From Hymenobacter sp. DG25B (GTDB lineage: Bacteria; Bacteroidota; Bacteroidia; Cytophagales; Hymenobacteraceae), in NCBI RefSeq assembly GCF_000801315.1, contig NZ_CP010054.1, forward strand, positions 62,001 to 126,000: a stretch of DNA of 64,000 nt. Direction: 5' to 3'. Positions 1-64,000 of this stretch are shown piece by piece. The notes beneath the pieces are model-generated. The model had not been told where the DNA came from. It did no database searches and worked only from the letters and a program-made list of their open reading frames with translations. A program made the translations under genes and the position numbers. Numbering within the stretch: position 1 is the stretch's first letter; each line of letters begins with the position of its first letter.

Positions 1-513
1 GCTGGCGCCCACGCCCTGGCAGGCCGAGGCCACCCACGGCTTGCCCTTGGCATCCTTGGTAAACACCAGCCCCCCATCCCAGGGCGCTTTCTTGGCCACG
101 GTGGGTTTCCCCGAGTAGTACACCCGAAACTCGTCCTTAGCGCCCTGCCGGATAGCCTGCGGGAACGTCACGAACACGGCGTTGGCCTCCCGCGTGAACG
201 GCACCGACTGCCCGTGGTAGTCCACCTTTTCCACTTTCAGGTTGTCGAACAGATCAAACTGCAGCCTGGTGAAGTCCTGGGTGGCCGTGAAGCGGAACAG
301 GTTGGAGCCGCTGAGGGAGCGGTTGTCCACGTCCAGCTTCACATCCAGGTGGTAGTAATTGATGTCGTAGCAGGTGCGCAGCGGCGTGAGGGCACCGCGC
401 AAAGAATCGGCGCGGGTGAAGGTGGCTTTGGGCTGCATCAGCTGGGCCTGGGCGGCCTGGGTCAGAGTCAGGCTCAGCAGCAGAACGGGGAGCAGGAGAA
501 ATTTTCGGGTCAT
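1..513 (-). CDS. M1 family zinc aminopeptidase, N-terminal part (gene runs off the left edge)
   Basis: The 171 visible codons begin at ATG 513 with a signal peptide (MTRKFLLLPVLLLSLTLTQA, then AQA-Q cleavage context). They continue into the N-terminal beta-domain of M1 metallopeptidases: TCYDINYYHLDVKLDV, then SGSNLFRFTA, then DEFRVYYSGKP. M1 enzymes remove N-terminal amino acids from peptides; in Bacteroidota many are exported, which fits the signal peptide. The catalytic HExxH motif would lie beyond the window, so activity cannot be judged. A weak -7-like element (TACCTTGG, minus strand, 541-548) lies about 28 nt upstream of the ATG. The gene diverges from the EamA transporter. Confidence 0.85.
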   Translation of the reverse strand, partial: MTRKFLLLPVLLLSLTLTQAAQAQLMQPKATFTRADSLRGALTPLRTCYDINYYHLDVKLDVDNRSLSGSNLFRFTATQDFTRLQFDLFDNLKVEKVDYHGQSVPFTREANAVFVTFPQAIRQGAKDEFRVYYSGKPTVAKKAPWDGGLVFTKDAKGKPWVASACQGVGAS

Positions 514-653
514 AAAAAGGGCGAGGGTGCGGAACGAGGCCCAAGGTAAGGCTTCCGTTAAAGACCTCAACCAGACGCCTGCGTTGCCGCACTTGCCGGG
601 GCCGATTCTGAAAATCAGCAAGATTCCGGCGCAACCCGCCGGGTATTCTGGTG

Positions 654-661
654 TAGGTTTG
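654..661 (+). promoter_or_regulatory. -7 promoter element for the EamA transporter gene
   Basis: TAGGTTTG matches the Bacteroidota -7 consensus TAnnTTTG exactly. It would start transcription near 668, about 16 nt before the ATG at 684. No clear -33 TTTG is visible. Confidence 0.5.
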
Positions 662-683
662 CGCTGAACTCAGTACTTCCGTT

Positions 684-1625
684 ATGTCTCGTCCGGCTCG
701 CGCCTCCTTTCTACTGGCTTTTGCCGCTCTTTATATCATCTGGGGGTCTACCTATCTGGGCATCCGCTTCGCTATTGATTCCATTCCGCCCCTGCTGATG
801 GCCGGCACGCGCTATGCCCTGGCCGGCGCGCTGCTCTACAGCTTTATGCGGCTGCGCGGCGCCCCGGCGCCCACCGCCCAAGGCTGGCTGCACGCAGTGG
901 TTATCGGGGTGTGTCTGCTGGGCTTCGGCAATGGTGGCGTAACCCTGGGCGAGCAGTATATTCCTACGGGGCTGGCGGCGCTGCTGGTAGCCACGGTACC
1001 TATGTTTCTGGCCCTGCTGGGCTGGCTGAGCGGTATTTCGGCAAGGCCCACGGCCTGGGTAACGCTGGGGCTGGGCTGCGGACTGGCGGGCGTGTACCTG
1101 CTGGCGCGTACGCCCGGCGCCTCGCACGTAGCCATTCCCGGCCACGAGGGCATTGGCATTGCCTGCGTGCTCACGGCCGCGCTGGTGTGGGCCATTGGCT
1201 CGCTCTACTCCAAGAAAAAGCAGCCCGCCTCCTCCCCCTTCGTGTCGGGAGGGATGCAGATGCTGTGCGGTGGCCTGGCCATGATTGTGGTGGGCCTGTT
1301 GCGCGGCGAGGCTACGGGCTTTCACGTGGCGGCTATTACTACCAAGTCGTGGATAGCCTATGCTTACCTGGTTACGTTTGGCTCCATTGTGGCCTTCACG
1401 GCCTACATCTGGCTGCTGCGCCACGTAGAGCCCGCCTTGGCCGGCACCTATGCCTTTGTAAACCCCGTAGTGGCCGTGCTGCTGGGCTGGGCTTTTGCGG
1501 GCGAAACCCTGAATGCCCAGATGCTGGGCGGGGCCGCGCTGATTGTCATTGCCGTAGTGCTGGTGGTATTAGGTGGCCGCCGAAAGGCTCCCGCGCGTCC
1601 GCTGGAAGCTTCCCGGGTGGCCTAA
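684..1625 (+). CDS. EamA/DMT-superfamily inner-membrane transporter
   Basis: The 313-residue protein has the length and pattern of drug/metabolite transporters: about ten hydrophobic helices in two EamA repeats (roughly residues 8-140 and 155-298). The diagnostic first helix IIWGSTYLGIRFAI is at residues 18-31, and the second repeat has YLVTFGSIVAFTAYIWLL. Family members export amino acids, metabolites or drugs by secondary transport; the substrate cannot be told from sequence. The gene stands alone, divergent from the M1 peptidase and convergent with the Usp gene, with only 10 bp between the stop codons. The ATG at 684 is supported by the TAGGTTTG element just upstream. Confidence 0.88.
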   Translation: MSRPARASFLLAFAALYIIWGSTYLGIRFAIDSIPPLLMAGTRYALAGALLYSFMRLRGAPAPTAQGWLHAVVIGVCLLGFGNGGVTLGEQYIPTGLAALLVATVPMFLALLGWLSGISARPTAWVTLGLGCGLAGVYLLARTPGASHVAIPGHEGIGIACVLTAALVWAIGSLYSKKKQPASSPFVSGGMQMLCGGLAMIVVGLLRGEATGFHVAAITTKSWIAYAYLVTFGSIVAFTAYIWLLRHVEPALAGTYAFVNPVVAVLLGWAFAGETLNAQMLGGAALIVIAVVLVVLGGRRKAPARPLEASRVA

Positions 1626-1635
1626 GCCCTCTACA

Positions 1636-2550
1636 CTAGCCCAAAGTAAAGCCGGCCGCGGAAAGGGGAATAGTTGTTTGCATTTCCGGAAGGGCCATGC
1701 GGGAGGCGCAGCGGGCACAGCAGTGCACCGCGGGCGTAGCCGGATTGGCGCGCAGCAGCAGTACCGGAATCTGCTGGTGGTAGGCCAGCGTGGTGGTGTG
1801 GCAGGTATCGAAGAAGCGGCAAAGCTGAGCCTCGTCCGTGGGGGCCAGAATAAGAAGCTGGGCCTGCACGTGGGCGCAGTACTCGCTGATGCCTTCTACC
1901 ATATCATCATCTTCCAACAGCTGCACATTAACCTGCGGCCACGTCAGCTGACGGCGGCTGGCGGCTAGTGCCCGCTTAAAGCCCGCCATATTCTGGCGCT
2001 GCTCCCGGCCATACACCTGCACCAATTCCATTTGTCCGGGCAGGGCATCGGCCAGGGCCGAAAGGCGGGGCAGGGCGCTCAGGCTCAGCTGGGTGAAATC
2101 AGTGGCAAATACCAGGCGCGTAGGCAGGGGCCGCCGGCCGGGCGGCACCACCAGCACCGGGCAGCGCACCAGGGAGCTTACGCGCACGGGGTGCGTATCC
2201 GTCATGGCCTTGGCGGGGCAATGCGTGTGCTCCAGACCCATCACTACCAAATCGGCGGCGCTCTGGCTTACCACCTCCGCAATATGCTCAGGCAGGGTGC
2301 CGGCCAGAGCCCGGAAATGGTAGTGCAGGCGCCGGGCATCCTGACGCACCAGCTGCTGGTAGCGCATGCGCTCCACGTGGTTTTGCATGCGGGTGAGCAG
2401 GGCATCTTCGTCGGTGCTGGAAAGCGCGGGGCCGGGCTGGCAAAACAGCAGTACCAGGTTGGCGCGCCACCGCACAGCCAGCTTATTGGCGTAAGCCAAG
2501 GCATATTCGTCGGAGGCCGTGAGCGTCAGGGGAATGAGAATGGTTTTCAT
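1636..2550 (-). CDS. Tandem-domain universal stress protein (UspA family)
   Basis: This 304-residue cytoplasmic protein carries two Usp domains. The first starts MKTILIPLTLTASDEYALAY and ends with the nucleotide-loop-like VMGLEHTH...VRVSSLVRCPVLVVPPG. The second starts TRLVFATDFTQLSLSALPRL and ends QLLILAPTDEAQ...YHQQIPVLLL. Usp proteins respond to starvation, low oxygen and other stress. It is the last gene of the cbb3 oxidase run on this strand, 51 bp after the SafE gene; Usp genes are common companions of cbb3 clusters, so a low-oxygen role is inferred. The GxxG nucleotide signature is weak in the second domain, so ATP binding is uncertain. The C-terminal tail has three cysteines (VHCCARCAS). 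Confidence 0.87.
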   Translation of the reverse strand: MKTILIPLTLTASDEYALAYANKLAVRWRANLVLLFCQPGPALSSTDEDALLTRMQNHVERMRYQQLVRQDARRLHYHFRALAGTLPEHIAEVVSQSAADLVVMGLEHTHCPAKAMTDTHPVRVSSLVRCPVLVVPPGRRPLPTRLVFATDFTQLSLSALPRLSALADALPGQMELVQVYGREQRQNMAGFKRALAASRRQLTWPQVNVQLLEDDDMVEGISEYCAHVQAQLLILAPTDEAQLCRFFDTCHTTTLAYHQQIPVLLLRANPATPAVHCCARCASRMALPEMQTTIPLSAAGFTLG

Positions 2551-2601
2551 GGAAAAGAGAGTTCGGGCCTGAAAATCGACGAAGAGAAAGATGAAGGAAA
2601 A

Positions 2602-3336
2602 TTACCGGCACTGATGCACCGTGAGCGGCTGCGCGGCAACTGTAGTGGTAATGGCAGTAGCAGGCTGGCTGAGCGCCGGGCTTACATAAGGGATACCCAG
2701 TCCCAGCCCGCGCAGAATAAACAGAGCCGCCATAAGCGTAGCGCCCACCGGCACCGCCGCCCGCAACCGGGCGCGCCACTGCAGCGGCACCAGCCGCCCC
2801 GTTAAAGACAGCGCCAGCATCAGGGGCACTGTACCCAGCCCAAACAAAGCCATATACAGCATAGCGCCCGGCACACCCGGCGCGCTAATGGCCCCGGCCA
2901 ATGCCAGATACACCATGCCGCAGGGCAGCAGGCCATTGAGAAGGCCGGTGGTGTAGAGGGCGCGGGCGGTGGGCTGCTGGAAGTAGTAAACCAACCGATT
3001 TTTCACGGCGGCCAGCACCCGGCTCAACCCCAGCACCTCGGCCGCGCGACCGGTGTAGCGCTCCGGCACGGCCACCAGCAGCAGAATCAGCAGGCCCGAG
3101 GCAATGGACAAGCCCTGCTGCCAGCCGGCCAGGCGCAGGCTCTGGCCTGCTAGGCCGGCCAGGGCCCCCAGCAGGGTGTAAGTAGTTACGCGGCCCAGGT
3201 TGTAAAGCACCCGGCCCCGCACATAGCGCCAGCCCACCGGGTTGTTCTGGCCCGGCAGCGCCAGCGCAATAGCTCCGCACATGCCCACGCAGTGAAAGCT
3301 ACCCAGCAACCCGAATAAGAAACCAGCCCAGAGCAT
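2602..3336 (-). CDS. SafE/TauE-like membrane protein of the cbb3 oxidase cluster
   Basis: The 244-residue polytopic membrane protein (about six to seven helices) opens with MLWAGFLFGLLGSFHCVGMC. FHCVGMCG is the hallmark of the sulfite exporter TauE/SafE-like proteins found in cbb3 clusters. Proteins of this kind are thought to help oxidase maturation, probably in copper or thiol handling across the membrane; the sulfite-export name is only a family label. The His-Cys-x-Gly-x-Cys motif could bind metal, which is inference. It lies 44 bp downstream of the lipoprotein gene in the same operon-like run. Confidence 0.82.
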   Translation of the reverse strand: MLWAGFLFGLLGSFHCVGMCGAIALALPGQNNPVGWRYVRGRVLYNLGRVTTYTLLGALAGLAGQSLRLAGWQQGLSIASGLLILLLVAVPERYTGRAAEVLGLSRVLAAVKNRLVYYFQQPTARALYTTGLLNGLLPCGMVYLALAGAISAPGVPGAMLYMALFGLGTVPLMLALSLTGRLVPLQWRARLRAAVPVGATLMAALFILRGLGLGIPYVSPALSQPATAITTTVAAQPLTVHQCR

Positions 3337-3380
3337 GACGAAGAGAGAAACCTGTTATAAAAACGCTGCGGCGAAGCTGC

Positions 3381-4061
3381 TTACTTGGGGCAGGCGCCGC
3401 GCATATCAATGAACACCAGCCGCCAGCGCCCACCAGCCCCCGCCGATTTGGAGAAGTGATACTGGTAGCCGGTGCGCGTTTGCAGCACCGAGCCCATAGC
3501 CCGCCCCTGCGCGGCCTGGCCCTGCTGCCGGGTGCCCCCCTTAATGGCGGCCTGCGGCCAGAAGTTAAGCGCCCGAAAACCCGTGGCCGATGCGCTAAAG
3601 CAGCCTTCGGCGGGGAAGGTGCCGGCCGGGCAGCTGGCGGTGGGTAGTTTGGTAACCGCCGTGGGCGCGGCACAGGTCATTAGCGTTTTTTCCAGGTTGA
3701 AAAGCGGCTGCTGTTCCTGGCTGCGGAAGTTGCTCACATTGGCCACCCGGGTGACCAACGGCGTGTTGCCGGCCTTTTCCAGAATCCAGAGGCCATATTC
3801 GGGGTCCATTAGCTGGTTCAGCACCTGGGCATCGTGGCCGCGCAGTGCGCCGTCCAGCATCAGCCAGGCCCCGGTTAGGGAGGTGTCCGAGGGCATCACG
3901 GCGTTTTCGGTTTTAGCCGCGGCCGGATCGGGTTTGGCCGGCCGGGACGGCAGTACCTTCACCGTTGCCGGACCGGTGGGCTGGTCGGGCATGCCGTTAG
4001 GATTCTTGACATCTCCGCAGGAAGCCAGCAACAGACCCAGAACAGGAAGAAGGCGTTTCAT
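3381..4061 (-). CDS. Putative lipoprotein encoded inside the cbb3 oxidase operon, function unknown
   Basis: The likely start is ATG 4061, giving 226 residues that begin MKRLLPVLGLLLASCGD, a lipobox with Cys at residue 15. An upstream in-frame ATG (4187) would add 42 residues without a signal sequence and is rejected. After a Pro-rich linker the mature protein contains GAWLMLDGALRGHDAQVLNQ and several cysteines (MTCAAPTAV, ASCPAGTF, EGCFSAS, RGACPK). I recognise no family. It sits between ccoH (85 bp) and the SafE gene (44 bp) on the same strand. That placement, outer-envelope location and multiple Cys suggest an accessory in oxidase assembly or heme/copper delivery, but this is context only. 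Confidence 0.72.
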   Translation of the reverse strand: MKRLLPVLGLLLASCGDVKNPNGMPDQPTGPATVKVLPSRPAKPDPAAAKTENAVMPSDTSLTGAWLMLDGALRGHDAQVLNQLMDPEYGLWILEKAGNTPLVTRVANVSNFRSQEQQPLFNLEKTLMTCAAPTAVTKLPTASCPAGTFPAEGCFSASATGFRALNFWPQAAIKGGTRQQGQAAQGRAMGSVLQTRTGYQYHFSKSAGAGGRWRLVFIDMRGACPK

Positions 4062-4146
4062 AAGCAGGACGTGAGCGGCGCGGCCCGGTGGGCCGCCTAT
4101 AAGGAACAGGGGCTTCCGCGGATTAAGCGGCAAAGCCAGGAAGTGG

Positions 4147-4617
4147 TCAGATGGAAAGCTCCTTCTCCAGGAAATACTGCTGGCCACCGGCCGTAAACTC
4201 TACCCGCAGCCGCCACAGACCGGGTTGCAGCTTACTGGTGCTCAGCTGCTGCCGTGCCGGCTTGCCCGCGGGCGTGAAGGGCAGCTTAAAATCCAGCTTC
4301 TGATCGGAAGGCCGGAAGAAGTGCAGCGTGCCCTGCACCGTTTGCCTGGCCAAAGCCTCCGGCAGCTGCAGCGTGATGCGCTGGGTAGCGGCATCGTAGG
4401 CCACCTGCACCGGCGCGGGCAAAGCCGCCGTGCGCGCTACTGACTCCATGCGCTGCTGGTAGGCCAGCTCCTGCTGGTAGTAGTCGGTGCTGACCAGGTC
4501 TACCTGCGTGCGCATGGCCTGCTGCACCATGTAGCCAATGTAGCCGGCAAACAGCACGAAGGCCGCAATAATAGCGTAGGGCCAGAGGGTGCGTTTTTGA
4601 GGGGCGGGAGTAACCAT
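4147..4617 (-). CDS. ccoH: FixH/CcoH family cbb3 oxidase assembly protein
   Basis: The 156-residue protein has one N-terminal membrane anchor (LWPYAIIAAFVLFAGYIGYM, residues 11-30). After it comes the family signature VDLVSTDYYQQELAYQQRM and a periplasmic beta-sandwich domain ending FTAGGQQYFLEKELSI. CcoH/FixH is needed for stable cbb3 oxidase assembly and is proposed to act with the CcoI copper ATPase. It lies 41 bp downstream of ccoG, the canonical gene order. Length is typical. Confidence 0.9.
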   Translation of the reverse strand: MVTPAPQKRTLWPYAIIAAFVLFAGYIGYMVQQAMRTQVDLVSTDYYQQELAYQQRMESVARTAALPAPVQVAYDAATQRITLQLPEALARQTVQGTLHFFRPSDQKLDFKLPFTPAGKPARQQLSTSKLQPGLWRLRVEFTAGGQQYFLEKELSI

Positions 4618-4658
4618 GATATACTGGAATGAGAATCGTCGGAGAAGCAGGGGCTCCG

Positions 4659-6068
4659 CTACTGCGGCGGGCCCAGAAATTTGGTATTGGTTTCCGTAAT
4701 CAGCTTGTCGCCGCTAAACACCCCGATGCGGATTTTCTGGTTGGTGGCGTGCAGCGCCGACTTCGGCAGCTCGGCAAAAAACACGCCTTCCGTCAGGCCC
4801 TGGGCCGGCAGCGTGAGGCCATCTTTGCCCACCAGAGAAATAGTACCGCCGGCGGGTTCCAGCACCTTCAGAGTGATGGGGTACGGATGGTTGGTTTTGT
4901 TGATGACGGAGATATTGTACAGGTTGGAAATAGTGCCCCGCTCCGTTTTCTGGAACAGCTGGCCCGGCGTGCGGAGCACCGTGGCCTGCACGTTGGAGCG
5001 CGACACCAGCAGGAACGTGAGGCCCATCAGCAACACTACCAGCACCGCCGAAAGGGCTTTCATGCGGCCGGTGAGGCGGAACCTGGTGCCGTTGGCAATG
5101 TCGTTTTCCGAGGCATGGCGGATCAGCCCTTTCGGCAGATCAATCATGGCCATGATGTTGTTGCAGGCATCGATGCAGGCCGTGCAGTTAGTGCATTCCA
5201 GCTGCTGGGCGCCGTTGCGGATATCAATGCCGGTGGGGCAAACCTGCACGCACTGGTAGCAGTCGATACAGTCGCCGGCGGTGCGCTCCTGGTTTTTGCG
5301 CAGCTTCTCGCGGGGCTCGCCGCGCTTGTAGTCATAGGCTACTACCAGGCTGTCTTTATCAAGTAGCACGCCCTGCAGGCGGCCGTAGGGGCAGGCAATG
5401 GTGCACACCTGCTCCCGAAACTTGGCAAACACCGCGTAAAAAACGCCCGTGAACACCACCATGGAGGCCAGGCCGCCCAGGTGCGCCGTCAGCGGATCGG
5501 TAATGATCTTCACCAGCGCATCAGACCCAATAATGTAGGCCAGGAAGGTGTTGGCAATCAGAAACGAAATCAGCAGAAACAGCGCGTGCTTGGTGGTTTT
5601 GCGCCAGATTTTATTCCAGGTCCAGTCGGCGCGGTCCAGGGCTTTCTGCTGGGGTGCGTCGCCTTCAATCCAGTACTCTATGCGGCGGAAAACAAACTCC
5701 AGAAAGATAGTTTGGGGGCACACCCAGCCGCAGAAAATGCGGCCGTACACTATCGTAAACAGAATAATGAACAGCAGGAATGCCAGCGCGCCCACCAGCA
5801 GAATAAAGAAATCCTGGGGCCAGAAGATCTGTCCGAAGATGATGAACTTCCGCTCGGGCAGGTTCAGCATCAGCAGCGGCAGCTCCTGAAAGCGCAGCCA
5901 GGGGCCCACAAACAGCAGGGCCAGCAGGGCGTAGCTAATCCACTTGCGGGCGCGGTACAGCGGGCCGCTGGGCTTCTTCGGATACAGCCACACACGCTTG
6001 CCCTCCGCATCTACCGTGGAGATGGTGTCGCGAAAGTCGTCGTTGGGTTGAAAAGTGGTAACGGACAT
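4659..6068 (-). CDS. ccoG: CcoG, polyferredoxin-type cbb3 oxidase accessory protein
   Basis: With the start at ATG 6068 (MSVTTFQPNDDFRDTIST) the product is 469 residues, the usual CcoG length. An ATG at 6320 in the same frame would overlap ccoP and is rejected. The protein has N-terminal membrane helices with the NapH/CcoG motif FCGWVCPQTIFLEFVFRRIE. Two 4Fe-4S cluster motifs follow (CIDCYQCVQVCPTGIDI and CTNCTACIDACN). The C-terminal IgG-like periplasmic domain contains YNISVINKTNHPYPITLKVL. CcoG has been shown in other bacteria to reduce Cu(II) for insertion into the cbb3 catalytic centre. It lies between ccoP (70 bp gap) and ccoH. Confidence 0.94.
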   Translation of the reverse strand: MSVTTFQPNDDFRDTISTVDAEGKRVWLYPKKPSGPLYRARKWISYALLALLFVGPWLRFQELPLLMLNLPERKFIIFGQIFWPQDFFILLVGALAFLLFIILFTIVYGRIFCGWVCPQTIFLEFVFRRIEYWIEGDAPQQKALDRADWTWNKIWRKTTKHALFLLISFLIANTFLAYIIGSDALVKIITDPLTAHLGGLASMVVFTGVFYAVFAKFREQVCTIACPYGRLQGVLLDKDSLVVAYDYKRGEPREKLRKNQERTAGDCIDCYQCVQVCPTGIDIRNGAQQLECTNCTACIDACNNIMAMIDLPKGLIRHASENDIANGTRFRLTGRMKALSAVLVVLLMGLTFLLVSRSNVQATVLRTPGQLFQKTERGTISNLYNISVINKTNHPYPITLKVLEPAGGTISLVGKDGLTLPAQGLTEGVFFAELPKSALHATNQKIRIGVFSGDKLITETNTKFLGPPQ

Positions 6069-6138
6069 AGCGGGTGGCGCGGGCTTATGGCAGCAGCGCC
6101 TGAACGGTGAGAAACGAATGCGGACGGAGCAGCCCGGA

Positions 6139-7008
6139 TTAAAGCTCTTTTTCGCCCTGGGGCTCTTTAGCGTTGGCGGGTTTCGAACCTTTGAGGCTCT
6201 CGATGTAAGAAGACACCTGCAGAATCTGCTTGCTGGCCAGCTTACCCTTCCAGGCCACCATGCCTTTGCTGGTGACGCCGAACTTGATGGTCTTGTACAC
6301 GTGGTTGATGTCGCCGCCATGCAGCCAGTATTCGTCGGTCAGGTTGGGGCCTACTTTGCCCTCGGCATTGGGGCCGTGGCAGGGCGCGCAGTTAGTGGCG
6401 AAGATGGTTTTACCGGCATCCAGATCGGCCGGAGTTTTCAGGGCTGTGTAGGTGGTCAGCTTGTTGGGGTCGTCGTTGTCGGCGGATACCAGCAGCGTGG
6501 CCTGGCGCATTTCGGTTTCGTACTCGGCCAGCTGCAGCTGCCCGGCATTGGCCACGTGGTAGTAGCCCATATAGGCCACGGCAAACAGAATAGTCACGTA
6601 GAAGCCGTATTTCCACCACGGCGGCAGGTCGTTGTCGAACTCCGTGATGCCGTCGTAGTCGTGGCCCATCAGCTCGTCCTTGTTCTTGCCCACTACCAGG
6701 GCCGTGTCGCCGATGAGCAGGCCTACTACTTTGCCGCTCCAGGTGTCGTGCACGGTGGGCAGCTCGTAGAGCTTGCGCAGCTGGGGCTTCATCTTCACTA
6801 CTATCATCGTGAAGAGCAGCACAAACACCAGGAGCACCAGCAGCAGCGTGCTCAGCAAAAACCAGAACAGCATCACCTGCGTGTCGGGTCCGGCAGGTTT
6901 GGCCGGAGCGGCCGCCGCTTCGGCCGGAGCCTGCGCCAGGGCTGTGCCGGCCTGCAGCAGCAGAGCAGCGGCCAGGGGCCAGCGGGAAGTCAGTTTAGAA
7001 GTTATCAT
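6139..7008 (-). CDS. ccoP: CcoP, cbb3 oxidase cytochrome c subunit with a single heme c motif
   Basis: The 289-residue protein starts at ATG 7008, overlapping the stop of the upstream small gene by 4 bp (ATGA). It has a signal-like N terminus, a membrane helix near residues 45-70, and the cbb3 N-terminal domain (GHDYDGITEFDNDLPPWWKY). One cytochrome c domain follows with CAPCH and a Met ligand region SKGMVAW. Textbook CcoP has two CxxCH motifs; only one is present here over a normal length, so this is a mono-heme form. It passes electrons from soluble donors toward the CcoO heme and CcoN active site. The C terminus is Lys/Glu-rich. Confidence 0.92.
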   Translation of the reverse strand: MITSKLTSRWPLAAALLLQAGTALAQAPAEAAAAPAKPAGPDTQVMLFWFLLSTLLLVLLVFVLLFTMIVVKMKPQLRKLYELPTVHDTWSGKVVGLLIGDTALVVGKNKDELMGHDYDGITEFDNDLPPWWKYGFYVTILFAVAYMGYYHVANAGQLQLAEYETEMRQATLLVSADNDDPNKLTTYTALKTPADLDAGKTIFATNCAPCHGPNAEGKVGPNLTDEYWLHGGDINHVYKTIKFGVTSKGMVAWKGKLASKQILQVSSYIESLKGSKPANAKEPQGEKEL

Positions 7009-7268
7009 ATAGATGCTCCTTTCTCAGTGGAGTTGTTTTGATCGTGGCTGGCAGCGTCCTGCGATATGGGGTGATGTTGAATGGCCGCTGCGGCCGAGGC
7101 GCCCGTAACCAGGGTAACTATCAGGACGATGCCCAGAATGCCCAGCAGCAGCCAGAACAGAATGCTGGAGCCAGAGGTAGCGGGGGCCGCGGCGGGCGTT
7201 TGCGCGGCGGCTAAGTAGCCGGTGAGCAGGCCGGTGGCCGTCAGCAGCACAGTGCGTTTAGCTAACAT
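7005..7268 (-). CDS. Small membrane protein between ccoQ and ccoP, candidate oxidase subunit
   Basis: The 87-residue product has a cleavable signal (MLAKRTVLLTATGLLTGYLA, then AAQ), an Ala/Pro/Thr stretch, one membrane helix (SILFWLLLGILGIVLIVTLV, about residues 35-54) and a polar C-terminal tail. It overlaps ccoQ by 7 bp and ccoP by 4 bp, which implies translational coupling and fixed stoichiometry. Its architecture mirrors the first 70 residues of CcoP (signal, Ala/Pro linker, LFW-type helix), so it may be a detached relative of the CcoP anchor or a CcoM/CcoH-like small subunit. No named family is recognised; the function is inferred from position only. Confidence 0.72.
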   Translation of the reverse strand: MLAKRTVLLTATGLLTGYLAAAQTPAAAPATSGSSILFWLLLGILGIVLIVTLVTGASAAAAIQHHPISQDAASHDQNNSTEKGASI

Positions 7269-7465
7269 AGCGCGTCAGATTCTGCGTGAGTGGCCGGGGC
7301 TTCATCGTCGCCGAGCAGGGGCATCAGGCTCATGGTGTGCAGGTGCTGGCGGTTGGCGATAACCACCCAAATCAGCAGCCCCAGGAAGAAGAGGAAGAAG
7401 ATGACAAAGGAGATAAGCGGGTATATCTCAATGCCAGTGATGGATTCCAAAACATTCTTGTACAT
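7262..7465 (-). CDS. ccoQ: CcoQ/FixQ-type small cbb3 oxidase subunit
   Basis: The 67-residue protein has one membrane helix (LISFVIFFLFFLGLLIWVV, about residues 17-35) followed by a short cytoplasmic tail. That is the size and topology of CcoQ, the small subunit that stabilises the cbb3 complex. It lies 36 bp downstream of ccoNO and overlaps the next gene by 7 bp. Sequence conservation in this family is low, so the name rests mainly on length, topology and position. Confidence 0.8.
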   Translation of the reverse strand: MYKNVLESITGIEIYPLISFVIFFLFFLGLLIWVVIANRQHLHTMSLMPLLGDDEAPATHAESDALC

Positions 7466-7501
7466 AGCGGTAGTGCAGTTTGAAGGAGTGGATGCCGAAC
7501 T

Positions 7502-9697
7502 TTACTGGGCCGAGGCGGCCGCCTGCTCCGGCTTCACTTTGATATCGGTACCCAGGCGCTGCAGGTAAGCAATGAGGGCCACAATTTCCTTGTCCGATTT
7601 CACTTCGATTTGCTCTTTCTTCAGCTCCTGCACAATGCCGTCGGCCTGGCGGCGGGCATCGGCCACAGCCTGCTTGTCGTAGCCGGCGGGGTAGGGCGTG
7701 CCCAGGCCCTGGAGTACCCGAATTTTCTTAGGCAGCGTGGAGTAGTCAATGTCGTTCTCAAACAGCCAGGGGTAAGGCGGCATGATGGAGCCCGGCGACA
7801 TGCTGGTAGGGTCCAGCATGTGGTTGTAGTGCCAGGAGTGCGGGTACTTGGCGCCCACGCGGTGCAAATCGGGACCGGTGCGCTTGCTGCCCCACAGGAA
7901 GGGACGGTCGTACACAAACTCGCCGGCTTTTGAGTACTCGCCGTAGCGCTCCGTCTCGGAGCGGAAGGGGCGCACCATCTGGGTGTGGCAGTTAGAGCAG
8001 CCTTCCTTGATGTAGATGTCGCGGCCCTGCAATTCCAGGGAGGTGTAAGGCTTCACCGAGGCAATGGTGGGCACGTTCGACTTGATCAGGAACGTGGGAA
8101 TCATCTCCACGGCCCCACCAATACCGATGGCCACGGTAGCCCAAACGGCCATTTGCACGGGGCGGCGCTCAATCCAGCGGTGCCAGTGGCCGGCATCGGC
8201 GTGAGGGTCTTCGGTGGCGGGCAGCAGGGCGGGCGCCTGGGCTTTTTCATCGGCCAGCAGCGAGCCGGCCCGGGCAGTTTTCACCAGGTTGTACAGCATC
8301 AGGAATACGCCGCTCAGGTAGAGCACCCCGCCAATACCGCGCAGGTAGTACATGGGTACAATCTGCAGCACGGTTTCCAGGAAGTTGGGGTACTGCAGCA
8401 TGCCCTCGGCATTGAACTGCTTCCACATCAGGCCCTGGGTAAAGCCGGCCCAGTACATGGGCAGGGCGTAGAACAGGATGCCGATGGTGCCAATGAGGAA
8501 GTGGGTGTTAGCCAGCTTCTTGGAGTACAGGGGCGTGCGGTACAGGCGGGGCCACAGCCAGTAGAGCATGGCAAAGGTGAGGAAGCCGTTCCAGCCCAGA
8601 GCACCCACGTGCACGTGCGCTACAATCCAGTCGGTAAAGTGGGCAATGGCGTTTACGTTTTTCAGGCTGAGCATGGGCCCTTCGAAGGTGGCCATGCCGT
8701 AGGCCGTAATGGCCACTACCAGGAACTTCAGCACGGGCTCTTCGCGCACCTTATCCCAGGCGCCGCGCAGCGTGAGCAAACCGTTGATCATGCCGCCCCA
8801 GCTGGGCGCCAGCAGCATCACGGAGAAAGCCACGCCCAGGCTCTGGGCCCAGTCGGGCAGGGAGGTATACAACAGGTGGTGAGGACCGGCCCAGATGTAA
8901 ATGAAAATCAGCGACCAGAAGTGAATGATAGACAGGCGGTAAGAATACACCGGCCGGCCCGCTGCCTTGGGCAGGAAGTAGTACATCAAACCCAGGTAGG
9001 GCGTGGTCAGGAAGAAGGCCACGGCGTTGTGGCCGTACCACCACTGCACCAGCGCATCCTGCACGCCGGCGTAGGCAGAGTAGCTTTTCATGAAGCTCAC
9101 CGGCACCGCCATAGAGTTCACAATGTGCAGCACCGCTACGGTAATGAACGTGGCAATGTAAAACCAGATACCCACGTACAGGTGCCGCTCGCGCCGCTGG
9201 GCAATGGTGCCGAACATGTTCCAGCCGAACACCACCCACACCAGCGTAATAGCAATATCAATGGGCCACTCCAGCTCGGCGTACTCCTTGCTGGTGGTGA
9301 AGCCCATGGGCAGGGAAATCAGCGCGCTCAGAATAATCAGCTGCCAGCCCCAGAAGTGCAGCTTGCTGAGCTTCTTGGAGTACATGGGCGTTTTGCACAG
9401 GCGCTGCAGCGAATAGTACACGCCCATGAAAATACCGTTGCCCACGAAGGCAAAAATCACGGCATTGGTGTGCAGCGGCCGGATGCGCCCGAACGTGGTG
9501 AACGAGGTGTGCATGTTCACGTCGGGCTGGGCCAGCTGAAACGCCGCCAGGATACCGACCAGCATACCGGCAATGCCCCAGAAGATGGTGGCAATGCCGA
9601 AATCACGAACAATCTTGTTGTCGTAGAAGAACGTCTCGAGGGCCCGCGTGGGTGGTGCCTGCGGCTGGGCTACCTGCGGTTTCGGGTCAACTATCAT
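7502..9697 (-). CDS. ccoNO: CcoNO, fused catalytic and mono-heme subunits of cbb3 cytochrome c oxidase
   Basis: The 731-residue protein joins CcoN (about residues 1-480) to CcoO (about 530-731). The CcoN part has the conserved motifs of the heme-copper oxidase core: WWYGHNAVAFFLT, IYIWAGPHHLLYTSLPDW (copper-ligand His pair and active-site Tyr region) and VAHVHVGALGWNG (heme ligands). The CcoO part carries one heme c motif (EGCSNCHTQMVRPF) and the Met-ligand region SMSPGSIMPPYPWLF. The complex reduces oxygen to water with high affinity and pumps protons. CcoN-CcoO fusions are characteristic of Bacteroidota. The gene is first in its operon and is preceded by an apparent Crp/Fnr-controlled promoter (9731-9802). 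Confidence 0.96.
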   Translation of the reverse strand: MIVDPKPQVAQPQAPPTRALETFFYDNKIVRDFGIATIFWGIAGMLVGILAAFQLAQPDVNMHTSFTTFGRIRPLHTNAVIFAFVGNGIFMGVYYSLQRLCKTPMYSKKLSKLHFWGWQLIILSALISLPMGFTTSKEYAELEWPIDIAITLVWVVFGWNMFGTIAQRRERHLYVGIWFYIATFITVAVLHIVNSMAVPVSFMKSYSAYAGVQDALVQWWYGHNAVAFFLTTPYLGLMYYFLPKAAGRPVYSYRLSIIHFWSLIFIYIWAGPHHLLYTSLPDWAQSLGVAFSVMLLAPSWGGMINGLLTLRGAWDKVREEPVLKFLVVAITAYGMATFEGPMLSLKNVNAIAHFTDWIVAHVHVGALGWNGFLTFAMLYWLWPRLYRTPLYSKKLANTHFLIGTIGILFYALPMYWAGFTQGLMWKQFNAEGMLQYPNFLETVLQIVPMYYLRGIGGVLYLSGVFLMLYNLVKTARAGSLLADEKAQAPALLPATEDPHADAGHWHRWIERRPVQMAVWATVAIGIGGAVEMIPTFLIKSNVPTIASVKPYTSLELQGRDIYIKEGCSNCHTQMVRPFRSETERYGEYSKAGEFVYDRPFLWGSKRTGPDLHRVGAKYPHSWHYNHMLDPTSMSPGSIMPPYPWLFENDIDYSTLPKKIRVLQGLGTPYPAGYDKQAVADARRQADGIVQELKKEQIEVKSDKEIVALIAYLQRLGTDIKVKPEQAAASAQ

Positions 9698-9701
9698 ACA
9701 G

Positions 9702-9750
9702 AAAAGGACCTTTATAGAAGTAGTGGTTTTACTTCTTCAAAGGTCCTTTT
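9702..9750 (-). terminator. Long inverted repeat between the DUF4126 gene and ccoNO (candidate terminator or operator)
   Basis: The outer arms AAAAGGACCTTT (9702-9713) and AAAGGTCCTTTT (9739-9750) pair perfectly over 12 bp. A 2x2 mismatch follows, then a further 7-bp stem (9716-9722 with 9730-9736) and a 7-nt loop. Read on the minus strand it ends in UUUU, so it could stop transcripts arriving from the DUF4126 gene. The presumed ccoNO -7 element (9738-9745) lies in one arm, so an operator role is an alternative. Confidence 0.5.
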
Positions 9751-9802
9751 CAGGGGGCAGGCAAAAGATGACGAAAGTCAGTTGCCGGTCTGATTGATGT
9801 CA
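9731..9802 (-). promoter_or_regulatory. ccoNO promoter with two Crp/Fnr-type boxes
   Basis: Reading on the minus strand toward ccoNO there are two TGA-N6-TCA dyads: TGATTGATGTCA (plus-strand coordinates 9791-9802) and TGACGAAAGTCA (9769-9780), with centres 22 bp apart. They are followed by a TTTTG -33 element (9762-9766) and a GACCTTTG -7 element (9738-9745). The predicted start site is near 9731, placing the proximal box at about -43, a class II activator position. The ccoI promoter at 13208-13279 has the same elements with identical spacing. Confidence 0.72.
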
Positions 9803-9816
9803 GCCCGACAGGCGGA

Positions 9817-10308
9817 TTATTGCCGGGGCTGGTAGTTATGCAGCAGGGATTTGCCGCCGGCCACTACCAGCGCATCCTCAATAAAGCCCGTCCAGGGCTC
9901 CTTGGTGGTGCCGCTGTTATCGGCCAGCTTGCGCAGGGCAAACGCCCCGAAGGTGCCGGCCAGGGCGCCCAGCCCACCCACCGCCGCACCGCGCAATAGC
10001 TTCTGGCGGTTGAGCTTATACAGGGCCGCACCCACCAGCGCGCCGGAAAGCGTGCGGCCCACCACACTCACGGGCTCGGTGCGGTTGGGCATCGTGGGCA
10101 GCTTGTCGCCTACCATTTCGGCCCCGGCCAGGGCTTTCAACCCCGCGGAAACGGCCCCGTTCTGCAGCCAGCTGAATTTAGAGTGCGCCAGCCGCCCCGA
10201 AGGCTGCTCCCGCAACGCGCCGCTCAGCAAGGCCGGCGCCGACATACTCCGCATGCCGGCAATTACGCCCATGCCCATTGTTTTCCAGAAAGCCGAAGAA
10301 GAAGCCAT
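9817..10308 (-). CDS. DUF4126 family membrane protein
   Basis: The 163-residue protein starts MASSSAFWKTMGMGVIAGMR and contains the family pattern SMSAPALLSGAL, ...GDKLPTMPNRTEP..., ALVGAALYKL and GGLGALAGTFGAFALRKL. It has about three to four weakly hydrophobic helices rich in Gly and Ala. DUF4126 proteins are small membrane proteins of unknown function. The gene lies on the same strand between ccoS and ccoNO but has its own flanks: a 289-bp repeat-filled gap upstream, and the Crp/Fnr-type ccoNO promoter plus hairpin downstream. It is therefore probably not part of the oxidase operon. Confidence 0.75.
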   Translation of the reverse strand: MASSSAFWKTMGMGVIAGMRSMSAPALLSGALREQPSGRLAHSKFSWLQNGAVSAGLKALAGAEMVGDKLPTMPNRTEPVSVVGRTLSGALVGAALYKLNRQKLLRGAAVGGLGALAGTFGAFALRKLADNSGTTKEPWTGFIEDALVVAGGKSLLHNYQPRQ

Positions 10309-10597
10309 ACGTATATCCGTTATATCATCAGAAAGTAAGACTGCTGCTTACGGCCATTGGCGGCAGATGGCTGCCTTCAAGTAGCGCGAACTGTAATCCG
10401 AACAGTAGCACGGAAACGGTAGCACGGAAACAGTAGCGCGCTTAGTAGCGCGAAGCTCCGGCTTCGCGTACGAGCAACGCGAGTTCCTACGCGTTGAAAA
10501 TATGTATGCAGACGCCTGCTACTCGCTGCGCTCGTACGCGAAGCCGGAGCTTCGCGCTACTATGTGCGCTACTATGCGGTACGTGCGACTAAACGTG
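10309..10597. other. Repeat-rich intergenic region between ccoS and the DUF4126 gene
   Basis: The 289 bp hold the inverted-repeat element at 10445-10560, flanked by short degenerate copies of the same vocabulary. On the left there are two copies of GTAGCACGGAAAC at 10405-10430 and a lone GTAGCGCGAA at 10381. On the right there are CTACTATG-type fragments up to about 10600. I see no open reading frame of interest and no clear promoter. Confidence 0.6.
10445..10560. repeat. REP-pair (BIME-like) inverted repeat, copy 1 of 3
   Basis: The 116-bp element begins GTAGCGCGAAGCTCCGGCTT and ends with its near-perfect reverse complement. Each arm (about 40 bp) itself folds: CGCGAAGC-TCCG-GCTTCGCG. The two arms differ at only three positions. 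The spacer ends ATGCAGACGCCTGCT, a stretch shared with the other copies. Copies 2 and 3 lie at 42160-42262 and 47057-47171. Confidence 0.85.
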
Positions 10598-10762
10598 CTA
10601 CGGCTTTTGTGGCGGGTCCATGGGTTCGTCCTCGAAGAGCATGCGCACGGAGGGCGTGTAGGTATCGTCGTACTGCTTGGTGCGCACGGCCCACACAAAA
10701 GCCACCAGGAACAGAATGGCCACTATGAGGCTGATGGTGATAAGGCCGAAGATGATTTCCAT
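10598..10762 (-). CDS. ccoS: CcoS, small cbb3 oxidase assembly protein
   Basis: This 54-residue protein is encoded from ATG 10762 to TAG 10598. It has one N-terminal membrane helix (IIFGLITISLIVAILFLVAF, residues 3-22) followed by VWAVRTKQYDDTYTPSVRML and an acidic Pro-rich tail. The helix-then-W/R/K-QYDD-(S/T)P pattern is typical of CcoS, needed for cofactor insertion into cbb3 oxidase. The start lies 6 bp downstream of the ccoI stop, so the two genes are almost certainly co-transcribed. The short length explains why automated gene callers may miss it. Confidence 0.9.
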   Translation of the reverse strand: MEIIFGLITISLIVAILFLVAFVWAVRTKQYDDTYTPSVRMLFEDEPMDPPQKP

Positions 10763-10768
10763 ACAGAA

Positions 10769-13198
10769 TCAGAGGTTGCGCTTGTAGGCCGCGTAGCGAA
10801 CCAGCAGCGTGGAGAAAATGATAACGGTGAGCGAGCTGATGGGCATCAGAATAGCCGAGACAATGGGCGTAAACCGGCCCTGCGTGGCCAGCCCCAAGCC
10901 AATGCCGTTGTAGATAAAGGACAGCACGAACGTGGCCAGCACAATCTGCAGTGAGTCTTGGGTGAAGCGCAGAAACGTGCTGAACTTACCAAAGCTGCCG
11001 GCATCCAGAATGGCGTCGCAGGCGGGGGAGAAATTGCTGAGCGTATCGGTTAGGGCAATGCCGGCGTTGGCCTGGCGCAGGGCCCCGGCATCGTTCAGGC
11101 CATCACCCAGCATAATAACGGTGCGGCCCTGCTGCTGCAGCTCCGCCACGTAGGCCAGCTTATCCTCGGGGCTCTGGCGGAAGCGCAGCTCGGCCTTGGC
11201 TCCGAACAGCTCCCGCAGGCGGGCCCGCTCGGAGTCGTTGTCGCCGGAAAGCACGGCCAGTTGGTAGCGCTGGCCCAGGTCGGCCAGGATTTTGGGTAGG
11301 TCGACGCGGTACACGTTGCGGAAGCGGAAGCAGCCGGTGCGGCCATCGGTCAGGCGCACGTACACCCGGGACTGCAGGGCATCGGTAGTAGTGGCACTGG
11401 CTTTATCGGAGGTCAGCCCCACAAAAGTGGCCGAGCCCACGCGCAGCTCCTGCCCCGCCACGGTGCCGCGCAGACCCTGGCCGGGCGTTTCGCGGAAATC
11501 CGTTACCGGGCCTTCCCCGGCCGGCAGCTCCTCGGCCAGCCGCTGGCTCAGCGGGTGGGTGGATTGGGTTACCAGCGCTGCCAGGGCCTGCCGTTCCGAC
11601 TGGCTTAGCGCGGGGCCTTCGTACTCCACGGCAGAGCGTTTCACGTCTGTGAGCGTGCCGGTTTTATCGAAGACAATAGTATCGGCGCGGCCCAGCACTT
11701 CGGCCACGGCGGAATTTTTGAGGTAGAATTTGCGGCGGCCAAAAACCGTGAGGGCGCTGCCCAGGGCAAAAGGCGTAGCCAACGAAAGGGCGCAGGGGCA
11801 GGCAATAACCAGCACGGAGGTGAAGGCGCGCCACATCATCTGCTGGTCGCGGGGAAACCAATACACAATAGTGCCCAGCGCCAGCAGCAGCGTAACGCCC
11901 ACAAAGTAGCGGCCCACGCGGTTGGCGTAGGTTTCCAGGGTGGCGTGGGTCTGCTTCTGAAAGGTGGGGTTGTTCCAGAGCTGGGTGAGGTAGCCCTGCG
12001 ACACTTCGCGCACCACCTCCAGCTCTACGGCCTCCCCTACCTGCCGGCCGCCGGCGTACACCACCTCCCCGGCCACCTTGGCCACCGGCGCGCTTTCCCC
12101 CGATACAAAGGAATAGTCAATCTGCCCGGTGCCGCGCATCAGCATGGCATCGGCGGGAATAACCTCCTGGTTGCGCACCCGGATGCGGTGCCCCACCTGC
12201 AGCTCCTTCACCGACACCGACTTCTCGCCGGCCGGCGTGAGCAGCGTAACGGCCACGGGGAAGTAGGAAGTAAAGTCCCGGTCGAAGCGCAGGGCGTCGT
12301 AGGTGCGCTGCTGTACCCATTTGCCAATCAGCATGAAAAACACCAGCCCCGTGAAGGAGTCGAAGTAGCCGGGGCCGCGGTGCGTGAGGACTTCGTACAC
12401 GCTTACCGTGAACAGCGAAGTCAGCCCCAGGCTAATGGGAAAATCGAGGTTGATGTAGCGCTGCCGCAGCCCGGCCCAGGCCGAGCGGTAAAAGTCGCGG
12501 GCGCTGAACAGCAGCACCGGCAAACTCAGCAGCAAGCTCAGATAGCCGAAGAAGCGGCCGAACTCCGCCGCCAGCTGGCCCGTGAACGAGAAGTACTCCG
12601 GAAAGGCCAGCAGCATCACGTTGCCAAAGCAGAAAGCCGCCAGCCCCAACTGGTAGTATATGGTACGGTTTACCTGCGCGGCGGGGCCACCCAGCTCGGC
12701 CAGTGTAATCTGCGGCTCATAGCCCAATGAGGCCAACAGCTTCACCACGTTTTTTAGGCTAGTAGCATCGGGCTGGTAGCTCAGGCTGATTTCCTTGCGC
12801 AGAAAGTTTACCCGGGCCTCCGATACGCCGGTATCCAGCTGGTATAAGTGCTCCAGCAGGTAAATGCAGGAAGCGCAGTGCATCTGGGGCAAGGTAAGCG
12901 TGAGGCGGGCCAGCGAGGGGCTGCGGAAACTGAGCAGCTGAGCCTGCACGGCTTCGGAATCCAGATAGTCGAAGCGGCCGGGCAGCTCTACGTCGGCTAC
13001 TTTGCGGCCGGGGTGCTCGTCCAGGGAGTAGTATTGGCAGAGGTTATTGGTCTGCAGCAGCTCGTACACGGCTTTGCAGCCCTGACAGCAGAAGGGCTGC
13101 TCCTGCAGCAGAACAGGTTGCCCGGGGCAGTCGTCGCCGCAGTGGGTGCAGGCTACGTGAACGGTAGTTTCAGAAACGGAAGCGGCCACGGCATTCAA
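10769..13198 (-). CDS. ccoI: CcoI/FixI copper-transporting P1B-type ATPase
   Basis: The 809-residue protein has a Cys-rich N terminus (CTHCGDDC and FCCQGCKAVYELL, residues 19-50), then one HMA metal-binding domain with MHCASC. About eight membrane helices include the CPC ion-binding motif (IACPCALSLATP). The phosphorylation site is VFDKTGTLTD, and GDGLNDAGALRQA is the hinge motif. The protein exports Cu(I) for insertion into the CcoN active site during cbb3 biogenesis. It is co-transcribed with ccoS and has its own promoter (13208-13279) matching that of ccoNO. The oxidase locus is therefore split into two coordinated operons. Confidence 0.95.
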   Translation of the reverse strand: MNAVAASVSETTVHVACTHCGDDCPGQPVLLQEQPFCCQGCKAVYELLQTNNLCQYYSLDEHPGRKVADVELPGRFDYLDSEAVQAQLLSFRSPSLARLTLTLPQMHCASCIYLLEHLYQLDTGVSEARVNFLRKEISLSYQPDATSLKNVVKLLASLGYEPQITLAELGGPAAQVNRTIYYQLGLAAFCFGNVMLLAFPEYFSFTGQLAAEFGRFFGYLSLLLSLPVLLFSARDFYRSAWAGLRQRYINLDFPISLGLTSLFTVSVYEVLTHRGPGYFDSFTGLVFFMLIGKWVQQRTYDALRFDRDFTSYFPVAVTLLTPAGEKSVSVKELQVGHRIRVRNQEVIPADAMLMRGTGQIDYSFVSGESAPVAKVAGEVVYAGGRQVGEAVELEVVREVSQGYLTQLWNNPTFQKQTHATLETYANRVGRYFVGVTLLLALGTIVYWFPRDQQMMWRAFTSVLVIACPCALSLATPFALGSALTVFGRRKFYLKNSAVAEVLGRADTIVFDKTGTLTDVKRSAVEYEGPALSQSERQALAALVTQSTHPLSQRLAEELPAGEGPVTDFRETPGQGLRGTVAGQELRVGSATFVGLTSDKASATTTDALQSRVYVRLTDGRTGCFRFRNVYRVDLPKILADLGQRYQLAVLSGDNDSERARLRELFGAKAELRFRQSPEDKLAYVAELQQQGRTVIMLGDGLNDAGALRQANAGIALTDTLSNFSPACDAILDAGSFGKFSTFLRFTQDSLQIVLATFVLSFIYNGIGLGLATQGRFTPIVSAILMPISSLTVIIFSTLLVRYAAYKRNL

Positions 13199-13207
13199 GG
13201 ACTGATG

Positions 13208-13279
13208 GATTAAGCAAAGGTCCGGCCCCGGGCGGGGGCAAAACCTGAGGAAAGTCAGCTTCCTGGATGACAGTCATCA
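13208..13279 (-). promoter_or_regulatory. ccoI promoter with two Crp/Fnr-type boxes
   Basis: Plus-strand coordinates: TGAGGAAAGTCA at 13246-13257 and TGACAGTCATCA at 13268-13279, both TGA-N6-TCA with centres 22 bp apart. CAAAA at 13239-13243 is the minus-strand TTTTG -33 element. CAAAGGTC at 13215-13222 is the minus-strand GACCTTTG -7 element. Every spacing equals that of the ccoNO promoter. The predicted start is near 13208, ten bases upstream of the ATG at 13198. Confidence 0.72.
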
Positions 13280-13302
13280 GCCCGCCTGCCCGGGCCACGC
13301 CG

Positions 13303-13310
13303 CAATTTTG
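13303..13310 (+). promoter_or_regulatory. Candidate -7 element of the divergent membrane protein/globin promoter
   Basis: CAATTTTG differs from TAnnTTTG at one base. Its last base lies 36.5 bp from the centre of the TGACAGTCATCA box (13268-13279), exactly the box-to--7 distance seen for ccoNO and ccoI. No -33 TTTG is visible, as might be expected of an activator-dependent promoter. Predicted start is near 13317. Confidence 0.45.
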
Positions 13311-13356
13311 AATGGTAAATTCGCGGTCCGTTTCCCTTCCCTGCCTACTTTTTGCT

Positions 13357-13842
13357 ATGCGTTCCTCTCCAAGTACCTTATCCCTGCTGCTCGTGCTGGC
13401 CCTGTTTATGTGGGCGGGCATGGTGCTGGCTATTTCCTTTCTCGAAGCCCCGCTTAAGTTCACGGCCCCGCACATTACGGTGCCGCTGGGGTTAGGCATT
13501 GGCCGCATTGTGTTTCAGGCCCTGAACAAAGTAGAGCTGGCCCTGAGCGTGGTGGCGCTGGTATGTGCCGGGCGGCTGCGGCTGCCTTCTCACATCTGGC
13601 TAACGTTGCTCACGGCCCTGCTGGTGCTGCTGGCCCAAACCCTGTGGCTGCTGCCCGCCCTGGATGTGCGCGCCGAAGCCTTATTAGCCGGCCATCCTGC
13701 CCCTCCCAGTTCGCAGCACGTAGTATATATTATTCTGGAAGTGAGTAAAGTAGCCGCTTTGCTACTCACTGGTGTGCTGGCTTTCCGCCATGCGCAACGC
13801 CAGGCATTTCACTCGCAAGCTCCCGCTGCCCAGCTTGCCTAA
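13357..13842 (+). CDS. Small four-helix membrane protein, function unknown
   Basis: The preferred start is ATG 13357 (MRSSPSTLSLLLVLALFMWA), giving 161 residues. An ATG-less extension to 13312 would begin upstream of the predicted transcription start. Four hydrophobic helices are visible (about residues 8-28, 46-66, 74-95 and 122-142). The first loop has the conserved-looking EAPLKFTAPHITVPLGLGIG. It vaguely resembles DUF4149-type membrane proteins, but I cannot assign it with confidence. It is followed 34 bp later by the first globin gene, and the two probably share a transcript starting in the ccoI-facing intergenic region, hinting at a low-oxygen or NO-related role. Confidence 0.75.
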   Translation: MRSSPSTLSLLLVLALFMWAGMVLAISFLEAPLKFTAPHITVPLGLGIGRIVFQALNKVELALSVVALVCAGRLRLPSHIWLTLLTALLVLLAQTLWLLPALDVRAEALLAGHPAPPSSQHVVYIILEVSKVAALLLTGVLAFRHAQRQAFHSQAPAAQLA

Positions 13843-13875
13843 GTCATTTCTTTTTGCATTCGACGTTTCTTACCC

Positions 13876-14274
13876 ATGTCTGCCCCCGCCCCGCTTTCTG
13901 ATATTTCCACCGAAGCCGACATCCGTTTACTAGTAGACCGGTTCTACGATAAAGTAAATGCCGATGAGCTGCTCGGCCCCATTTTTAACGAAATAGCCCA
14001 GGTGCATTGGGAAAAGCACCTGCCTATCATGTACGACTTCTGGAGCAGCCTGCTGCTCGGCACCAGCCGCTACCGGGGCCGACCCTTCCCCAAACACCTC
14101 GTTCTGCCCATTGACAGCAAGCACTTTCGCCGCTGGCTTACGCTGTTCACTGAAAATGTAGACGCCCATTTTGCCGGCCCCGTAGCCGATGATGCCATTC
14201 GCAAAGCTGGCAACATTGCTACCATTTTCGAGTATCGTATGGCGCAGGCCCGCAATCCGTTGCAGATTATCTAG
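13876..14274 (+). CDS. Group III truncated hemoglobin
   Basis: The 132-residue protein aligns by eye with the group III (P-type) truncated globins such as Campylobacter Ctb. RFYDKV supplies the B10 Tyr. WEKHLPIMYDFW supplies the E7 His. RPFPKHLVLP contains the proximal F8 His, and HFRRWLTLF holds the G8 Trp. These heme proteins bind O2/NO and are linked to microaerobic physiology and nitrosative stress. It lies 34 bp after the membrane protein gene and 122 bp before a second, divergent paralogue. The divergent ccoI promoter region probably drives this cluster, which would tie it to the cbb3 regulon (inference). Confidence 0.9.
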   Translation: MSAPAPLSDISTEADIRLLVDRFYDKVNADELLGPIFNEIAQVHWEKHLPIMYDFWSSLLLGTSRYRGRPFPKHLVLPIDSKHFRRWLTLFTENVDAHFAGPVADDAIRKAGNIATIFEYRMAQARNPLQII

Positions 14275-14396
14275 CCGGAAAGCGGTGATTTGGACGGTTA
14301 GAAGAAAAATTTGCAACAAAATTCCTGCAATCGAATGCGAATTCCGTGAAACCTGCGTAAATTCGCTACGTATCCACCCGTCAACCCTCACCTGCT

Positions 14397-14765
14397 ATGA
14401 AATCTTCTGCAGCTCTCCACGACATCCGGAACGAAGGCGACATTAAGACGCTGGTAGATACCGCTTTTAGCAAAGCAAATGATGACGAGCTTCTGGCGCC
14501 CTTGTGCCAGGCCGTAGCCCAGATTCACTGGCCCCGCCACCTCACTTCCCTCTATGATTACTGGAGCAGCACCTTGCTGGGCACCACCCGCTACCGGGAA
14601 AACGAGCCTATCCCGCTGCACTCCGTGCTGAATACCCAGGGCACCCGCTCCCAGCGTTGGATTTCCTTGCTGGAACGCACCGTAGAAGAGCAATTCTCCG
14701 GCAGCAAAGCCGAGGAAGCCAAGCACAAGCTGGCCACCCTGTTTTCCCGGGCCCAAACCGCGTAG
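14397..14765 (+). CDS. Second group III truncated hemoglobin, with B10 Tyr replaced by Phe
   Basis: This 122-residue paralogue of the upstream globin keeps the frame IHWPRHLTSLYDYW (E7 His), STLLGTTRYREN, IPLHSVLN (proximal F8 His) and QRWISLLER (G8 Trp). The B10 position reads AFSKAN instead of FYDKVN, so the distal Tyr is Phe, which should remove the hydrogen bond that stabilises bound O2. It starts at ATG 14397, 122 bp after the first globin. A shared terminator-like hairpin follows at 14786. Heme binding still looks possible, but ligand chemistry should differ from the first copy. Confidence 0.85.
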   Translation: MKSSAALHDIRNEGDIKTLVDTAFSKANDDELLAPLCQAVAQIHWPRHLTSLYDYWSSTLLGTTRYRENEPIPLHSVLNTQGTRSQRWISLLERTVEEQFSGSKAEEAKHKLATLFSRAQTA

Positions 14766-14785
14766 TTTCCCTGATTTCCCTATAC

Positions 14786-14822
14786 AAAAAGCCCTCCCGA
14801 AGCAATTTCGGGTGGGCTTTTT
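14786..14822. terminator. Bidirectional terminator between the globin and carbamoyltransferase genes
   Basis: AAAAAGCCC...GGGCTTTTT inverted repeat with T-runs on both strands lies between two convergent genes. Confidence 0.8.
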
Positions 14823-14849
14823 CTTTTTAGGCTGATTCCCTTGCTTCCC

Positions 14850-16571
14850 TTAGACCTCCTGCTTCAACAGCAAAAACGGCCCCAGCACCAGGGCATCCAG
14901 GCCGGAGCGGAAGTAGCAATCCAGCGCATCTGCAGGCGACTCCACCAGCGGCATGCCATTCAGATTGAAGGAAGTGTTCAACAGCACCGGCACGCCGCTG
15001 AGCTGCCCAAAGGCCAGCAGCAGCTGGTGAAACAACGGGTTGGTAGTGGGGCACACCGTCTGGAGCCGGCCGGTGCCGTCATCGTGCGTGACGGCGGGCA
15101 GCTGCTCCCGGGCCTCGGGCCGCAGAGGGAACACCTTTTCCATGAAGTAGGACGTCTCGCCGGGCAACAGGTCGAAGTAGTCCTGCTGATGGGCTTCGGG
15201 CACGGCCGGGGCAAAGGGCCGGAAGCCTTCCCGGTACTTGATGCTGGCATTTACCTGCTCTTTCATAGCGGCCAGCGTGGGGTTGGCCAGAATGCTGCGG
15301 TGGCCCAGGGCCCGTTGCCCCAGCTCCGAAGCCCCCTGAAACCAGCCTACTACTTTCCCGGCCTGCAGCAGCGCGGCCGTTTCCGTCACGATATCCATCG
15401 GGCGCTGGTAACGCAGCTTGCGGCGCTCCAGCTCCATTTCAATTTCCACCTCCGGGTACTCCCGGCCAAAGAAATTATGGCGGGCGGGTTCCTGTATTTT
15501 CTTTTCGCCCAGCACAAAATGCCGGCCGTAGAGGGCACTGCCCACGCTGATACCGGTATCATCGGGCGTGCCGCCGATGAAGATTTCGTGGTAGGGCGTG
15601 TGGTGCCGGAGCTTGCCGTTCAGCACGGAGTTCATCAGCACGCCCCCGCCCAGCACCAGCTTCCGCTGGCCGGTTTGCCGGTGCAGGTTGTTGAGCAGCT
15701 CAAACACCACCTGCTCCGTAATGTGCTGCACGGCTGCCACAATATCATACTCCCGCTGCGTAGGCGCGGCCCCAGGGGCCAAGGGCGGGCCCAGCAGCTC
15801 TACCAGCTTGGGGGAGTAGTAGTGCGGCGTGAAAAACAGGAAAAACTCAAAGTAGCGCAGGTCCAGCTCGTAGTGCAGCCCCTGCACCTGAATGAGCGGG
15901 CGCAGCCGCTCGTAGTAGGTGCGCCAGTTGCCGCGGGCGGCCAGGGCCATAATTTTCCACTCGTCGCTGTTGGGGCGGAAGCCAAGGAAATCGGTGAAGG
16001 CGGCGTAGAACAGGCCCAGCGAGTGGGGCGTGCGGTTGGCGGCCAGCTCCTCAAAACCGTGCGCGGAGGCTGTGCCCAGCAGGCCAGTGGTTGTCTCGCC
16101 AAAACCATCGGCCACAAACACATCCGCCTCCGCAAACCCGGACGGCAGCAGGGCGTTGGCCATGTGCGCGTGGTGGTGGTTGACGTAATGAATACGGGTT
16201 TGGGTGCCGTGCAAACCGTACAACGTCTGGTCCAGGCTGCCGACGCCGCCCTGCAGGGCCACCAGCTCATTGAGAGCCAGCTGGGCCAGCTTGCCCCGGT
16301 TCTGGAAGGCATCGGCAGTGGTTTGGTCGGGGCGCGTGAGGTAGGGCGCGGGGTTCCAGCCCACAAAAACGTCGGTAATATCTTTTACTCCAATGCCGGC
16401 CGCCGCACAGCAATAGCGGATGGCCTGCCGCGGAAACGACTTATCCTGCTTGATGCGCGTGAGCCGCTCCTCGGCAATGGCTACCTGCACCCGGCCATCG
16501 GGCCCCAGCAGGCAGGCGGAGGAATGAAAGCCACTGCAGTTTATTCCCAGAATCCGGTGCGGCATCAGCAA
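14850..16571 (-). CDS. Carbamoyltransferase of the NodU/CmcH/TobZ family
   Basis: The 573-residue protein opens RILGINCSGFHSSACLLG, the ASKHA-fold N terminus of O-carbamoyltransferases. It carries the metal-binding stretch YVNHHHAHMANALLPSGF and continues to the YrdC-like C-terminal half with LGGGVLMNSVLNGKL, GRALGHRSILANP-like SELGQRALGHRSILANP, and LNTSFNLNGMPLVESPADAL. Family members make carbamoyl adenylate from carbamoyl phosphate and ATP and transfer the carbamoyl group to a hydroxyl, often on antibiotics, nodulation factors or glycans. The first ATG is at 16571 and an alternative at 16565 (MPHRIL); both are close. No glycosyltransferase or biosynthetic cluster lies alongside, so the acceptor is unknown. 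A -7-like element (TACTTTCG, minus) lies about 30 nt upstream. Confidence 0.9.
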   Translation of the reverse strand: MLMPHRILGINCSGFHSSACLLGPDGRVQVAIAEERLTRIKQDKSFPRQAIRYCCAAAGIGVKDITDVFVGWNPAPYLTRPDQTTADAFQNRGKLAQLALNELVALQGGVGSLDQTLYGLHGTQTRIHYVNHHHAHMANALLPSGFAEADVFVADGFGETTTGLLGTASAHGFEELAANRTPHSLGLFYAAFTDFLGFRPNSDEWKIMALAARGNWRTYYERLRPLIQVQGLHYELDLRYFEFFLFFTPHYYSPKLVELLGPPLAPGAAPTQREYDIVAAVQHITEQVVFELLNNLHRQTGQRKLVLGGGVLMNSVLNGKLRHHTPYHEIFIGGTPDDTGISVGSALYGRHFVLGEKKIQEPARHNFFGREYPEVEIEMELERRKLRYQRPMDIVTETAALLQAGKVVGWFQGASELGQRALGHRSILANPTLAAMKEQVNASIKYREGFRPFAPAVPEAHQQDYFDLLPGETSYFMEKVFPLRPEAREQLPAVTHDDGTGRLQTVCPTTNPLFHQLLLAFGQLSGVPVLLNTSFNLNGMPLVESPADALDCYFRSGLDALVLGPFLLLKQEV

Positions 16572-16638
16572 AAAATATAAATCAAAAGGAAGGCTACTTC
16601 GGTCCCGAAAGTACGCAGTCTACCAGGTACCGACATAA

Positions 16639-16675
16639 AAAAGCGTCTGCCCCTACAGTAGAGGCAGACGCTTTT
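16639..16675. terminator. Terminator downstream of sucB
   Basis: AAAAGCGTCTGCC and GGCAGACGCTTTT form a perfect 13-bp stem with an 11-nt loop, 24 bp past the sucB stop on the minus strand and ending in T4. Confidence 0.8.
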
Positions 16676-16698
16676 ACGATTTACGAGCAACTGAGGGC

Positions 16699-18381
16699 TT
16701 ATACGCCCAGCAGCAGGCGGGTCGGATCTTCCAGCAGCTCCTTCACGCGCACCAGGAACGATACCGACTCGCGGCCGTCGATGATGCGGTGGTCGTAGCT
16801 CAAAGCCAGATACATCATGGGGCGAATCACCACCTGACCGTTTTCGGCAATGGGGCGCTGCACAATGTTGTGCATACCCAGAATAGCCGACTGCGGGGCG
16901 TTGATGATAGGCGTGCTCATCATGGAGCCGAACACCCCACCGTTGGTGATGGTGAACGTGCCACCCGTCATTTGCTCAATGGTGAGCTTGTTGTCGCGGG
17001 CCAGGCCAGCGAGGCGCTGAATTTCTTTCTCGATACCATCAAACGACAGCTCCTCGGCGTTGCGGATAACCGGCACCACCAGGCCTTTGGGGGCCGATAC
17101 AGCAATGCTGATGTCACAGAAGTCGTTGTACACGATGTCGGTGCCATCAATCTGGGCATTCACGGCGGGCCACTCTTTCAGGGCCACGCACACGGCCTTG
17201 GTGAAGAACGACATGAAGCCGAGGCCCACGTTGTGCTTCTCCTTAAACTTGTCCTTGAACTTGTTGCGCAGGTCCATGATAGGCTGCATGTTCACCTCGT
17301 TGAAGGTGGTGAGCATGGCCGTTTCATTTTTCACCGTTACCAGGCGGCGGGCCACCGTTTTACGCAGGTTGCTCATCCGCTCGCGGCGCTGCACCCGGTT
17401 GCCAGTTGCCGGTTGCGAGTTGCCAGAGGCAGCGGGCGCAGTTGTGGCGGGTGCCACGGGGGCAGCAACGGGTGCCGGAGCAGCCGGACGGGCCTGGGCG
17501 TTCTGGGCATCTTCCTTCGTTATGCGACCATCCCGACCGGACCCCTGCACATCGGCGGGGCTAATGCCTTTCTCACCAAGGATTTTACCAGCAGCCGGCG
17601 AGGGCGTGCCCGTAGCGTAGCTGGTAGTGGCAGGAGCTGCCGCAGCTGCCGCAGCTGGCGCAGCCTGAGTAGATGCAGGCGCAGCGGCCGGAGCTGAAAC
17701 GGCCGCCGGAGCGCCGCTACCACCTTCAATGCGGGCAATAGTAGCCCCGATTCCGATGGTTTCGCCTTCCTTCGCGCCATGGCGCAGAATGCCGCTGCCT
17801 TCGGCGGGCAGCTCAAACGTGGCCTTATCCGATTCCAGCTCGGCAATAATTTCGTCGCGCTGTACCTGGGCACCGTCTTCCTTCAGCCACTTGGCCACCG
17901 TTACTTCCGTGATGGATTCGCCCACGGCCGGAATCTTCATTTCTACCGTAGCGCCCCCGCCGGTGCTGGCCGGTGCTGCGGCTGCCGTAGGCGTGTTGGC
18001 GGAACCCGCCTGTGAGCCACCGTAGCCGCTTTGGTTGCTGGCCTGGGGGTTTTCCTCGCCTTTGCTTACGGGGTCAGCCGCGGGCTGCGCCGGGGCACTG
18101 GCCGCTGGCGCCTGGGCCGCAGCGGGGGCCGCCGTAGGCGCGGCACCATCCCCGTTGATATCCGCAATAACAGTTCCGATGCCAATGGTTTCGCCTTCGG
18201 CCACGCGGATTTTCAGCACGCCATCGGTTTCGGCAGGCAGCTCAAACGTGGCTTTGTCTGACTCCAGCTCGGCAATGACTTCGTCGCGCTTCACGGCCTC
18301 GCCGTCTTTCTTGAGCCACTTGGCAATGGTAACCTCGGTGATAGACTCGCCGACAGCGGGGATTTTAATTTCCAGACCCAT
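16699..18381 (-). CDS. sucB: Dihydrolipoyllysine succinyltransferase, E2 of 2-oxoglutarate dehydrogenase, with two lipoyl domains
   Basis: The preferred start is ATG 18381 ([20 protein letters not shown]), giving 560 residues. The in-frame ATG at 18429 falls in a repeat and is rejected. Two lipoyl domains (about residues 1-78 and 148-225) each carry [14 protein letters not shown] with the lipoylated Lys. A peripheral-subunit-binding domain follows ([20 protein letters not shown]), then the catalytic domain ending in [15 protein letters not shown] with the active-site His and Asp. Ala/Pro linkers join the domains. One linker ([13 protein letters not shown]) is encoded by a dispersed DNA repeat (17396-17430). 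It transfers succinyl groups to CoA in the TCA cycle; sucA lies 125 bp upstream on the same strand. Confidence 0.95.
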
Positions 18382-18422
18382 AGGGGGAGTGTTGAAGGGT
18401 TTCGGTGGGGTATTTTTGGCGG

Positions 18423-18502
18423 TTGTCATTCCGAGAGAAGCGAGGAGTCCGGGGCACCTCCAAAAGGTAAAATCAGATTTCTCACTTTGGTCGGAATGAC
18501 AA
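18423..18502. repeat. Inverted repeat in the sucA-sucB gap
   Basis: TTGTCATTCCGA (18423-18434) pairs with TCGGAATGACAA (18491-18502). The left arm continues GAGAAGCGAGGAGTC, the familiar TCATTCCGAG...GCGAGGA vocabulary of dispersed intergenic repeats in many bacteria. It may fold in the sucAB mRNA and affect relative expression. Confidence 0.65.
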
Positions 18503-18506
18503 AGGA

Positions 18507-21353
18507 CTAGTCCTGCTTCTTGGCTACTTCGGCGGTGGCTTTGATGTTTTCGGCTTCTACTTCCGCCGTGGAAACACCGAAGGCACGGGCCACCAGCTCT
18601 TTCTGCTCTTTCACGTGCACCTTGTTGTAGCCGGTAGCCGGCGACGCGGAGGGCTTACGCGAAATCACATCTTCCAGCTCGCGACGCATAAAGCGGAGCA
18701 GGTAGTTCCAGTAGCCCATGTTCTCGGGCTCTTCCTGAACCCAGTACACCTTAGCTTTGGGGTACTTGGCCAGCTCTACGGCCAGCTGCTTTTTGGGGAA
18801 GGGGTGCAGCTGCTCCAGGCGCACAATGGCCACGTCAGTCCGTTTCGACTGCTGCTGCTCGTCCAGCAGATCAAAGTAGACTTTGCCCGAGCACAGCAGC
18901 ACGCGCTTCACTTTCTTGTCCTCGGCGTACACGTCGCCCAGCACTTCGCGGAAGGTGCCGGAGGTGAACTCCTCCACCGGCGACACGCACAGCGGGTGGC
19001 GCAGCATGGATTTGGGCGACATGACCACCAGCGGCTTGCGGAACTCCCAGGTCAGCTGACGACGCAGGGCGTGGAAGAAGTTGGCCGGCGTGGTCATGTT
19101 GGCTACCACAATGTTGTTCTCGGCGGCCAGCTGCAGGAAACGCTCGGGGCGGGCGTTGGAGTGCTCCGGTCCCTGGCCTTCGTAGCCGTGGGGTAGCAGC
19201 ATCACCAAACCGTTCATGCGCTGCCACTTGCTTTCTGAGGACACGATGAACTGGTCAATCATGGTCTGGGCACCGTTGGCGAAGTCGCCGAACTGGGCTT
19301 CCCAGATAACCAGCGCCGTGGGATTAGCCATGGCATAGCCAAATTCAAAGCCCAGCACCGCGTACTCGCTCAGCAGCGAGTTGTAGATGCGCAGCTGCTC
19401 CTGACCTGCTACAATGTGATTGAGCGAGTTGTACGGGGCCGAGGTTTCGGCATCGTGCAGTACGGCGTGGCGGTGCGAGAACGTGCCGCGCTGCACATCC
19501 TGGCCGCTCAGGCGCACAATGTGATTCTCGGCCAGCAACGAGCCGTAGGCCAGCAACTCGCCGGCGGCCCAGTTCAGCACGCGCGTGTCGAAGAACATCT
19601 TCTTGCGCTCCTCCATCAGCTTATCAATCTGCTTGAGGGGGCGGAATCCTTCAGGCAGTCTTGTCAGGGCCTTGCCCACCTGCAGTACTACTTCTTCGCT
19701 GATGCCGGTTTGCGGCGACTGCTCAAAGTCCTCAGGCTTGCTGCGGCGCAGGCTGCGCCACTCGTTTTCGAGGGCCTGATAGTTATAAGGCAGCGGCTTC
19801 TGCTTCACCAGGTCCAGGCGGGCCTGCAGGGTGTCGCGGAACTCCTTGTCCATCTGGGCGGCCAGCTGCGCGTCTACGTCGCCGCGCTGCACCAGCATGG
19901 CGTTGTACACCTCACGCGGGTTCTGGTGCTTGCTGATGAGGTTGTAGAGCGTAGGCTGGGTGAACTTGGGCTCATCCGACTCGTTGTGGCCGTGGCGGCG
20001 GTAGCACACCATATCAATAAAGATATCGGCGTGGAACTGCTGGCGGTACTCAGTAGCCAGCTGCACGGCAAACACCACGGCTTCGGGGTCGTCACCGTTC
20101 ACGTGCAGCACGGGCGCATCAATAATCTTGGCCAGGTCAGTGCTATAGATAGACGAGCGGGCGTCTTCAAAATCGGTGGTAAAGCCTACCTGGTTGTTGA
20201 TAACGAAGTGTACCGTGCCGCCCGTTTTGTAGCCTTCCAGCTGCGACATCTGCGTTACCTCGTAGCCAATGCCCTGACCGGCCACGGCGGCGTCGCCGTG
20301 AATCAGGATGGGCAGTACTTTATCGTAGTTGTTGGCGTAGCCGTGGTCCAGCTTGGCGCGCACGAAGCCTTCCACCACGGGGTTCACCGCTTCCAGGTGA
20401 CTGGGGTTGGGCGCCAGCTTCAGGTTCACGGTGCGGCCACCGGCATCTACCTGGCTGCTGTAGCCCATGTGGTACTTCACGTCGCCGTCGCCCATGGTCA
20501 AATCCGGCACGGCCGTTCCCTCGAATTCCGAGAAGATCTGCTCGTAGGTTTTGCCCATGATGTTGGCCAGCACGTTCAGACGGCCGCGGTGGGCCATGCC
20601 AATCATCACTTCCTCTACGCCCAGCTCTGCGCCCTTCCGGATGATGGCATCCAGCGCGGGAATGGTGGTTTCACCGCCTTCCAGCGAGAAGCGCTTCTGA
20701 CCCAGAAACTTGGTATGCAGGAAGTTCTCGAATACAACGGCCTCGTTTAGCTTGCTCAGGATGCGCTTTTTGTACTCGATGCCAGGGTTAAAGCTCAGCG
20801 AGTCCTTTTCTACTTTCTCGCGGAACCAGTCGAGCACCTGCGGGTCGCGGATGTACATATACTCGAAGCCGATGGTCCGGGTATAAATCTTATCCAGCGC
20901 CGCCACAATGTCGCGCAGCTTGGCGTTCGGGCCCAGGCCCAGTACTTCGCCGTTCTTAAAAGTAGTGTCGAGGTCGGCTTCGCTCAGGCCAAAGTCTGAA
21001 ATGCTGAGGCGGGCTTTGCGGTCTTTCCGCTCGCGCACCGGGTTGGTGCGGGCCACCAGGTGGCCGCGGCTGCGGTAGGCATGAATCAGGTTGCGAACCT
21101 GGGTTTCCTTGTCGGCCGAAACCTTATCAACGGCACGAATTTCGCCGGCCTGGTTGGTGCTGGCCGAGGTCGTTAAAACGCCTTCGCCATCGGCCTGCGG
21201 CATACCGCCTTCGGGGTATTGCTGCGAGAAGTCGAAACCTTCAAAAAACTTGCGCCAGCCAAAATCCACCGACTCGGGGTCGTTCTTATAGGACTGGTAC
21301 AGTTGGTCAATATATTCGCCGTGGGCGTTGGCGATGTAAGAGTAAGCGTCCAT
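18507..21353 (-). CDS. sucA: 2-oxoglutarate dehydrogenase E1 component
   Basis: The preferred start is ATG 21353 ([20 protein letters not shown]), giving 948 residues. The ORF extends 18 codons further without support. Recognisable blocks are the N-terminal motif [38 protein letters not shown], the thiamine-diphosphate region [34 protein letters not shown], and the C-terminal transketolase-like part [18 protein letters not shown]...[20 protein letters not shown]. It decarboxylates 2-oxoglutarate and reductively succinylates the E2 lipoyl group. It heads an apparent sucA-sucB operon; the E3 gene is not in the window. A TACCTTTA element (minus strand) about 25 nt upstream is a plausible -7 box. 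Confidence 0.96.
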
Positions 21354-21703
21354 GCGGTAGGAGCTGGTGTGACGGCGGTAAAGGTAAAGGCGAATAGCAG
21401 AAAGCAAAAACTGATATTCGCATATTCAAATAAACCTGTTAATCAAACTAATGATTTTCAGGAAGCCGAGTTACTTTATGTTGGATTCGGCAATCTATCG
21501 AAAGCAGGAAGAATTTCATGCAGCAGGAATGTCCTATCAAGCTTGTTGGAGCAGCTCGCGTGAGGTCATTGTGGGAAGTTGTTAAATAGGAACGTCATGC
21601 TGAGCGGCTCTAATGGAATGGCGTTCTGTTTAAAAGTTCTAATAGTTAGAACAACGACCTCACGCGAGCTGCCTCGACAAGCTTGATAGGACATTCCTGC
21701 TGC
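21354..21703. other. Gene-free region upstream of sucA, mostly an inverted-repeat element
   Basis: The first part (21354-21420) should hold the sucA promoter: minus-strand TTTACCTTTACC at about 21376-21387. The stretch 21420-21519 is AT-rich without recognisable features. From 21520 to 21703 lies the inverted repeat annotated separately. Confidence 0.6.
21520..21703. repeat. 184-bp inverted-repeat element ending exactly at a stop codon
   Basis: Left arm 21520-21567 and right arm 21656-21703 are 48-bp reverse complements with about three mismatches (GCAGCAGGAATGTCCTATCA... against ...TGATAGGACATTCCTGCTGC). The 88-bp interior contains GAACGTCATGCTGAGCGGC, a dispersed-repeat motif, and a small hairpin GTTCTAATAGTTAGAAC. 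The right end abuts the stop codon of the lipoprotein gene (21704). No open reading frame is present, so a MITE-like or structural repeat is most likely. Confidence 0.75.
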
Positions 21704-22834
21704 TTACTTCCCTTGTGGGCGGAAGCGGTAGATTTCGTACTTACCCCGCTTAGTGGGCTCATACTGCAGCTGGGAAGTAGTGAAATAGATATAGCCGTTG
21801 GCATCCTCAGCAAACGTATCGGCCCACCGGATGCGGGCATCTTTCACTACGTCGGACACTTGGCCGGTGCGGGGGTTGGTTACCCGAATAGCATCCGAGG
21901 TAAGCGCGCCGGACCAGATACGACCATCCCGGGTGCGCCACAGGCCATCGGCGGGGCCGATGGTGGCAACGGTTTGTACGGCAGCATGCAGGCTATCGGT
22001 AGGGGTAGCCCGGCGCAGCAGGCGCGTAGGCACCCGGAAGAGCTTATCCCCAGTGAGCACGGAAAAGTAGAGTGTGTCGCCGCTGCCGGATAGCTCAATA
22101 CCATCGGAATGCACCTGTTTGGTCCACTTTTCTCCATTGAAAGTGAGGTAGGGCAGATTGGGTTTAGTGACGGAATCGGTGGCCAGCTGGCGGTGCACCT
22201 GGCCGGAACCCAGCTCTACCGCCAGCAGCGCGCCGGAGCCGGAATCGGTGAGGTAGGCCACATTGCGGGCCACATCAACCCGCACATCATTCAGGTAGGA
22301 CTGCTTGTTCCAGGTACCGGCCGGAAATTTATAGGTACGCAGGAGCTTGCTGCTGGCAATATCAAAAACGTGCAGGCGGGGGCCGGCGGGGAGCACGCCT
22401 TTAAACTCGGAATTGTTGGGGTCTACCACCCACAGGCGGTTTTTACTATCGGCTACCACGCTTTGCACACACGCAAACTTCTGGTCGGGTGAGGCGCCGG
22501 GCTGCCAGGCATTGCGGGCGGCATCGGGCCAGGGTTTGGTAGTGCCATCGGGCAGCAGTTCGGCTACGGAAACAGGCACATCAGCCGACCAGCGCGGGAA
22601 ATTCACGAAGCGGCGGCCGTTGGGGGCAATGGTGATGCCGGTCCATTGCCGGTTGTTTTGTGCCACCAGCTCCAGTACCACGCTCGGGGAAGTAGTGGCA
22701 GGAGTAGAAATGGCAGTGCTATCGGTGGGGGCCTGGGCGGTGCTGCCGGCTTCCTGGGAGCCCGACTGACAACCGGCCAGCAGCATGCCCAGCATGGTGG
22801 AAGCAGTCAGGGAAGTAAGAAAGAAGTGCTTCAT
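21704..22834 (-). CDS. MRJP/yellow-like beta-propeller lipoprotein
   Basis: The likely start is ATG 22834, giving 376 residues that begin MKHFFLTSLTASTMLGMLLA with a lipobox Cys (LAGC, residue 21). The longer ORF to 23044 would read through an apparent structured leader and is rejected. The body is a beta-propeller: WTGITIAPNGRRFVNFPRW, QSVVADSKNRLWVVDPN, SYLNDVRVDVARNVAYLTDS, HSDGIELSGSGDTLYFSVLT, and a C-terminal ADTFAEDANGYIYFTTSQL. This pattern matches the major royal jelly/yellow family, distant relatives of SMP-30 lactonases. Bacterial members are secreted or surface-anchored proteins of unknown activity. The gene is monocistronic. Confidence 0.82.
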   Translation of the reverse strand: MKHFFLTSLTASTMLGMLLAGCQSGSQEAGSTAQAPTDSTAISTPATTSPSVVLELVAQNNRQWTGITIAPNGRRFVNFPRWSADVPVSVAELLPDGTTKPWPDAARNAWQPGASPDQKFACVQSVVADSKNRLWVVDPNNSEFKGVLPAGPRLHVFDIASSKLLRTYKFPAGTWNKQSYLNDVRVDVARNVAYLTDSGSGALLAVELGSGQVHRQLATDSVTKPNLPYLTFNGEKWTKQVHSDGIELSGSGDTLYFSVLTGDKLFRVPTRLLRRATPTDSLHAAVQTVATIGPADGLWRTRDGRIWSGALTSDAIRVTNPRTGQVSDVVKDARIRWADTFAEDANGYIYFTTSQLQYEPTKRGKYEIYRFRPQGK

Positions 22835-23331
22835 CAGAGAATAAAAACGAAAAAATTGCTCCTGAGCCAGGAAAGGAAGCTGGGTGGCGCCTTCATATAA
22901 GATGGCGGAACTAGGCTTTTTCTGAGGTCTTACCCGGGAGGTAGCCGGGCGGTAGTTACCTACGCGCCAAGGAGGCTGGTGTTCGGCAACACCGCACAAA
23001 AACAAAGGATTACCGGCATATGAATCGGTGTAAAATATTGGCACTAAAAAATGATTGAAATTGTATTATATAGTTTAAATCTCGCCTTGGGCATAACAGC
23101 AGCGCCGTGTGGTATAGCATCTTTAGGAAGCTTTTGAAGCTCGATTTTCTTGATAAAACAAAATAATAAATTGATATCAACATAAATTATATAGCTTATA
23201 GGCACCCATCTAAAAAAAAGTGTAACCTTTGCCTCGTTCCATCGGTACGCTCCTTGCCTCAGGCAGGGTTGTCAAATTTGGACGAAGCTTATACTTCCTG
23301 GCTTAAATGGAAGTCCACAAACTCAAACGCC
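22835..23331. other. 497-bp gene-free region with a possible structured 5' leader
   Basis: The half near the lipoprotein gene contains three consecutive small hairpins (22933-22993), annotated separately, behind a possible minus-strand promoter (TTTT, 19 nt, TAATCCTTTG near 23001-23010). The middle (23040-23220) is strikingly AT-rich compared with the rest of the window and shows no reading frame. The right end has an AACCTTTG element (23224-23231) that could serve the 3D-domain gene starting at 23332. Confidence 0.5.
22933..22993 (-). ncRNA. Candidate structured leader RNA of the MRJP-like lipoprotein gene
   Basis: Read on the minus strand, three stem-loops follow one another. GGTGTT-GCCG-AACACC (22978-22993) is first. 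GTAG-GTAA-CTAC with a GNRA tetraloop (22952-22963) is second. CCCGG-CTACCTC-CCGGG (22933-22949) is third. They would lie about 100-160 nt upstream of the ATG at 22834. I could not match this to a named riboswitch class. Confidence 0.3.
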
Positions 23332-23883
23332 ATGTCTATTGCTCTATTTCTGCTAAACCTCATCTTCGCCCCCCAAACTGCTCTGCTCCCCCCTTCGCCG
23401 AACCATTCGGCCACTTTCACCATTGTTGCGCCGCCGGTTATCACTCCCCGCGCGGTAACCCTGCAGCCCGGCAGCTATTCAGCCAACCTGCCCAAGCAAT
23501 TGCCTCATTATACGGTAACGGCTACGGTGTACACCCCCGATGTACGACAGACTGATTCTGAGCCGTTTATCACCGCCGACAACTCGCGCATTCCGCGCAA
23601 CCATTCCAGCAAAACCCGCTGGGTAGCCGTATCCCGAGACCTATTAAAAGGCTGGGGCGGTCCGCTGAAGTACGGCGACCAGGTACGGGTATCGGGTATT
23701 TCCGATGAGCTGGATGGCGTCTATGTTATTCACGACACCATGAACCGCCGCCACCGCCACTGCATTGATGTGTTGGTGAACGAGCGGGAAATTCGCGGCC
23801 GCATGACCCGCGACGACTTCGGTCTGTGGAAAGGCGTACGCATTACCAAGGTTTCGGCTTCCGAAGCCTGGAACGAAGGCTAA
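23332..23883 (+). CDS. Exported 3D-domain (double-psi beta-barrel) protein
   Basis: The preferred start is ATG 23332 (MSIALFLLNLIFAPQTALLP), giving 183 residues with a signal-like hydrophobic N terminus. The conserved domain spans about residues 70-178: VTATVYTPDVRQTD, RWVAVSRDLLKGWGGPLKYG, DQVRVSGISDELDGVYVIHD, and RHCIDVLVNEREIRGRMTRD. This order matches the 3D (three-Asp) domain, a double-psi barrel shared with MltA-type lytic transglycosylases and YabE-like proteins. A cell-wall role is therefore likely, but enzymatic activity is unproven. It is convergent with the next gene. Confidence 0.78.
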   Translation: MSIALFLLNLIFAPQTALLPPSPNHSATFTIVAPPVITPRAVTLQPGSYSANLPKQLPHYTVTATVYTPDVRQTDSEPFITADNSRIPRNHSSKTRWVAVSRDLLKGWGGPLKYGDQVRVSGISDELDGVYVIHDTMNRRHRHCIDVLVNEREIRGRMTRDDFGLWKGVRITKVSASEAWNEG

Positions 23884-23902
23884 GCATTTAACCAATACCT
23901 GT

Positions 23903-24919
23903 TTACCCGGCCGCTGCGGCCGGGAAAGTCGTTAGGATGCGGGGTTTCCCCGCGGCGTCGTACAAAAAGCTCAGGGGCTGAGCCGGGTCGCGCATAATAT
24001 CCGTGAGCGGAATCTGCCACCGCTTCCACATCTCCAGCAACGACTGCGCATACCCTGAATTCTCCCAGGGGTTAAAGATTTCCCGCGTAATATCATCGAT
24101 GAGGGTGTCGTACACCACCTGGCTGTCGCCGGGCTGTACCGTACGCGGGTAATAATCGGGCACTACATTAAACAGATAGGCCGCGTAGTACACGCGGGCC
24201 TTAAACTCTGCTATCTGCACGGGGTGCAGGGGGCGGGACTGCGCATCGGCATATACCTGGCGCATGGCCTGCCGGATAATGCCATTGTCCAGCAGGCAGG
24301 CTACCAGCACGGTGTTGTTCAGCTTAATACTGAAGACCATGGTGGTCAGGTCGTCGTCATACTCAAAGGCAATGGTATCCTCCTCGGGGGCGACTTCCAG
24401 AATAAACAGGGAGCTTGGCGTGAAGTCCTCGAATTCAATGGGTACGCGCAACGCCTGAAACACCTGAAAAAAGGCCTGAAAGCGCAGAAGCATCTGAGCG
24501 TTTTCCGCCAGCGGATACTGGGGCTTGATGAGGGGGGCCTGCTCCGTGAGCAGCTCCTTTATCAGAATGCCATAAAACATCTTGCCCAGCCACAGAAACA
24601 CCGTTTTCTCCGGCAGGGCGCGCAGGCCGTTCAGCCCGCTTTCGGCAGCCGCGGCTATGTTGGCTTCCAGCGGCTCTACGTGCTGCTGGCGGCAGGTAGG
24701 GCAGCAAGGTATCCGCAGCTCCTCATACGATACAATGCTTTGATCCAGCAGGCGCATCTGGCGGGCACGCAGGTCGTAGCGGTCCATCAGCCAGTCGGCA
24801 AACACCGGTACGGTATCCTGGGGGGGCGTTACGGCCGCGCCGCACAAAAAGCACAGGTGCGGGCCAAAGCGCATGCTATCAAATGGGTCGTAGAGGGTCA
24901 GGTTGGGAGCAGCAGTCAT
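23903..24919 (-). CDS. Hypothetical protein with an N-terminal zinc-knuckle-like Cys pair arrangement
   Basis: The 338-residue soluble protein has CFLCG at residues 23-27 and CCPTC at about 72-76, spaced like an HNH or zinc-ribbon metal site (C-x2-C ... C-x2-C). Next comes an alpha-helical region with EKTVFLWLGKMFYGILIKEL, then an alpha/beta segment (FTPSSLFILEVAPEEDTIAF). Related proteins annotated only as hypothetical occur in Cytophagales; I recognise no function. A perfect -7 element (TACCTTTG, minus strand, 24941-24948) lies 22 nt upstream of the ATG, so it has its own promoter. An upstream hairpin (24991-25020) separates it from the 133-residue gene. Confidence 0.68.
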   Translation of the reverse strand: MTAAPNLTLYDPFDSMRFGPHLCFLCGAAVTPPQDTVPVFADWLMDRYDLRARQMRLLDQSIVSYEELRIPCCPTCRQQHVEPLEANIAAAAESGLNGLRALPEKTVFLWLGKMFYGILIKELLTEQAPLIKPQYPLAENAQMLLRFQAFFQVFQALRVPIEFEDFTPSSLFILEVAPEEDTIAFEYDDDLTTMVFSIKLNNTVLVACLLDNGIIRQAMRQVYADAQSRPLHPVQIAEFKARVYYAAYLFNVVPDYYPRTVQPGDSQVVYDTLIDDITREIFNPWENSGYAQSLLEMWKRWQIPLTDIMRDPAQPLSFLYDAAGKPRILTTFPAAAAG

Positions 24920-24940
24920 AAGTCAGAAGCGAATAGGCGG

Positions 24941-24948
24941 CAAAGGTA
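24941..24948 (-). promoter_or_regulatory. -7 promoter element of the Cys-pair hypothetical gene
   Basis: CAAAGGTA on the plus strand is TACCTTTG on the minus strand, an exact TAnnTTTG match. It predicts a start near 24934, about 15 nt before the ATG at 24919. Confidence 0.6.
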
Positions 24949-24990
24949 CGCCGGCCGCGCAAGCTTCGGCACTCCTTTACCTGACAACAG

Positions 24991-25020
24991 AACGCCCGGC
25001 CACGTAAGTGGCCGGGCGTT
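24991..25020 (-). terminator. Terminator of the 133-residue hypothetical gene
   Basis: AACGCCCGGCCAC-GTAA-GTGGCCGGGCGTT is a perfect 13-bp stem with a 4-nt loop, 28 bp past the stop codon. The T-run after the stem is short, so efficiency is uncertain. Confidence 0.65.
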
Positions 25021-25048
25021 CTGGCTGAAAGCTGATGGTGGATGGCCG

Positions 25049-25450
25049 CTAGCGCGACAACGTGGAGCCCAGCTTGATGAGAATCTTACCCAAATGCGTG
25101 AGGGGTGCGGTGTAGCCATTGGCAGCTTCTTCAGCCACCTTAATGGTTTCATTGCCCAGGCTGGCCAGTATTTCGGCCAGCGTGTGGTTATCGGGAGTTT
25201 CCTGGCTGAGCTGTTCGCGCAGCGCAGTCATTTCCTGCGTAATTTTGGCCAGGCCGGGCCGGCCGCTGGCACGCAGCACTTCCTCCCAACGACCGATTTC
25301 CGACAGACCATGCTTGTTTTGCCGGCTGGGAACCCCATCATTCAGTAGGGTGAGCGTATCCTCGACCAAGGCGGAGTTTTGTTCGTCGCTTACTTCCAGG
25401 GGTATCGTGGGAGTAGGCGTAGACTGGGGAGTGGGGGTGATGGAATCCAT
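25049..25450 (-). CDS. Hypothetical protein, 133 residues
   Basis: The start ATG 25450 (MDSITPTPQSTPTPTIPLEV) is preferred over one 12 codons upstream. The N terminus is a Thr/Pro-rich disordered stretch. The rest is helical and polar, with DTLTLLNDGVPSRQNKHGLS, LAKITQEMTALREQLSQETP, and a C-terminal GYTAPLTHLGKILIKLGSTL. No signal peptide or membrane helix is seen. I recognise no family. It diverges from the WG-repeat gene with a 123-bp gap. Confidence 0.62.
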   Translation of the reverse strand: MDSITPTPQSTPTPTIPLEVSDEQNSALVEDTLTLLNDGVPSRQNKHGLSEIGRWEEVLRASGRPGLAKITQEMTALREQLSQETPDNHTLAEILASLGNETIKVAEEAANGYTAPLTHLGKILIKLGSTLSR

Positions 25451-25573
25451 AGAATGAAACGAAAAAAGCCGAGGTAGTGCTGGCATATACTTGTTTGCCG
25501 CCGGAAAAGTTAAGGCACCCTGCCAGCCCCCTTTTCGTACAAGCGCCCGGGCCCCGGGCCGCTTTTTGCTCTT

Positions 25574-27412
25574 ATGTTATACGAAGTTCTCTTTTCCGCC
25601 TTCCCCACCCCTACCCGGCAAGCTCAGTATGAAGCGGTGCGGGAGGCCTTACAAGCGGAAGCCGAGGCCCCCGACACCCTGTTGCTGGGCCAGCTGGCCG
25701 TAGCCGACGGCCTGGTGCTGGATGCCGTGCTTATTCGCCCCCACGCGGTGGTTATTCTCCTGCTGGAGCCCCACGGCGGCCACCTCACCCTCACTGATTT
25801 TGCCACCGCGCCCTGGCAGCTGAGCGGTGCCGCGCTGCCCTGCAAGAACGCGGCTAACCCCTACCAGGCCTTTCAACTGCAAAAAGAAGCCTTAGCTGCT
25901 TTCCTGCGCCCCCACCTCACGGCCGATCAGGCGAATCTGAACTTCACCACCGGGCTATTGCTGTTTGGCGAGCCGGTTACCTTTTCCCCGGAGGTAGAAG
26001 CCGGCATGAGTGCCGTGCCCGGCTCCGGCAGCTTTCATCTGCTTGCAGACCCCGCCCGCTTTACCCGCCGGCTAAGCCAGCTGGCCACGCCCGAAATAGA
26101 TCTTTCTGCCGTTGAGCTAACCCAATTGGCCCACACGCTGGGTGCCGCGCCGGCTACTATCTCCGCAGGCAGCTCCCCTACCGAGGCCGAAGCAACTCCC
26201 GGAAATACCCCTGAACAGGAACCGGCCTACCCGGAAAATGCCGGCGACTTTTTCCGGCAGAAAGTAGCCCAGCTCTGGAGCTGGCTGGGGGCCGATGATA
26301 TTGAGGATGTAGACCGCAACGCCTACCAAACCACATCCGGGCAAACCCATCAGCAGGAAAAGCAGGAGTTGGAGCAGCTGCGCGCCACTATGCAGGCCGA
26401 GCTGGCCCGGCAGCTGCAGGCCATGGAAGCCCGCGACGTCGAGCGGGAGCAAAGCATTGCCCAGCTGCGCGCCCAACTGGCGCAGGCCCCGGCCGTAGCG
26501 CCCGAAGCCGCCACCATACGCCAGCAGCTGGCCACCGAAAACCAGGAGAAAGAGGCGCTGGAAGAAGCTATCCGCGCCTCACAGGCCGAATCGGCGGCCC
26601 GCAACCAGGCCCTGGATGCTAAAATCAGGCAACTGGAAGAGCAGATTCAGCAGCAGTCATCGGCCGCCAGCCAGCTGAAAGGACTGGTGGGGCCCGGATT
26701 TCGGCGCGTGCGGGCCTGGCGCCGCCGCCTGCCCCGGGTAGGGGTGGCAGCGGCCGGCGTGGCCGTAGTGGGCCTGAGCTTATGGGGCCTCAGCCACCTC
26801 ACCGCCGATGCGCCCCACCCCTTTCAAAAGGATGGCCTGTGGGGCTACGCCGATGAGGATGGCGACCTGGTGATTCCGGCCCGCTATAACTCCGTGGAAG
26901 AGTTTGACGCCAATGGCCATGCCGTAGTCAAGAAAGACGGGGCTTATGGCTTTATCGATACGGATGGGGACGAAGTGCTGCCGCCGGCTTACGATGCCTT
27001 AAAAACGTACGCCGATGGCTACGCCCGGGTCCGCATCGGCGAGCTGTACACGTTTGTGGATGAGGACGGCCAGGAATTTCCGCAGTATTTCTACAATGCG
27101 CTGGACTTTAGCGAGGGCCGGGCCGCGGTGCTCAACCAGCGGGGTTGGTTTTACATTACCGGGCCCGAGGAAAGCGAAACTCCACCGCCGGTTTTTCAGG
27201 AAGCTTATTCCTTCCATAAAGGGGTGGCCCGCGTAAAAATGAAAGGCCACTATACCTTTATTACCCCCCGCTACCTCGCCAACCCCGACCGGGGTACGGA
27301 ACCCTTTGGCCAATACACTCAAGCCAGCGACTTTGTTGACGGGAAAGCCCGGGTTACGCAGGACGGCAAAACCTTCTTTATTGACGCCGACGGCGACCCG
27401 GTGGAAAACTAG
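25574..27412 (+). CDS. Fusion of a degenerate NERD-like domain, coiled coil, one TM helix and WG repeats
   Basis: The 612-residue protein has four parts. Residues 15-115 resemble NERD nuclease-related domains: LLLGQLAVADGLVLDAVLIR, ILLLEPHGG, and NPYQAFQLQKEALAAFL. The usual E-x-K is E-P-H, so catalysis is doubtful. A Glu/Gln/Ala-rich coiled coil follows at about 258-368. A basic stretch and one membrane helix (about 389-409) come next. The C-terminal WG-repeat region (416-612) has GLWGYADEDGDLVIPARYNS, GAYGFIDTDGDEVLPPAYDA and two to three weaker repeats. WG repeats are usually extracytoplasmic; the topology would then put the NERD-like part inside. Function unknown; membrane-spanning signalling or defence are possibilities by domain type only. 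Confidence 0.8.
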   Translation: MLYEVLFSAFPTPTRQAQYEAVREALQAEAEAPDTLLLGQLAVADGLVLDAVLIRPHAVVILLLEPHGGHLTLTDFATAPWQLSGAALPCKNAANPYQAFQLQKEALAAFLRPHLTADQANLNFTTGLLLFGEPVTFSPEVEAGMSAVPGSGSFHLLADPARFTRRLSQLATPEIDLSAVELTQLAHTLGAAPATISAGSSPTEAEATPGNTPEQEPAYPENAGDFFRQKVAQLWSWLGADDIEDVDRNAYQTTSGQTHQQEKQELEQLRATMQAELARQLQAMEARDVEREQSIAQLRAQLAQAPAVAPEAATIRQQLATENQEKEALEEAIRASQAESAARNQALDAKIRQLEEQIQQQSSAASQLKGLVGPGFRRVRAWRRRLPRVGVAAAGVAVVGLSLWGLSHLTADAPHPFQKDGLWGYADEDGDLVIPARYNSVEEFDANGHAVVKKDGAYGFIDTDGDEVLPPAYDALKTYADGYARVRIGELYTFVDEDGQEFPQYFYNALDFSEGRAAVLNQRGWFYITGPEESETPPPVFQEAYSFHKGVARVKMKGHYTFITPRYLANPDRGTEPFGQYTQASDFVDGKARVTQDGKTFFIDADGDPVEN

Positions 27413-27439
27413 TTTACGGATGCAGGCCAGCGCTATCGG

Positions 27440-27883
27440 TTAGTCATCAAAGAGAAATTTCCAGCCTTTGTGCTTGCCTTTTTTCTTGTGGCCTTTGGCT
27501 TTGCCCCGCGGTCCTTCCCAGCGCTGCCCCCCGCCAGAACCAGCCGACACCCGACGGGTAGCGGAGGATGGACGGGCCGGCGAGGCCAGGGTTAGCTGGC
27601 CATTACTGCCGGCATGCACGGCAACCACCGCGCCCAGCAGCGTGCAGCCCTGCCCTTCGGCCAGCTCCGTGTGGCGGCCATCGGTTTCCACAATAAATCC
27701 ATCCCGGCTTACGGTGCGGCCATTGGGCAGGTGTACATCCTGCGTCATGGGCCGCTGGGCGCCGTTGCGCACCACGTACATGGTGCCGTCGCGGCGCACG
27801 AAACCATCGTTGGAAGATTGGGCGTGGCTAACTAAAAACGACAGCCACAGACAAGCAAAAAGGCAAAAGCGAACCAGAATCAT
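27440..27883 (-). CDS. Exported DUF6799 protein with a very basic C-terminal tail
   Basis: The 147-residue protein has a signal peptide (LVRFCLFACLWLSFLVSHAQ). One DUF6799 module follows (DGFVRRDGTMYVVRNGAQRP, MTQDVHLPNGRTVSRDGFIV, TELAEGQGCTLLGAVVAVHA). A low-complexity tail rich in Lys, Gly and Arg (GPRGKAKGHKKKGKHKGW) precedes a final FLFDD. DUF6799 modules are common small periplasmic repeats in Bacteroidota with unknown function. The polycationic tail is unusual and might bind LPS or nucleic acid (speculation). It is convergent with the WG-repeat gene. Confidence 0.76.
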   Translation of the reverse strand: MILVRFCLFACLWLSFLVSHAQSSNDGFVRRDGTMYVVRNGAQRPMTQDVHLPNGRTVSRDGFIVETDGRHTELAEGQGCTLLGAVVAVHAGSNGQLTLASPARPSSATRRVSAGSGGGQRWEGPRGKAKGHKKKGKHKGWKFLFDD

Positions 27884-28043
27884 AAAAAAAGAAAGCAGCA
27901 GAAACCGAAAGCAGAACTACGCCAGCCGGGTGGCCGACGTTGCCCCGCCCCGACAAATATGGCGCCAGCCCTGGGGCAGTGGGTTACCTTTCTCCCGCAA
28001 CCTGATTAAGGGCAACATTTCCAACTGACTAAACATCCTTCTT

Positions 28044-28316
28044 ATGAAATTCTCGCTGAAATCTGCCCTCGTTGCCGTTGCTTTCGCTGCTGTTGCCACT
28101 TCCTGCACCAAGACCGAAGAAAACCAGGCTGAAAACACCATGGACAACGCTGCCGCTAACACCGAAATGGCTGCCGACACGGCTGCTGCCGCTACGGATG
28201 ATGCAATGGAAGGCGCTGGCCAGACCGTAGAAGCTGCCGGCGAAAAGGCTGCTACTGCCACCGAGCAGGCTGCCAACGAAGCTGGTGCCGAGGTTAAAGA
28301 AGAAGTTAAAAACTAA
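28044..28316 (+). CDS. Small Ala-rich lipoprotein, function unknown
   Basis: The 90-residue product begins MKFSLKSALVAVAFAAVATS with the lipobox Cys at residue 21 (ATSC). The mature part is almost entirely Ala, Glu, Thr, Asp and Asn, with helical heptad-like segments (AAADTAAAATDDAME style), and ends EVKEEVKN. Such small acidic, Ala-rich lipoproteins are abundant in Hymenobacter-like genomes and resemble entericidin or Lpp-like surface peptides; no function is known. A strong hairpin terminator follows 34 bp later. It is divergent from the DUF6799 gene. Confidence 0.78.
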   Translation: MKFSLKSALVAVAFAAVATSCTKTEENQAENTMDNAAANTEMAADTAAAATDDAMEGAGQTVEAAGEKAATATEQAANEAGAEVKEEVKN

Positions 28317-28350
28317 GTACTCCGCCCAAACGGGCTATAGTACTCTATAT

Positions 28351-28386
28351 AAAAGCGCCCCCGGCTTCGTGCCGGGGGCGCTTTTA
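28351..28386. terminator. Bidirectional terminator after the Ala-rich lipoprotein
   Basis: AAAAGCGCCCCCGGC-TTCGT-GCCGGGGGCGCTTTTA is a near-perfect 15-bp stem between convergent genes. Confidence 0.85.
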
Positions 28387-28397
28387 TGTTTATACAA

Positions 28398-29915
28398 TCA
28401 GGCGCCGGCCAGGGCCAGCAACACCTCGTAGTAGGGCCGGCCCAGCGTGCGGGCTTTCAGCCAGGCATAAAAGCTCAGGGCCTGCAGGTCTTCCCGCTCC
28501 AGGGGCAGAAAGTGGGGCATCTGGGCCACCCGCTCGGCAAAGGCCGGACGCGTGGCCACCGCCGGGTCCTGAATAATTTCCCGCACCAGGGCCAGATAGC
28601 TGAGGATATACTGATAGGCGCCGGTTTCGCCAAACCGCTCCCGCACGCTCCGCTCAATGGCGCGCAGGCGGTTCAGGGCCAGATCGGGGTTGCCCAGCTC
28701 CAGCTGCACCAGCATTTCGCCCATGCTTTTATTCAGCGTCCACTCCACGCCCATCTTCTGCTCGCACCATTGGTCGGAGCGGCCAATGGCCAGCAGCACC
28801 TGGTTGGTTTTGGCGTAGCGGCCTTCGGCGAAATAATGAAAGCCCAGCCCCAGCCGGATAGTAAGCTGGTCCTGGAGGCGCAGGGCCGTAGTAGCGCCCC
28901 GCAGCATACTTTCCAGCAGCCGGATGCTGTCGGCGTTGCGGCGCAGAAAGGCCTGGTTGGCCGCCAGCAGGGCAATATAGCGCGGGTAGAACTCGGCGTG
29001 CAGGCTGCGGGGACCATCGGCCAGGGTTTGGCGCAGGGTTTCCAGATATTCCATGGAGCGCTGAAAGTGCCGGTTGCGGTACAGCGCGTGCGCTATCATG
29101 TAGAGCAGGCCCAGCTGATAGTAGCGGTGCGCGGGCGCAAACCCATGGCGCTTTTCCATGAGGTGGTAGCAGCGGATGATAAACGGCTCAAACGAGGCAA
29201 AGTCGCGGCGGGCCAGCATGGTGTTGCGGGCAATGGACAGCAGCTGGTAGAGCAGGGAGGGGCGCCGGGCAAAGGCCTCCAGCAAATCATACTCACGCAG
29301 CACCTCGTGGGCAATGGTATCGAAGGCGGCGTTGCGGCCCAGAGCGCGGGCTTCCAGCAGGCGCTGCCGGATCAGGCTGCTGGCAATGGCGGCGCGCTCT
29401 TCTTCATCGGCCGATTTCTTATTCTGGTTGCGGCGCCGGATAATGCTGGCCAGGTCATCGGCATACTCGCTGTGGGCGTGCGCAATCTGCAGGTTAAATA
29501 CCGAGTTCAGCAGCTCGTACTGGTCGTTGGCCTGGGCCAGCTTCTCGGCTTTGCGCACCGTGGCCCAGGCCAGCCGGGGCACGCCGGTTTCAAAAAGGTA
29601 TTGCGCCAGCTGCAGAAGCCCGCGCCCGGTAGCGGCCGTGGTAGGGTCCTGCTGCAGCTGGCGCAGCACCAGATAATCAGTAAAATGCCGGAGCAGCCGC
29701 TTGCGCAGGGCATAGTACGCCACGGCGTTGGGCTCCTGCGGGTACAGCAGCGCCAGCAACTCCTCGGTGGTGTATTCCTTCCTGTGCAGCAGCAGTTCGC
29801 CCAGGCGCACATCCATGCGGCCTTTGCTTTTCCGACCCTGCCGATGCAGGAATTGCAGGAAGTCTTTTCGCTCTTCTAAGGGCAGGGCCAGCAGCGCCGT
29901 GCGCAAGTCATCCAT
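28398..29915 (-). CDS. Large alpha-helical (TPR-like) hypothetical protein
   Basis: The 505-residue soluble protein starts MDDLRTALLALPLEERKDFL. It is all-helical with repeated TPR-like pairs, for example RLAWATVRKAEKLAQANDQY, YYQLGLLYMIAHALYRNRHF, and LTIRLGLGFHYFAEGRYAKT. No signal peptide, membrane helix or catalytic domain is visible. Proteins of this architecture are common Bacteroidota hypotheticals and probably act as scaffolds. It is monocistronic; its stop lies 12 bp from a bidirectional terminator. Its upstream region is AT-rich. Confidence 0.7.
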   Translation of the reverse strand: MDDLRTALLALPLEERKDFLQFLHRQGRKSKGRMDVRLGELLLHRKEYTTEELLALLYPQEPNAVAYYALRKRLLRHFTDYLVLRQLQQDPTTAATGRGLLQLAQYLFETGVPRLAWATVRKAEKLAQANDQYELLNSVFNLQIAHAHSEYADDLASIIRRRNQNKKSADEEERAAIASSLIRQRLLEARALGRNAAFDTIAHEVLREYDLLEAFARRPSLLYQLLSIARNTMLARRDFASFEPFIIRCYHLMEKRHGFAPAHRYYQLGLLYMIAHALYRNRHFQRSMEYLETLRQTLADGPRSLHAEFYPRYIALLAANQAFLRRNADSIRLLESMLRGATTALRLQDQLTIRLGLGFHYFAEGRYAKTNQVLLAIGRSDQWCEQKMGVEWTLNKSMGEMLVQLELGNPDLALNRLRAIERSVRERFGETGAYQYILSYLALVREIIQDPAVATRPAFAERVAQMPHFLPLEREDLQALSFYAWLKARTLGRPYYEVLLALAGA

Positions 29916-30105
29916 AATATATAAATATAGGCGTCCAATATGCAGATTTATAAAGTCTGAATATTGGAATATAAAATATTATTATTCAATTTATTACGAA
30001 CTGACATAGACTTATGAAGAAGTCAGCCGGAGGACTATATCGTCTTGCAGCTTGTCTGGAATAACTTCAGCTTTATCCCAGATTAATCTTTTAACCTCAC
30101 CCCCT

Positions 30106-30867
30106 ATGGGAAAGCAACTACTTTTTTTATTCTGGCTGATGCTGGTAAGCGGCCTGGCGCAGGCGCAGGACTTGCTGGTAAAGCAAAACGGCGAGGAGGT
30201 ACAGGTGAAAGTAGTGGAGATAACTCCTACCCTCATCACCTACAAACGCTTCGATAACCCGGAAGGCCCACTAATTTCGGTGTACAAATCAGAGGTGTTC
30301 ATGATTCGCTACGCTAATGGCTCCAAGGAAATTATTTCGCCCCAACAGCCTCAGGCGGCACAGCCCCAGGCCGGCGGCCGAATAAGCCAGCCAGTACCTA
30401 CTGATGGTTCCGTAGTACCCGGCGACCTGGACCCCGCCTTCGACCCCATACACCTAAGCGGGCCGCGCATCGGCATTACGGTACTGACGGGCGGCGTGGT
30501 AGACAAGGCCAAGGACGAGTTTGGTCTGAACCCCTTCCTCACGCAGTTTGGCTGGCAGTTTGAAACGCGCATTTTCCGCCTGCCCAACGGTACCTCCGGC
30601 CTGTTTGAGATTGTACCGCTGATTGGCGGCCTGGAGCAGGGCAAGTTTATCCCCAGCGTAAACGGGCTGATTGGTATTCGGGGCAAAAACGGGTTTGAGT
30701 TTGGCCTGGGGCCCAACCTGACGCCCGTGAGTGCCAATATTGCCCTGGCCGTGGGCACTTCCTTCCAGGCTTACGGGGTCAATTTCCCGGTCAATTTTGC
30801 GGTAGTTCCCGGCAATGGCGGGGCCCGCTTCAGCCTGCTGTTCGGCTTTAACTCGCGGCGGCGCTAA
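30106..30867 (+). CDS. Secreted hypothetical protein with an N-terminal domain shared by the next gene
   Basis: The start ATG 30106 (MGKQLLFLFWLMLVSGLAQA, signal peptide ending AQAQ) is preferred over 30052, giving 253 residues. Residues 20-80 (DLLVKQNGEEVQVKVVEITP, FMIRYANGSKEII) match residues 19-75 of the downstream protein. A Gln/Pro linker follows. The C-terminal half (GPRIGITVLTGGVVDKAKDE ... GAGNGGARFSLLFGF-like end) is beta-rich and outer-membrane-like (GGLEQGKFIPSVNGLIGIRG). No function is assigned. The gene is 43 bp upstream of its paralogue and probably co-transcribed. Confidence 0.72.
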   Translation: MGKQLLFLFWLMLVSGLAQAQDLLVKQNGEEVQVKVVEITPTLITYKRFDNPEGPLISVYKSEVFMIRYANGSKEIISPQQPQAAQPQAGGRISQPVPTDGSVVPGDLDPAFDPIHLSGPRIGITVLTGGVVDKAKDEFGLNPFLTQFGWQFETRIFRLPNGTSGLFEIVPLIGGLEQGKFIPSVNGLIGIRGKNGFEFGLGPNLTPVSANIALAVGTSFQAYGVNFPVNFAVVPGNGGARFSLLFGFNSRRR

Positions 30868-30910
30868 TTCCGGATTCTTCCTTTTTTCAGCTTTTTCAAT
30901 CCTCCCCTGT

Positions 30911-31507
30911 ATGCAACGCTTTCTACTTTTCTTGTTTTTGCTGATGCCGGCCTTAACCCAGGCGCAGGACGTGATTCTGCGGACCTCCGGCGAGGAGCTA
31001 CCGGCCAAAGTGGTGCGCATCACCCCTGACCAGGTAGTGTACATGACCGGCACCGACACCCTGCAGCTGCCCGCTACCGAGGTGTTTCTCATCCGGTACG
31101 CCAACGGCACCAAAGAAGTGCTGGGCAACAAAGCCGTTGCTACCACCACGGTGCCCGCCCTCACCCCGCAGCAGGCCGAGCAGTTGGGCCGGTCTGATGC
31201 CCGGCAGCTGTTTAAAGCCAAAGGGGCTTTCTGGGGCACCTGTGGGGCTACGTTTATAACGATGAGTGCCTACGGGCTGGGGGGTGTTGCCACCGGAGCG
31301 GCCATTGCGGCCACCCCGCCCAAGGACAAAAACCTGATTCCTTCCCGCCCTGAGCTGTTGCAAAACCCCGATTATGTACGCGGCTATAAGCAGCAGGCTC
31401 AAAACAAGAAGCTAGGCAAAGCAGCAGCTGGTTTTGGCGTGGGCGCAGGGGCGGCGCTGGTAGTAGTGAGCGTGGCAGTGATTGTTGCTCTTACCCAGTG
31501 GCAATAA
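30911..31507 (+). CDS. Secreted/membrane hypothetical protein, paralogue of the preceding gene's N-terminal domain
   Basis: The start ATG 30911 gives 198 residues with a signal peptide (MQRFLLFLFLLMPALTQAQ). The N-terminal domain (DVILRTSGEELPAKVVRITP, VFLIRYANGTKEVLGN) parallels the upstream gene. The C-terminal half instead has two Gly/Ala-rich hydrophobic segments (GTCGATFITMSAYGLGGVAT and AAGFGVGAGAALVVVSVAVI), so this protein is likely membrane-anchored. The shared ~60-residue domain followed by different membrane or barrel modules suggests an interaction domain. Function unknown. Confidence 0.72.
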   Translation: MQRFLLFLFLLMPALTQAQDVILRTSGEELPAKVVRITPDQVVYMTGTDTLQLPATEVFLIRYANGTKEVLGNKAVATTTVPALTPQQAEQLGRSDARQLFKAKGAFWGTCGATFITMSAYGLGGVATGAAIAATPPKDKNLIPSRPELLQNPDYVRGYKQQAQNKKLGKAAAGFGVGAGAALVVVSVAVIVALTQWQ

Positions 31508-31582
31508 AAACTCAACCACGTCTGCATATGGGACGTACATGGGGAAAGTATCTTTTACTTTTTTCACTAATTCCCTTTAGTC

Positions 31583-31801
31583 ATGGACGTTAATCGTAAT
31601 AACCTGGACGATAAGACCGAGCTGCGTGCCCGCGGAAACTGGAATGAGATTAAAGGCCAGGCCAAGCAGAAGTGGGGTAACCTCACCGATAATGACCTGG
31701 ACTATGAAGAAGGCAAGCAGGACGAATGGTTTGGGCGGATGCAGGAGAAAACCGGCGAAACCCTGAGTGACATCAAATCCTGGTTTCAGCGCACGTTTTA
31801 A
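31583..31801 (+). CDS. CsbD family stress-response protein
   Basis: The 72-residue hydrophilic protein shows the CsbD pattern: ELRARGNWNEIKGQAKQKWG, then LTDNDLDYEEGKQDEWFGRM and QEKTGETLSDIKSWF. CsbD-like proteins are small general-stress-inducible proteins of unknown molecular function. A TATCTTTT element at about 31547-31554 could be its -7 box. A strong hairpin follows at 31822. It stands alone. Confidence 0.9.
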   Translation: MDVNRNNLDDKTELRARGNWNEIKGQAKQKWGNLTDNDLDYEEGKQDEWFGRMQEKTGETLSDIKSWFQRTF

Positions 31802-31821
31802 GCAACGAAGAACCCCAAGCG

Positions 31822-31862
31822 AAGCGCCCCGCTCCACCGAAACCGGTGGAGCGGGGCGCTTT
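31822..31862. terminator. Terminator after the CsbD gene
   Basis: AAGCGCCCCGCTCCACCG and CGGTGGAGCGGGGCGCTT form an 18-bp perfect stem with a 4-nt loop, followed by T-rich sequence. Confidence 0.85.
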
Positions 31863-31926
31863 CATTTAGCCATGCTGCGCTTGTTCTTCGTAGGCGGGAA
31901 GGTTCTCTCCCTTTTCATTTCCTTCT

Positions 31927-32757
31927 ATGTCGCTCGCCAATACTATTTCTTCTGCAGTACCCGGTTCGCCCTCAGCCGGCATTCGGGCACTGGCCCGCTT
32001 TGGTTTTGCGGCCAAAGGCGTCGTGTACTTTCTGATGGGCATTCTGGCGCTGCTGGCTGCTACCGGGCAGCAGGGTGGCCAAACGGCTGATAAGGCACAG
32101 GCCGTACAAACCGTGCAAAGCTTACCCGGCGGCCAGGTGTTGCTGGGGCTGATTGCCTTTGGGCTGCTGGGCTACATTATCTGGCGCTTTACGCAGGCCC
32201 TGCGCGATACCGAAAACAAAGGCTCCGATGCCAAGGGTTTGGTGCGGCGGCTGGGCTACGCCGGCAGCGGACTGGTATATGCCAGCGTGGCCTGGTATGC
32301 GGCCCAGCTGGCTATAAACGGCTATGCCGATAAAGGCGGCAACTCCCGCCAGCATCTGGTAGCGAAAGTGCTGAACTGGCCGGCCGGTGAGTGGCTGGTG
32401 ATGCTGCTGGGCCTGATTATTATCGGCACCGGCCTGTACCAGCTATACCGCGCCTACTCCGGCTCCTTCAGCAAACACGTAAATGATAGTGGCCTGCCGG
32501 CCAATCAGCAGCAAATTGTGTATCGTACGGGCCAGCTGGGCTACACGGCCCGGGGCATTGTGTTGGGTATTATTGGCTACTTCTTCATTCAGGCCGGGCG
32601 CCAGCACCGTGCTGCTGCCGTAGGCACCACTGATGAAGCTTTTGATTTCCTGGCCGCCATGGGCCCTGCTGCTCTGGCCGTGGTAGCCCTGGGGCTGATG
32701 GCCTACGGCCTTTACATGCTGGTGCGGGCAAAATACCCCGTACTGAACGGCATTTAG
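31927..32757 (+). CDS. DUF1206 family membrane protein
   Basis: The 276-residue protein has about six membrane helices in three repeated pairs typical of DUF1206. Each pair starts with an aromatic-Gly motif: LARFGFAAKGVVYFLMGILA, VRRLGYAGSGLVYASVAWYA, and TGQLGYTARGIVLGIIGYFF. Function of the family is unknown. It stands alone between two hairpin terminators, 65 bp after the CsbD terminator and 48 bp before the next. Confidence 0.88.
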   Translation: MSLANTISSAVPGSPSAGIRALARFGFAAKGVVYFLMGILALLAATGQQGGQTADKAQAVQTVQSLPGGQVLLGLIAFGLLGYIIWRFTQALRDTENKGSDAKGLVRRLGYAGSGLVYASVAWYAAQLAINGYADKGGNSRQHLVAKVLNWPAGEWLVMLLGLIIIGTGLYQLYRAYSGSFSKHVNDSGLPANQQQIVYRTGQLGYTARGIVLGIIGYFFIQAGRQHRAAAVGTTDEAFDFLAAMGPAALAVVALGLMAYGLYMLVRAKYPVLNGI

Positions 32758-32804
32758 CCTTTTGCTGCACCGCTCTACGCTGGTTGTACATCGTAGAACC
32801 ACTT

Positions 32805-32848
32805 AAAAAGCCTCCCACGGAAATCTGATTTCTGCGGGAGGCTTTTTT
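32805..32848. terminator. Bidirectional terminator after the DUF1206 gene
   Basis: AAAAAGCCTCCC and GGGAGGCTTTTTT arms flank an inner GAAATC/GATTTC stem, between convergent genes. Confidence 0.8.
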
Positions 32849-32889
32849 AAATTCAGGAATAAGGCGGCCGCCTGATAAGCAAGTTATCC

Positions 32890-34104
32890 TTAGTCCGCCA
32901 CGTAATCGGCCAGGTACTGGTAGCGCTCCGTTAGCTGACCACCTTTGGTAATGGTAGCGCGCTCAATTATATCATCGGGCGTGTCGCTGAGCAGGTGCGG
33001 AAACACATTGTCGATAAGCTGTCGGCCGAAGTCGCGGGAGGCGTTGCGGGGCAGCTCGCAGGGCAGGTTATCCACCGCCATTTCCGTGATGTTGCCCGGC
33101 CGGGAATACGGGGGCTCCAGCTCGCCGGTAGCGGGGTTATAATCGAAGGCCGGTTCCTGAATGGTAGTACTGCGCTTGGTGGTAGGCACGGAGCCGTCCA
33201 CGTCGCAGGTAACATCGGCAATGGTGTTGATGCGGAAATCGGAGCGGCGGGTATCCGCTTCGGTAAAGAGTTTAGGGGCAGCCGGGTCCCAGTAGGCACA
33301 GGCAATCAGCAAATCCGTTACCGGCAGAAATTTCCCGAAGGTGGACTCATATTCCTGCGGATGCTTGTGAAAATCCGGGGTATCCCACACGCGGCCGTCG
33401 CGGCGGCGGTTATAGTCAGAGCTACGCAGCTGGGTATATACCGGCTCATTGTAGTCCAGGTACAGATAATCATACACGCTCACCCGGCGCAGCCCCATGC
33501 GGTCCAGCACTTCCAGCGCCCCCTGGGCCACGCGGCCCGAGCCCGTAACGGCAATTTTAATGGGCGGCAGCCGCTTCACCTTGAAGAACTCTTCCTGCAT
33601 GTCCTCCATATCAATGCACTGCCAGGCGGGTTTCAGCGCATACAGGCCGTGCTTGTGGCCGTAGGTCAGCAGCCCGTTGTAGGCCCCCACAATACCAGCC
33701 CAACGCCCAAACGCCACAATCCGCTCGCCCCGGGCATTAGTGAGCATCTCATAGTCGATGAGGGTGATATTCTTTTGCAGAATCTGGCGGAGCAGCTCCC
33801 GGTTGGCGGGCTGCTTTTTGATGGTGTGCGAGAAGAACAGGTAGGTTTTGTTGGGAATGAGCTGCGCCAGGGGCACTTCTTTCACGCCCAGCAGAATGTC
33901 GCAGTCCGCCACGTCAGCCCGCACTTCCAGGCCCAAGTCGCGGTATTCCTGGTCGGTGAAACACCGTACCGGGCTTTCCTGCACCACAATGCGCAGGCCG
34001 GGAAACTGAGTTTGCGCTTCCAGGCACTTTTTGGGAGTGAGCGGAACACGCTTATCGGGCGGGGTTTTGCCTTCACGAATAAGGCCTAGGGTGATGGAGC
34101 GCAT
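32890..34104 (-). CDS. Saccharopine dehydrogenase-like (LYS1-type) NAD(P)-dependent oxidoreductase
   Basis: The 404-residue protein begins MRSITLGLIREGKTPPDKRV, the AlaDH/PNT-type N-terminal domain shared by alanine dehydrogenase and the lysine-forming saccharopine dehydrogenase. GRWAGIVGAYNGLLTYGHK resembles the RFAGIVG... motif of LYS1. The Rossmann segment is IKIAVTGSGRVAQGALEVLD. The C-terminal half contains ADVTCDVDGSVPTTKRSTTI. It probably interconverts lysine/2-oxoglutarate and saccharopine or a related amino-acid pair, but the substrate is not certain from sequence. It is monocistronic and divergent from gcvP. Confidence 0.78.
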   Translation of the reverse strand: MRSITLGLIREGKTPPDKRVPLTPKKCLEAQTQFPGLRIVVQESPVRCFTDQEYRDLGLEVRADVADCDILLGVKEVPLAQLIPNKTYLFFSHTIKKQPANRELLRQILQKNITLIDYEMLTNARGERIVAFGRWAGIVGAYNGLLTYGHKHGLYALKPAWQCIDMEDMQEEFFKVKRLPPIKIAVTGSGRVAQGALEVLDRMGLRRVSVYDYLYLDYNEPVYTQLRSSDYNRRRDGRVWDTPDFHKHPQEYESTFGKFLPVTDLLIACAYWDPAAPKLFTEADTRRSDFRINTIADVTCDVDGSVPTTKRSTTIQEPAFDYNPATGELEPPYSRPGNITEMAVDNLPCELPRNASRDFGRQLIDNVFPHLLSDTPDDIIERATITKGGQLTERYQYLADYVAD

Positions 34105-34291
34105 GCAGTAGAAGGGGTGGGTGGCAATCTGGCCCCAAAACTGGTTAAATTATTTGGGCTCTCCGCAGGAATACACAGAATCAACTTTGCAAAATGCCAT
34201 CTAATGAGCAGAGAGGCCCCGCAAAAAGATTTCCCGGAACAAGCCTAAACTTTTGCGGGTTGGAGGGTTTAAGCATGAAGCCTTTTCGCGC

Positions 34292-34299
34292 TACCTTTG
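34292..34299 (+). promoter_or_regulatory. -7 promoter element of gcvP
   Basis: TACCTTTG is an exact TAnnTTTG match, with a possible -33 TTTA 20 nt upstream. The predicted start is near 34306. This rules out the upstream in-frame start at 34253 and supports ATG 34349. Confidence 0.6.
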
Positions 34300-34348
34300 T
34301 CAGGGCTCTTTCCGGAGCCTTGCTGTTGCCACCCTCACCCATTCTTTT

Positions 34349-37273
<2,925 letters not shown>

Positions 37274-37301
37274 CCAGGCCGGCCCCCGGCAGCAAGCAAA
37301 C

Positions 37302-37335
37302 AAAAAGCCCCGCACCATCTGGCGCGGGGCTTTTT
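37302..37335. terminator. Bidirectional terminator after gcvP
   Basis: AAAAAGCCCCGC...GCGGGGCTTTTT, a 12-bp perfect stem with T5 on both strands. Confidence 0.85.
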
Positions 37336-37394
37336 GTTTACGCTAAAAGTAGGTAGGGCGGTAAGCCGGCAGCCTACTTTCCAGGACTGGTAAA

Positions 37395-37685
37395 CTACAT
37401 GCCGAAACAGTTGCGGTGCAGATAGCCGTTATAGGTCTGGCCATCCTTTACTACACGCACTTTCATAAAATAATAGTCCACTGTATCGGTTACCTGTACT
37501 TCCGTTTCCGGCGAGAGTTTCACCAGTTCTTTGGACGTTTTAGACATACCATCGTAGAGCACACAGTCTACAATAGTGTTATGCGCTACCGGACCCTGGT
37601 TGCGCTTAGAAGAAGACGTTTCAGAGGCAGAGCTGCAGGAAAACAGAAGACCAATGATGGAAAAGAAGAGGAGAAATCGACCCAT
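37395..37685 (-). CDS. Small lipoprotein with an SH3-like domain pattern
   Basis: The 96-residue protein starts MGRFLLFFSIIGLLFSCSSA, with the lipobox Cys at residue 17. The mature part (VDCVLYDGMSKTSKELVKLS, TEVQVTDTVDYYFMKVRVVK, DGQTYNGYLHRNCFG) has the spacing of a bacterial SH3 domain with a possible Cys-Cys disulfide. Such domains often bind peptidoglycan, but this assignment is by pattern only. A possible promoter (TTTA, 19 nt, TATCTTTTG, minus strand near 37714-37745) lies upstream. Confidence 0.68.
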   Translation of the reverse strand: MGRFLLFFSIIGLLFSCSSASETSSSKRNQGPVAHNTIVDCVLYDGMSKTSKELVKLSPETEVQVTDTVDYYFMKVRVVKDGQTYNGYLHRNCFGM

Positions 37686-37909
37686 AATGCTGAAGTAGGT
37701 GGTATTAAGATTCCAAAAGATACTGCAAAAGGTTGTGCTAATAAAAAAAATTGTCCGATTCCATGTTGGCTTCTACAAAACAGGGAACGGAGAGAGGTAG
37801 CAAACTGTTAAAAAACAAAGCCCGCAATGTCCTTTTTCGTGCCCTGTAGATGCTAAAAGCACGTAAGTTATGCGGGCCTTCGCTCACTTTACTTTTACAT
37901 CCAAGCTAT

Positions 37910-38506
37910 ATGAACTCTCTCATTCGTTTATTCTCTTGCCGCCTGGCTGTTGCTGTGCTAGGCCTGGGCATATTGCTGAGTAGTGCTGGTTGCGCCACCT
38001 CTGGCCGGGTGGGGGTTACTGCTGATTTTGACCATAGCATTAACTTCCGCTCTTACAAAACCTGGGCCTGGTACCCGCAGCAGCCCTCTGATGCTGAAGG
38101 TGGCCCCGCGCAGGGCTACAACTCCTTTCTGGACCAGCGCATTCGCAAAGCCGTGGAAGCAGAAATGAGCCGCAAAGGCCTGACACTTACGGACAAAACC
38201 CCGGACGTGTATGTAGCCTACAGCGCTAAAGTGGAAGACAAGCAGCGCGTAGACCCCGCCTACAACAGCATTTATCCCTACGGGTACCGGTGGTATGGCT
38301 ACGGCCGGCAGCAAAACATTGTGGACAACTACAAGGCCGGCACCGTTATCATCGACATTGTGGATGCTAAGCGTAAGCAGCTGGCCTGGCGCGGCTACGG
38401 CCAGGCGCGGGTAGATAACCAGACCATTACCGAGCCGGAAGTGTACCGCATTGTAGGCAGCGTACTGGGCACGTATCCACCCCAGGATAACCAGGCCCAA
38501 CGATAA
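37910..38506 (+). CDS. DUF4136 family lipoprotein
   Basis: The start ATG 37910 (MNSLIRLFSCRLAVAVLGLG) gives 198 residues with a lipobox (SSAGC). The longer ORF start at 37850 lacks a signal peptide. The DUF4136 domain covers the mature part: VTADFDHSINFRSYKTWAWY, FLDQRIRKAVEAEMSRKGLT, DVYVAYSAKVEDKQRVD, and AGTVIIDIVDAKRKQLAWRG. These proteins are outer-membrane lipoproteins of unknown function. It is monocistronic, with an imperfect TACTTTTA -7-like element about 20 nt upstream. Confidence 0.85.
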   Translation: MNSLIRLFSCRLAVAVLGLGILLSSAGCATSGRVGVTADFDHSINFRSYKTWAWYPQQPSDAEGGPAQGYNSFLDQRIRKAVEAEMSRKGLTLTDKTPDVYVAYSAKVEDKQRVDPAYNSIYPYGYRWYGYGRQQNIVDNYKAGTVIIDIVDAKRKQLAWRGYGQARVDNQTITEPEVYRIVGSVLGTYPPQDNQAQR

Positions 38507-38507
38507 G

Positions 38508-38637
38508 AGCTGCTGGCTATTGGCTGATGGCTTTTATGCAAAAAGGAAAGAGCCTGCTTCCATGGAAGCAGGCTCTTTCCTTTTTAGGGCTTGACTTAAA
38601 GAAAAGCCAACAACTATCAGCTAATAGCCAGCAGCTT
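38508..38637. repeat. Nested inverted repeat around the DUF4136/lipA terminator
   Basis: The outer arms, AGCTGCTGGCTATTGGCTGA (from about 38509) and its near-complement ending AATAGCCAGCAGCT (about 38637), flank the inner terminator hairpin. Similar GGCTATT/GGCTGATGGC wording occurs downstream of cdaA (58988-59020) and near 25023, suggesting a small dispersed repeat family in terminator regions. Confidence 0.55.
38540..38585. terminator. Bidirectional terminator between the DUF4136 gene and lipA
   Basis: A perfect palindrome of 46 bp, AAAAAGGAAAGAGCCTGCTT... and its complement, with T5 at both ends. Confidence 0.85.
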
Positions 38638-38641
38638 CCGA

Positions 38642-39544
38642 TTAAATCGGAACGTTTACGTGGCGTTCGGCGTGGTAGCTGGAGCGCACCAGGGGGCCAC
38701 TTTCCACGTACTTCAGGCCGCGGCGCAGGCCCTCTTCCCGGTAGTGGGCAAAGAGGTCCGGGTGGATAAACTCGGCTACTTCCAGGTGGCGCTTGGTAGG
38801 CTGCAGGTACTGGCCCAGCGTGAGAATATCCAGGCCATTGGCTACCAGGTCATCCATGGCCTGGTACATTTCATCCCGGGTTTCGCCCAAGCCCAGCATA
38901 ATGCCGGATTTGGTGCGACGGCCGGCGGCTTTGGTCCGGCGGATCTGCTCCAGGCTGCGGTCGTACTTACCCTGGGGGCGCACCAGCCGGTAGAGGCTGC
39001 CTACGGTTTCCATGTTGTGGGATACCACTTCCTGGCCGCCCGCAATCATTACGTCCAGGGCTTCCCAATTTGCTTTCACGTCGGGAATCAGGGTTTCGAT
39101 GGTGGTTTCCGGGCTGAGCTGCTTGATGCGTACCACCGTTTCCAGCCAGATGCTGGCACCACGGTCTTTCAGCTCGTCGCGGTTTACGCTGGTAATCACG
39201 GCGTGCTTCACGCCCATCAGCTGAATGGCTTCGGCCACGCGGCGGGGCTCATCGGTATCATACTCGGTGGGGCGACCGGTGGCCACGGCGCAGAACGAGC
39301 AGGAGCGCGTGCATATGTTGCCCAAAATCATGAAGGTAGCCGTGCCGGCTCCCCAGCACTCTCCCATATTGGGGCAGTTGCCGCTTTCACAGATGGTGTG
39401 CAGCTTATGTTCATCTACCAGGCGGCGCACGCTGGCGTACTCGGGGCCTACGGGCAGCTTCACGCGCAACCAGTCGGGCTTGCGCGGACGAGCCGGCGCA
39501 GCAGCCTCCGGCTGAATCACGGGCAGGGTCAGCATTTCATCCAT
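38642..39544 (-). CDS. lipA: Lipoyl synthase
   Basis: The 300-residue radical-SAM enzyme has both iron-sulfur sites: [13 protein letters not shown] for the auxiliary cluster and CTRSCSFC for the SAM-binding 4Fe-4S cluster. A C-terminal RSSYHAE supplies the serine ligand typical of LipA. It inserts two sulfur atoms into protein-bound octanoyl groups to make lipoyl cofactors, as needed by SucB, the PDH E2 and GcvH. An exact TACCTTTG -7 box (39549-39556, minus) lies only 4 nt upstream of the ATG at 39544, so the mRNA would be leaderless, or translation begins at Met4 (39535). Confidence 0.97.
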
Positions 39545-39548
39545 GCTA

Positions 39549-39556
39549 CAAAGGTA
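39549..39556 (-). promoter_or_regulatory. -7 promoter element of lipA, abutting the start codon
   Basis: CAAAGGTA on the plus strand reads TACCTTTG on the minus strand. With the start site 7 nt downstream, transcription begins at about 39542, at or just inside the annotated ATG. Confidence 0.5.
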
Positions 39557-39613
39557 GGGGCTAGGCGGCAGTTGGCAGCTATTGGTAAAGAATGTACCGG
39601 CCTTGTTTTGGCC

Positions 39614-40429
39614 TTAGCTGCGGCTGCCGATGTATATGGTCAGATAAACCGAGGTGAAGTACCGGTTGTTTAACTGATCATCGGGGGTGCCCAGGGCGCG
39701 TATCAATAATACCGGCTTGGGATACGCTTCAAACAGAAACCCCGTTTCTACGCCCGCAATGGCGTCGCGGTAACGGCCGTACTCAAACGTGAGGGCGCCG
39801 CGCACGTGTGCCCCTACCTGGGGCTTCAGATCATTAATACCCGAAAAGAGCGGGGCATGATCATAGATAAAAACATCGTTGCGGTGCTTCTCCGGGCTAT
39901 AAGGTTCGGCCCGGATGTCCTCCTGCGAGATGGGCCGGTTCTGGGCATCCCGCTTGGTGTAGTCGTAGTAGATATAATAGGGCAGCAGCAGAGCTACCGA
40001 AGGGCCCGCGCCTACCAGGCCGTTTATCTGCACGCCGGAATCGGGCGCTTTGCGGAAAATAACCTTCTGCGCGCCTACGGAAGGCCGCAGCACAAAGGCC
40101 GAATTGGTTTTTCCGAATACATAAACGCCGCCGGTATAGGGATTTTGCACCCGCTGCTCTTTGGGGTGTTTCACCTCTACCACCTCCACCATCCAGAAGC
40201 GCGCCATATCGGCGGTCAGCTGATGGGTAGAGCGCACCATGCCGCCGCCAATGAGGCCGCCGTTGGTGTTAAAGTTGATGCCATAGGCAAACTCTTTCTG
40301 GTAGGTAGGAGTTTCGGTGGCCTGTTGTGCCTGCGCCGGGGCCAGGCTGCCGCACAAGACAGCCAGCAGGGCAAAACCAAAGAGTAGATGGGTACGCACA
40401 GCGCCCGAAAAGAAAAAAACGTGGAACAT
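39614..40429 (-). CDS. Secreted hypothetical protein, probable outer-membrane beta-barrel
   Basis: The start ATG 40429 (MFHVFFFSGAVRTHLLFGFA) gives 271 residues with a signal peptide ending AQAQQ. A further 21-codon extension to 40492 lacks support, and a TACTTTCG element (40468-40475, minus) lies inside it. The mature protein alternates aromatic and polar residues in strand-like segments: FAYGINFNTNGGLIGGGMVR, GVQINGLVGAGPSVALLLPY, VRGALTFEYGRYRDAIAGVE, and a C-terminal SVYLTIYIGSRS. This suggests a small barrel or porin-like fold. No named family. It is divergent from the OsmC gene. Confidence 0.7.
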   Translation of the reverse strand: MFHVFFFSGAVRTHLLFGFALLAVLCGSLAPAQAQQATETPTYQKEFAYGINFNTNGGLIGGGMVRSTHQLTADMARFWMVEVVEVKHPKEQRVQNPYTGGVYVFGKTNSAFVLRPSVGAQKVIFRKAPDSGVQINGLVGAGPSVALLLPYYIYYDYTKRDAQNRPISQEDIRAEPYSPEKHRNDVFIYDHAPLFSGINDLKPQVGAHVRGALTFEYGRYRDAIAGVETGFLFEAYPKPVLLIRALGTPDDQLNNRYFTSVYLTIYIGSRS

Positions 40430-40517
40430 CCAACCGCCAAGGGCCAACTCAGCCCGGCGTGACTTCTCGAAAGTACGTAAATTTACCACCATTCGTCTAG
40501 CTCAATTTCATAAGCAT

Positions 40518-40925
40518 ATGTCAACCGCCACAGCTCAATACGCCGGCAATTTGCGCACCGAAGCTACGCACGTAGCTTCCGGCAACACCATTCTGACCGA
40601 CGCCCCCGTGGATAACCACGGCCGGGGCGAGGCCTTCTCCCCCACCGACCTGGTTAGTACGGCGCTGGGCTCATGCATGATGACGATTATGGGCATCGTG
40701 GCCAACCGCCACGAAGTAGATTTAACCGGCACTACCTTTGAAGTAACCAAGCACATGAGTGCCGAGCCGCGGCGCATTGCCCAGGTAGATGTGCACTTTC
40801 ATATGCCCGCTGCCCTGCCGGCCAAAGAACGCACCATTCTGGAAAATGCGGCCCGTACGTGCCCGGTAGCCCTTAGCCTGAACTCCGAAATACAGCAGCA
40901 GGTTCAGTTCACCTACGACCGGTAA
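40518..40925 (+). CDS. OsmC-family peroxiredoxin-like protein
   Basis: The start ATG 40518 gives 135 residues. The two conserved cysteines are present in GSCMMTIMG (about residue 54) and RTCPVALSL (about residue 118), the pair that reduces organic hydroperoxides in OsmC/Ohr proteins. GEAFSPTDLVSTALGSC is the family signature. It acts as a cytoplasmic dimer using lipoyl or low-molecular-weight thiol reductants. The bacillithiol-associated ytxJ gene follows convergently, separated by a shared terminator. Confidence 0.9.
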   Translation: MSTATAQYAGNLRTEATHVASGNTILTDAPVDNHGRGEAFSPTDLVSTALGSCMMTIMGIVANRHEVDLTGTTFEVTKHMSAEPRRIAQVDVHFHMPAALPAKERTILENAARTCPVALSLNSEIQQQVQFTYDR

Positions 40926-40952
40926 CGCTGGTTCCGGCCGTTTCCGTATAGT

Positions 40953-40999
40953 AACGCCCCGCGCTGATTCCACTTATGGAAGTCAACGCGGGGCGTTTT
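40953..40999. terminator. Bidirectional terminator between the OsmC and ytxJ genes
   Basis: AACGCCCCGCG and CGCGGGGCGTT form an 11-bp stem; an inner TTCCA/TGGAA pair extends it. T-rich sequence follows on the plus strand. Confidence 0.75.
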
Positions 41000-41018
41000 G
41001 TTTTAGGCCTGACGGATT

Positions 41019-41357
41019 CTAGAGCTGGCTCTGCACGTCGCTCAAGCGGATGCCCATGTGCGAGGCATCGTAGCGGCACTCGCCCTGCTTAATCAGCAGC
41101 AGCTGGGGCGACTCATGGCGCACGCCAAACTTCTCAGCAATTTCATTGGAGATAGGGCGGAAACGCAGTAAATCCAGGTAGTACAGCTTTACATTCTGCA
41201 GGCCGGCATCGGCCCACTGGCGCTCCAGGCGGCTTTTGGCGGCGGCACTAATGGAGCAGCTGGTGCTGTGCTTGAAAATAAGAACAGTCTGCTCTTCCGA
41301 TTCGCGAACGATATCGACCAGCTGTTCTGGTTGGGTTAGTTGAATCCAGGAATTCAT
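41019..41357 (-). CDS. ytxJ: YtxJ, bacillithiol-system thioredoxin-like protein
   Basis: The start ATG 41357 (MNSWIQLTQPEQLVDIVRES) gives 112 residues with a thioredoxin-like fold and a single active-site-type Cys: FKHSTSCSISAAAKSRLE. YDLLRFRPISNEIAEKFGVR-like text (LYYLDLLRFRPISNEIAEKF) and ESPQLLLIKQGE complete the monothiol bacilliredoxin-like pattern. YtxJ proteins are predicted to remove bacillithiol from proteins. The gene overlaps the upstream secreted-protein gene by 4 bp (ATGA), implying coupling. Confidence 0.88.
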   Translation of the reverse strand: MNSWIQLTQPEQLVDIVRESEEQTVLIFKHSTSCSISAAAKSRLERQWADAGLQNVKLYYLDLLRFRPISNEIAEKFGVRHESPQLLLIKQGECRYDASHMGIRLSDVQSQL

Positions 41358-41722
41358 GGAGTGGTGGTAGGCTTCTTCGTTTGTTTCTTGGGTAGGCGCA
41401 GCCAATGCGTGGGCAGCATGGCCGACATGGGCACGCTTACGCGCGGAATCCCTTCGTGGTCGAACTTATATTTCTCCCGGCCGTCGTTCGGCCGGTCTTT
41501 TTGGTTGCCGCTGTCGCCGGCTTTAAACGTTTCCCGCGTCACGGCCAGGTGCGAGTCCTGGTAGGGCGTTTGGATCCGGCGGGCGTCCCGGAGGGCCTTC
41601 CGGTTTTCGGCTCGTTGCTGAGCGGGGCTGGAATAGCTGGTTTGGGCGCAGGCCGGAGCACTGGTAAGCCAGCAGGTTAGAGCCAGCAACACCCCCGAGG
41701 TGAAAAACGTGCGAAAAGCCAT
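41354..41722 (-). CDS. Small secreted hypothetical protein coupled to ytxJ
   Basis: The 122-residue protein has a signal peptide (MAFRTFFTSGVLLALTCWLT, SAPACAQ). The mature region is basic and hydrophilic (AENRKALRDARRIQTPYQDS, QKDRPNDGREKYKFDHEGIP) and ends in a Lys/Thr/Pro tail. Its stop overlaps the ytxJ start by 4 bp, so the two are translated together. No family recognised. Confidence 0.65.
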   Translation of the reverse strand: MAFRTFFTSGVLLALTCWLTSAPACAQTSYSSPAQQRAENRKALRDARRIQTPYQDSHLAVTRETFKAGDSGNQKDRPNDGREKYKFDHEGIPRVSVPMSAMLPTHWLRLPKKQTKKPTTTP

Positions 41723-41814
41723 GGTGGTAGAGGATATGAAATAGCAGAAGGTAATTACCGGGAGAGCCTGAGAATGTATACGCAGCCGGCCGCCTGCCCG
41801 GGCAAGGAATTGGT

Positions 41815-42117
41815 TTAGAAAACGATACCCATAAACTTGCGCTGCCCCACTTTGTGTTTCAATCGGCGGCGCTTATACTTTTTCTGCTTCAGCATGTCAT
41901 GCTTATCGAACCTGTTTTTGGAGTTCTTCAGATCCGATATAGCCGCCGAGACACCCGTACCATTCTTGTTGGCTTTGCCCAGCTTCACCTTGGGTTGCGG
42001 CGGGCCTTTGGGGCTGGGAATACGGTAGCGGTGGCAGCCCGTGCCCAGCAGCAGCGTACACGCCAGCACCAGCAAACTCAGGAACCGACCAACCTTAAGA
42101 GAAGAGAAAAATTGCAT
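41815..42117 (-). CDS. Small basic lipoprotein
   Basis: The start ATG 42117 (MQFFSSLKVGRFLSLLVLAC) gives 100 residues with a lipobox (LGTGCHR, Cys about residue 28). The mature part is strongly basic (KQKKYKRRRLKHKVGQRKFM) and ends GIVF. Small Lys/Arg-rich lipoproteins of this kind are common in Hymenobacter-like genomes with unknown role. It lies 43 bp from inverted-repeat copy 2. Confidence 0.65.
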   Translation of the reverse strand: MQFFSSLKVGRFLSLLVLACTLLLGTGCHRYRIPSPKGPPQPKVKLGKANKNGTGVSAAISDLKNSKNRFDKHDMLKQKKYKRRRLKHKVGQRKFMGIVF

Positions 42118-42159
42118 GGGTACTACTATCCGCGGAAAATCAATTGGTAAGATACGCAA

Positions 42160-42262
42160 GTAGCGCGAAGCTCCGGCTTCGCGGACGAGCAACGCGAGTA
42201 GCAGGCATCTGCATACGTCAGAACTCGCGTTGCTCGTCCGCGAAGCCGGAGCTTCGCGCTAC
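42160..42262. repeat. REP-pair (BIME-like) inverted repeat, copy 2 of 3
   Basis: The 40-bp arms 42160-42199 and 42223-42262 are perfect reverse complements (GTAGCGCGAAGCTCCGGCTT...), with a 23-nt spacer. The spacer, read on the minus strand, is TCTGACGTATGCAGATGCCT, matching the spacer end of copies 1 and 3, so this copy is inverted relative to them. Each arm contains the CGCGAAGC-TCCG-GCTTCGCG hairpin. Confidence 0.88.
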
Positions 42263-42265
42263 ACT

Positions 42266-43150
42266 TTAATAGTTGCGCAGCTTCTCTACCGTTTCGCGCA
42301 GACGCTGCTGGGGCAGGAACTGCTTTTCCAGCGGGGGCGCAAACGGAATGGCGGTATCCAGGGAAGCCACGCGCTGCACGGGCGCGTCCAGGCTCTCGAA
42401 GCAGTGCTCGGCAATCCAGGCGGCCAGTTCTCCCCCGATGCCGCCCGTGAGCGTGTCTTCGTGCAGGATAATGACGCGGCCGTTTTTCTCTACTGTTTTC
42501 CGTACCGCTTCTTCGTCCCAGGGCAGCAGGGTGCGCAGGTCCAGAATGTCGCAGTCCAGGTTCAGTTCGGCGGCCAGTTGGGTGGCCCAGTGCACGCCCA
42601 TGCCGTAGGTGATAATGCTCAGCTCCTCGCCCTCACGGACCAGGGCCGCTTTACCAATGGGCGTAGTGTAGTAGCCATCGGGCACGGGGCCTGAGATGCT
42701 GCGGTAGAGCATTTTGTGCTCAAAGTACATCACCGGGTTCGGGTCTTCAATGGCCGCGCAAAGCAGGCCTTTGGCATCGTGGGGGTTGCTGGGGTATACT
42801 ACTTTCAGGCCGGGCGTGTGGGTAAACCACGCCTCGTTGCTCTGGGAGTGGAACGGACCGGCCGCCGAACCGGCCCCGGTGGGCATGCGCACCACCACAT
42901 CAGCATTCTGGCCCCAGCGGTAGTGGCTCTTGGCCAGGTTATTCACAATCTGGTTGAAGCCGCAGGTCACGAAATCAGCGAACTGCATTTCCACCATGGC
43001 TTTCTTGCCTTTGATACTCAAACCCAGGCCGGCGCCCACAATAGCCGACTCGCAGAGGGGTGTGTTGCGCACCCGCTCCTTGCCAAACTGGGCCACAAAG
43101 CCTTCCGTTATTTTAAACACCCCGCCGTAGTCGGCAATATCCTGGCCCAT
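42266..43150 (-). CDS. 2-oxo-acid dehydrogenase E1 beta part, separated from its alpha part by a frameshift
   Basis: The reading frame from ATG 43150 encodes 294 residues of the transketolase-like beta half: MGQDIADYGGVFKITEGFVA, CESAIVGAGLGLSIKGKKAM, RMPTGAGSAAGPFHSQSNEA, and LHEDTLTGGIGGELAAWIAE. The N-terminal helix normally present in E1 beta (…AISDGLRQSMEEYP) lies in the other frame, inside the alpha ORF. If one C is restored near 43160-43166 (TACCC to TACCCC), the two ORFs fuse into a ~660-residue alpha-beta E1 reading EEYPELVLMGQD. The stop and start overlap as TAATG, so coupled translation of separate chains is an alternative, but this chain would lack its first helix. Confidence 0.85.
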   Translation of the reverse strand: MGQDIADYGGVFKITEGFVAQFGKERVRNTPLCESAIVGAGLGLSIKGKKAMVEMQFADFVTCGFNQIVNNLAKSHYRWGQNADVVVRMPTGAGSAAGPFHSQSNEAWFTHTPGLKVVYPSNPHDAKGLLCAAIEDPNPVMYFEHKMLYRSISGPVPDGYYTTPIGKAALVREGEELSIITYGMGVHWATQLAAELNLDCDILDLRTLLPWDEEAVRKTVEKNGRVIILHEDTLTGGIGGELAAWIAEHCFESLDAPVQRVASLDTAIPFAPPLEKQFLPQQRLRETVEKLRNY

Positions 43151-44244
43151 TAGCACCAGCTCGGGTACTCTTCCATACTCTGGCGCAGGCCATCGGAAAT
43201 GGCATCTACAAAGCGCTTGTCGGTAGCGGGCGCATCGGCGGCGGGGGCGCGGTCGGGTGCCTGGAAGGGCTCGTACATATCGGCCACCTCCTCTTCCAGA
43301 CTGGCGGTGGGCATGGGCACGGCATCGGCCACGCGCAGGCCTTCTTCAATTTCGGCCTTTATTTTTTCGCGGAACTGGTGGCGGGCGGTTTCGCTCAGAA
43401 CGCCCTGCTCCATCAGCCAGTTTTCGTAGTTCTGCACCGGGTCTTTCTGGGCCCACTCCTCAAACAGCTCCTGCGGCACGTACTTGGTGCCGGAGGCTTC
43501 CTCGTGGCCGCGCATGCGGAAGGTAAGCGCCTCCAGCAGCACGGGGCGCGGATTCTGGCGCAGGTCCTCGGCCAGGCGGCGCACCGTGTCGTACACTTCC
43601 AGCACGTTGTTGCCGTCTACCTGCACGGCTTCCATGCCGTAGGCGGGGCCTTTATCAATGAAGTAGCGAAAGCGGAACTGCTCGCGGGAGGGCGTGCTGA
43701 GGCCGTAGCCGTTGTTTTCAATGATGAAGATGACGGGCAGCTGCCACACGGCGGCCACGTTCAGGGCCTCGTGGAAATCCCCTTCCGAAGCGCCACCGTC
43801 GCCGCTGTAGGTGACGGTGATTTTATTGCGGCGGTCCAGCAGATCGGCCAGGGCAATGCCGCCGGCCACGGCCAGCTGCGGGCCGAGGTGGGAAATCATG
43901 CCCACGATATGGTGCTCGTTGGTGCCGAAGTGGAAGCTCCGGTCGCGGCCTTTGGTATAGCCGGTGGTTTTGCCCTGCCATTGGGCAAAAAGGCGGTCCA
44001 GGGGCACGTTGCGGCCAGTGAACACGCCCAGGTTGCGGTGCAGGGGCAGAATGTACTCATCCTCGTCCAGGGCCAGAGTGCTGCCCACCGAAATGGCTTC
44101 CTGCCCAATGCCCGAAAACCACTTGCTCACTTTGCCCTGGCGCAGCAGAATGAGCATTTTTTCCTCAATCATCCGGGGTTTCAGCAGGCCCTGGTACAGG
44201 TGGAGAAGCTGGTCGTTGGAGTAGTCCTTGCGGTCGAAGTTCAT
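43150..44244 (-). CDS. 2-oxo-acid dehydrogenase E1 alpha part of an alpha-beta fusion, frameshifted at its end
   Basis: The 364-residue frame begins MNFDRKDYSNDQLLHLYQGL. It has the E1 alpha thiamine-diphosphate motif GDGGASEGDFHEALNVAAVW...NNGYG, with SGIGQEAISVGSTLALDEDE before it. At the C terminus it continues into the first helix of the beta half (FVDAISDGLRQSMEEYP) and then terminates out of frame in SWC-stop. The enzyme decarboxylates pyruvate or branched-chain 2-oxo acids; fused E1 chains of this type are common in Bacteroidota. It has a clear promoter (44276-44283). Confidence 0.88.
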   Translation of the reverse strand: MNFDRKDYSNDQLLHLYQGLLKPRMIEEKMLILLRQGKVSKWFSGIGQEAISVGSTLALDEDEYILPLHRNLGVFTGRNVPLDRLFAQWQGKTTGYTKGRDRSFHFGTNEHHIVGMISHLGPQLAVAGGIALADLLDRRNKITVTYSGDGGASEGDFHEALNVAAVWQLPVIFIIENNGYGLSTPSREQFRFRYFIDKGPAYGMEAVQVDGNNVLEVYDTVRRLAEDLRQNPRPVLLEALTFRMRGHEEASGTKYVPQELFEEWAQKDPVQNYENWLMEQGVLSETARHQFREKIKAEIEEGLRVADAVPMPTASLEEEVADMYEPFQAPDRAPAADAPATDKRFVDAISDGLRQSMEEYPSWC

Positions 44245-44275
44245 GGAAAGCAGGCGGGTGGGAAGATGATGGCGC

Positions 44276-44283
44276 CAAAAGTA
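44276..44283 (-). promoter_or_regulatory. -7 promoter element of the E1 alpha-beta gene
   Basis: CAAAAGTA on the plus strand is TACTTTTG on the minus strand (exact TAnnTTTG), with TTTT 18 nt further upstream as a -33 candidate. Predicted leader is about 25 nt. Confidence 0.58.
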
Positions 44284-44383
44284 CGGGTTTGGGTTGGATG
44301 GAAAATCATTGCGGCGGCATAATGCAAGAAGCAGGTGGGCAGCCTCTATCTTCGGCGCTGATTCTTATCGTTTATTCTACTTT

Positions 44384-47041
44384 ATGAAGCATCGTTTACC
44401 CTTGGTTTTCCTATTGGTGAGCAGTTCCGCTATTCCGGGTCAGGCGCAAAACCCTGATTCGGCCGCTACCTTGCCAGCTTACCGCTACCAGCCTCCGCAG
44501 CTGACCACTATTCCTGGCGACAGTGTTATGCTAACCAACTTCCTGCCGCTACAGGAGCAGCTACGGCGGGTGGCCGGCGTGCAGGCAACGCCGTACTCCG
44601 GGGCGCCAGGGGCGGGCATGGTGGTGAGGATTCGGGGAGCAGCCAGCCTGGCACAGGAAGCCCAGCCGTTGTATGTGGTAGATGGCGTTCCGGCGTTTCA
44701 ACACACGTTCAAGCTTAATCACGATGCGGTAACGCCAACCGGAAATGGCTTCCAGCCCGTGGAAGCGCTGGAGCTGGATAACAACCCGCTGCTTAGTCTT
44801 CCAATTGAAGACATTGCCTCCGTGGAGGTATTGAAAGGTGCGTTGGAAACGGCACGCTATGGTTTCCAGGGCGTGAATGGGGTGATTCGCATCACTACTC
44901 GCCGCGGGCAGGCCGGGGCGCCTCGCCTGCGCTATTCAGGCTATGGCGGGGTGCAGCAGGCGCGCAGCCGCTACCAGTTGCTGGACGCCCAGGAGTATGC
45001 CGTGCTGGCCAATGAAAGCAGCCTCAACGCAGGGAAGGCTCCTCTCTTTTCCGAGGAGCAAATTGCCCGCCTGGGCAAAGGCACCGATTGGCAAAGCGAG
45101 CTGCTGCGCACGGCCACGGTGCAGGACCATCATTTGAGTGTGGATGGCGGCACAGCCCGCACTCACTATTATACCAGTGCCGATTATCTGAGCCAGAACG
45201 GGATATTGCTCAACTCCACCTTGCGCCGGGCCAGTGCCCGGCTGGGCCTGGAACAGCAGGTGGGCCAGCGGCTGCATCTGGCGGCAGGAATAGGAATCAG
45301 CCAAACCCGGCAGCGGCTGCCTTTTCATTATGTACTTGAAAATGCCCTGTATGCGGCGCCTACTACTCCCGTTCGCAACCCGGATGGCAGCTACACTATC
45401 GACGGCTCTGTAGTAAACCCGGTGAAACAGGCGAAAGAACATTACCAGACCCCACGGCAAGACCGGTTGCTGACTTACCTGGAAGCGCGCTACCAGTTTC
45501 TGCCTGGCTTATTGCTGGCTGTGAAAGGCAACCTGGAACAAGCATCTCTGCGCAGTAATTCCTACAGCAGTCCTTACCCGGGTGACGCGGCAGGGGCACA
45601 TGGTGAATTGCAGGCCACGTATCAGGATTGGACTCTGAATCCGGCACTACGCTTCACGCATAGCCTGGGCGAAGGCCGACACATACTATCAGCAGACCTG
45701 GAGGCTTTAGCACAGAAAAGCCTTTATGAGGATATGCGGAAAGAGTACGTACCAGTGGACCCACGGATAATATCCGGCGGATGGGCCATAGGAAAAAGTG
45801 GCGCTAGTTATGAGTCTGAAAAGCTGGGCACCCTGCTCCAAACCAGCTATACTTTTGCCAACCGCTACCAGCTGCAGGGCAGCCTGCGCCGTGATGCTTC
45901 CAGTGCCTTCGCCCTAAATGACCGGTGGGAATGGCTGCCGGGCGTTCAGGCCACCTGGCACGTAGCCCAGGAAAGCTTTCTACCGCGCAAAGACGCTATC
46001 AGCAAGCTGGATGCCTGGGTGGGCTGGGGCCATACCTCCGGCTCGGGTAATCTGGGGCGGAATTATTTTCAGATAGCGGTACCCAGCCCTGGTACCCCGG
46101 ACGGAAGAGCGGCTATGCTAGTACATGACCGGATACGCCAGCTGGAAGCCGGCATACTGGCTGGCCTGTGGCAGAACAGACTAACGGCAGGCGTAACGGC
46201 TTATTCCCGCCGGTCGGGCATAGGCAATGCAGTCAAATCCTATCCTTTTAGTCACAACGAACCTAACTTTTACAAGGTCCAGAACACCGGTCTGGAACTA
46301 ACAGCAACTGGCCGGTGGCAGGCCGGACGATTTACTGGCACTACTACGCTGGCCGCTGCCGCCAACCATAATCAGTACCAGTCGCAGCTCTACCCCTTTC
46401 GCTTCCCCTACCAGAGCACCACCGAGGGACAGCCATTCAGCACCTTTTTCGGACTGCGCTATGAGGGAGTAGACGCAACCGGCGCACCCCGCTTCCACGA
46501 TGCGAATGGCGACGGCGAAATTAACAACGAGGACCGCCAGGCACTGGGGAGCGGTTTGCCACGCCAACTGATAAGTATAGGCCAACAGATTTCGTATGAA
46601 CGCTTTTCGTTGGATGCGCAGCTGGATGGTATGTTTGGCTATCAGGTTTTCAATGTGCCCCTGCGCTATCTGGATAGCCCCATAGTCTATGGATTCAACG
46701 CTTCGGGCCGCATACTCGAGCGTTGGACGCCTGATAATCAGGAAACCGATGTACCCCGGACAGGGCAGGATATTTCCCAGTATGGCATGACCTCCTATAA
46801 CCTGCAATCCGGCAACCATGTGCGCCTGACCTCACTCACGCTCATCTGTAAGGTATGGCAAAAAGAAGTCCGCAGCATCAGCGTCTGGGCCGGCGGCCAC
46901 AACCTGCTGGTGCTATCTAAGTACCGCGGCTTTGACCCCAACGTAAGCAGCGCGGGCGCCGATAGCCAACAGGCCGGCCTCGATACCGGCGCCTACCCCA
47001 CCGCCCGTACTTTCCTGCTGGGCGTGCAGGCCACTCTATAA
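44384..47041 (+). CDS. SusC/RagA-like TonB-dependent outer-membrane receptor without a SusD partner
   Basis: The start ATG 44384 (MKHRLPLVFLLVSSSAIPGQ, signal peptide ending AQA) gives 885 residues. The plug domain has LPLQEQLRRVAGVQA, GMVVRIRGAASLAQEAQPLY VVDGVPAF and IEDIASVEVLKGALETARYG, GFQGVNGVIRITTRRG, the SusC/RagA signature. A long beta-barrel follows, ending TARTFLLGVQATL. Unlike most SusC proteins it lacks the N-terminal carboxypeptidase-regulatory-like domain, and no susD gene lies downstream. It would import a substrate (possibly a siderophore, vitamin or peptide) with TonB energy; the substrate is unknown. A TATCTTCG element (44347-44354) may be its -7 box. Confidence 0.88.
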   Translation: MKHRLPLVFLLVSSSAIPGQAQNPDSAATLPAYRYQPPQLTTIPGDSVMLTNFLPLQEQLRRVAGVQATPYSGAPGAGMVVRIRGAASLAQEAQPLYVVDGVPAFQHTFKLNHDAVTPTGNGFQPVEALELDNNPLLSLPIEDIASVEVLKGALETARYGFQGVNGVIRITTRRGQAGAPRLRYSGYGGVQQARSRYQLLDAQEYAVLANESSLNAGKAPLFSEEQIARLGKGTDWQSELLRTATVQDHHLSVDGGTARTHYYTSADYLSQNGILLNSTLRRASARLGLEQQVGQRLHLAAGIGISQTRQRLPFHYVLENALYAAPTTPVRNPDGSYTIDGSVVNPVKQAKEHYQTPRQDRLLTYLEARYQFLPGLLLAVKGNLEQASLRSNSYSSPYPGDAAGAHGELQATYQDWTLNPALRFTHSLGEGRHILSADLEALAQKSLYEDMRKEYVPVDPRIISGGWAIGKSGASYESEKLGTLLQTSYTFANRYQLQGSLRRDASSAFALNDRWEWLPGVQATWHVAQESFLPRKDAISKLDAWVGWGHTSGSGNLGRNYFQIAVPSPGTPDGRAAMLVHDRIRQLEAGILAGLWQNRLTAGVTAYSRRSGIGNAVKSYPFSHNEPNFYKVQNTGLELTATGRWQAGRFTGTTTLAAAANHNQYQSQLYPFRFPYQSTTEGQPFSTFFGLRYEGVDATGAPRFHDANGDGEINNEDRQALGSGLPRQLISIGQQISYERFSLDAQLDGMFGYQVFNVPLRYLDSPIVYGFNASGRILERWTPDNQETDVPRTGQDISQYGMTSYNLQSGNHVRLTSLTLICKVWQKEVRSISVWAGGHNLLVLSKYRGFDPNVSSAGADSQQAGLDTGAYPTARTFLLGVQATL

Positions 47042-47056
47042 GGCGCGGTACCCCCT

Positions 47057-47171
47057 GTAGCGCGAAGCTCCGGCTTTGCGCACGAGCAACGCGAGTTCCC
47101 ACGTGGGTGCAGACATGAACATACGCCTGCTACTCGCTGCGCTCGTGCGCGAAACCGGAGCTTCGCGCTAC
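47057..47171. repeat. REP-pair (BIME-like) inverted repeat, copy 3 of 3
   Basis: The 115-bp element begins GTAGCGCGAAGCTCCGGCTT and ends with the near-complement GAGCTTCGCGCTAC. Arms differ by a few transitions, and the spacer ends TACGCCTGCT as in copy 1. It lies 15 bp past the TonB receptor stop. Confidence 0.85.
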
Positions 47172-47206
47172 TTTCGCTAGCGGCTTTTTTCTATTTTTGA
47201 AGAACA

Positions 47207-47230
47207 GAAAGCACCCATTTGGGTGCTTTC
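47207..47230 (+). terminator. Hairpin upstream of the M16 peptidase gene
   Basis: GAAAGCACCC-ATTT-GGGTGCTTTC is a perfect 10-bp stem. It lacks a U-run downstream, so it may be a weak terminator for the TonB receptor or a leader structure. Confidence 0.5.
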
Positions 47231-47295
47231 CCTGTTTAAGTCGGAACAACGGGCTGCGGCCAGGACGCCGCTTCCCATCTGCTGCCCACCCTCCT

Positions 47296-48579
47296 ATGAT
47301 TCATTTCGAAGAATTTACCCTCGATAACGGCCTGCGCTGCATTGTGCACGAAGACCACAGCACGCCCATGGCCGTGCTCAATATCTTATATAACGTAGGC
47401 TCGCGCGACGAAGACCCGGCGCATACCGGCTTTGCGCACTTGTTTGAGCATTTGATGTTCTCCGGCTCGGTGAATATTCCCAGCTACGACGAGCCCCTGC
47501 AGCTGGTGGGCGGCGAGAACAATGCCTTCACCTCCCCCGATATCACCAACTATTACCTCACGCTACCGGCCGCCAATATTGAAACCGGTTTCTGGCTGGA
47601 ATCGGACCGGATGCTGAGCCTAGCGTTTTCTGAAAACGGTCTGGAAGTGCAGCGCAAAGTAGTGGTGGAAGAGTTTAAGCAGAACTACCTCAACCAGCCC
47701 TATGGCGACGTGTGGCTGAAGCTGCGCCCGCTGGCTTACCAGACGCACCCCTATAACTGGGCCACCATCGGCAAGGAAATCAGCCACATCGAAGACGCCA
47801 CCATGCAACAGGTGCGCGACTTCTTTGCCAAGCACTACTCGCCCGCCAACGCCGTTCTGGTAGTGGCCGGGGCCGTAACCCGCGCCGAGGCCCAGCGCCT
47901 GGCCGAAAAGTGGTTTGGCCCTATTCCGGGCGGCACACGCTATGAGCGCAACCTGCCCCAGGAGCCGCGCCAGACCCAGGCCCGCACCCTGGACGTATCC
48001 GCCGATGTGCCCCTGAATGCCTTCTACAAAGTGTACCACATGCCCGCCCGCACCGACGAGGCGTATTATACCGTGGACTTGCTGAGTGATGTGCTGGGCC
48101 GGGGCAAGTCCTCGCGCCTGTATCAGCAGCTGGTGAAGGACGAGCCTTTGTTTAACTCGATTTCCGCCTCCGTTACCGGCTCCCTGGAGCCCGGTTTGGT
48201 GGTTATCAGCGGCCGCCTGAATGCCGGGGTTTCTCTGGAGCAGGCCGAAGCTGCCGTAGAGAAGGTAGTAGCTGAGCTTCGCACTACCCTGGTAGGCAGC
48301 GAAGAGCTGGAAAAAGTAAAAAATCAGGCCGAAGCCAGTATTGTATTCGGCGAAATTGAGTTGCTGAACCGGGCCATGAATCTGGCTTACTGCAAGCTGA
48401 TGGGGAATGCTGATTTAATTAACCAGGAGAGTACCCAGATTCAGGCCGTAACCCCGGAAGGGCTGTTGGCTGCGGCACAGGAGGTATTGCGCCCCGAAAA
48501 TAGCAGCACCTTGCGCTACCACGCGCAGGCAAGCGTAGCCACCACTGCTGACTCAGAAGAGGTCAGTGCTGCTGGTTAA
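47296..48579 (+). CDS. M16-family zinc metallopeptidase
   Basis: The start ATG 47296 (MIHFEEFTLDNGLRCIVHED) gives 427 residues. The inverted zinc motif HxxEH is present in GFAHLFEHLMF, with the downstream Glu in KVVVEEFKQN. The C-terminal M16C domain contains TLDVSADVPLNAFYKVYHMP and LLSDVLGRGKSSRLYQQLVK. M16 peptidases degrade small peptides and often work as pairs with an inactive partner; no partner gene is adjacent here. No signal peptide is visible, so it is probably cytoplasmic. Its last 27 bp overlap the convergent gene. Confidence 0.9.
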   Translation: MIHFEEFTLDNGLRCIVHEDHSTPMAVLNILYNVGSRDEDPAHTGFAHLFEHLMFSGSVNIPSYDEPLQLVGGENNAFTSPDITNYYLTLPAANIETGFWLESDRMLSLAFSENGLEVQRKVVVEEFKQNYLNQPYGDVWLKLRPLAYQTHPYNWATIGKEISHIEDATMQQVRDFFAKHYSPANAVLVVAGAVTRAEAQRLAEKWFGPIPGGTRYERNLPQEPRQTQARTLDVSADVPLNAFYKVYHMPARTDEAYYTVDLLSDVLGRGKSSRLYQQLVKDEPLFNSISASVTGSLEPGLVVISGRLNAGVSLEQAEAAVEKVVAELRTTLVGSEELEKVKNQAEASIVFGEIELLNRAMNLAYCKLMGNADLINQESTQIQAVTPEGLLAAAQEVLRPENSSTLRYHAQASVATTADSEEVSAAG

Positions 48580-48972
48580 GCCGAGGAATACGCTTTGGGT
48601 ATTAGCGCTTTCTAGGAGATTTGCGGGGGTAGCCGCCGGCTGTTTGGTGGTGGCTTCACCCCCACTTTTAGAGGATAAGCTGGAAGCACCGGAAACTGGT
48701 TTGGCGGGCTTCTTTTTCAGAGGGCGGCCCATATAGTCGGTGGTAGGTGGGCTGGGCATATTCAGCCGCATGCCGGGAGCCAGCTGTAAATGTTCTTCCC
48801 CACGGCGCTTAGATGCATCGTAGCGGGAGTAGGCGCCGGCACGGGGCTTCGGGTGCGTGCTGCTGCTGCGGTGGTACGCAGCCTTAGTGGGCTTCCTGTT
48901 CTGGGCCAGGCCAGCGGGTGCACTCAGCAAGAGAAGCGCGGCTGCCAGGAGTAATAGGGTGCTGGATTTCAT
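48553..48972 (-). CDS. Secreted hypothetical protein with an APG-TTDYxGRP motif
   Basis: The start ATG 48972 gives 139 residues with a signal peptide (MKSSTLLLLAAALLLLSAPA, GLAQ). The mature protein is basic and low-complexity (AAYHRSSSTHPKPRAGAYSR). It carries LAPGMRLNMPSPPTTDYMGR, then PLKKKPAKPVSG, and ends in SSTDLF. The APG...TTDYxGRP(L/I) motif recurs in the neighbouring protein at 49147-49698, so the two are a diverged pair. No function known. Its 3' end overlaps the M16 gene by 27 bp. Confidence 0.68.
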   Translation of the reverse strand: MKSSTLLLLAAALLLLSAPAGLAQNRKPTKAAYHRSSSTHPKPRAGAYSRYDASKRRGEEHLQLAPGMRLNMPSPPTTDYMGRPLKKKPAKPVSGASSLSSKSGGEATTKQPAATPANLLESANTQSVFLGLTSSTDLF

Positions 48973-49146
48973 TTGCGTGCGGGTATAAGTGGAATATAGA
49001 AGGTGACTTAAGCGGTGAGCACTCAAAAAACTGCATTCGACTAATATTTAATTGATTAATAATCAGCAAATAGCAAGCCAATACGCTGAAAATAAAAATG
49101 CCCAAACCATAAGATTTGGGCATTCCTTACAAAATATCTTTCCTGA

Positions 49147-49698
49147 CTACCATCCGCCGGAATCCCAGCCAGAAGTCGTTTTTTTCTTGGCGGGCGCGGG
49201 GGCTTTTTTAGCAGGCGCTTTGGTGGAGGTGGTGCTGGCGGGCTTCTTGGCCGTAGTAGCCGTGCTGGCAGGAACCATTGCTTTTACCGCTGGCTCCGTG
49301 GCTTCTACGCTTTGGCCACCCAAGGCATCACCGGCCTGCGAATTAGCATCAGTGGCAATAACAGGGGCCGCTTCCGGCGCCGCAGCGGCCGGGGCCGGCA
49401 CGCCCCAGGGCTCGGCCACTTTACGCCGCACGTACCGGGGAATGGGCCGCCCGCGGTAGTCGGTAGTAACCCGGGCAGCGGGGGCGGCGGTAAACCCCGG
49501 CGCTACCTGCATGCCGTCAATATCACTGGTGGTATTGGTAGGGGCACCAAATCCATCGGAGGCAGCAGGGGTAGTAGCGGGTGCCGGCGTAGTAGTGGCG
49601 GGAGTAGCCGGAGCCGGGGTGGCGGTTTGTTGCGCCAGGGCTACGGAGCTACTGACGGTAGTGGCTGCCAGAAGCCAGAAGAAAACAGATTTTTGCAT
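49147..49698 (-). CDS. Secreted Ala/Pro/Thr-rich protein with an APG-TTDYxGRP motif
   Basis: The 183-residue protein has a signal peptide (MQKSVFFWLLAATTVSSSVA, LAQQ). Long Ala/Pro/Thr and Lys/Ala repeats follow (TATPAPATPATTTPAPATTP; KAPAKKAPAPAKKKTT). In between lies the motif VAPGFTAAPAARVTTDYRGR, then PIPRYVRRKV, shared with the gene 174 bp downstream. The low-complexity regions suggest a flexible surface or linker protein. Unknown function. Confidence 0.68.
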   Translation of the reverse strand: MQKSVFFWLLAATTVSSSVALAQQTATPAPATPATTTPAPATTPAASDGFGAPTNTTSDIDGMQVAPGFTAAPAARVTTDYRGRPIPRYVRRKVAEPWGVPAPAAAAPEAAPVIATDANSQAGDALGGQSVEATEPAVKAMVPASTATTAKKPASTTSTKAPAKKAPAPAKKKTTSGWDSGGW

Positions 49699-49899
49699 GG
49701 CAATTATGAGGTTCTACGAGTGAGAGTCGGTGGATGAAAAGCAGAGGAGTAAACTACAAAAAAGGAATGTTATTTATTATATAAATCATATAATTTATCA
49801 CATTAATACTATTTTGCTATCAACCTGAAATGATTCAATACGCTTTTGCGGGAAGAAAGTCCATCAAAAAGTGAGTGCCGACGGTTTGCAGGGAGCGTG

Positions 49900-49907
49900 T
49901 ACCTTTG
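49900..49907 (+). promoter_or_regulatory. -7 promoter element of pheS, almost leaderless
   Basis: TACCTTTG is an exact -7 match. The start site would be about 49914, one nucleotide before the ATG at 49915. This also excludes the upstream in-frame start at 49846. Confidence 0.58.
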
Positions 49908-49914
49908 TAACACT

Positions 49915-50952
49915 ATGCAGGAGAATATCACGCGGCTGCAGACCGCCATTGAAACCTACGACCTCACAACCCCGGAACAGCTGGAGCAGTTCCGTATTGC
50001 TTTCACCGGTCGCAAAGGGCAGCTGGCTGATTTATTTGATCAGCTGAAAACCGTACCCCAGGAAGACCGTCGCGCTGTGGGTCAGCAGCTTAACCTGCTC
50101 AAGCAGCTGGCGCAGGCCCGCTTCGACGAGCGCCAGCAACAGTTGGAGGCCGCTACCAGCAATGCCCCCGCCGACCCTACCTTCGACTACTCTCTGCCCA
50201 CCGTACCCAATGCGCTGGGCACCCGCCACCCACTAAGCTTGGTGCGCGAGGAAATTACGCGCATTCTGGCCCGCATTGGCTTTAACGTGGCCGAGGGTCC
50301 GGAAATTGAGGACGACTGGCACAATTTCACGGCCCTGAACTTCCCCGAAAACCATCCGGCCCGGGATATGCAGGACACGTTCTTTGTGCACCGCACGCCC
50401 GGCGAGCAGGAATGGGTGCTGCGCACGCACACCAGCCCGGTGCAGGTGCGCGTGATGAAGGCCCAGCAGCCGCCCATCCGCAGCATTATGCCCGGCCGCG
50501 TGTACCGCAACGAGGCCATTTCGGCCCGTGCCCACATGATGTTCCATCAGGTGGAGGCGCTGTTCGTGGATGAAAACGTGAGCTTCGCCGACCTCAAGCA
50601 GACCGTGTACTACTTTGTGCAGGAGCTGTTCGGAGCCGATGTGCAGGTGCGCTTCCGCCCCTCTTTCTTCCCCTTCACCGAGCCCAGCGCCGAAATTGAC
50701 ATTACTTGCCTGATTTGCAAAGGCAAGGGCTGCAACATCTGCAAGCAAACCGGCTGGGTAGAAATTGGCGGCTGCGGCATGGTAGACCCCGCCGTGCTGG
50801 AGCAGTCCGGCATTGATGCGGAACGCTACTCCGGCTACGCCTGGGGCATGGGCATTGAGCGCATTGCCATGCTCAAGTACCAGATTAAAGACCTGCGCCT
50901 GTTCACGGAAAACGACATGCGTTTCCTGCGCCAGTTTGAAGGCGTGCAATAA
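49915..50952 (+). CDS. pheS: Phenylalanyl-tRNA synthetase alpha subunit
   Basis: The start ATG 49915 (MQENITRLQTAIETYDLTTP) gives 345 residues, normal for PheS. The N-terminal coiled coil is followed by class II aminoacyl-tRNA synthetase motifs: HPLSLVREEITRILARIGFN, FHQVEALFVDENVSFADLKQ, RFRPSFFPFTEPSAEIDITC (motif 2/3 region), and WGMGIERIAMLKY (motif 3). A CLICKGKGCNICKQ insert gives a likely zinc site. It charges tRNA-Phe with PheT, whose gene is not adjacent, which is usual in this phylum. Confidence 0.96.
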   Translation: MQENITRLQTAIETYDLTTPEQLEQFRIAFTGRKGQLADLFDQLKTVPQEDRRAVGQQLNLLKQLAQARFDERQQQLEAATSNAPADPTFDYSLPTVPNALGTRHPLSLVREEITRILARIGFNVAEGPEIEDDWHNFTALNFPENHPARDMQDTFFVHRTPGEQEWVLRTHTSPVQVRVMKAQQPPIRSIMPGRVYRNEAISARAHMMFHQVEALFVDENVSFADLKQTVYYFVQELFGADVQVRFRPSFFPFTEPSAEIDITCLICKGKGCNICKQTGWVEIGGCGMVDPAVLEQSGIDAERYSGYAWGMGIERIAMLKYQIKDLRLFTENDMRFLRQFEGVQ

Positions 50953-50994
50953 ACTACGTTGAGCTAAGTTCTTCTGAAATAACGCCTGCTTTCT

Positions 50995-51888
50995 ATGTCT
51001 GATTCCTCTGCCCAACCCCTCAGCGCCACCAACCAGCAACCCGGCATTACTACCATTGCTATTGTGGGCGCGGGCACCATGGGGCTGGGCATTGCGCAGG
51101 TGTGCGTGCAGCACGGCTTTCCCACCATCCTCTTCGATATCAACGAAGCAGTATTAACGAAAGCCCAGCAGAGCATTGCGGCCGGCCTGAGCAAGCTGGT
51201 GGACAAAGGCAAGCTAACTGCTGAAGAGCGGGAAGCAGCCCTGGCCCGCCTGCGCCCTACCACCGACCTTTCCACCGTGCAGGCCGACCTGATTGTGGAA
51301 GCCGTGGTGGAGAAGCTCAGCGTGAAGCACCAGCTGTTTCAGGAGCTGGCGGCGCTGAACCCGCCCACCACTATTCTGGCATCTAACACCTCGTCGTTGC
51401 CAATCACCCGGCTAGCGGCGCCCATTCAGCACCCCGAGCGGGTGGTGGGCATGCACTTCTTTAACCCGGCGCCGCTTATGCCGCTGGTGGAGGTTATCAG
51501 CGGAGTAGCCACGGCTCCGGCCGTAGCCGATGCGGTGTTTGCCCTGGCGGAGAAACTGGGCAAAAAGCCCGTGCGGGCGGCCGATGCGCCCGGTTTTATT
51601 GTAAACCGGGTGGCCCGCCATTTCTACGTGGAGGGCCTCAAGATTGTGGAAGAGCAGGTAGCGTCTTTTCAGGTGGTGGATGAGCTCATGGAAGCCACCG
51701 GTTTCCGCATGGGGCCCTTCCGCCTGATGGACCTGATTGGTGTAGACACCAACTTCTCCGTTACCTCCGCCATGTTTGAGGCCTTCCACTTCGACCCTAA
51801 ATTCCGCCCCAGCCGTATTCAGCAGCAGAAAGTAGATGCCGGCCAGCACGGCCGCAAAACCGGCCGAGGATTTTATGACTACTCCTGA
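50995..51888 (+). CDS. 3-hydroxybutyryl-CoA dehydrogenase family protein
   Basis: The 297-residue enzyme has the NAD-binding Rossmann motif IAIVGAGTMGLGIAQVCVQH near the N terminus. The 3-hydroxyacyl-CoA dehydrogenase signature follows: GMHFFNPAPLMPLVEVISG, with the catalytic His in HFFNP, then DAPGFIVNRVARHFYVEGLK, and the C-terminal GRKTGRGFYDYS. It oxidises 3-hydroxyacyl-CoA to 3-oxoacyl-CoA in fatty-acid or phenylacetate degradation or butyrate metabolism. It lies 42 bp after pheS and overlaps the next gene by 14 bp. Confidence 0.92.
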   Translation: MSDSSAQPLSATNQQPGITTIAIVGAGTMGLGIAQVCVQHGFPTILFDINEAVLTKAQQSIAAGLSKLVDKGKLTAEEREAALARLRPTTDLSTVQADLIVEAVVEKLSVKHQLFQELAALNPPTTILASNTSSLPITRLAAPIQHPERVVGMHFFNPAPLMPLVEVISGVATAPAVADAVFALAEKLGKKPVRAADAPGFIVNRVARHFYVEGLKIVEEQVASFQVVDELMEATGFRMGPFRLMDLIGVDTNFSVTSAMFEAFHFDPKFRPSRIQQQKVDAGQHGRKTGRGFYDYS

Positions 51889-52321
51889 TTTCCGCCTTTT
51901 CAAGCGTTTTGCCTGCCTGCTGAGTGGGGCATTGCTACTGGCCGCCTGCGGCTCTAATGGCTCTGAGGCCGAGCCCCAGATTCCCCTGGCCGTAGTCAAT
52001 GAGGTCATCAACCTGACCAACCAGGAGTACCAGCAGCTACGCTTCGACCGCGGGGCCGTAGAGCACGATGGTGGCGTGCGGGGATTGATTATCGTTCGGC
52101 AGAATGCCAGTACCTACCTAGCATTTGAGCGCAACTGCCCCTACCGCCCTTTTGACTCCTGCGCCCGAGTAGAAATAGACTCTTCCCGCCTGTTTCTGGT
52201 AGATAAGTGCTGCGGCTCCCAGTTTGGGCTGGATGGGCAGCTGCAGGCCGGACCGGGTGCCCGCCCCCTGCGGCAATACAACACGGCCCTGTCCGGCAAT
52301 CTGCTGACAATCACGAATTAG
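51875..52321 (+). CDS. Rieske-like lipoprotein lacking the cluster histidines
   Basis: The start ATG 51875 lies 14 bp inside the previous gene, giving 148 residues with a lipobox (LSGALLLAACGS). The mature domain has Rieske-fold landmarks: LIIVRQNASTYLAFERNCPY, VDKCCGSQFGLDGQLQAGPG and ARPLRQYNTALSGNLLTI. A functional Rieske site needs C-x-H and C-x2-H. Here the positions read C-P-Y and C-C-G-S, so no [2Fe-2S] cluster is expected. Cys-poor Rieske relatives are known as non-heme-iron-free folds in Bacteroidota lipoproteins; role unknown. Confidence 0.72.
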   Translation: MTTPDFRLFKRFACLLSGALLLAACGSNGSEAEPQIPLAVVNEVINLTNQEYQQLRFDRGAVEHDGGVRGLIIVRQNASTYLAFERNCPYRPFDSCARVEIDSSRLFLVDKCCGSQFGLDGQLQAGPGARPLRQYNTALSGNLLTITN

Positions 52322-52376
52322 GCGATTTTTGAAAATATTTTTCAGGCAAATGCTTGCAGAAACCTGCTTTCTGACC

Positions 52377-52384
52377 TAATATTG
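52377..52384 (+). promoter_or_regulatory. -7 promoter element of tRNA-Asn
   Basis: TAATATTG (one mismatch to TAnnTTTG) with TTGC 19 nt upstream; the predicted start near 52391 is 27 nt before the mature tRNA. Confidence 0.5.
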
Positions 52385-52417
52385 CACCCGCAACGACAGA
52401 TAAATGTCGCCATAACC

Positions 52418-52494
52418 GCTTCCTTAGCTCAGCCGGTTAGAGCATCTGACTGTTAATCAGAGGGTCCCTGGTTCGAGCCCAGGAGGGAGCGCCA
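52418..52494 (+). tRNA. tRNA-Asn (anticodon GTT)
   Basis: The acceptor GCTTCCT pairs with AGGGAGC. The D-arm is GCTC...GAGC. The anticodon stem TCTGA/TCAGA holds the loop CTGTTAA with anticodon GTT at 52452-52454. The T-arm is CCTGG-TTCGAGC-CCAGG. The 3' CCA is encoded (52492-52494). A hairpin terminator follows at once. Confidence 0.95.
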
Positions 52495-52498
52495 CTAC

Positions 52499-52533
52499 AA
52501 AACCCCTCGTTCGCCCCCGCGACGAGGGGTTTT
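52499..52533 (+). terminator. Terminator after tRNA-Asn
   Basis: AAAACCCCTCG and CGAGGGGTTTT form an 11-bp perfect stem ending in T4. Confidence 0.85.
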
Positions 52534-52642
52534 GCGCGTTTATACCCCTAGGCTAGGTCAACTTTTTCGGGAATAAGAGAGTATCAGGCAGTATAGGGCG
52601 GCCAAATGGGCCGCTGCTCTCTCACTCTCTCCCGCAACTCCT

Positions 52643-52813
52643 ATGAAACTCTATCGTCCTTTTCTGGCCATGTGCCTGGTGCTGCTCACCTTTTCGCTGA
52701 GCAGCTGTGAAGTAGTTGGCGACATCTTTAAAGCCGGCGCCTGGACGGGCATTATCGGCGTAGTACTGGTAGTATTGCTAATCTGGTGGATTATCGGCCG
52801 CGTGCGCCGCTAG
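52643..52813 (+). CDS. Small one-helix lipoprotein
   Basis: This 56-residue ORF is missed by length cut-offs. It starts MKLYRPFLAMCLVLLTFSLS with a lipobox (LSSC, Cys at residue 22). EVVGDIFKAGAWTG follows, then a membrane helix (IIGVVLVVLLIWWIIG) and a basic end (RVRR). The CEVVGDIFKAG...TG-helix pattern recurs in small proteins across Bacteroidota. Function unknown. A perfect terminator follows 23 bp after the stop, supporting a real gene. Confidence 0.75.
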   Translation: MKLYRPFLAMCLVLLTFSLSSCEVVGDIFKAGAWTGIIGVVLVVLLIWWIIGRVRR

Positions 52814-52836
52814 TCTTTATAAGCTAGTTAACATAG

Positions 52837-52865
52837 AAAAAGGGAGCCTTTAGGCTCCCTTTTTT
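52837..52865. terminator. Bidirectional terminator after the small lipoprotein gene
   Basis: AAAAAGGGAGCC-TTTA-GGCTCCCTTTTTT, a perfect 12-bp stem between convergent genes. Confidence 0.88.
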
Positions 52866-52890
52866 ATGCTGTATTGCACGGTAGGCAGGC

Positions 52891-53565
52891 TTACTTAACT
52901 TTCCGCTGCTTAGGCATGGTGCCAATGATGTGGTCCCAGAGCGTGGTGCTCACGCCAAAAGCAATTTCATCCTGCTTGTAGTGGTGTTGAGCGTGGTGGT
53001 GCCACCAGAACTTCAGGAAGTTCTTTGGTGGCGCGTACACGTGGAGAGCGTAGTGCACAAACAGGTATAGCGCGTAGCCGAACACAAAACCCGCCAGCAG
53101 CCCGAAACCAGCGTTGCCAAATACAAACCGGAAGATGAAAAACAGCAGCGAGGCCACGAACACCGTCAGGATGGGCGGCATGGCCAGGCGGGTTTTATCT
53201 TTCGGGTACTCGTGGTGTACGCCGTGCATGGTGTATTGAAACTTGGCCTTGGCAGGCGTGTTGGTGTTGATGTGGTATACGAAGCGGTGCATCAGATACT
53301 CCACTAACGTGAACAGGAACCAGCCCGCCAGAAACAGACCCATGGCGCTCAGGCCCGTCAGCAGCCCCTCGCTCAAGCCATAGTAGAGGCTGACGGCCGC
53401 CACGGCGAAGAAAATGCTGAGCGGCGCCGCAATGTGCGTGTGCGTGAGGCGCTCCAGCGTGGGGTTTTCGAATAAACGGGCCGATCCTTTGTGCTTGGGC
53501 TTGATGGCATCGGGCGTTTTCACCGGCGTTGGTTGGGCTTCGGCAGCAGAAGAGGATGTATTCAT
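52891..53565 (-). CDS. Fatty-acid hydroxylase/sterol desaturase family membrane enzyme
   Basis: The start ATG 53565 (MNTSSSAAEAQPTPVKTPDA) gives 224 residues. The ORF runs 10 codons further upstream, but a TACTTTTG -7 box at 53593-53600 overlaps that extension. Four or five membrane helices carry the di-iron histidine clusters: LMHRFVYH, MHGVHHEYP, HYALH and WWHHHAQHHY. The spacing matches fatty acid 2-hydroxylases (FA2H-like), which add a hydroxyl to the alpha carbon of fatty acids, as on Bacteroidota sphingolipids and lipid A. It is monocistronic. Confidence 0.88.
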   Translation of the reverse strand: MNTSSSAAEAQPTPVKTPDAIKPKHKGSARLFENPTLERLTHTHIAAPLSIFFAVAAVSLYYGLSEGLLTGLSAMGLFLAGWFLFTLVEYLMHRFVYHINTNTPAKAKFQYTMHGVHHEYPKDKTRLAMPPILTVFVASLLFFIFRFVFGNAGFGLLAGFVFGYALYLFVHYALHVYAPPKNFLKFWWHHHAQHHYKQDEIAFGVSTTLWDHIIGTMPKQRKVK

Positions 53566-53592
53566 ATCAGTGGTTAGCTCAGATTCAACAGG

Positions 53593-53600
53593 CAAAAGTA
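53593..53600 (-). promoter_or_regulatory. -7 promoter element of the fatty-acid hydroxylase gene
   Basis: CAAAAGTA on the plus strand is TACTTTTG on the minus strand. It predicts a start near 53586, about 20 nt before the ATG at 53565. Confidence 0.55.
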
Positions 53601-53641
53601 CGCATCAACCCGCAAAACGGCACTTATCTTGGCCATAACCC

Positions 53642-54163
53642 TTACCCGGTAGTCAGAAACCGGGAAATTAAGTGGCTGACAGCCTCCGGCGAGCAGCCGG
53701 AACCCGTGCAGCGCAGCGGGGCGCGCTCGTAAAACTGCTCCCGGCGGCTCAGTGTTTCGAGAAGTTGCTGCTGCAGGGCAGCTGCATCCGGCAAATGAGA
53801 GAGCAAAGGTCGGGCCGCCATTTCGGAACGCAGGCGCCGCGCCAGCTTCTCTACCGGCACGTGCAGGTAGATCGTGAGTCCTTCCTGCAGCAATACCGCC
53901 AGGTTGTTATGAAAGCAGGGCGTGCCCCCGCCCGTGGCCAGCACCAGTCGGGGCTGCTGCTGCACTACCTCCCGCAACATCGCCGCTTCCCGCTGGCGGA
54001 AATAATCCTCCCCTTCGGCCTCAAATATCTCCGGGATGCTGCGCTGCTCCTGCCGTACAATTTCCTCGTCCAGATCCAGAAAAGGCAACGCATACAGGGT
54101 GGCCAGCGCGCGGCCCAGCGTGGTTTTCCCGGCTCCCGGCATCCCAATCAGAAACAGACGCAT
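53642..54163 (-). CDS. aroK: Shikimate kinase
   Basis: The start ATG 54163 (MRLFLIGMPGAGKTTLGRAL) gives 173 residues. The P-loop GMPGAGKTT is at residues 7-15. DLDEEIVRQEQRSIPEIFEA provides the shikimate-binding Asp and the SIPEIF region. ATGGGTPCF supplies the GGG motif. It phosphorylates shikimate in aromatic amino-acid synthesis. The nearby ABC permease gene lies upstream on the same strand, with no other aro genes. Confidence 0.94.
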   Translation of the reverse strand: MRLFLIGMPGAGKTTLGRALATLYALPFLDLDEEIVRQEQRSIPEIFEAEGEDYFRQREAAMLREVVQQQPRLVLATGGGTPCFHNNLAVLLQEGLTIYLHVPVEKLARRLRSEMAARPLLSHLPDAAALQQQLLETLSRREQFYERAPLRCTGSGCSPEAVSHLISRFLTTG

Positions 54164-54254
54164 AGGCAACATTTTTTTCGGGGTACAGTCAGCAGAGCCA
54201 GGAAGCAGAATAGCATAAGCCAAACCGACTGCCCCGCTTCATTCAACCCAATAA

Positions 54255-55310
54255 CTACCCCAGTTTTACCCGCGGGTCGAGGACGGCATACAAGACATCT
54301 ACCGCAATATTCACCACCACAAACAGGGCGGCAATAAAGATGGTGGAGCCCATTACCACGGGGAAATCCAGGTTTTCTACGGCGCGGAGCGTAACGGTGC
54401 CCAGGCCTTTCCAGTTGAAGATGTATTCAATGAAAAACGCCCCGGCCATGAGCGAGGCCAGCCAGCCGGACACCGCCGTTACCACCGGGTTCAGCGCGTT
54501 TTTCAGGGCGTGGCCCATGACGGTGCGGTAGCTGGAAAGCCCCTTGGCCCGGGCCGTGCGGATGTAGTCCTGGCTGAGCACATCCAGCATAGAGCTGCGC
54601 GTGAGCTGGGTGATGACCGCCAGCGGCCGGATGCCCAGCGCGAAGGCCGGCAAAATGAGGTTGCGCAGCACCAGATGGCGGCCGGTGAAGGGGTCCGTTT
54701 CAAAGAGCTGTCCGGTTAGGTTCAGGCCCGTCCAGCGGCTCCAGTAAAAGCCAAAGGTCATGGCAATGAGGATAGCGGCCACAAACGATGGTACCGAGAT
54801 ACCCAGTACCGAGGTGGTAATCAAAGTGCGGTCAATCCAGGAATGGGGGCGCAGCGCGGCCAGCACACCGAACAGAATACCAAGTACCGCCGCCAGCAGC
54901 ATGGCCGCCAGGGCCAGCCACATAGTGCCGGTAAAGTGGTCCAGCAAAATCAGCAGCACTTCTTTGTTGCTTTGAAAGGAGCGGCGCAGGTAGGGCTTTT
55001 TCAGCACCACGGCCTGCTCGCCAAGCGGCACCAGCGTAACGCCGCCGTACTTGGCCACGCCTGCGGAGTCCCGGGGGTGCACGCCCACCGGCGACACATC
55101 ATTGAGGTAGCCCAGCAGCTGAGCGGGCAGGGGCTTGTCCAGGCCCAGGTCGGCGGCAATGGCCGCGCGTGTGGCTTCGTCTGAGCGTTGGCCGGCCAGC
55201 AGAGCTACCGGGTCGCCGGGCAGCACGTTAAACAGAAAGAATACCGTAAGGGCTACGCCGGCCAGTACCAGGAGCCCCTGCACTAGGCGGCGAAGGATAA
55301 ACCAAATCAT
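54255..55310 (-). CDS. ABC transporter permease, DppB/OppB type
   Basis: The start ATG 55310 (MIWFILRRLVQGLLVLAGVA) gives 351 residues. An upstream in-frame start (55358) reads through a DNA repeat (SDNRQPATGNWQ) and is rejected. It has six membrane helices and the binding-protein-dependent transport motif: a DPVALLAGQRS loop after helix 1, then QDYIRTARAKGLSSYRTVMG HALKNALNP, the EAA loop that contacts the ATPase. DppB-type permeases import di- and oligopeptides or nickel. The partner permease, ATPases and binding protein are not adjacent, which is unusual but seen in Bacteroidota. Confidence 0.9.
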   Translation of the reverse strand: MIWFILRRLVQGLLVLAGVALTVFFLFNVLPGDPVALLAGQRSDEATRAAIAADLGLDKPLPAQLLGYLNDVSPVGVHPRDSAGVAKYGGVTLVPLGEQAVVLKKPYLRRSFQSNKEVLLILLDHFTGTMWLALAAMLLAAVLGILFGVLAALRPHSWIDRTLITTSVLGISVPSFVAAILIAMTFGFYWSRWTGLNLTGQLFETDPFTGRHLVLRNLILPAFALGIRPLAVITQLTRSSMLDVLSQDYIRTARAKGLSSYRTVMGHALKNALNPVVTAVSGWLASLMAGAFFIEYIFNWKGLGTVTLRAVENLDFPVVMGSTIFIAALFVVVNIAVDVLYAVLDPRVKLG

Positions 55311-55313
55311 CTT

Positions 55314-55404
55314 ATTCAGTTGCCAGTTGCCGGTTGCCGGTTGCCGGTTGTCAGACACTCGTTGAGCGACCTGGCAACTAACAACTCGTAACCGGCAACT
55401 GAAT
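55314..55404. repeat. Inverted repeat of the GTTGCCGGTTGCC family
   Basis: ATTCAGTTGCC (55314-55324) pairs with GGCAACTGAAT (55394-55404); between them run three to four copies of GTTGCCGGTTGCC-type heptads and their complements. A 19-bp identical piece, GTTGCCAGTTGCCGGTTGC, also lies inside sucB (17398-17416), where it is translated. Confidence 0.7.
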
Positions 55405-56504
55405 TATAGCAGCTCTTCCAGCTTTTCGCGAGTCGGGATGTCGTGATAATGGAACTTGCCTTTCACCACGCCATTTTCCAGCAGAATAATGCCGGGGTTG
55501 GAGCGCACCATGGATTTCAGCACCGTGGCATCGGCGTAGTAGAAGGGCACGGGCAGGTTTACCTCATGGCGGAAGGCATCGTAGTCGGCGGGGTTGCTGC
55601 TGGTGAGCACCACGGTTTTGATATCCCGCTTGGAAGAATCAGCCGACAGAATCATGGTGTTCATCTTGTCGAACCGGTCCCGGTCGGCGCTGTTCACATT
55701 CTGGATAATGAGCAGCAGCTTGTTGCCTTTCAGAATCTCCTGCGTGTAATCACCTTCATCATTCCACACCCGAAAGTCCGTGATTTTGGGTGCGTCTTCC
55801 GGGTTCAGGGCTACCATCTGCTTAAACTTCCAGGTGGTATCGGTGGGGTACTCGGTAAACTCCTGCTCCTGGCCGTTGCGCGCCATAATGTATTTGTAGC
55901 GCAGGGGGGCTGCGGGCTTCATCAGCTGGCCAATGTTGTTGCCCTCTTTGTAAGGCAGGAAATCGAAGTAAGGCAGGTGGCCCAGGGCATACACACCAAT
56001 ACCGGCGGCTACCGCGGCGGCAATGGTGATGTACATCACGCCCAGCGTGCCTTTGGCAAACACCAGCCGCAGGTAGCGCTGCCCAAAAAACACCACCAGC
56101 CACAGGGCCAGCAGAATCATATCCTTGGTGAAGGAAGCCCAGGGCGTGAGCTTAATAAAGTCGCCGAAGCAGCCGCAGTCGGTTACCTTATTGAAAGCTG
56201 CCGAGTAGAAGGTGAGGAAGCCAAAGAAGACCAGCAGGCCCAGCAGCACCCACAGGGTTTTGCGCAGATGCCAGCGCAGCAACAGGGCCACGCCCAGCAC
56301 TACTTCCAGCGTGCTAAGAATAAGCGAAATGGTGCGGGCATGCGGGTAGAACCACATGAAAAACTGCCCGAAATCCTGCGAAAACACCTCAAAGTATTCC
56401 TCCAGCTTCAGCGCCGTGCCCACCGGGTCATTCAGCTTCACCAGGCCGGAGAAAATAAACACCACTCCCAGCAACAACCAGCAAATGCGGGTAACTAACC
56501 TCAT
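55404..56504 (-). CDS. BT_3928-type DoxX-like membrane protein
   Basis: The 366-residue protein starts MRLVTRICWLLLGVVFIFSG. It has about five helices in the first 180 residues (DoxX/MauE-like): LVKLNDPVGTALKLEEYFEV, TFYSAAFNKVTDCGCFGDFI, and KDMILLALWLVVFFGQRYLR. The C-terminal half is a soluble domain (LLIIQNVNSADRDRFDKMNT, TVVLTSSNPADYDAFRHEVN, PVPFYYADATVLKSMVRSNP) that looks thioredoxin-like. The DCGCFGD motif is a hallmark of the family in Bacteroidota, which may act in disulfide or redox maturation of envelope proteins (inference). It is monocistronic. Confidence 0.85.
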   Translation of the reverse strand: MRLVTRICWLLLGVVFIFSGLVKLNDPVGTALKLEEYFEVFSQDFGQFFMWFYPHARTISLILSTLEVVLGVALLLRWHLRKTLWVLLGLLVFFGFLTFYSAAFNKVTDCGCFGDFIKLTPWASFTKDMILLALWLVVFFGQRYLRLVFAKGTLGVMYITIAAAVAAGIGVYALGHLPYFDFLPYKEGNNIGQLMKPAAPLRYKYIMARNGQEQEFTEYPTDTTWKFKQMVALNPEDAPKITDFRVWNDEGDYTQEILKGNKLLLIIQNVNSADRDRFDKMNTMILSADSSKRDIKTVVLTSSNPADYDAFRHEVNLPVPFYYADATVLKSMVRSNPGIILLENGVVKGKFHYHDIPTREKLEELL

Positions 56505-56530
56505 AAGAAAATACGTGTACGTTCGTAGCC

Positions 56531-57106
56531 TTAAACTGTGTGAGCCGATTCTGGTTGGGGAGCCGCCGCCAGCCCGCGCTTAATCAGCGCAAAAACGGCG
56601 TAGTTCAGCATGTCCCGGTAGTTGGCCTCCACCCCTTCCGACACCTTGGTTTGCCCCGCCAGATCTTCAATCTGCTTAGTGCGGTGCAGCTTCATCAGAA
56701 TGATATCGGTGATGCTTTCCACGCGCATGTGGCGCCAGGCCTCGCCGTAGTCGTGGTTTTTGGCGAAGAGCAGTTCCCGGGTGGTGTTCACTTCCCGGTC
56801 GTAGGCGGCGGTAACTTCCTCCAGAGGCAGCTCCAGCGGGGCCTCCAGCGGCAGGTGTAGCTGCATGAGGGCAATGAGACAGTAGTTGATGATGGCTACA
56901 AACTCCTCATCAATTCCTTCGGCCACGCGCTGGGTGCCTTTCTCCTGAATGGAGCGGATGCGCTGCGCTTTGATGTAGATCTGATCGGTGATGGAGGGCA
57001 GGCGCATAATGCGCCAGGCCGTGCCATAGTCGTGGGACTTAGCCAGAAACAGCTTCCGGCAGTGCCCGATAACCGCGTCGTACTCGTGCTGGGTTTGGTT
57101 CTGCAA
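56531..57106 (-). CDS. DUF1599 protein with two tandem domains, probable TTG start
   Basis: The open frame begins at TTG 57193 with no ATG before residue 59. A second TTG at 57106 would give MQNQTQHEYDAVIGHCRKLF, the usual N terminus of the family, so it is preferred (191 residues). Two copies of the DUF1599 motif are present: FLAKSHDYGTAWRIMRLPSI and LLFAKNHDYGEAWRHMRVES, each followed by a helical EGIDEEF/EGVEANY segment. The family (also called nucleotide modification associated domain 1) is predicted to bind nucleotides. It diverges from folP. Confidence 0.8.
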   Translation of the reverse strand: MQNQTQHEYDAVIGHCRKLFLAKSHDYGTAWRIMRLPSITDQIYIKAQRIRSIQEKGTQRVAEGIDEEFVAIINYCLIALMQLHLPLEAPLELPLEEVTAAYDREVNTTRELLFAKNHDYGEAWRHMRVESITDIILMKLHRTKQIEDLAGQTKVSEGVEANYRDMLNYAVFALIKRGLAAAPQPESAHTV

Positions 57107-57262
57107 GATTTTCAGCCTAATTTGTTGGAATCTTGGGTATTTGGGGCCCTGGAAACCCGATTGCGCCCGCGGCCTTGTGCTGCCTGAACGCAACCGTATG
57201 GAAGAAACCCGGTTTCTTTACCCCAAAACCTGGTTTTTGAGTTCCTGAGCGCTTCCATAACT

Positions 57263-58150
57263 ATGCTACCCCAGGCCGCGAAAGATACGTGTTTTTCGGT
57301 GAGGCAAACGCTGAGTTGCCCGCGTGGCCGCGTGCTGGATTTGCACCGCCCACAGGTAATGGGCATCCTCAACCTCACGCCCGATTCGTTCTTTGCCGGC
57401 AGCCGCATTGGTGCCGCCGATGAGCTGCTGCGCCGCGCCGAGGCCATGCTTACGGCCGGCGCCGCCGTGCTGGACCTAGGCGGCTACTCCACCCGCCCCG
57501 GCGCCGCGGAGGTAAGCGAGGAGGAGGAAAAGCGCCGCGTTCTGCCCGCCCTGCAGGCCCTGCGGCAGCGCTTTCCGGAGGCCTTTCTGTCCATTGATAC
57601 TTTCCGGGCCAGCGTAGCCGCCGAAGCCGTAGCCGCCGGGGCCGATATTTTGAACGACATCAGCGCCGGCACCCTGGATGCCGATATGATAGCCACGGCC
57701 GGCCGCCTGAACGTGCCCTACGTGCTGATGCACATGCGCGGCACCCCGCAGGACATGGCCCAGCACACCGAGTACGCCGAGGACCTGGTAACGGAGTTGG
57801 TTCGGTTTTTCCGGGATAAGCTGGCTGCCCTGCGCGCCGCCGGCGTGGTAGACGTGGTGCTGGATCCGGGTTTCGGGTTTGCCAAAAATGCCGCCCAAAA
57901 CCACGAGCTGCTGCGCCGCCTGGATGAGCTGCGCGTGCTGGGCCTGCCTATTCTGGCCGGGCTCTCGCGCAAATCCATGGTTTTTAAGCCGCTGGGACTC
58001 ACCCCGGATGCAGCCCTTACGGGTACTGTGGCCGTCAATACCATAGCGCTGCTCAACGGCGCCCGCCTCCTGCGCGTACATGACGTGGCCGAAGCCATGC
58101 AAACCATTCAGCTCGTATTCAACACATACTCAACTCCTTCCTCCCCGTGA
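57263..58150 (+). CDS. folP: Dihydropteroate synthase
   Basis: The 295-residue TIM-barrel enzyme shows the DHPS motifs: VMGILNLTPDSFFAGSRIGA, LDLGGYSTRPGAAEVSEEEE, SIDTFRASVAAEAVAAGADI LNDISAG, MHMRGTPQDM, DPGFGFAKNAAQNHELLRRL and LAGLSRKSM. It joins 6-hydroxymethyl-dihydropterin pyrophosphate and p-aminobenzoate in folate synthesis and is the target of sulfonamides. Its stop overlaps the GTG start of cdaA by 4 bp, a close folP-cdaA coupling often seen in Bacteroidota. Confidence 0.95.
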   Translation: MLPQAAKDTCFSVRQTLSCPRGRVLDLHRPQVMGILNLTPDSFFAGSRIGAADELLRRAEAMLTAGAAVLDLGGYSTRPGAAEVSEEEEKRRVLPALQALRQRFPEAFLSIDTFRASVAAEAVAAGADILNDISAGTLDADMIATAGRLNVPYVLMHMRGTPQDMAQHTEYAEDLVTELVRFFRDKLAALRAAGVVDVVLDPGFGFAKNAAQNHELLRRLDELRVLGLPILAGLSRKSMVFKPLGLTPDAALTGTVAVNTIALLNGARLLRVHDVAEAMQTIQLVFNTYSTPSSP

Positions 58151-58986
58151 TTGGCTCCTTCACCATCGGCTTCCTGCGTATTGGCTGGCTGGACGTAGTG
58201 GACGTGCTGCTGGTTACGGCCCTATTTTATCAGCTCTACAAGCTGCTGACCGGCAGCGTAGCGCTGAAGATTTTTCTGGGGCTGATGTCGATTTACCTGC
58301 TGTACCTGGTGGTGCGGGCCGCGGGCATGGAGCTGTTGACCACCATTCTGGGGCAGTTTATGAGCGTGGGCGTGCTGGCCAGCATTATCCTGTTTCAGCA
58401 GGAAATCCGGCGGTTTCTGCTCACCATTGGCAAGGCCACCACGCTGGAGCGCATGCGCGTGTTCTCCTGGCGCCGCGATTCTGCCGCCGAGAAAATGAAC
58501 ATCATGCCCTTCATAGAAGCCGCTAAGAGCCTGGCCGGCAAGAATACCGGCGCGCTCATTGTGTTCAGCATGGGCTCTGATCTGAAGTTTTACGCCGACT
58601 CCGGTGACCTGATTGATGCTGCCGTAAGCAAGCGCCTGCTGATGAGCATCTTCAACAAAACCAGCCCCCTGCACGATGGGGCCGTTATCATCGCCAACAA
58701 CCGCATACAAGCGGCCCGCTGCATTCTGCCGGTAAGCGAAAACCCCGACGTGCCGGCTTCCCTGGGGTTGCGCCACCGCGCCGCCATTGGCCTTTCCGAA
58801 GTGACGGACAGCGTGGTGCTGGTAGTAAGCGAGGAAACCGGGCAGATTTCCCTGGTGCGCGCCGGCGAGGTGTACCGCAACCTGTCTACCTCCGACCTGC
58901 GGGCCCGCCTGAACGAAATGCTGTTTGACGCCGAGCCTAAAGCTTCCTCTCCCAAGAAGCTCTCCACCGAAGAAGTAGCCGCTTAA
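58147..58986 (+). CDS. cdaA: Diadenylate cyclase (c-di-AMP synthase, CdaA type)
   Basis: The start is GTG 58147, overlapping folP by 4 bp (GTGA), with 279 residues. Three N-terminal membrane helices (about 5-95) precede the DAC domain. The DAC domain contains FNKTSPLHDGAVIIANNRIQ (DGA motif) and ASLGLRHRAAIGLSEVTDSV (RHR motif), followed by VVSEETGQISLVRAGEVYRN. It condenses two ATP into c-di-AMP, which controls potassium and osmotic balance. The C terminus has an extra ~30 residues (KASSPKKLSTEEVAA) of low complexity. Confidence 0.95.
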   Translation: MIGSFTIGFLRIGWLDVVDVLLVTALFYQLYKLLTGSVALKIFLGLMSIYLLYLVVRAAGMELLTTILGQFMSVGVLASIILFQQEIRRFLLTIGKATTLERMRVFSWRRDSAAEKMNIMPFIEAAKSLAGKNTGALIVFSMGSDLKFYADSGDLIDAAVSKRLLMSIFNKTSPLHDGAVIIANNRIQAARCILPVSENPDVPASLGLRHRAAIGLSEVTDSVVLVVSEETGQISLVRAGEVYRNLSTSDLRARLNEMLFDAEPKASSPKKLSTEEVAA

Positions 58987-59035
58987 TCTGGCCATTGGCT
59001 GTTAGCGGATGGCTGTCGGCTCAGGTAGAGTTCAT

Positions 59036-59066
59036 AAAAAAGGCCCGCCATCTGGCGGGCCTTTTT
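59036..59066. terminator. Bidirectional terminator between cdaA and kbl
   Basis: AAAAAAGGCCCGCC-ATCT-GGCGGGCCTTTTT, a perfect 13-bp stem with T5 on both strands. Confidence 0.88.
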
Positions 59067-59085
59067 CGTGCATAGTCTATGGACA

Positions 59086-60333
59086 TCATGGCGTGTTGAT
59101 AACCACCTGGCCGGCTTCCGGCTGGGCGGCCGAGCGGTCCTTGAGGGTACCCAGCTCTTTGCCTACGGCTATAAAGGCCGCAATGGCCTTGTCCAGATGC
59201 GCGCGGGTATGAGCGGCGCTCATCTGCACCCGAATGCGGGCCTGGCCTTTGGCTACCACGGGGAAGTAGAAACCCACCACGTAAATGCCGTGCTCCAGCA
59301 TGCGGGCCGCAAACTCCTGGCTCAGCTTGGCATCATACAGCATCACGGGCACAATGGGGTGCTCACCGGGCTTAATGTCGAAGCCGGCTTTGGTCATTTC
59401 CTCGCGGAAATACTTGGTGTTTTCCTCCAGCCGGTCGCGCAGCTCGGTGCTTTCCGTGAGCAGGTCCAGCACCCGGATGCTGGCACCCACAATGGCCGGG
59501 GCCAGGGTATTGGAGAACAGGTAAGGGCGGCTGCGCTGGCGCAGCATGTCAATGATTTCCTTACGGCCGGAGGTGAAGCCGCCCATGGCGCCGCCCAGGG
59601 CTTTGCCCAGCGTGCCGGTAATGATATCCACGCGGCCCATCACGTTGCGGTACTCGTGGGTGCCGCGGCCGGTTTTGCCCAGGAAGCCCATGCTGTGGCA
59701 CTCGTCAATCATCACCAGGGCCTCATACTTATCGGCCAGGTCGCAGATTTTGTCCAGCTGGGCAATGGTGCCGTCCATGGAGAAGGAGCCGTCCGTAACG
59801 ATGATGCGGTGGCGGGTGCCTTTGGCCACGGCGTCCTGCAGCTGGGCTTCCAGGTCGGCCATGTCGTTGTGGGTGTAGCGGTAGCGCTGGGCTTTACACA
59901 GGCGCACGCCATCAATAATGCTGGCGTGGTTCAGAGCATCGGAAATAATAGCGTCCTGCTCGTTGAACAGGGGCTCGAACACGCCGCCGTTGGCATCAAA
60001 AGCTGCTGCGTACAGAATGGTGTCTTCGGTACCCAGAAACTCGGCCAGCTTGGCTTCCAGCTCTTTGTGAATATCCTGAGTGCCGCAGATAAAGCGCACC
60101 GACGACATACCGTAGCCGTGGGTATCAATGGCTTCCTTGGCCGCCTTAATTACCTCCGGGTGCGAGGACAGGCCCAGGTAGTTATTGGCGCAGAAATTCA
60201 GCACTTCCCCCGCCTCTTCCGTCTCAATTTCGGCGCCCTGGGGCGAGGTAATGATGCGCTCCTTTTTGTAGAGGCCGGCATCTTTTATTTCCTGTAGCTG
60301 CTGCTGCAGGTCGGGCTGGAGGGTGGTATACAT
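59086..60333 (-). CDS. kbl: Glycine C-acetyltransferase (2-amino-3-ketobutyrate CoA ligase)
   Basis: The start ATG 60333 ([20 protein letters not shown]) gives 415 residues. The upstream in-frame ATG at 60414 is excluded by a TATCTTTG -7 box at 60383-60390. It belongs to the alpha-oxoamine synthase family: [60 protein letters not shown] [18 protein letters not shown], and the PLP lysine in [20 protein letters not shown]. It cleaves 2-amino-3-oxobutyrate with CoA to glycine and acetyl-CoA. The tdh gene that makes its substrate lies 1.3 kb away on the other strand. Confidence 0.93.
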
Positions 60334-60382
60334 AGGGGTGGGGAATGAAGTGAAGGAGTAAGAAGCCAGCAAAACAGGCAGA

Positions 60383-60390
60383 CAAAGATA
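60383..60390 (-). promoter_or_regulatory. -7 promoter element of kbl
   Basis: CAAAGATA on the plus strand is TATCTTTG on the minus strand, an exact TAnnTTTG match; the leader would be about 45 nt. Confidence 0.55.
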
Positions 60391-60603
60391 ACATGATACC
60401 GTAGCGCACGGCATTCAAGTAGCCCGGGCAGCGGGCACAGCCTCCGGAATACCAGCAAAAGTTACAACGGAAAAGCGGACCTGGTTGGTGGGCGGAAAGC
60501 AAAAGTCATTTTTCTGAGCGTGGCGCGGGCGTATCTTCTCCTGTTTACTGCCCGAACTTCAGGCAGGACGGTGCGATATACATTCCTGTAACTGCTTATA
60601 CCA

Positions 60604-61470
60604 ATGAAATACTGGACCAGAATAACCGGCCTGGCTGCTGCGGGGCTGGCAGGCCTGACAGGCGCCGGCGTCCTCGGCACGCGCCTTTGGAACCGCCGCA
60701 CTGAGCAACTGGTAGCCCAGCTGGCCGGGCCACTGCCGGGCGCGGGGCATCAGGTATTTACAATGGAGGAGCTAACGGGGCTGCCGGTGCCGGTGGCCAA
60801 CTACTTCCGGTTTGCCCTGCAGCCGGGGCAGGCGCTCATCCGCAGAGCCCGCCTCCGGGAAACCGGCGGGTTCCGGGCCGGCACTTCCTGGAGCTCGTTT
60901 ACGGCGGTGCACCACGTGCACACGCTGCCTCCTGGCTTTGTGTGGGATGCCCGTATTTATATGCTGCCCCTGCTGCCGGTGCAGATCCGGGACAGCTACG
61001 TGGCCGGCAGCGGTGCCATGCAGGGCCGGCTGGCCGGTTTGCTACCCGTGGTAAAAGAAAGTAACCGCCCTGATCTGGACGCGGGTGCCCTGCTCCGCTA
61101 CCTGGCGGAGGCGGTATGGTACCCTACCGCGCTGCTGCCCAGTCAGGGAGTAACCTGGAGCGCCCTGGATAACGCTTCTGCGCTAGCCACCCTCACGGAT
61201 GGGCACACTACCGTCTCGCTGCAGTTTTATTTTGGGGAGCAGGGTGAAATTGTACGGTGCTATACACCGGCCCGCTTCCGGGATGTGAATGGTGCGGGCG
61301 TGCCTACCCCGTGGGGCGGCACGTACCATACCTATATCCAGGCAGCCGGTATGCGGGTACCACAGGCGGGAGAAGTAGCCTGGTTTCTTCCGGAAGGCCC
61401 CCGTGCCTACTGGCGGGGCCGGCTGCAGTGCACCTTCGACTTTGGACTGCCCCCTTTCAAAGGGGTCTGA
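60604..61470 (+). CDS. DUF6920 family protein
   Basis: The 288-residue protein has an N-terminal membrane anchor (ITGLAAAGLAGLTGAGVLGT). The family features follow: LPVPVANYFRFALQPGQALI, LRETGGFRAGTSWSSFTAVH, FVWDARIYMLPLLPVQIRDS, LAEAVWYPTALLPSQGVTWS and WGGTYHTYIQAAGMRVPQAG. DUF6920 (earlier DUF6544) proteins are of unknown function. A possible promoter (TTTT, 18 nt, TATCTTCT, 60532-60539) precedes it. It lies between kbl and tdh without evident link. Confidence 0.84.
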   Translation: MKYWTRITGLAAAGLAGLTGAGVLGTRLWNRRTEQLVAQLAGPLPGAGHQVFTMEELTGLPVPVANYFRFALQPGQALIRRARLRETGGFRAGTSWSSFTAVHHVHTLPPGFVWDARIYMLPLLPVQIRDSYVAGSGAMQGRLAGLLPVVKESNRPDLDAGALLRYLAEAVWYPTALLPSQGVTWSALDNASALATLTDGHTTVSLQFYFGEQGEIVRCYTPARFRDVNGAGVPTPWGGTYHTYIQAAGMRVPQAGEVAWFLPEGPRAYWRGRLQCTFDFGLPPFKGV

Positions 61471-61559
61471 CCGGCGCGGCTCTATTATGCTGAATTATGC
61501 TGATCGGCCATTGCCTGATTCTTGTTGCTGACTCTCATGCCCCGTCACCGCTGAACGGT

Positions 61560-61567
61560 TATATTTG
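61560..61567 (+). promoter_or_regulatory. -7 promoter element of tdh
   Basis: TATATTTG is an exact TAnnTTTG match; predicted start near 61574, about 31 nt before the ATG at 61605. This rules out the in-frame start at 61497. Confidence 0.58.
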
Positions 61568-61604
61568 TAGCCTTTTCTACCCCCACCCACCCATTTCCCT
61601 GCGC

Positions 61605-62603
61605 ATGGCTACTTCCACACCCGGTACCTCCGGCGACACAGTTCTTATCATCGGAGCCGGCGGGCAGCTGGGTCTGGAGCTTACCCACGAGCTGCGCCAG
61701 CGCTACGGCGCCTCTAACGTGGTAGCCGCCGATGTGCGCGCCCCCAAGGATGCGGAAACGCACGAAGCGGGCCCCTTTGAGCTGCTGGATGTGCTGGACA
61801 AAAACCGCCTGACGGAAGTAGTGCAGCAATACAAGCCCAAGCAGGTGTACCACTTGGCGGCCCTGCTCTCGGCCACGGCCGAGAAAAACCCCAAGTTTGG
61901 CTGGCAGCTGAACATGGATGGCCTTTTTAACGTGCTGGATGCCGCCGTAGACCTAGGCGTGCAGCAGGTGTACTGGCCCAGCAGCATTGCCGTGTTCGGG
62001 CCCGATACCCCGCGCGAGAACACGCCCCAGCTCACCATCATGAACCCCAACACCATCTACGGCATCAGCAAGCTGGCCGGCGAGCAGTGGTGTGAGTGGT
62101 ATTTCCGCAAGCATGGCCTGGATGTGCGCAGCCTGCGCTACCCCGGCCTCATCGGCTACAAATCCTTGCCCGGCGGCGGCACGACAGACTATGCTGTGGA
62201 CATCTACCACAAAGCCGTGGCTGGCCAGCCCTATGAGTGCTTCCTGAAGGAAGACACCTACCTGCCCATGATGTACATGCCCGATGCTCTGAAGGCTACC
62301 CTGGACCTCATGCACGCCCCCGCCGACAGCATCAAAATCCGCAGCAGCTACAACCTGGGGGCCATGAGCTTCTCGCCCAAGGAAATTACGGCCAGCATTC
62401 AGCGCCACCTGCCGGAGTTTGAGGTGACATATAAGCCCGATTCCCGCCAGCAGATTGCCGACTCCTGGCCCGCCAGCATCGACGACACGCGCGCCCGCCA
62501 GGACTGGGGCTGGCAGCCGGATTTCGACCTGGATAAAATGACCGACGATATGCTGCTGCACCTCAAGCAGCAGGTAGCCGAAACGGCTGCCGTAGCCCGG
62601 TAA
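61605..62603 (+). CDS. tdh: L-threonine 3-dehydrogenase, NAD-dependent epimerase (SDR) type
   Basis: The start ATG 61605 (MATSTPGTSGDTVLIIGAGG) gives 332 residues. The Rossmann motif IIGAGGQLGLELTHEL, the YxxxK catalytic pair in YGISKLAGEQWCEWYFRKHG, and PSSIAVFGPDTPRENTPQ match the short-chain-dehydrogenase form of TDH found in Bacteroidota. It oxidises threonine to 2-amino-3-oxobutyrate, the substrate of Kbl. It has its own promoter and terminator. Confidence 0.88.
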   Translation: MATSTPGTSGDTVLIIGAGGQLGLELTHELRQRYGASNVVAADVRAPKDAETHEAGPFELLDVLDKNRLTEVVQQYKPKQVYHLAALLSATAEKNPKFGWQLNMDGLFNVLDAAVDLGVQQVYWPSSIAVFGPDTPRENTPQLTIMNPNTIYGISKLAGEQWCEWYFRKHGLDVRSLRYPGLIGYKSLPGGGTTDYAVDIYHKAVAGQPYECFLKEDTYLPMMYMPDALKATLDLMHAPADSIKIRSSYNLGAMSFSPKEITASIQRHLPEFEVTYKPDSRQQIADSWPASIDDTRARQDWGWQPDFDLDKMTDDMLLHLKQQVAETAAVAR

Positions 62604-62632
62604 GCGGCGCCCGGAAAACCACGAAGTTCGAC

Positions 62633-62675
62633 AAGCCCCGTCGTCTGGCCGTATAGGCAGGCGGCGGGGCTTTTT
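62633..62675 (+). terminator. Terminator after tdh
   Basis: AAGCCCCGTCG and a GGCGGCGGGGCTTTTT arm form a 7-8 bp GC stem extended by mismatched pairs, ending in T5. Confidence 0.7.
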
Positions 62676-62691
62676 CCGTTGTCTACTTGCT

Positions 62692-63420
62692 ATGATTGTA
62701 AACCATACGCCCGATGGCTGGCAGATTATCTACCAGCAGGCCCATGCACTATTAGCGGCCCAGCTGGCCTGGCACTGGCAGCCGTTTGGCCCCGCCGACC
62801 GGTGGGTGGGCCTGCTGGCCGCTATTGCCCAGCACGATGATGAGCAGCGGCACTGGGATGGGCATTATGGCCTGACGCCCGCCGGGGCGCCGGCCAACTT
62901 CACCATGAAGGATTTTTCCCTGGAGCAGGCCCAGGGCGTGATGAAGGCCGCCCGCTTTCAGGGCCGCTGGCGTAGCCTGCTTACCAGCATGCACCTGCAA
63001 ACGCTGTATCATGGGCTGCGCAGTCAGCAGAAAGTGATTGACGCATTTTTGACCGAGCAGGAAGCGCAGCAAAAACGATGGCGCCGGGAGCTGAAAATCA
63101 CCCAAAAAGAAGCCCGGCAAGCCTACGACCTTATGCATTGGTGCGACCGGCTCAGCCTGATTCTCTGTCGGCAGGAACTCCCGGAAATGGGCCGGGAACT
63201 GGAGATTTACGAGGGGCCCGATGGGCAACGCTATAATGTATGCCGCCCCGCGGCCGATGGCCCGGTAACGGTAACGCCCTGGCCGTTTCGGGAAAAGCAG
63301 CTTACTGTGAGTGTAGAAGCCAGCCAGCTCCGGCAGCTCCAGTTCGCCGACGACCAGGAGCTGGCCGCGGCGCTGCGGGAAGCCCCGGTAGAAACGCTCC
63401 GCTGGGAGCTGGCGCGCTAG
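62692..63420 (+). CDS. DUF3891 family protein
   Basis: The 242-residue soluble protein matches DUF3891: QAHALLAAQLAWHWQPFGPA, LLAAIAQHDDEQRHWDGHYG, NFTMKDFSLEQAQGVMKAAR, and QAYDLMHWCDRLSLILCRQE. The conserved QHDD and H/W clusters look like a metal- or heme-like pocket, but function is unknown. It is monocistronic, 17 bp after the tdh terminator. Confidence 0.86.
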   Translation: MIVNHTPDGWQIIYQQAHALLAAQLAWHWQPFGPADRWVGLLAAIAQHDDEQRHWDGHYGLTPAGAPANFTMKDFSLEQAQGVMKAARFQGRWRSLLTSMHLQTLYHGLRSQQKVIDAFLTEQEAQQKRWRRELKITQKEARQAYDLMHWCDRLSLILCRQELPEMGRELEIYEGPDGQRYNVCRPAADGPVTVTPWPFREKQLTVSVEASQLRQLQFADDQELAAALREAPVETLRWELAR

Positions 63421-63481
63421 TCCAGCCAAACGGCAAGTGGAAACTGCCCGTATGAGATACCCACACGCTACATGCTTCTCT

Positions 63482-64000
63482 ATGCCCACATCCTTCTCAT
63501 TCTCCAATATTTTCTCTCTGCTAAAGTCTACCAGCGCGGCTTTTATGGAGAACAACTCGTTTCGGCACGCGGCGGCGCTTTCCTACTACACCATTTTTTC
63601 GCTGCCGCCGCTGCTCATCATCGTTATTACCACGGCCAGCACGCTGCTGGGCTCGGCCGCCATTACCGGCCAGCTGTTTCACCAGCTGAGTAACCTGGTA
63701 GGGGCCGATTCAGCCAGGTTTATCCAGAATTCTATCAACGAGTTCAATCAGCAGGAAAAGTCGGGGATAGCCGCCGCTATTGGTGTGGGTGTACTGATTT
63801 TTGCCGCTACTACCTTCTTTGTTACGCTGCAGCAGAGCATTAACGATATCTGGGACCTGAAAGTGAAGCCCGCAGCAACATCTGGCAGTTTCTGAAAGAC
63901 CGGTTTCTGTCGTTTGGCCTGATTCTGAGCGTGGGCCTGCTGCTGCTGATTTCCTTTGTGATAAGCGCCGTGCTCACCTCCTTCACCGATTACCTTAAAC
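63482..64000 (+). CDS. YihY/BrkB-family membrane protein, frameshifted and cut by the window edge
   Basis: The start ATG 63482 (MPTSFSFSNIFSLLKSTSAA) is preferred. The open frame ends at 63895 after 137 codons (…KVKPAATSGSF-stop). From about 63869 the +1 frame continues the family: KPRSNIWQFLKDRFLSFGLI, then LSVGLLLLISFVISAVLTSF, up to the edge. Restoring one C in the CCC run at 63869-63871 joins the frames. The first part has FRHAAALSYYTIFSLPPLLI and IFAATTFFVTLQQSINDIWD, diagnostic of YihY (formerly RNase BN). Members are inner-membrane proteins of unknown transport-like role. Confidence 0.83.

Follow-up and report, generated by a model that had tools for sequence, protein, structure and literature searches.

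The ccoN-ccoO and ccoI promoters of Hymenobacter sp. DG25B, situated in the 64,000-nucleotide stretch of DNA analysed here (the window), most likely are low-oxygen promoters of the class II Crp/Fnr type used by the Bacteroidota polymerase, and the activator in this genus is most likely a receiver-Crp fusion protein working with a FixL-like kinase; from the sequence data, we assign this reading a probability of about 0.7. In F. psychrophilum, cbb3 oxidase goes up under oxygen limitation, according to PMC9723704. Oxygen control of the Bacteroidota cbb3 oxidase seems little described, and no account of its regulator was found in the literature covered, which left most subscription journals outside. 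A precise promoter signature and a named kinase-regulator pair make the question of cbb3 control testable.

In the window, the pattern TGA-N6-TCA-N10-TGA-N6-TCA has exactly two matches, at 9769-9802 and 13246-13279, and these are the dyad pairs that a previous sequence-only reading had placed in the ccoNO and ccoI promoters. Both promoters show the same order of elements: a pair of TGA-N6-TCA dyads whose centres, as that reading had stated, are separated by 22 bp, then 23 nt, and finally a -7 element. Its ungapped alignment of about 65 bp was reproduced with 65-bp blocks of the minus strand, in which 44 of 65 bases are identical and GACCTTTG stands at equal offset. Upstream of the fused ccoN-ccoO gene (COX1 and FixO by domain matches; 7502..9697, minus strand), the distal dyad TGACATCAATCA (9791..9802) and the proximal dyad TGACTTTCGTCA (9769..9780) are followed by a TTTTG (9762..9766) and, 23 nt past the proximal dyad, by the -7 element GACCTTTG (9738..9745), one base off TAnnTTTG, all on the minus strand. 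PMC9723704 places the TAnnTTTG -7 box of F. psychrophilum at -12..-5; with the same position here, the proximal dyad would be centred at -41.5, the class II position, and the distal one at -63.5, and transcription of ccoN would start at about 9733.

The gene of the ccoI-type copper P-ATPase (domain matches; 10769..13198, minus strand) is preceded by the distal dyad TGATGACTGTCA (13268..13279), the proximal dyad TGACTTTCCTCA (13246..13257) and the -7 element GACCTTTG (13215..13222), all on the minus strand, with a predicted start at about 13210. A second -7 element, CAATTTTG (13303..13310), absent from the sequence-only reading, lies on the plus strand at the equal 23-nt offset and was matched in the phylum pattern search (G000:C1:75246-75310:+). 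Judged by this layout, the ccoI dyad pair is bidirectional, with a -7 element toward each of two divergent genes; TGATGACTGTCA serves as the proximal (class II) dyad and TGACTTTCCTCA as the distal dyad for the divergent gene. The latter codes for a small protein (13357..13842, plus strand) that had no match in Pfam or NCBIfam. Its transcription would start at about 13315, and therefore the ATG at 13357 is the likelier start codon. A gene for a bacterial-type globin (13876..14274, plus strand) is possibly part of the same unit. Relatives of the small protein stand after boxes at other Hymenobacter loci, as judged by eye. A sigma-70 promoter scan gave no promoter in 9600-13500. The idea that the ccoN leader forms a conserved RNA hairpin was rejected as well, since the few leaders folded disagreed.

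The layout occurs far beyond the genus. At least 15 of 18 positions fit in 61 of 81 ccoN promoters (20/81 score lower), and in a ±2 grid of spacings the peak lay at exactly 22/23, with 49/81 promoters at ≥16 positions and 0-5 in the remaining 24 cells. For 85 distant control geometries, the number of ccoN promoters at ≥16 was 0.04 on average and 1 at most. At ≥15, one of these control geometries was found at 9 ccoN loci. The layout is rarer at ccoI, where 26/59 promoters fit it and 33/59 remain below 15/18. The paired boxes, proposed as a regulon signature that would stand or fall with conservation in relatives, are thus kept at both genes. A strict dyad with a -7 element at a 23-nt gap precedes ccoN at 28 loci, all with a full second dyad, at 22 bp in 26 and at 23 bp in 2 of them. 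In a class-wide search with variable spacer, in which the distal dyad was fixed as TGAT, 22 bp was found in 118 and 23 bp in 12 of the 150 listed sites. The dyad pair followed by N24-ANNTTTG was matched 100 times among 395 phylum genomes, 41 of which had it, compared with 0 for the backward-read pattern in the same 395 genomes, which bears out the view that such spacing is unlikely by chance. The proximity of the two window promoters (3.5 kb) and their common bases could point to a recent duplication or a chance likeness devoid of function, but the phylum-wide conservation of the spacing and the empty reversed search make this practically negligible.

A whole-genome search for the dyad pair, allowing up to 2 mismatches, yielded at least 5 exact dyad pairs among 100 listed of 204 matches. 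Exact sites at lptB (L008) and PEP synthase (L009) were not accepted as members, as no good -7 element was seen at the offset on reading. By reading of the genes, box sites elsewhere precede ccoN, ccoI, ccoG, hemN, uspA and others, and such gene lists read as typical of low-oxygen regulons. Across 140 sites, the base before the distal TGA is A or C in 76%, T in 15% and G in 9%. The FNR box is TTGAT-N4-ATCAA and the CRP box GTGA-N6-TCAC; the T of the former occurs in the said 15% and an A after the proximal TCA in 7%, and the G of the latter in 9% and a C after the proximal TCA in 3%. In these flanking bases, the sites conform to neither of the two boxes.

The full TA..TTTG is present at 60/140 sites, which had been preselected for A and TTTG, and at 4/42 Hymenobacter sites, most of which have a base other than T in first place. 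A -33 element consists of TTTG about 20 nt before the -7 element. The TTTTG of the sequence-only reading does stand at equal offset in both window promoters, but it is conserved in only 4/140 distinct sites (3/42 in Hymenobacter), and a TTTG occurs in the 7-nt stretch there in 8/140, so that TTTTG or a -33 element was rejected as a common or required part. The stable signature is therefore dyad, 22 bp, dyad, 23 nt and -7 element.

In the proposed mechanism, two dimers of a Crp-type activator would bind side by side, the 22 bp between their centres making up about two turns of the helix. With the -7 position adopted from F. psychrophilum, the downstream dimer at -41.5 would be able to touch the polymerase at a -7 element whose -33 partner is slight or absent, and the upstream dimer at -63.5 would be the better conserved anchor. 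At ccoI, one pair would serve both strands, each dyad acting as class II site for one gene.

The sequence-only reading had stated that the regulator is not in the window, which fits as well. In the window's genome, the fusion gene (G000:C1:1954629-1955678) lies 1.9 Mb from cco, a distance that counts against it as the activator. Its product comprises a receiver followed by cNMP_binding and HTH_Crp_2, i.e. the cNMP-type barrel and Crp HTH of the FixK/FNR (Crp) superfamily; with one Cys in its sequence, it lacks the N-terminal cysteine cluster of FNR. The adjoining kinase (L163:1928-3652) has a haem-type PAS, HisKA and HATPase as in FixL, and the kinase gene is upstream of the fusion gene at 51/57 loci. 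The PAS domain is closest to FixL 1d06 (E 1.1e-10), followed by another kinase and DosP. The haem-type proximal His is found in 45/46 kinase loci with a PAS match and the receiver Asp in 57/57 loci. The distal arginine of FixL is missing at the aligned place in the window genome's own kinase, which counts against the proposed reading. GIGR was seen in the kinase copies L182 and L191. Loss of oxygen from the kinase would lead to phosphorylation of the fusion, and FixL, FixJ and FixK would be condensed to two proteins. Of the oxygen- or redox-sensing Crp/Fnr factor predicted before, the signature stood, but the best candidate is this fusion with its kinase instead of a plain Crp/Fnr protein.

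Fusion genes are present in 55/55 ccoNO genomes among the 101 genus genomes searched, and lie within 25 kb of ccoNO in at least 44/55, compared with 0/36 for FNR, as counted from the best 98 fusion and 41 FNR matches listed. Presence was called by single cut-offs (fusion E<1e-60, FNR E<1e-45); a split fusion (G402) and an FNR with internal stop (G481) counted as present, a partial fusion (G429) as absent, and genomes with weak FixO matches (G422, G430, G479) as non-cco, the latter being omitted from the cco-less comparison. Boxes were counted with one mismatch and a bidirectional pair on both strands. Ignoring kinship, the mean number of boxes is 5.57 with fusion and FNR (n=49), 5.93 with fusion only (n=29), 1.20 with FNR only (n=15) and 0.12 with neither (n=8). 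Relatedness is likewise ignored in the P values, which are 1.2e-5 for fusion-only vs FNR-only genomes, 6.6e-5 for cco-less genomes with (21) vs without fusion (22) and 0.68 for FNR vs cco presence. Thus, Hymenobacter boxes go with the fusion and hardly with FNR; exceptions are G398 and G480 (fusion only, 0 boxes) and G456 and G399 (FNR only, 4 and 3 boxes).

These data bear on a stand-alone FNR-type protein (L001:1033-1737), our initial candidate, which might bind the pair directly as iron-sulfur oxygen sensor and leave the fusion a bystander. It has N-terminal cysteines CPECPSRHSCPMSCC and a helix KETTSR, which we take to be the cysteine cluster and E-xx-SR helix of FNR, its gene is followed by a double box, and FNR is in the cco neighbourhood at two Pontibacter loci (L029, L030). 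However, neither boxes nor cco track FNR within Hymenobacter, G387 keeps its ccoN box and a box beside the fusion gene with no stand-alone FNR match, and the rarity of T relative to A/C before the distal TGA was counted against FNR. We consider this explanation unlikely and dropped L001 for Hymenobacter on the co-occurrence and distance data. A DNR-like protein (L003) is also unlikely as general regulator, being found in 1/101 genus genomes, the window's own, at E≤1e-20. The activator is probably the fusion paired with the FixL-like kinase.

All 41 box genomes of the phylum were compared with 39 other, hand-picked genomes of the class that lack the box, 16 of which have the fusion, a point against the fusion as activator. 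An FNR-type protein occurs in 7/8 box-bearing phylum genomes lacking the fusion; therefore, the box does not belong to the fusion alone, and FNR-type proteins may use an equal layout in other lineages. Both activators, perhaps with others, could read the same pairs, the layout being a trait of the promoter class and the sensor exchangeable among lineages. This reading, which overlaps with the fusion as activator, is possible though not favoured. Box sequences from 7 genomes free of the fusion (19 sites) resemble those from 15 fusion genomes (29 sites), the latter hand-chosen from those eligible and including G379 with a weaker single-domain Crp match (3.1e-31). One box is found near FNR in several Hymenobacter, and FNR-only genomes have about one box; against it, box number in Hymenobacter tracks the fusion. 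More tentatively, with a somewhat less than even probability, we suggest a one-step FixLJK system for much of the Bacteroidota. The kinase would directly phosphorylate a fusion that requires two adjoining dimers for activity. Contact between these dimers, perhaps via the receivers, would set the spacing at 22 bp and enable a single symmetric pair to serve two class II promoters of opposite direction, and stand-alone FNR would have taken over the same promoters in some lineages with the layout unchanged. Sensors exchanged over one conserved layout, if true, would be a clean case for regulatory evolution, and exact spacing with bidirectional use would reveal how Crp-type activators act with a TAnnTTTG-reading polymerase.

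Class II promoters of E. coli FNR and CRP have a TGA-N6-TCA core centred at -41.5 and a -10 TATAAT. The core is the same here and its position would be the same, whereas a second, better conserved dyad lies 22 bp upstream, A or C usually precedes the distal TGA and the partner element would be TAnnTTTG. Bacteroidota primary-sigma promoters (TAnnTTTG, PMC9723704) resemble the sites described here in the fixed place of the -7 element and differ from the Hymenobacter sites, most of which carry a base other than T in its first position. As in the FixL-FixJ-FixK system of alphaproteobacteria, the PAS kinase (nearest FixL among solved structures), a response regulator and a Crp-type activator are present, and cbb3 oxidase genes would be the targets. 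In contrast to that system, receiver and Crp output are in one protein, the boxes are paired, and the phylum and the -7 element are different. FixJ consists of a receiver and a LuxR-type output, the latter being absent from the fusion.

A pattern search of the window for two perfect TGA-N6-TCA dyads with centres 22 bp apart (TGA-N6-TCA-N10-TGA-N6-TCA) returned exactly two pairs, at 9769-9802 and 13246-13279. Downstream of the first lies a fused ccoN-ccoO gene (7502-9697, minus strand) and downstream of the second a ccoI-type copper ATPase gene (10769-13198, minus strand), as the sequence-only reading had described for these two cbb3 oxidase promoters. The gap-free alignment of about 65 bp claimed for them was also recovered, with 44 of 65 positions identical. 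In both promoters, the proximal dyad, i.e. the one nearer to the -7 element, is followed after 2 bases by TTTTG, and GACCTTTG starts 23 nt past it. An inverted repeat of 22 nt (9701-9722/9730-9751; 91% complementary, 7-nt loop) spans the ccoN -7 element and the leader; no agreement on a leader fold was found among the few relatives' leaders folded. At 10440-10560, GTAGCGCGAAGCTCCGGCTTCGCGTACGAGC occurs in inverted copies, which are REP-like by eye.

Conservation of this geometry was scored by placing both dyads and TAnnTTTG at set offsets (maximum 18), using the best 80 of 592 CcoN relatives with flanks from named genomes plus the window, and 59 readable upstream regions of ccoI (58 loci plus the window). 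The pair was found upstream of both genes in relatives: 61/81 ccoN promoters scored at least 15 and 49/81 at least 16, and 26/59 ccoI promoters reached 15. The corresponding means for 85 distant control geometries at ccoN were 0.36 (maximum 9) and 0.04 (maximum 1), shifting either offset by 1-2 bases left at most 5 ccoN promoters at 16 or more, and ten control geometries at ccoI gave 0-3. The upstream dyad is the better conserved one, because in the 61 best ccoN placements it was perfect in 60 and the proximal dyad in 30. Where a strict dyad preceded a ccoN -7 match by 10-40 nt, the gap was exactly 23 in 28/31 cases, and a second, complete dyad accompanied all 28 (at 22 bp in 26, at 23 bp in 2).

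Across 395 phylum genomes, the pair followed by N24-ANNTTTG gave 100 matches in 41 genomes and the backward-read pattern 0. With one mismatch allowed, 89 of 101 Hymenobacter genomes have the pair and -7 pattern, compared with 2 matches in total for the backward control. The observation holds and is larger than first noted, the promoter layout being spread over much of the phylum. A free-spacer search in 217 class genomes (spacer 3-33; distal dyad fixed as TGAT, four plain bases being required) placed the centres 22 bp apart in 118 and 23 bp apart in 12 of the 150 matches listed. The paired Crp-type sites appear to be obligate. Rare spacings of 33 bp (4) and 44 bp (5) among these 150 matches are whole helical turns from 22 bp, a hint of helical phasing. 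In the window's own genome (4.36 Mb), at least five exact pairs occur among the matches listed (100 of 204); those beyond the two cco pairs lie in a porin-like/lptB interval, before a PEP-synthase-like gene and 3' of the FNR-type gene, these names being readings of the sequence. At the usual offset from the pairs upstream of the lptB-like and PEP-synthase-like genes (L008 and L009, position 1501), a good -7 element is missing.

Among 140 distinct sites in the assembled loci, Y after TGA and R before TCA were preferred at the free positions, and A or C preceding the distal TGA and T following the proximal TCA were favoured. The FNR box has T and the CRP box G before TGA, and the paired sites differ from both in their flanks. 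Of the spacing said to be shared, the dyad pair and the -7 offset were kept, but TTTTG stood at the proposed offset in 4/140 sites. In F. psychrophilum, a TAnnTTTG box is located at -12 to -5 (PMC9723704). Transferred to these promoters, this position would put the dyad centres at -41.5 and -63.5. For Crp/Fnr-type activators, -41.5 is the class II position.

On the other side of the ccoI pair, 23 nt beyond its end, lies a second -7 element, CAATTTTG (13303-13310, plus strand), and 10/26 well-scoring ccoI promoters have such an element at 5 or more of 6. For 169 distinct double dyads, from loci selected in part for the presence of a -7 element, a -7 match flanked one side in 108, both sides in 13 and neither in 48 (background rate at a random position 0.001). 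The pair at ccoI is probably used bidirectionally. The divergent gene more plausibly starts at ATG 13357 than at 13312, and two globin-like genes lie downstream of it. The second of these (14397-14765), without a Pfam, NCBIfam or PDB match, shares 45% identity with the globin at 13876-14274 and appears to be a diverged paralogue.

The first genes downstream of 117 distinct sites in the assembled loci, named by reading of the sequence and not by family searches, clustered into ccoN (31, partly via the choice of loci), ccoI (20), UspA-like (8), a 151-aa family of no known name (7), ccoG (4), HemN-like (4) and relatives of the ccoI-divergent gene (4). Smaller groups and singles were YceI-like, 2-hydroxyacid-dehydrogenase-like, HemA-like, ferrochelatase-like, NosZ-like, hemerythrin-like and FixL-like, and many further first genes had no recognisable name. 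The nameable ones fit the usual make-up of low-oxygen regulons.

Three Crp/Fnr proteins of the genome exceed the family cut-off, and two further matches are weaker. Candidates are an FNR-type protein (L001) whose N-terminus carries a cysteine cluster, and a fusion of a receiver domain with a Crp module (L163:3630-4682); the fusion gene overlaps that of a 574-aa PAS histidine kinase by 23 bp. The third protein, DNR-like (L003), had no counterpart at E<=1e-20 in any of the remaining 100 genomes of the genus; its gene was probably acquired, since it occurs in 1/101 genomes. It lies in a row of RIC-like, DNR-like Crp and NosZ-like ORFs (L003 and L019; G000:C3, about 159341-163068; names by reading), and a double box with one mismatch lies between the RIC-like and the DNR-like gene.

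The genus Hymenobacter served as a natural experiment on regulator versus boxes. Mean box numbers per genome were 5.57 with fusion and FNR-type protein (n=49), 5.93 with the fusion only (n=29), 1.20 with the FNR-type protein only (n=15) and 0.12 where both were absent (n=8). In tests over the 101 genomes that ignore phylogeny, box number differed between fusion-only and FNR-only genomes (P=1.2e-5) and, among genomes without ccoNO, between those with (21) and without (22) the fusion (P=6.6e-5), and presence of the FNR-type protein was unrelated to cco (P=0.68). Every one of the 55 genomes with a strong FixO match carries the fusion, which, among the matches listed, lies within 25 kb of ccoNO in at least 44 of them, versus 0/36 for the FNR-type protein. 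Exceptions are G398 and G480 (fusion, zero boxes) and G456 and G399 (no fusion, 4 and 3 boxes). Co-occurrence and neighbourhood thus argue strongly for the fusion as the putative regulator.

In class and phylum, full-length fusions occurred in 33/41 box-bearing genomes versus 16/39 box-free class genomes, the latter a chosen comparison set. Seven of the eight box-bearing genomes without fusion have an FNR-type protein (E<=1.3e-50), whereas in the eighth, G051, no such protein was found at 1e-30. Sites from fusion-free genomes (19 from 7) and fusion genomes (29 from 15) are broadly alike, with T after each TCA commoner in the former. In fusion-free lineages, an FNR-type protein may act on the same layout. 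A double box also lies just 3' of the stand-alone FNR gene in the window's genome (L010:1501-1534) and in five other Hymenobacter (L228, L230, L231, L238, L239), and may be a target of FNR itself. In those five, the box precedes the gene of a small conserved protein, which also follows a box in L225, a locus of the FNR-less genome G462.

Titles and abstract openings, with most subscription journals outside the search, contained no report for this phylum of the promoter layout or of a FixL-type kinase alongside a receiver-Crp fusion. Under oxygen limitation, F. psychrophilum strongly induces cbb3 and raises haem-synthesis enzymes, and a term search of that paper's main text gave neither 'Crp' nor 'Fnr' (PMC9723704). 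Crp/Fnr homologues of Flavobacteriales and Saprospiraceae have been assigned to carbon sensing (PMC8510549), and the parts of PMC9239204 consulted held nothing bearing on the question.

FixLJ and FixK/FnrN are described for alphaproteobacteria (PMC4999443). The second PAS domain of the kinase next to the fusion has FixL as its best solved-structure match (1d06, E 1.1e-10), followed by another PAS kinase and then DosP, a haem-based oxygen sensor. In 51/57 loci a relative of this kinase is encoded upstream of the fusion gene, and the receiver aspartate is conserved in 57/57. In L033, near 1797-1857, a double box with -7 element precedes a FixL-like PAS protein gene, suggesting feedback. In the kinases next to the fusion, a histidine aligns with the one that binds haem in FixL in 45 of the 46 loci with a PAS match (11/57 gave none). 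The PAS motif of L182 and L191 is close to that of FixL, GIGR included, whereas the copy in the window's genome is without the GIGR arginine; on these PAS, histidine and GIGR comparisons, haem and oxygen binding by the kinase appear plausible.
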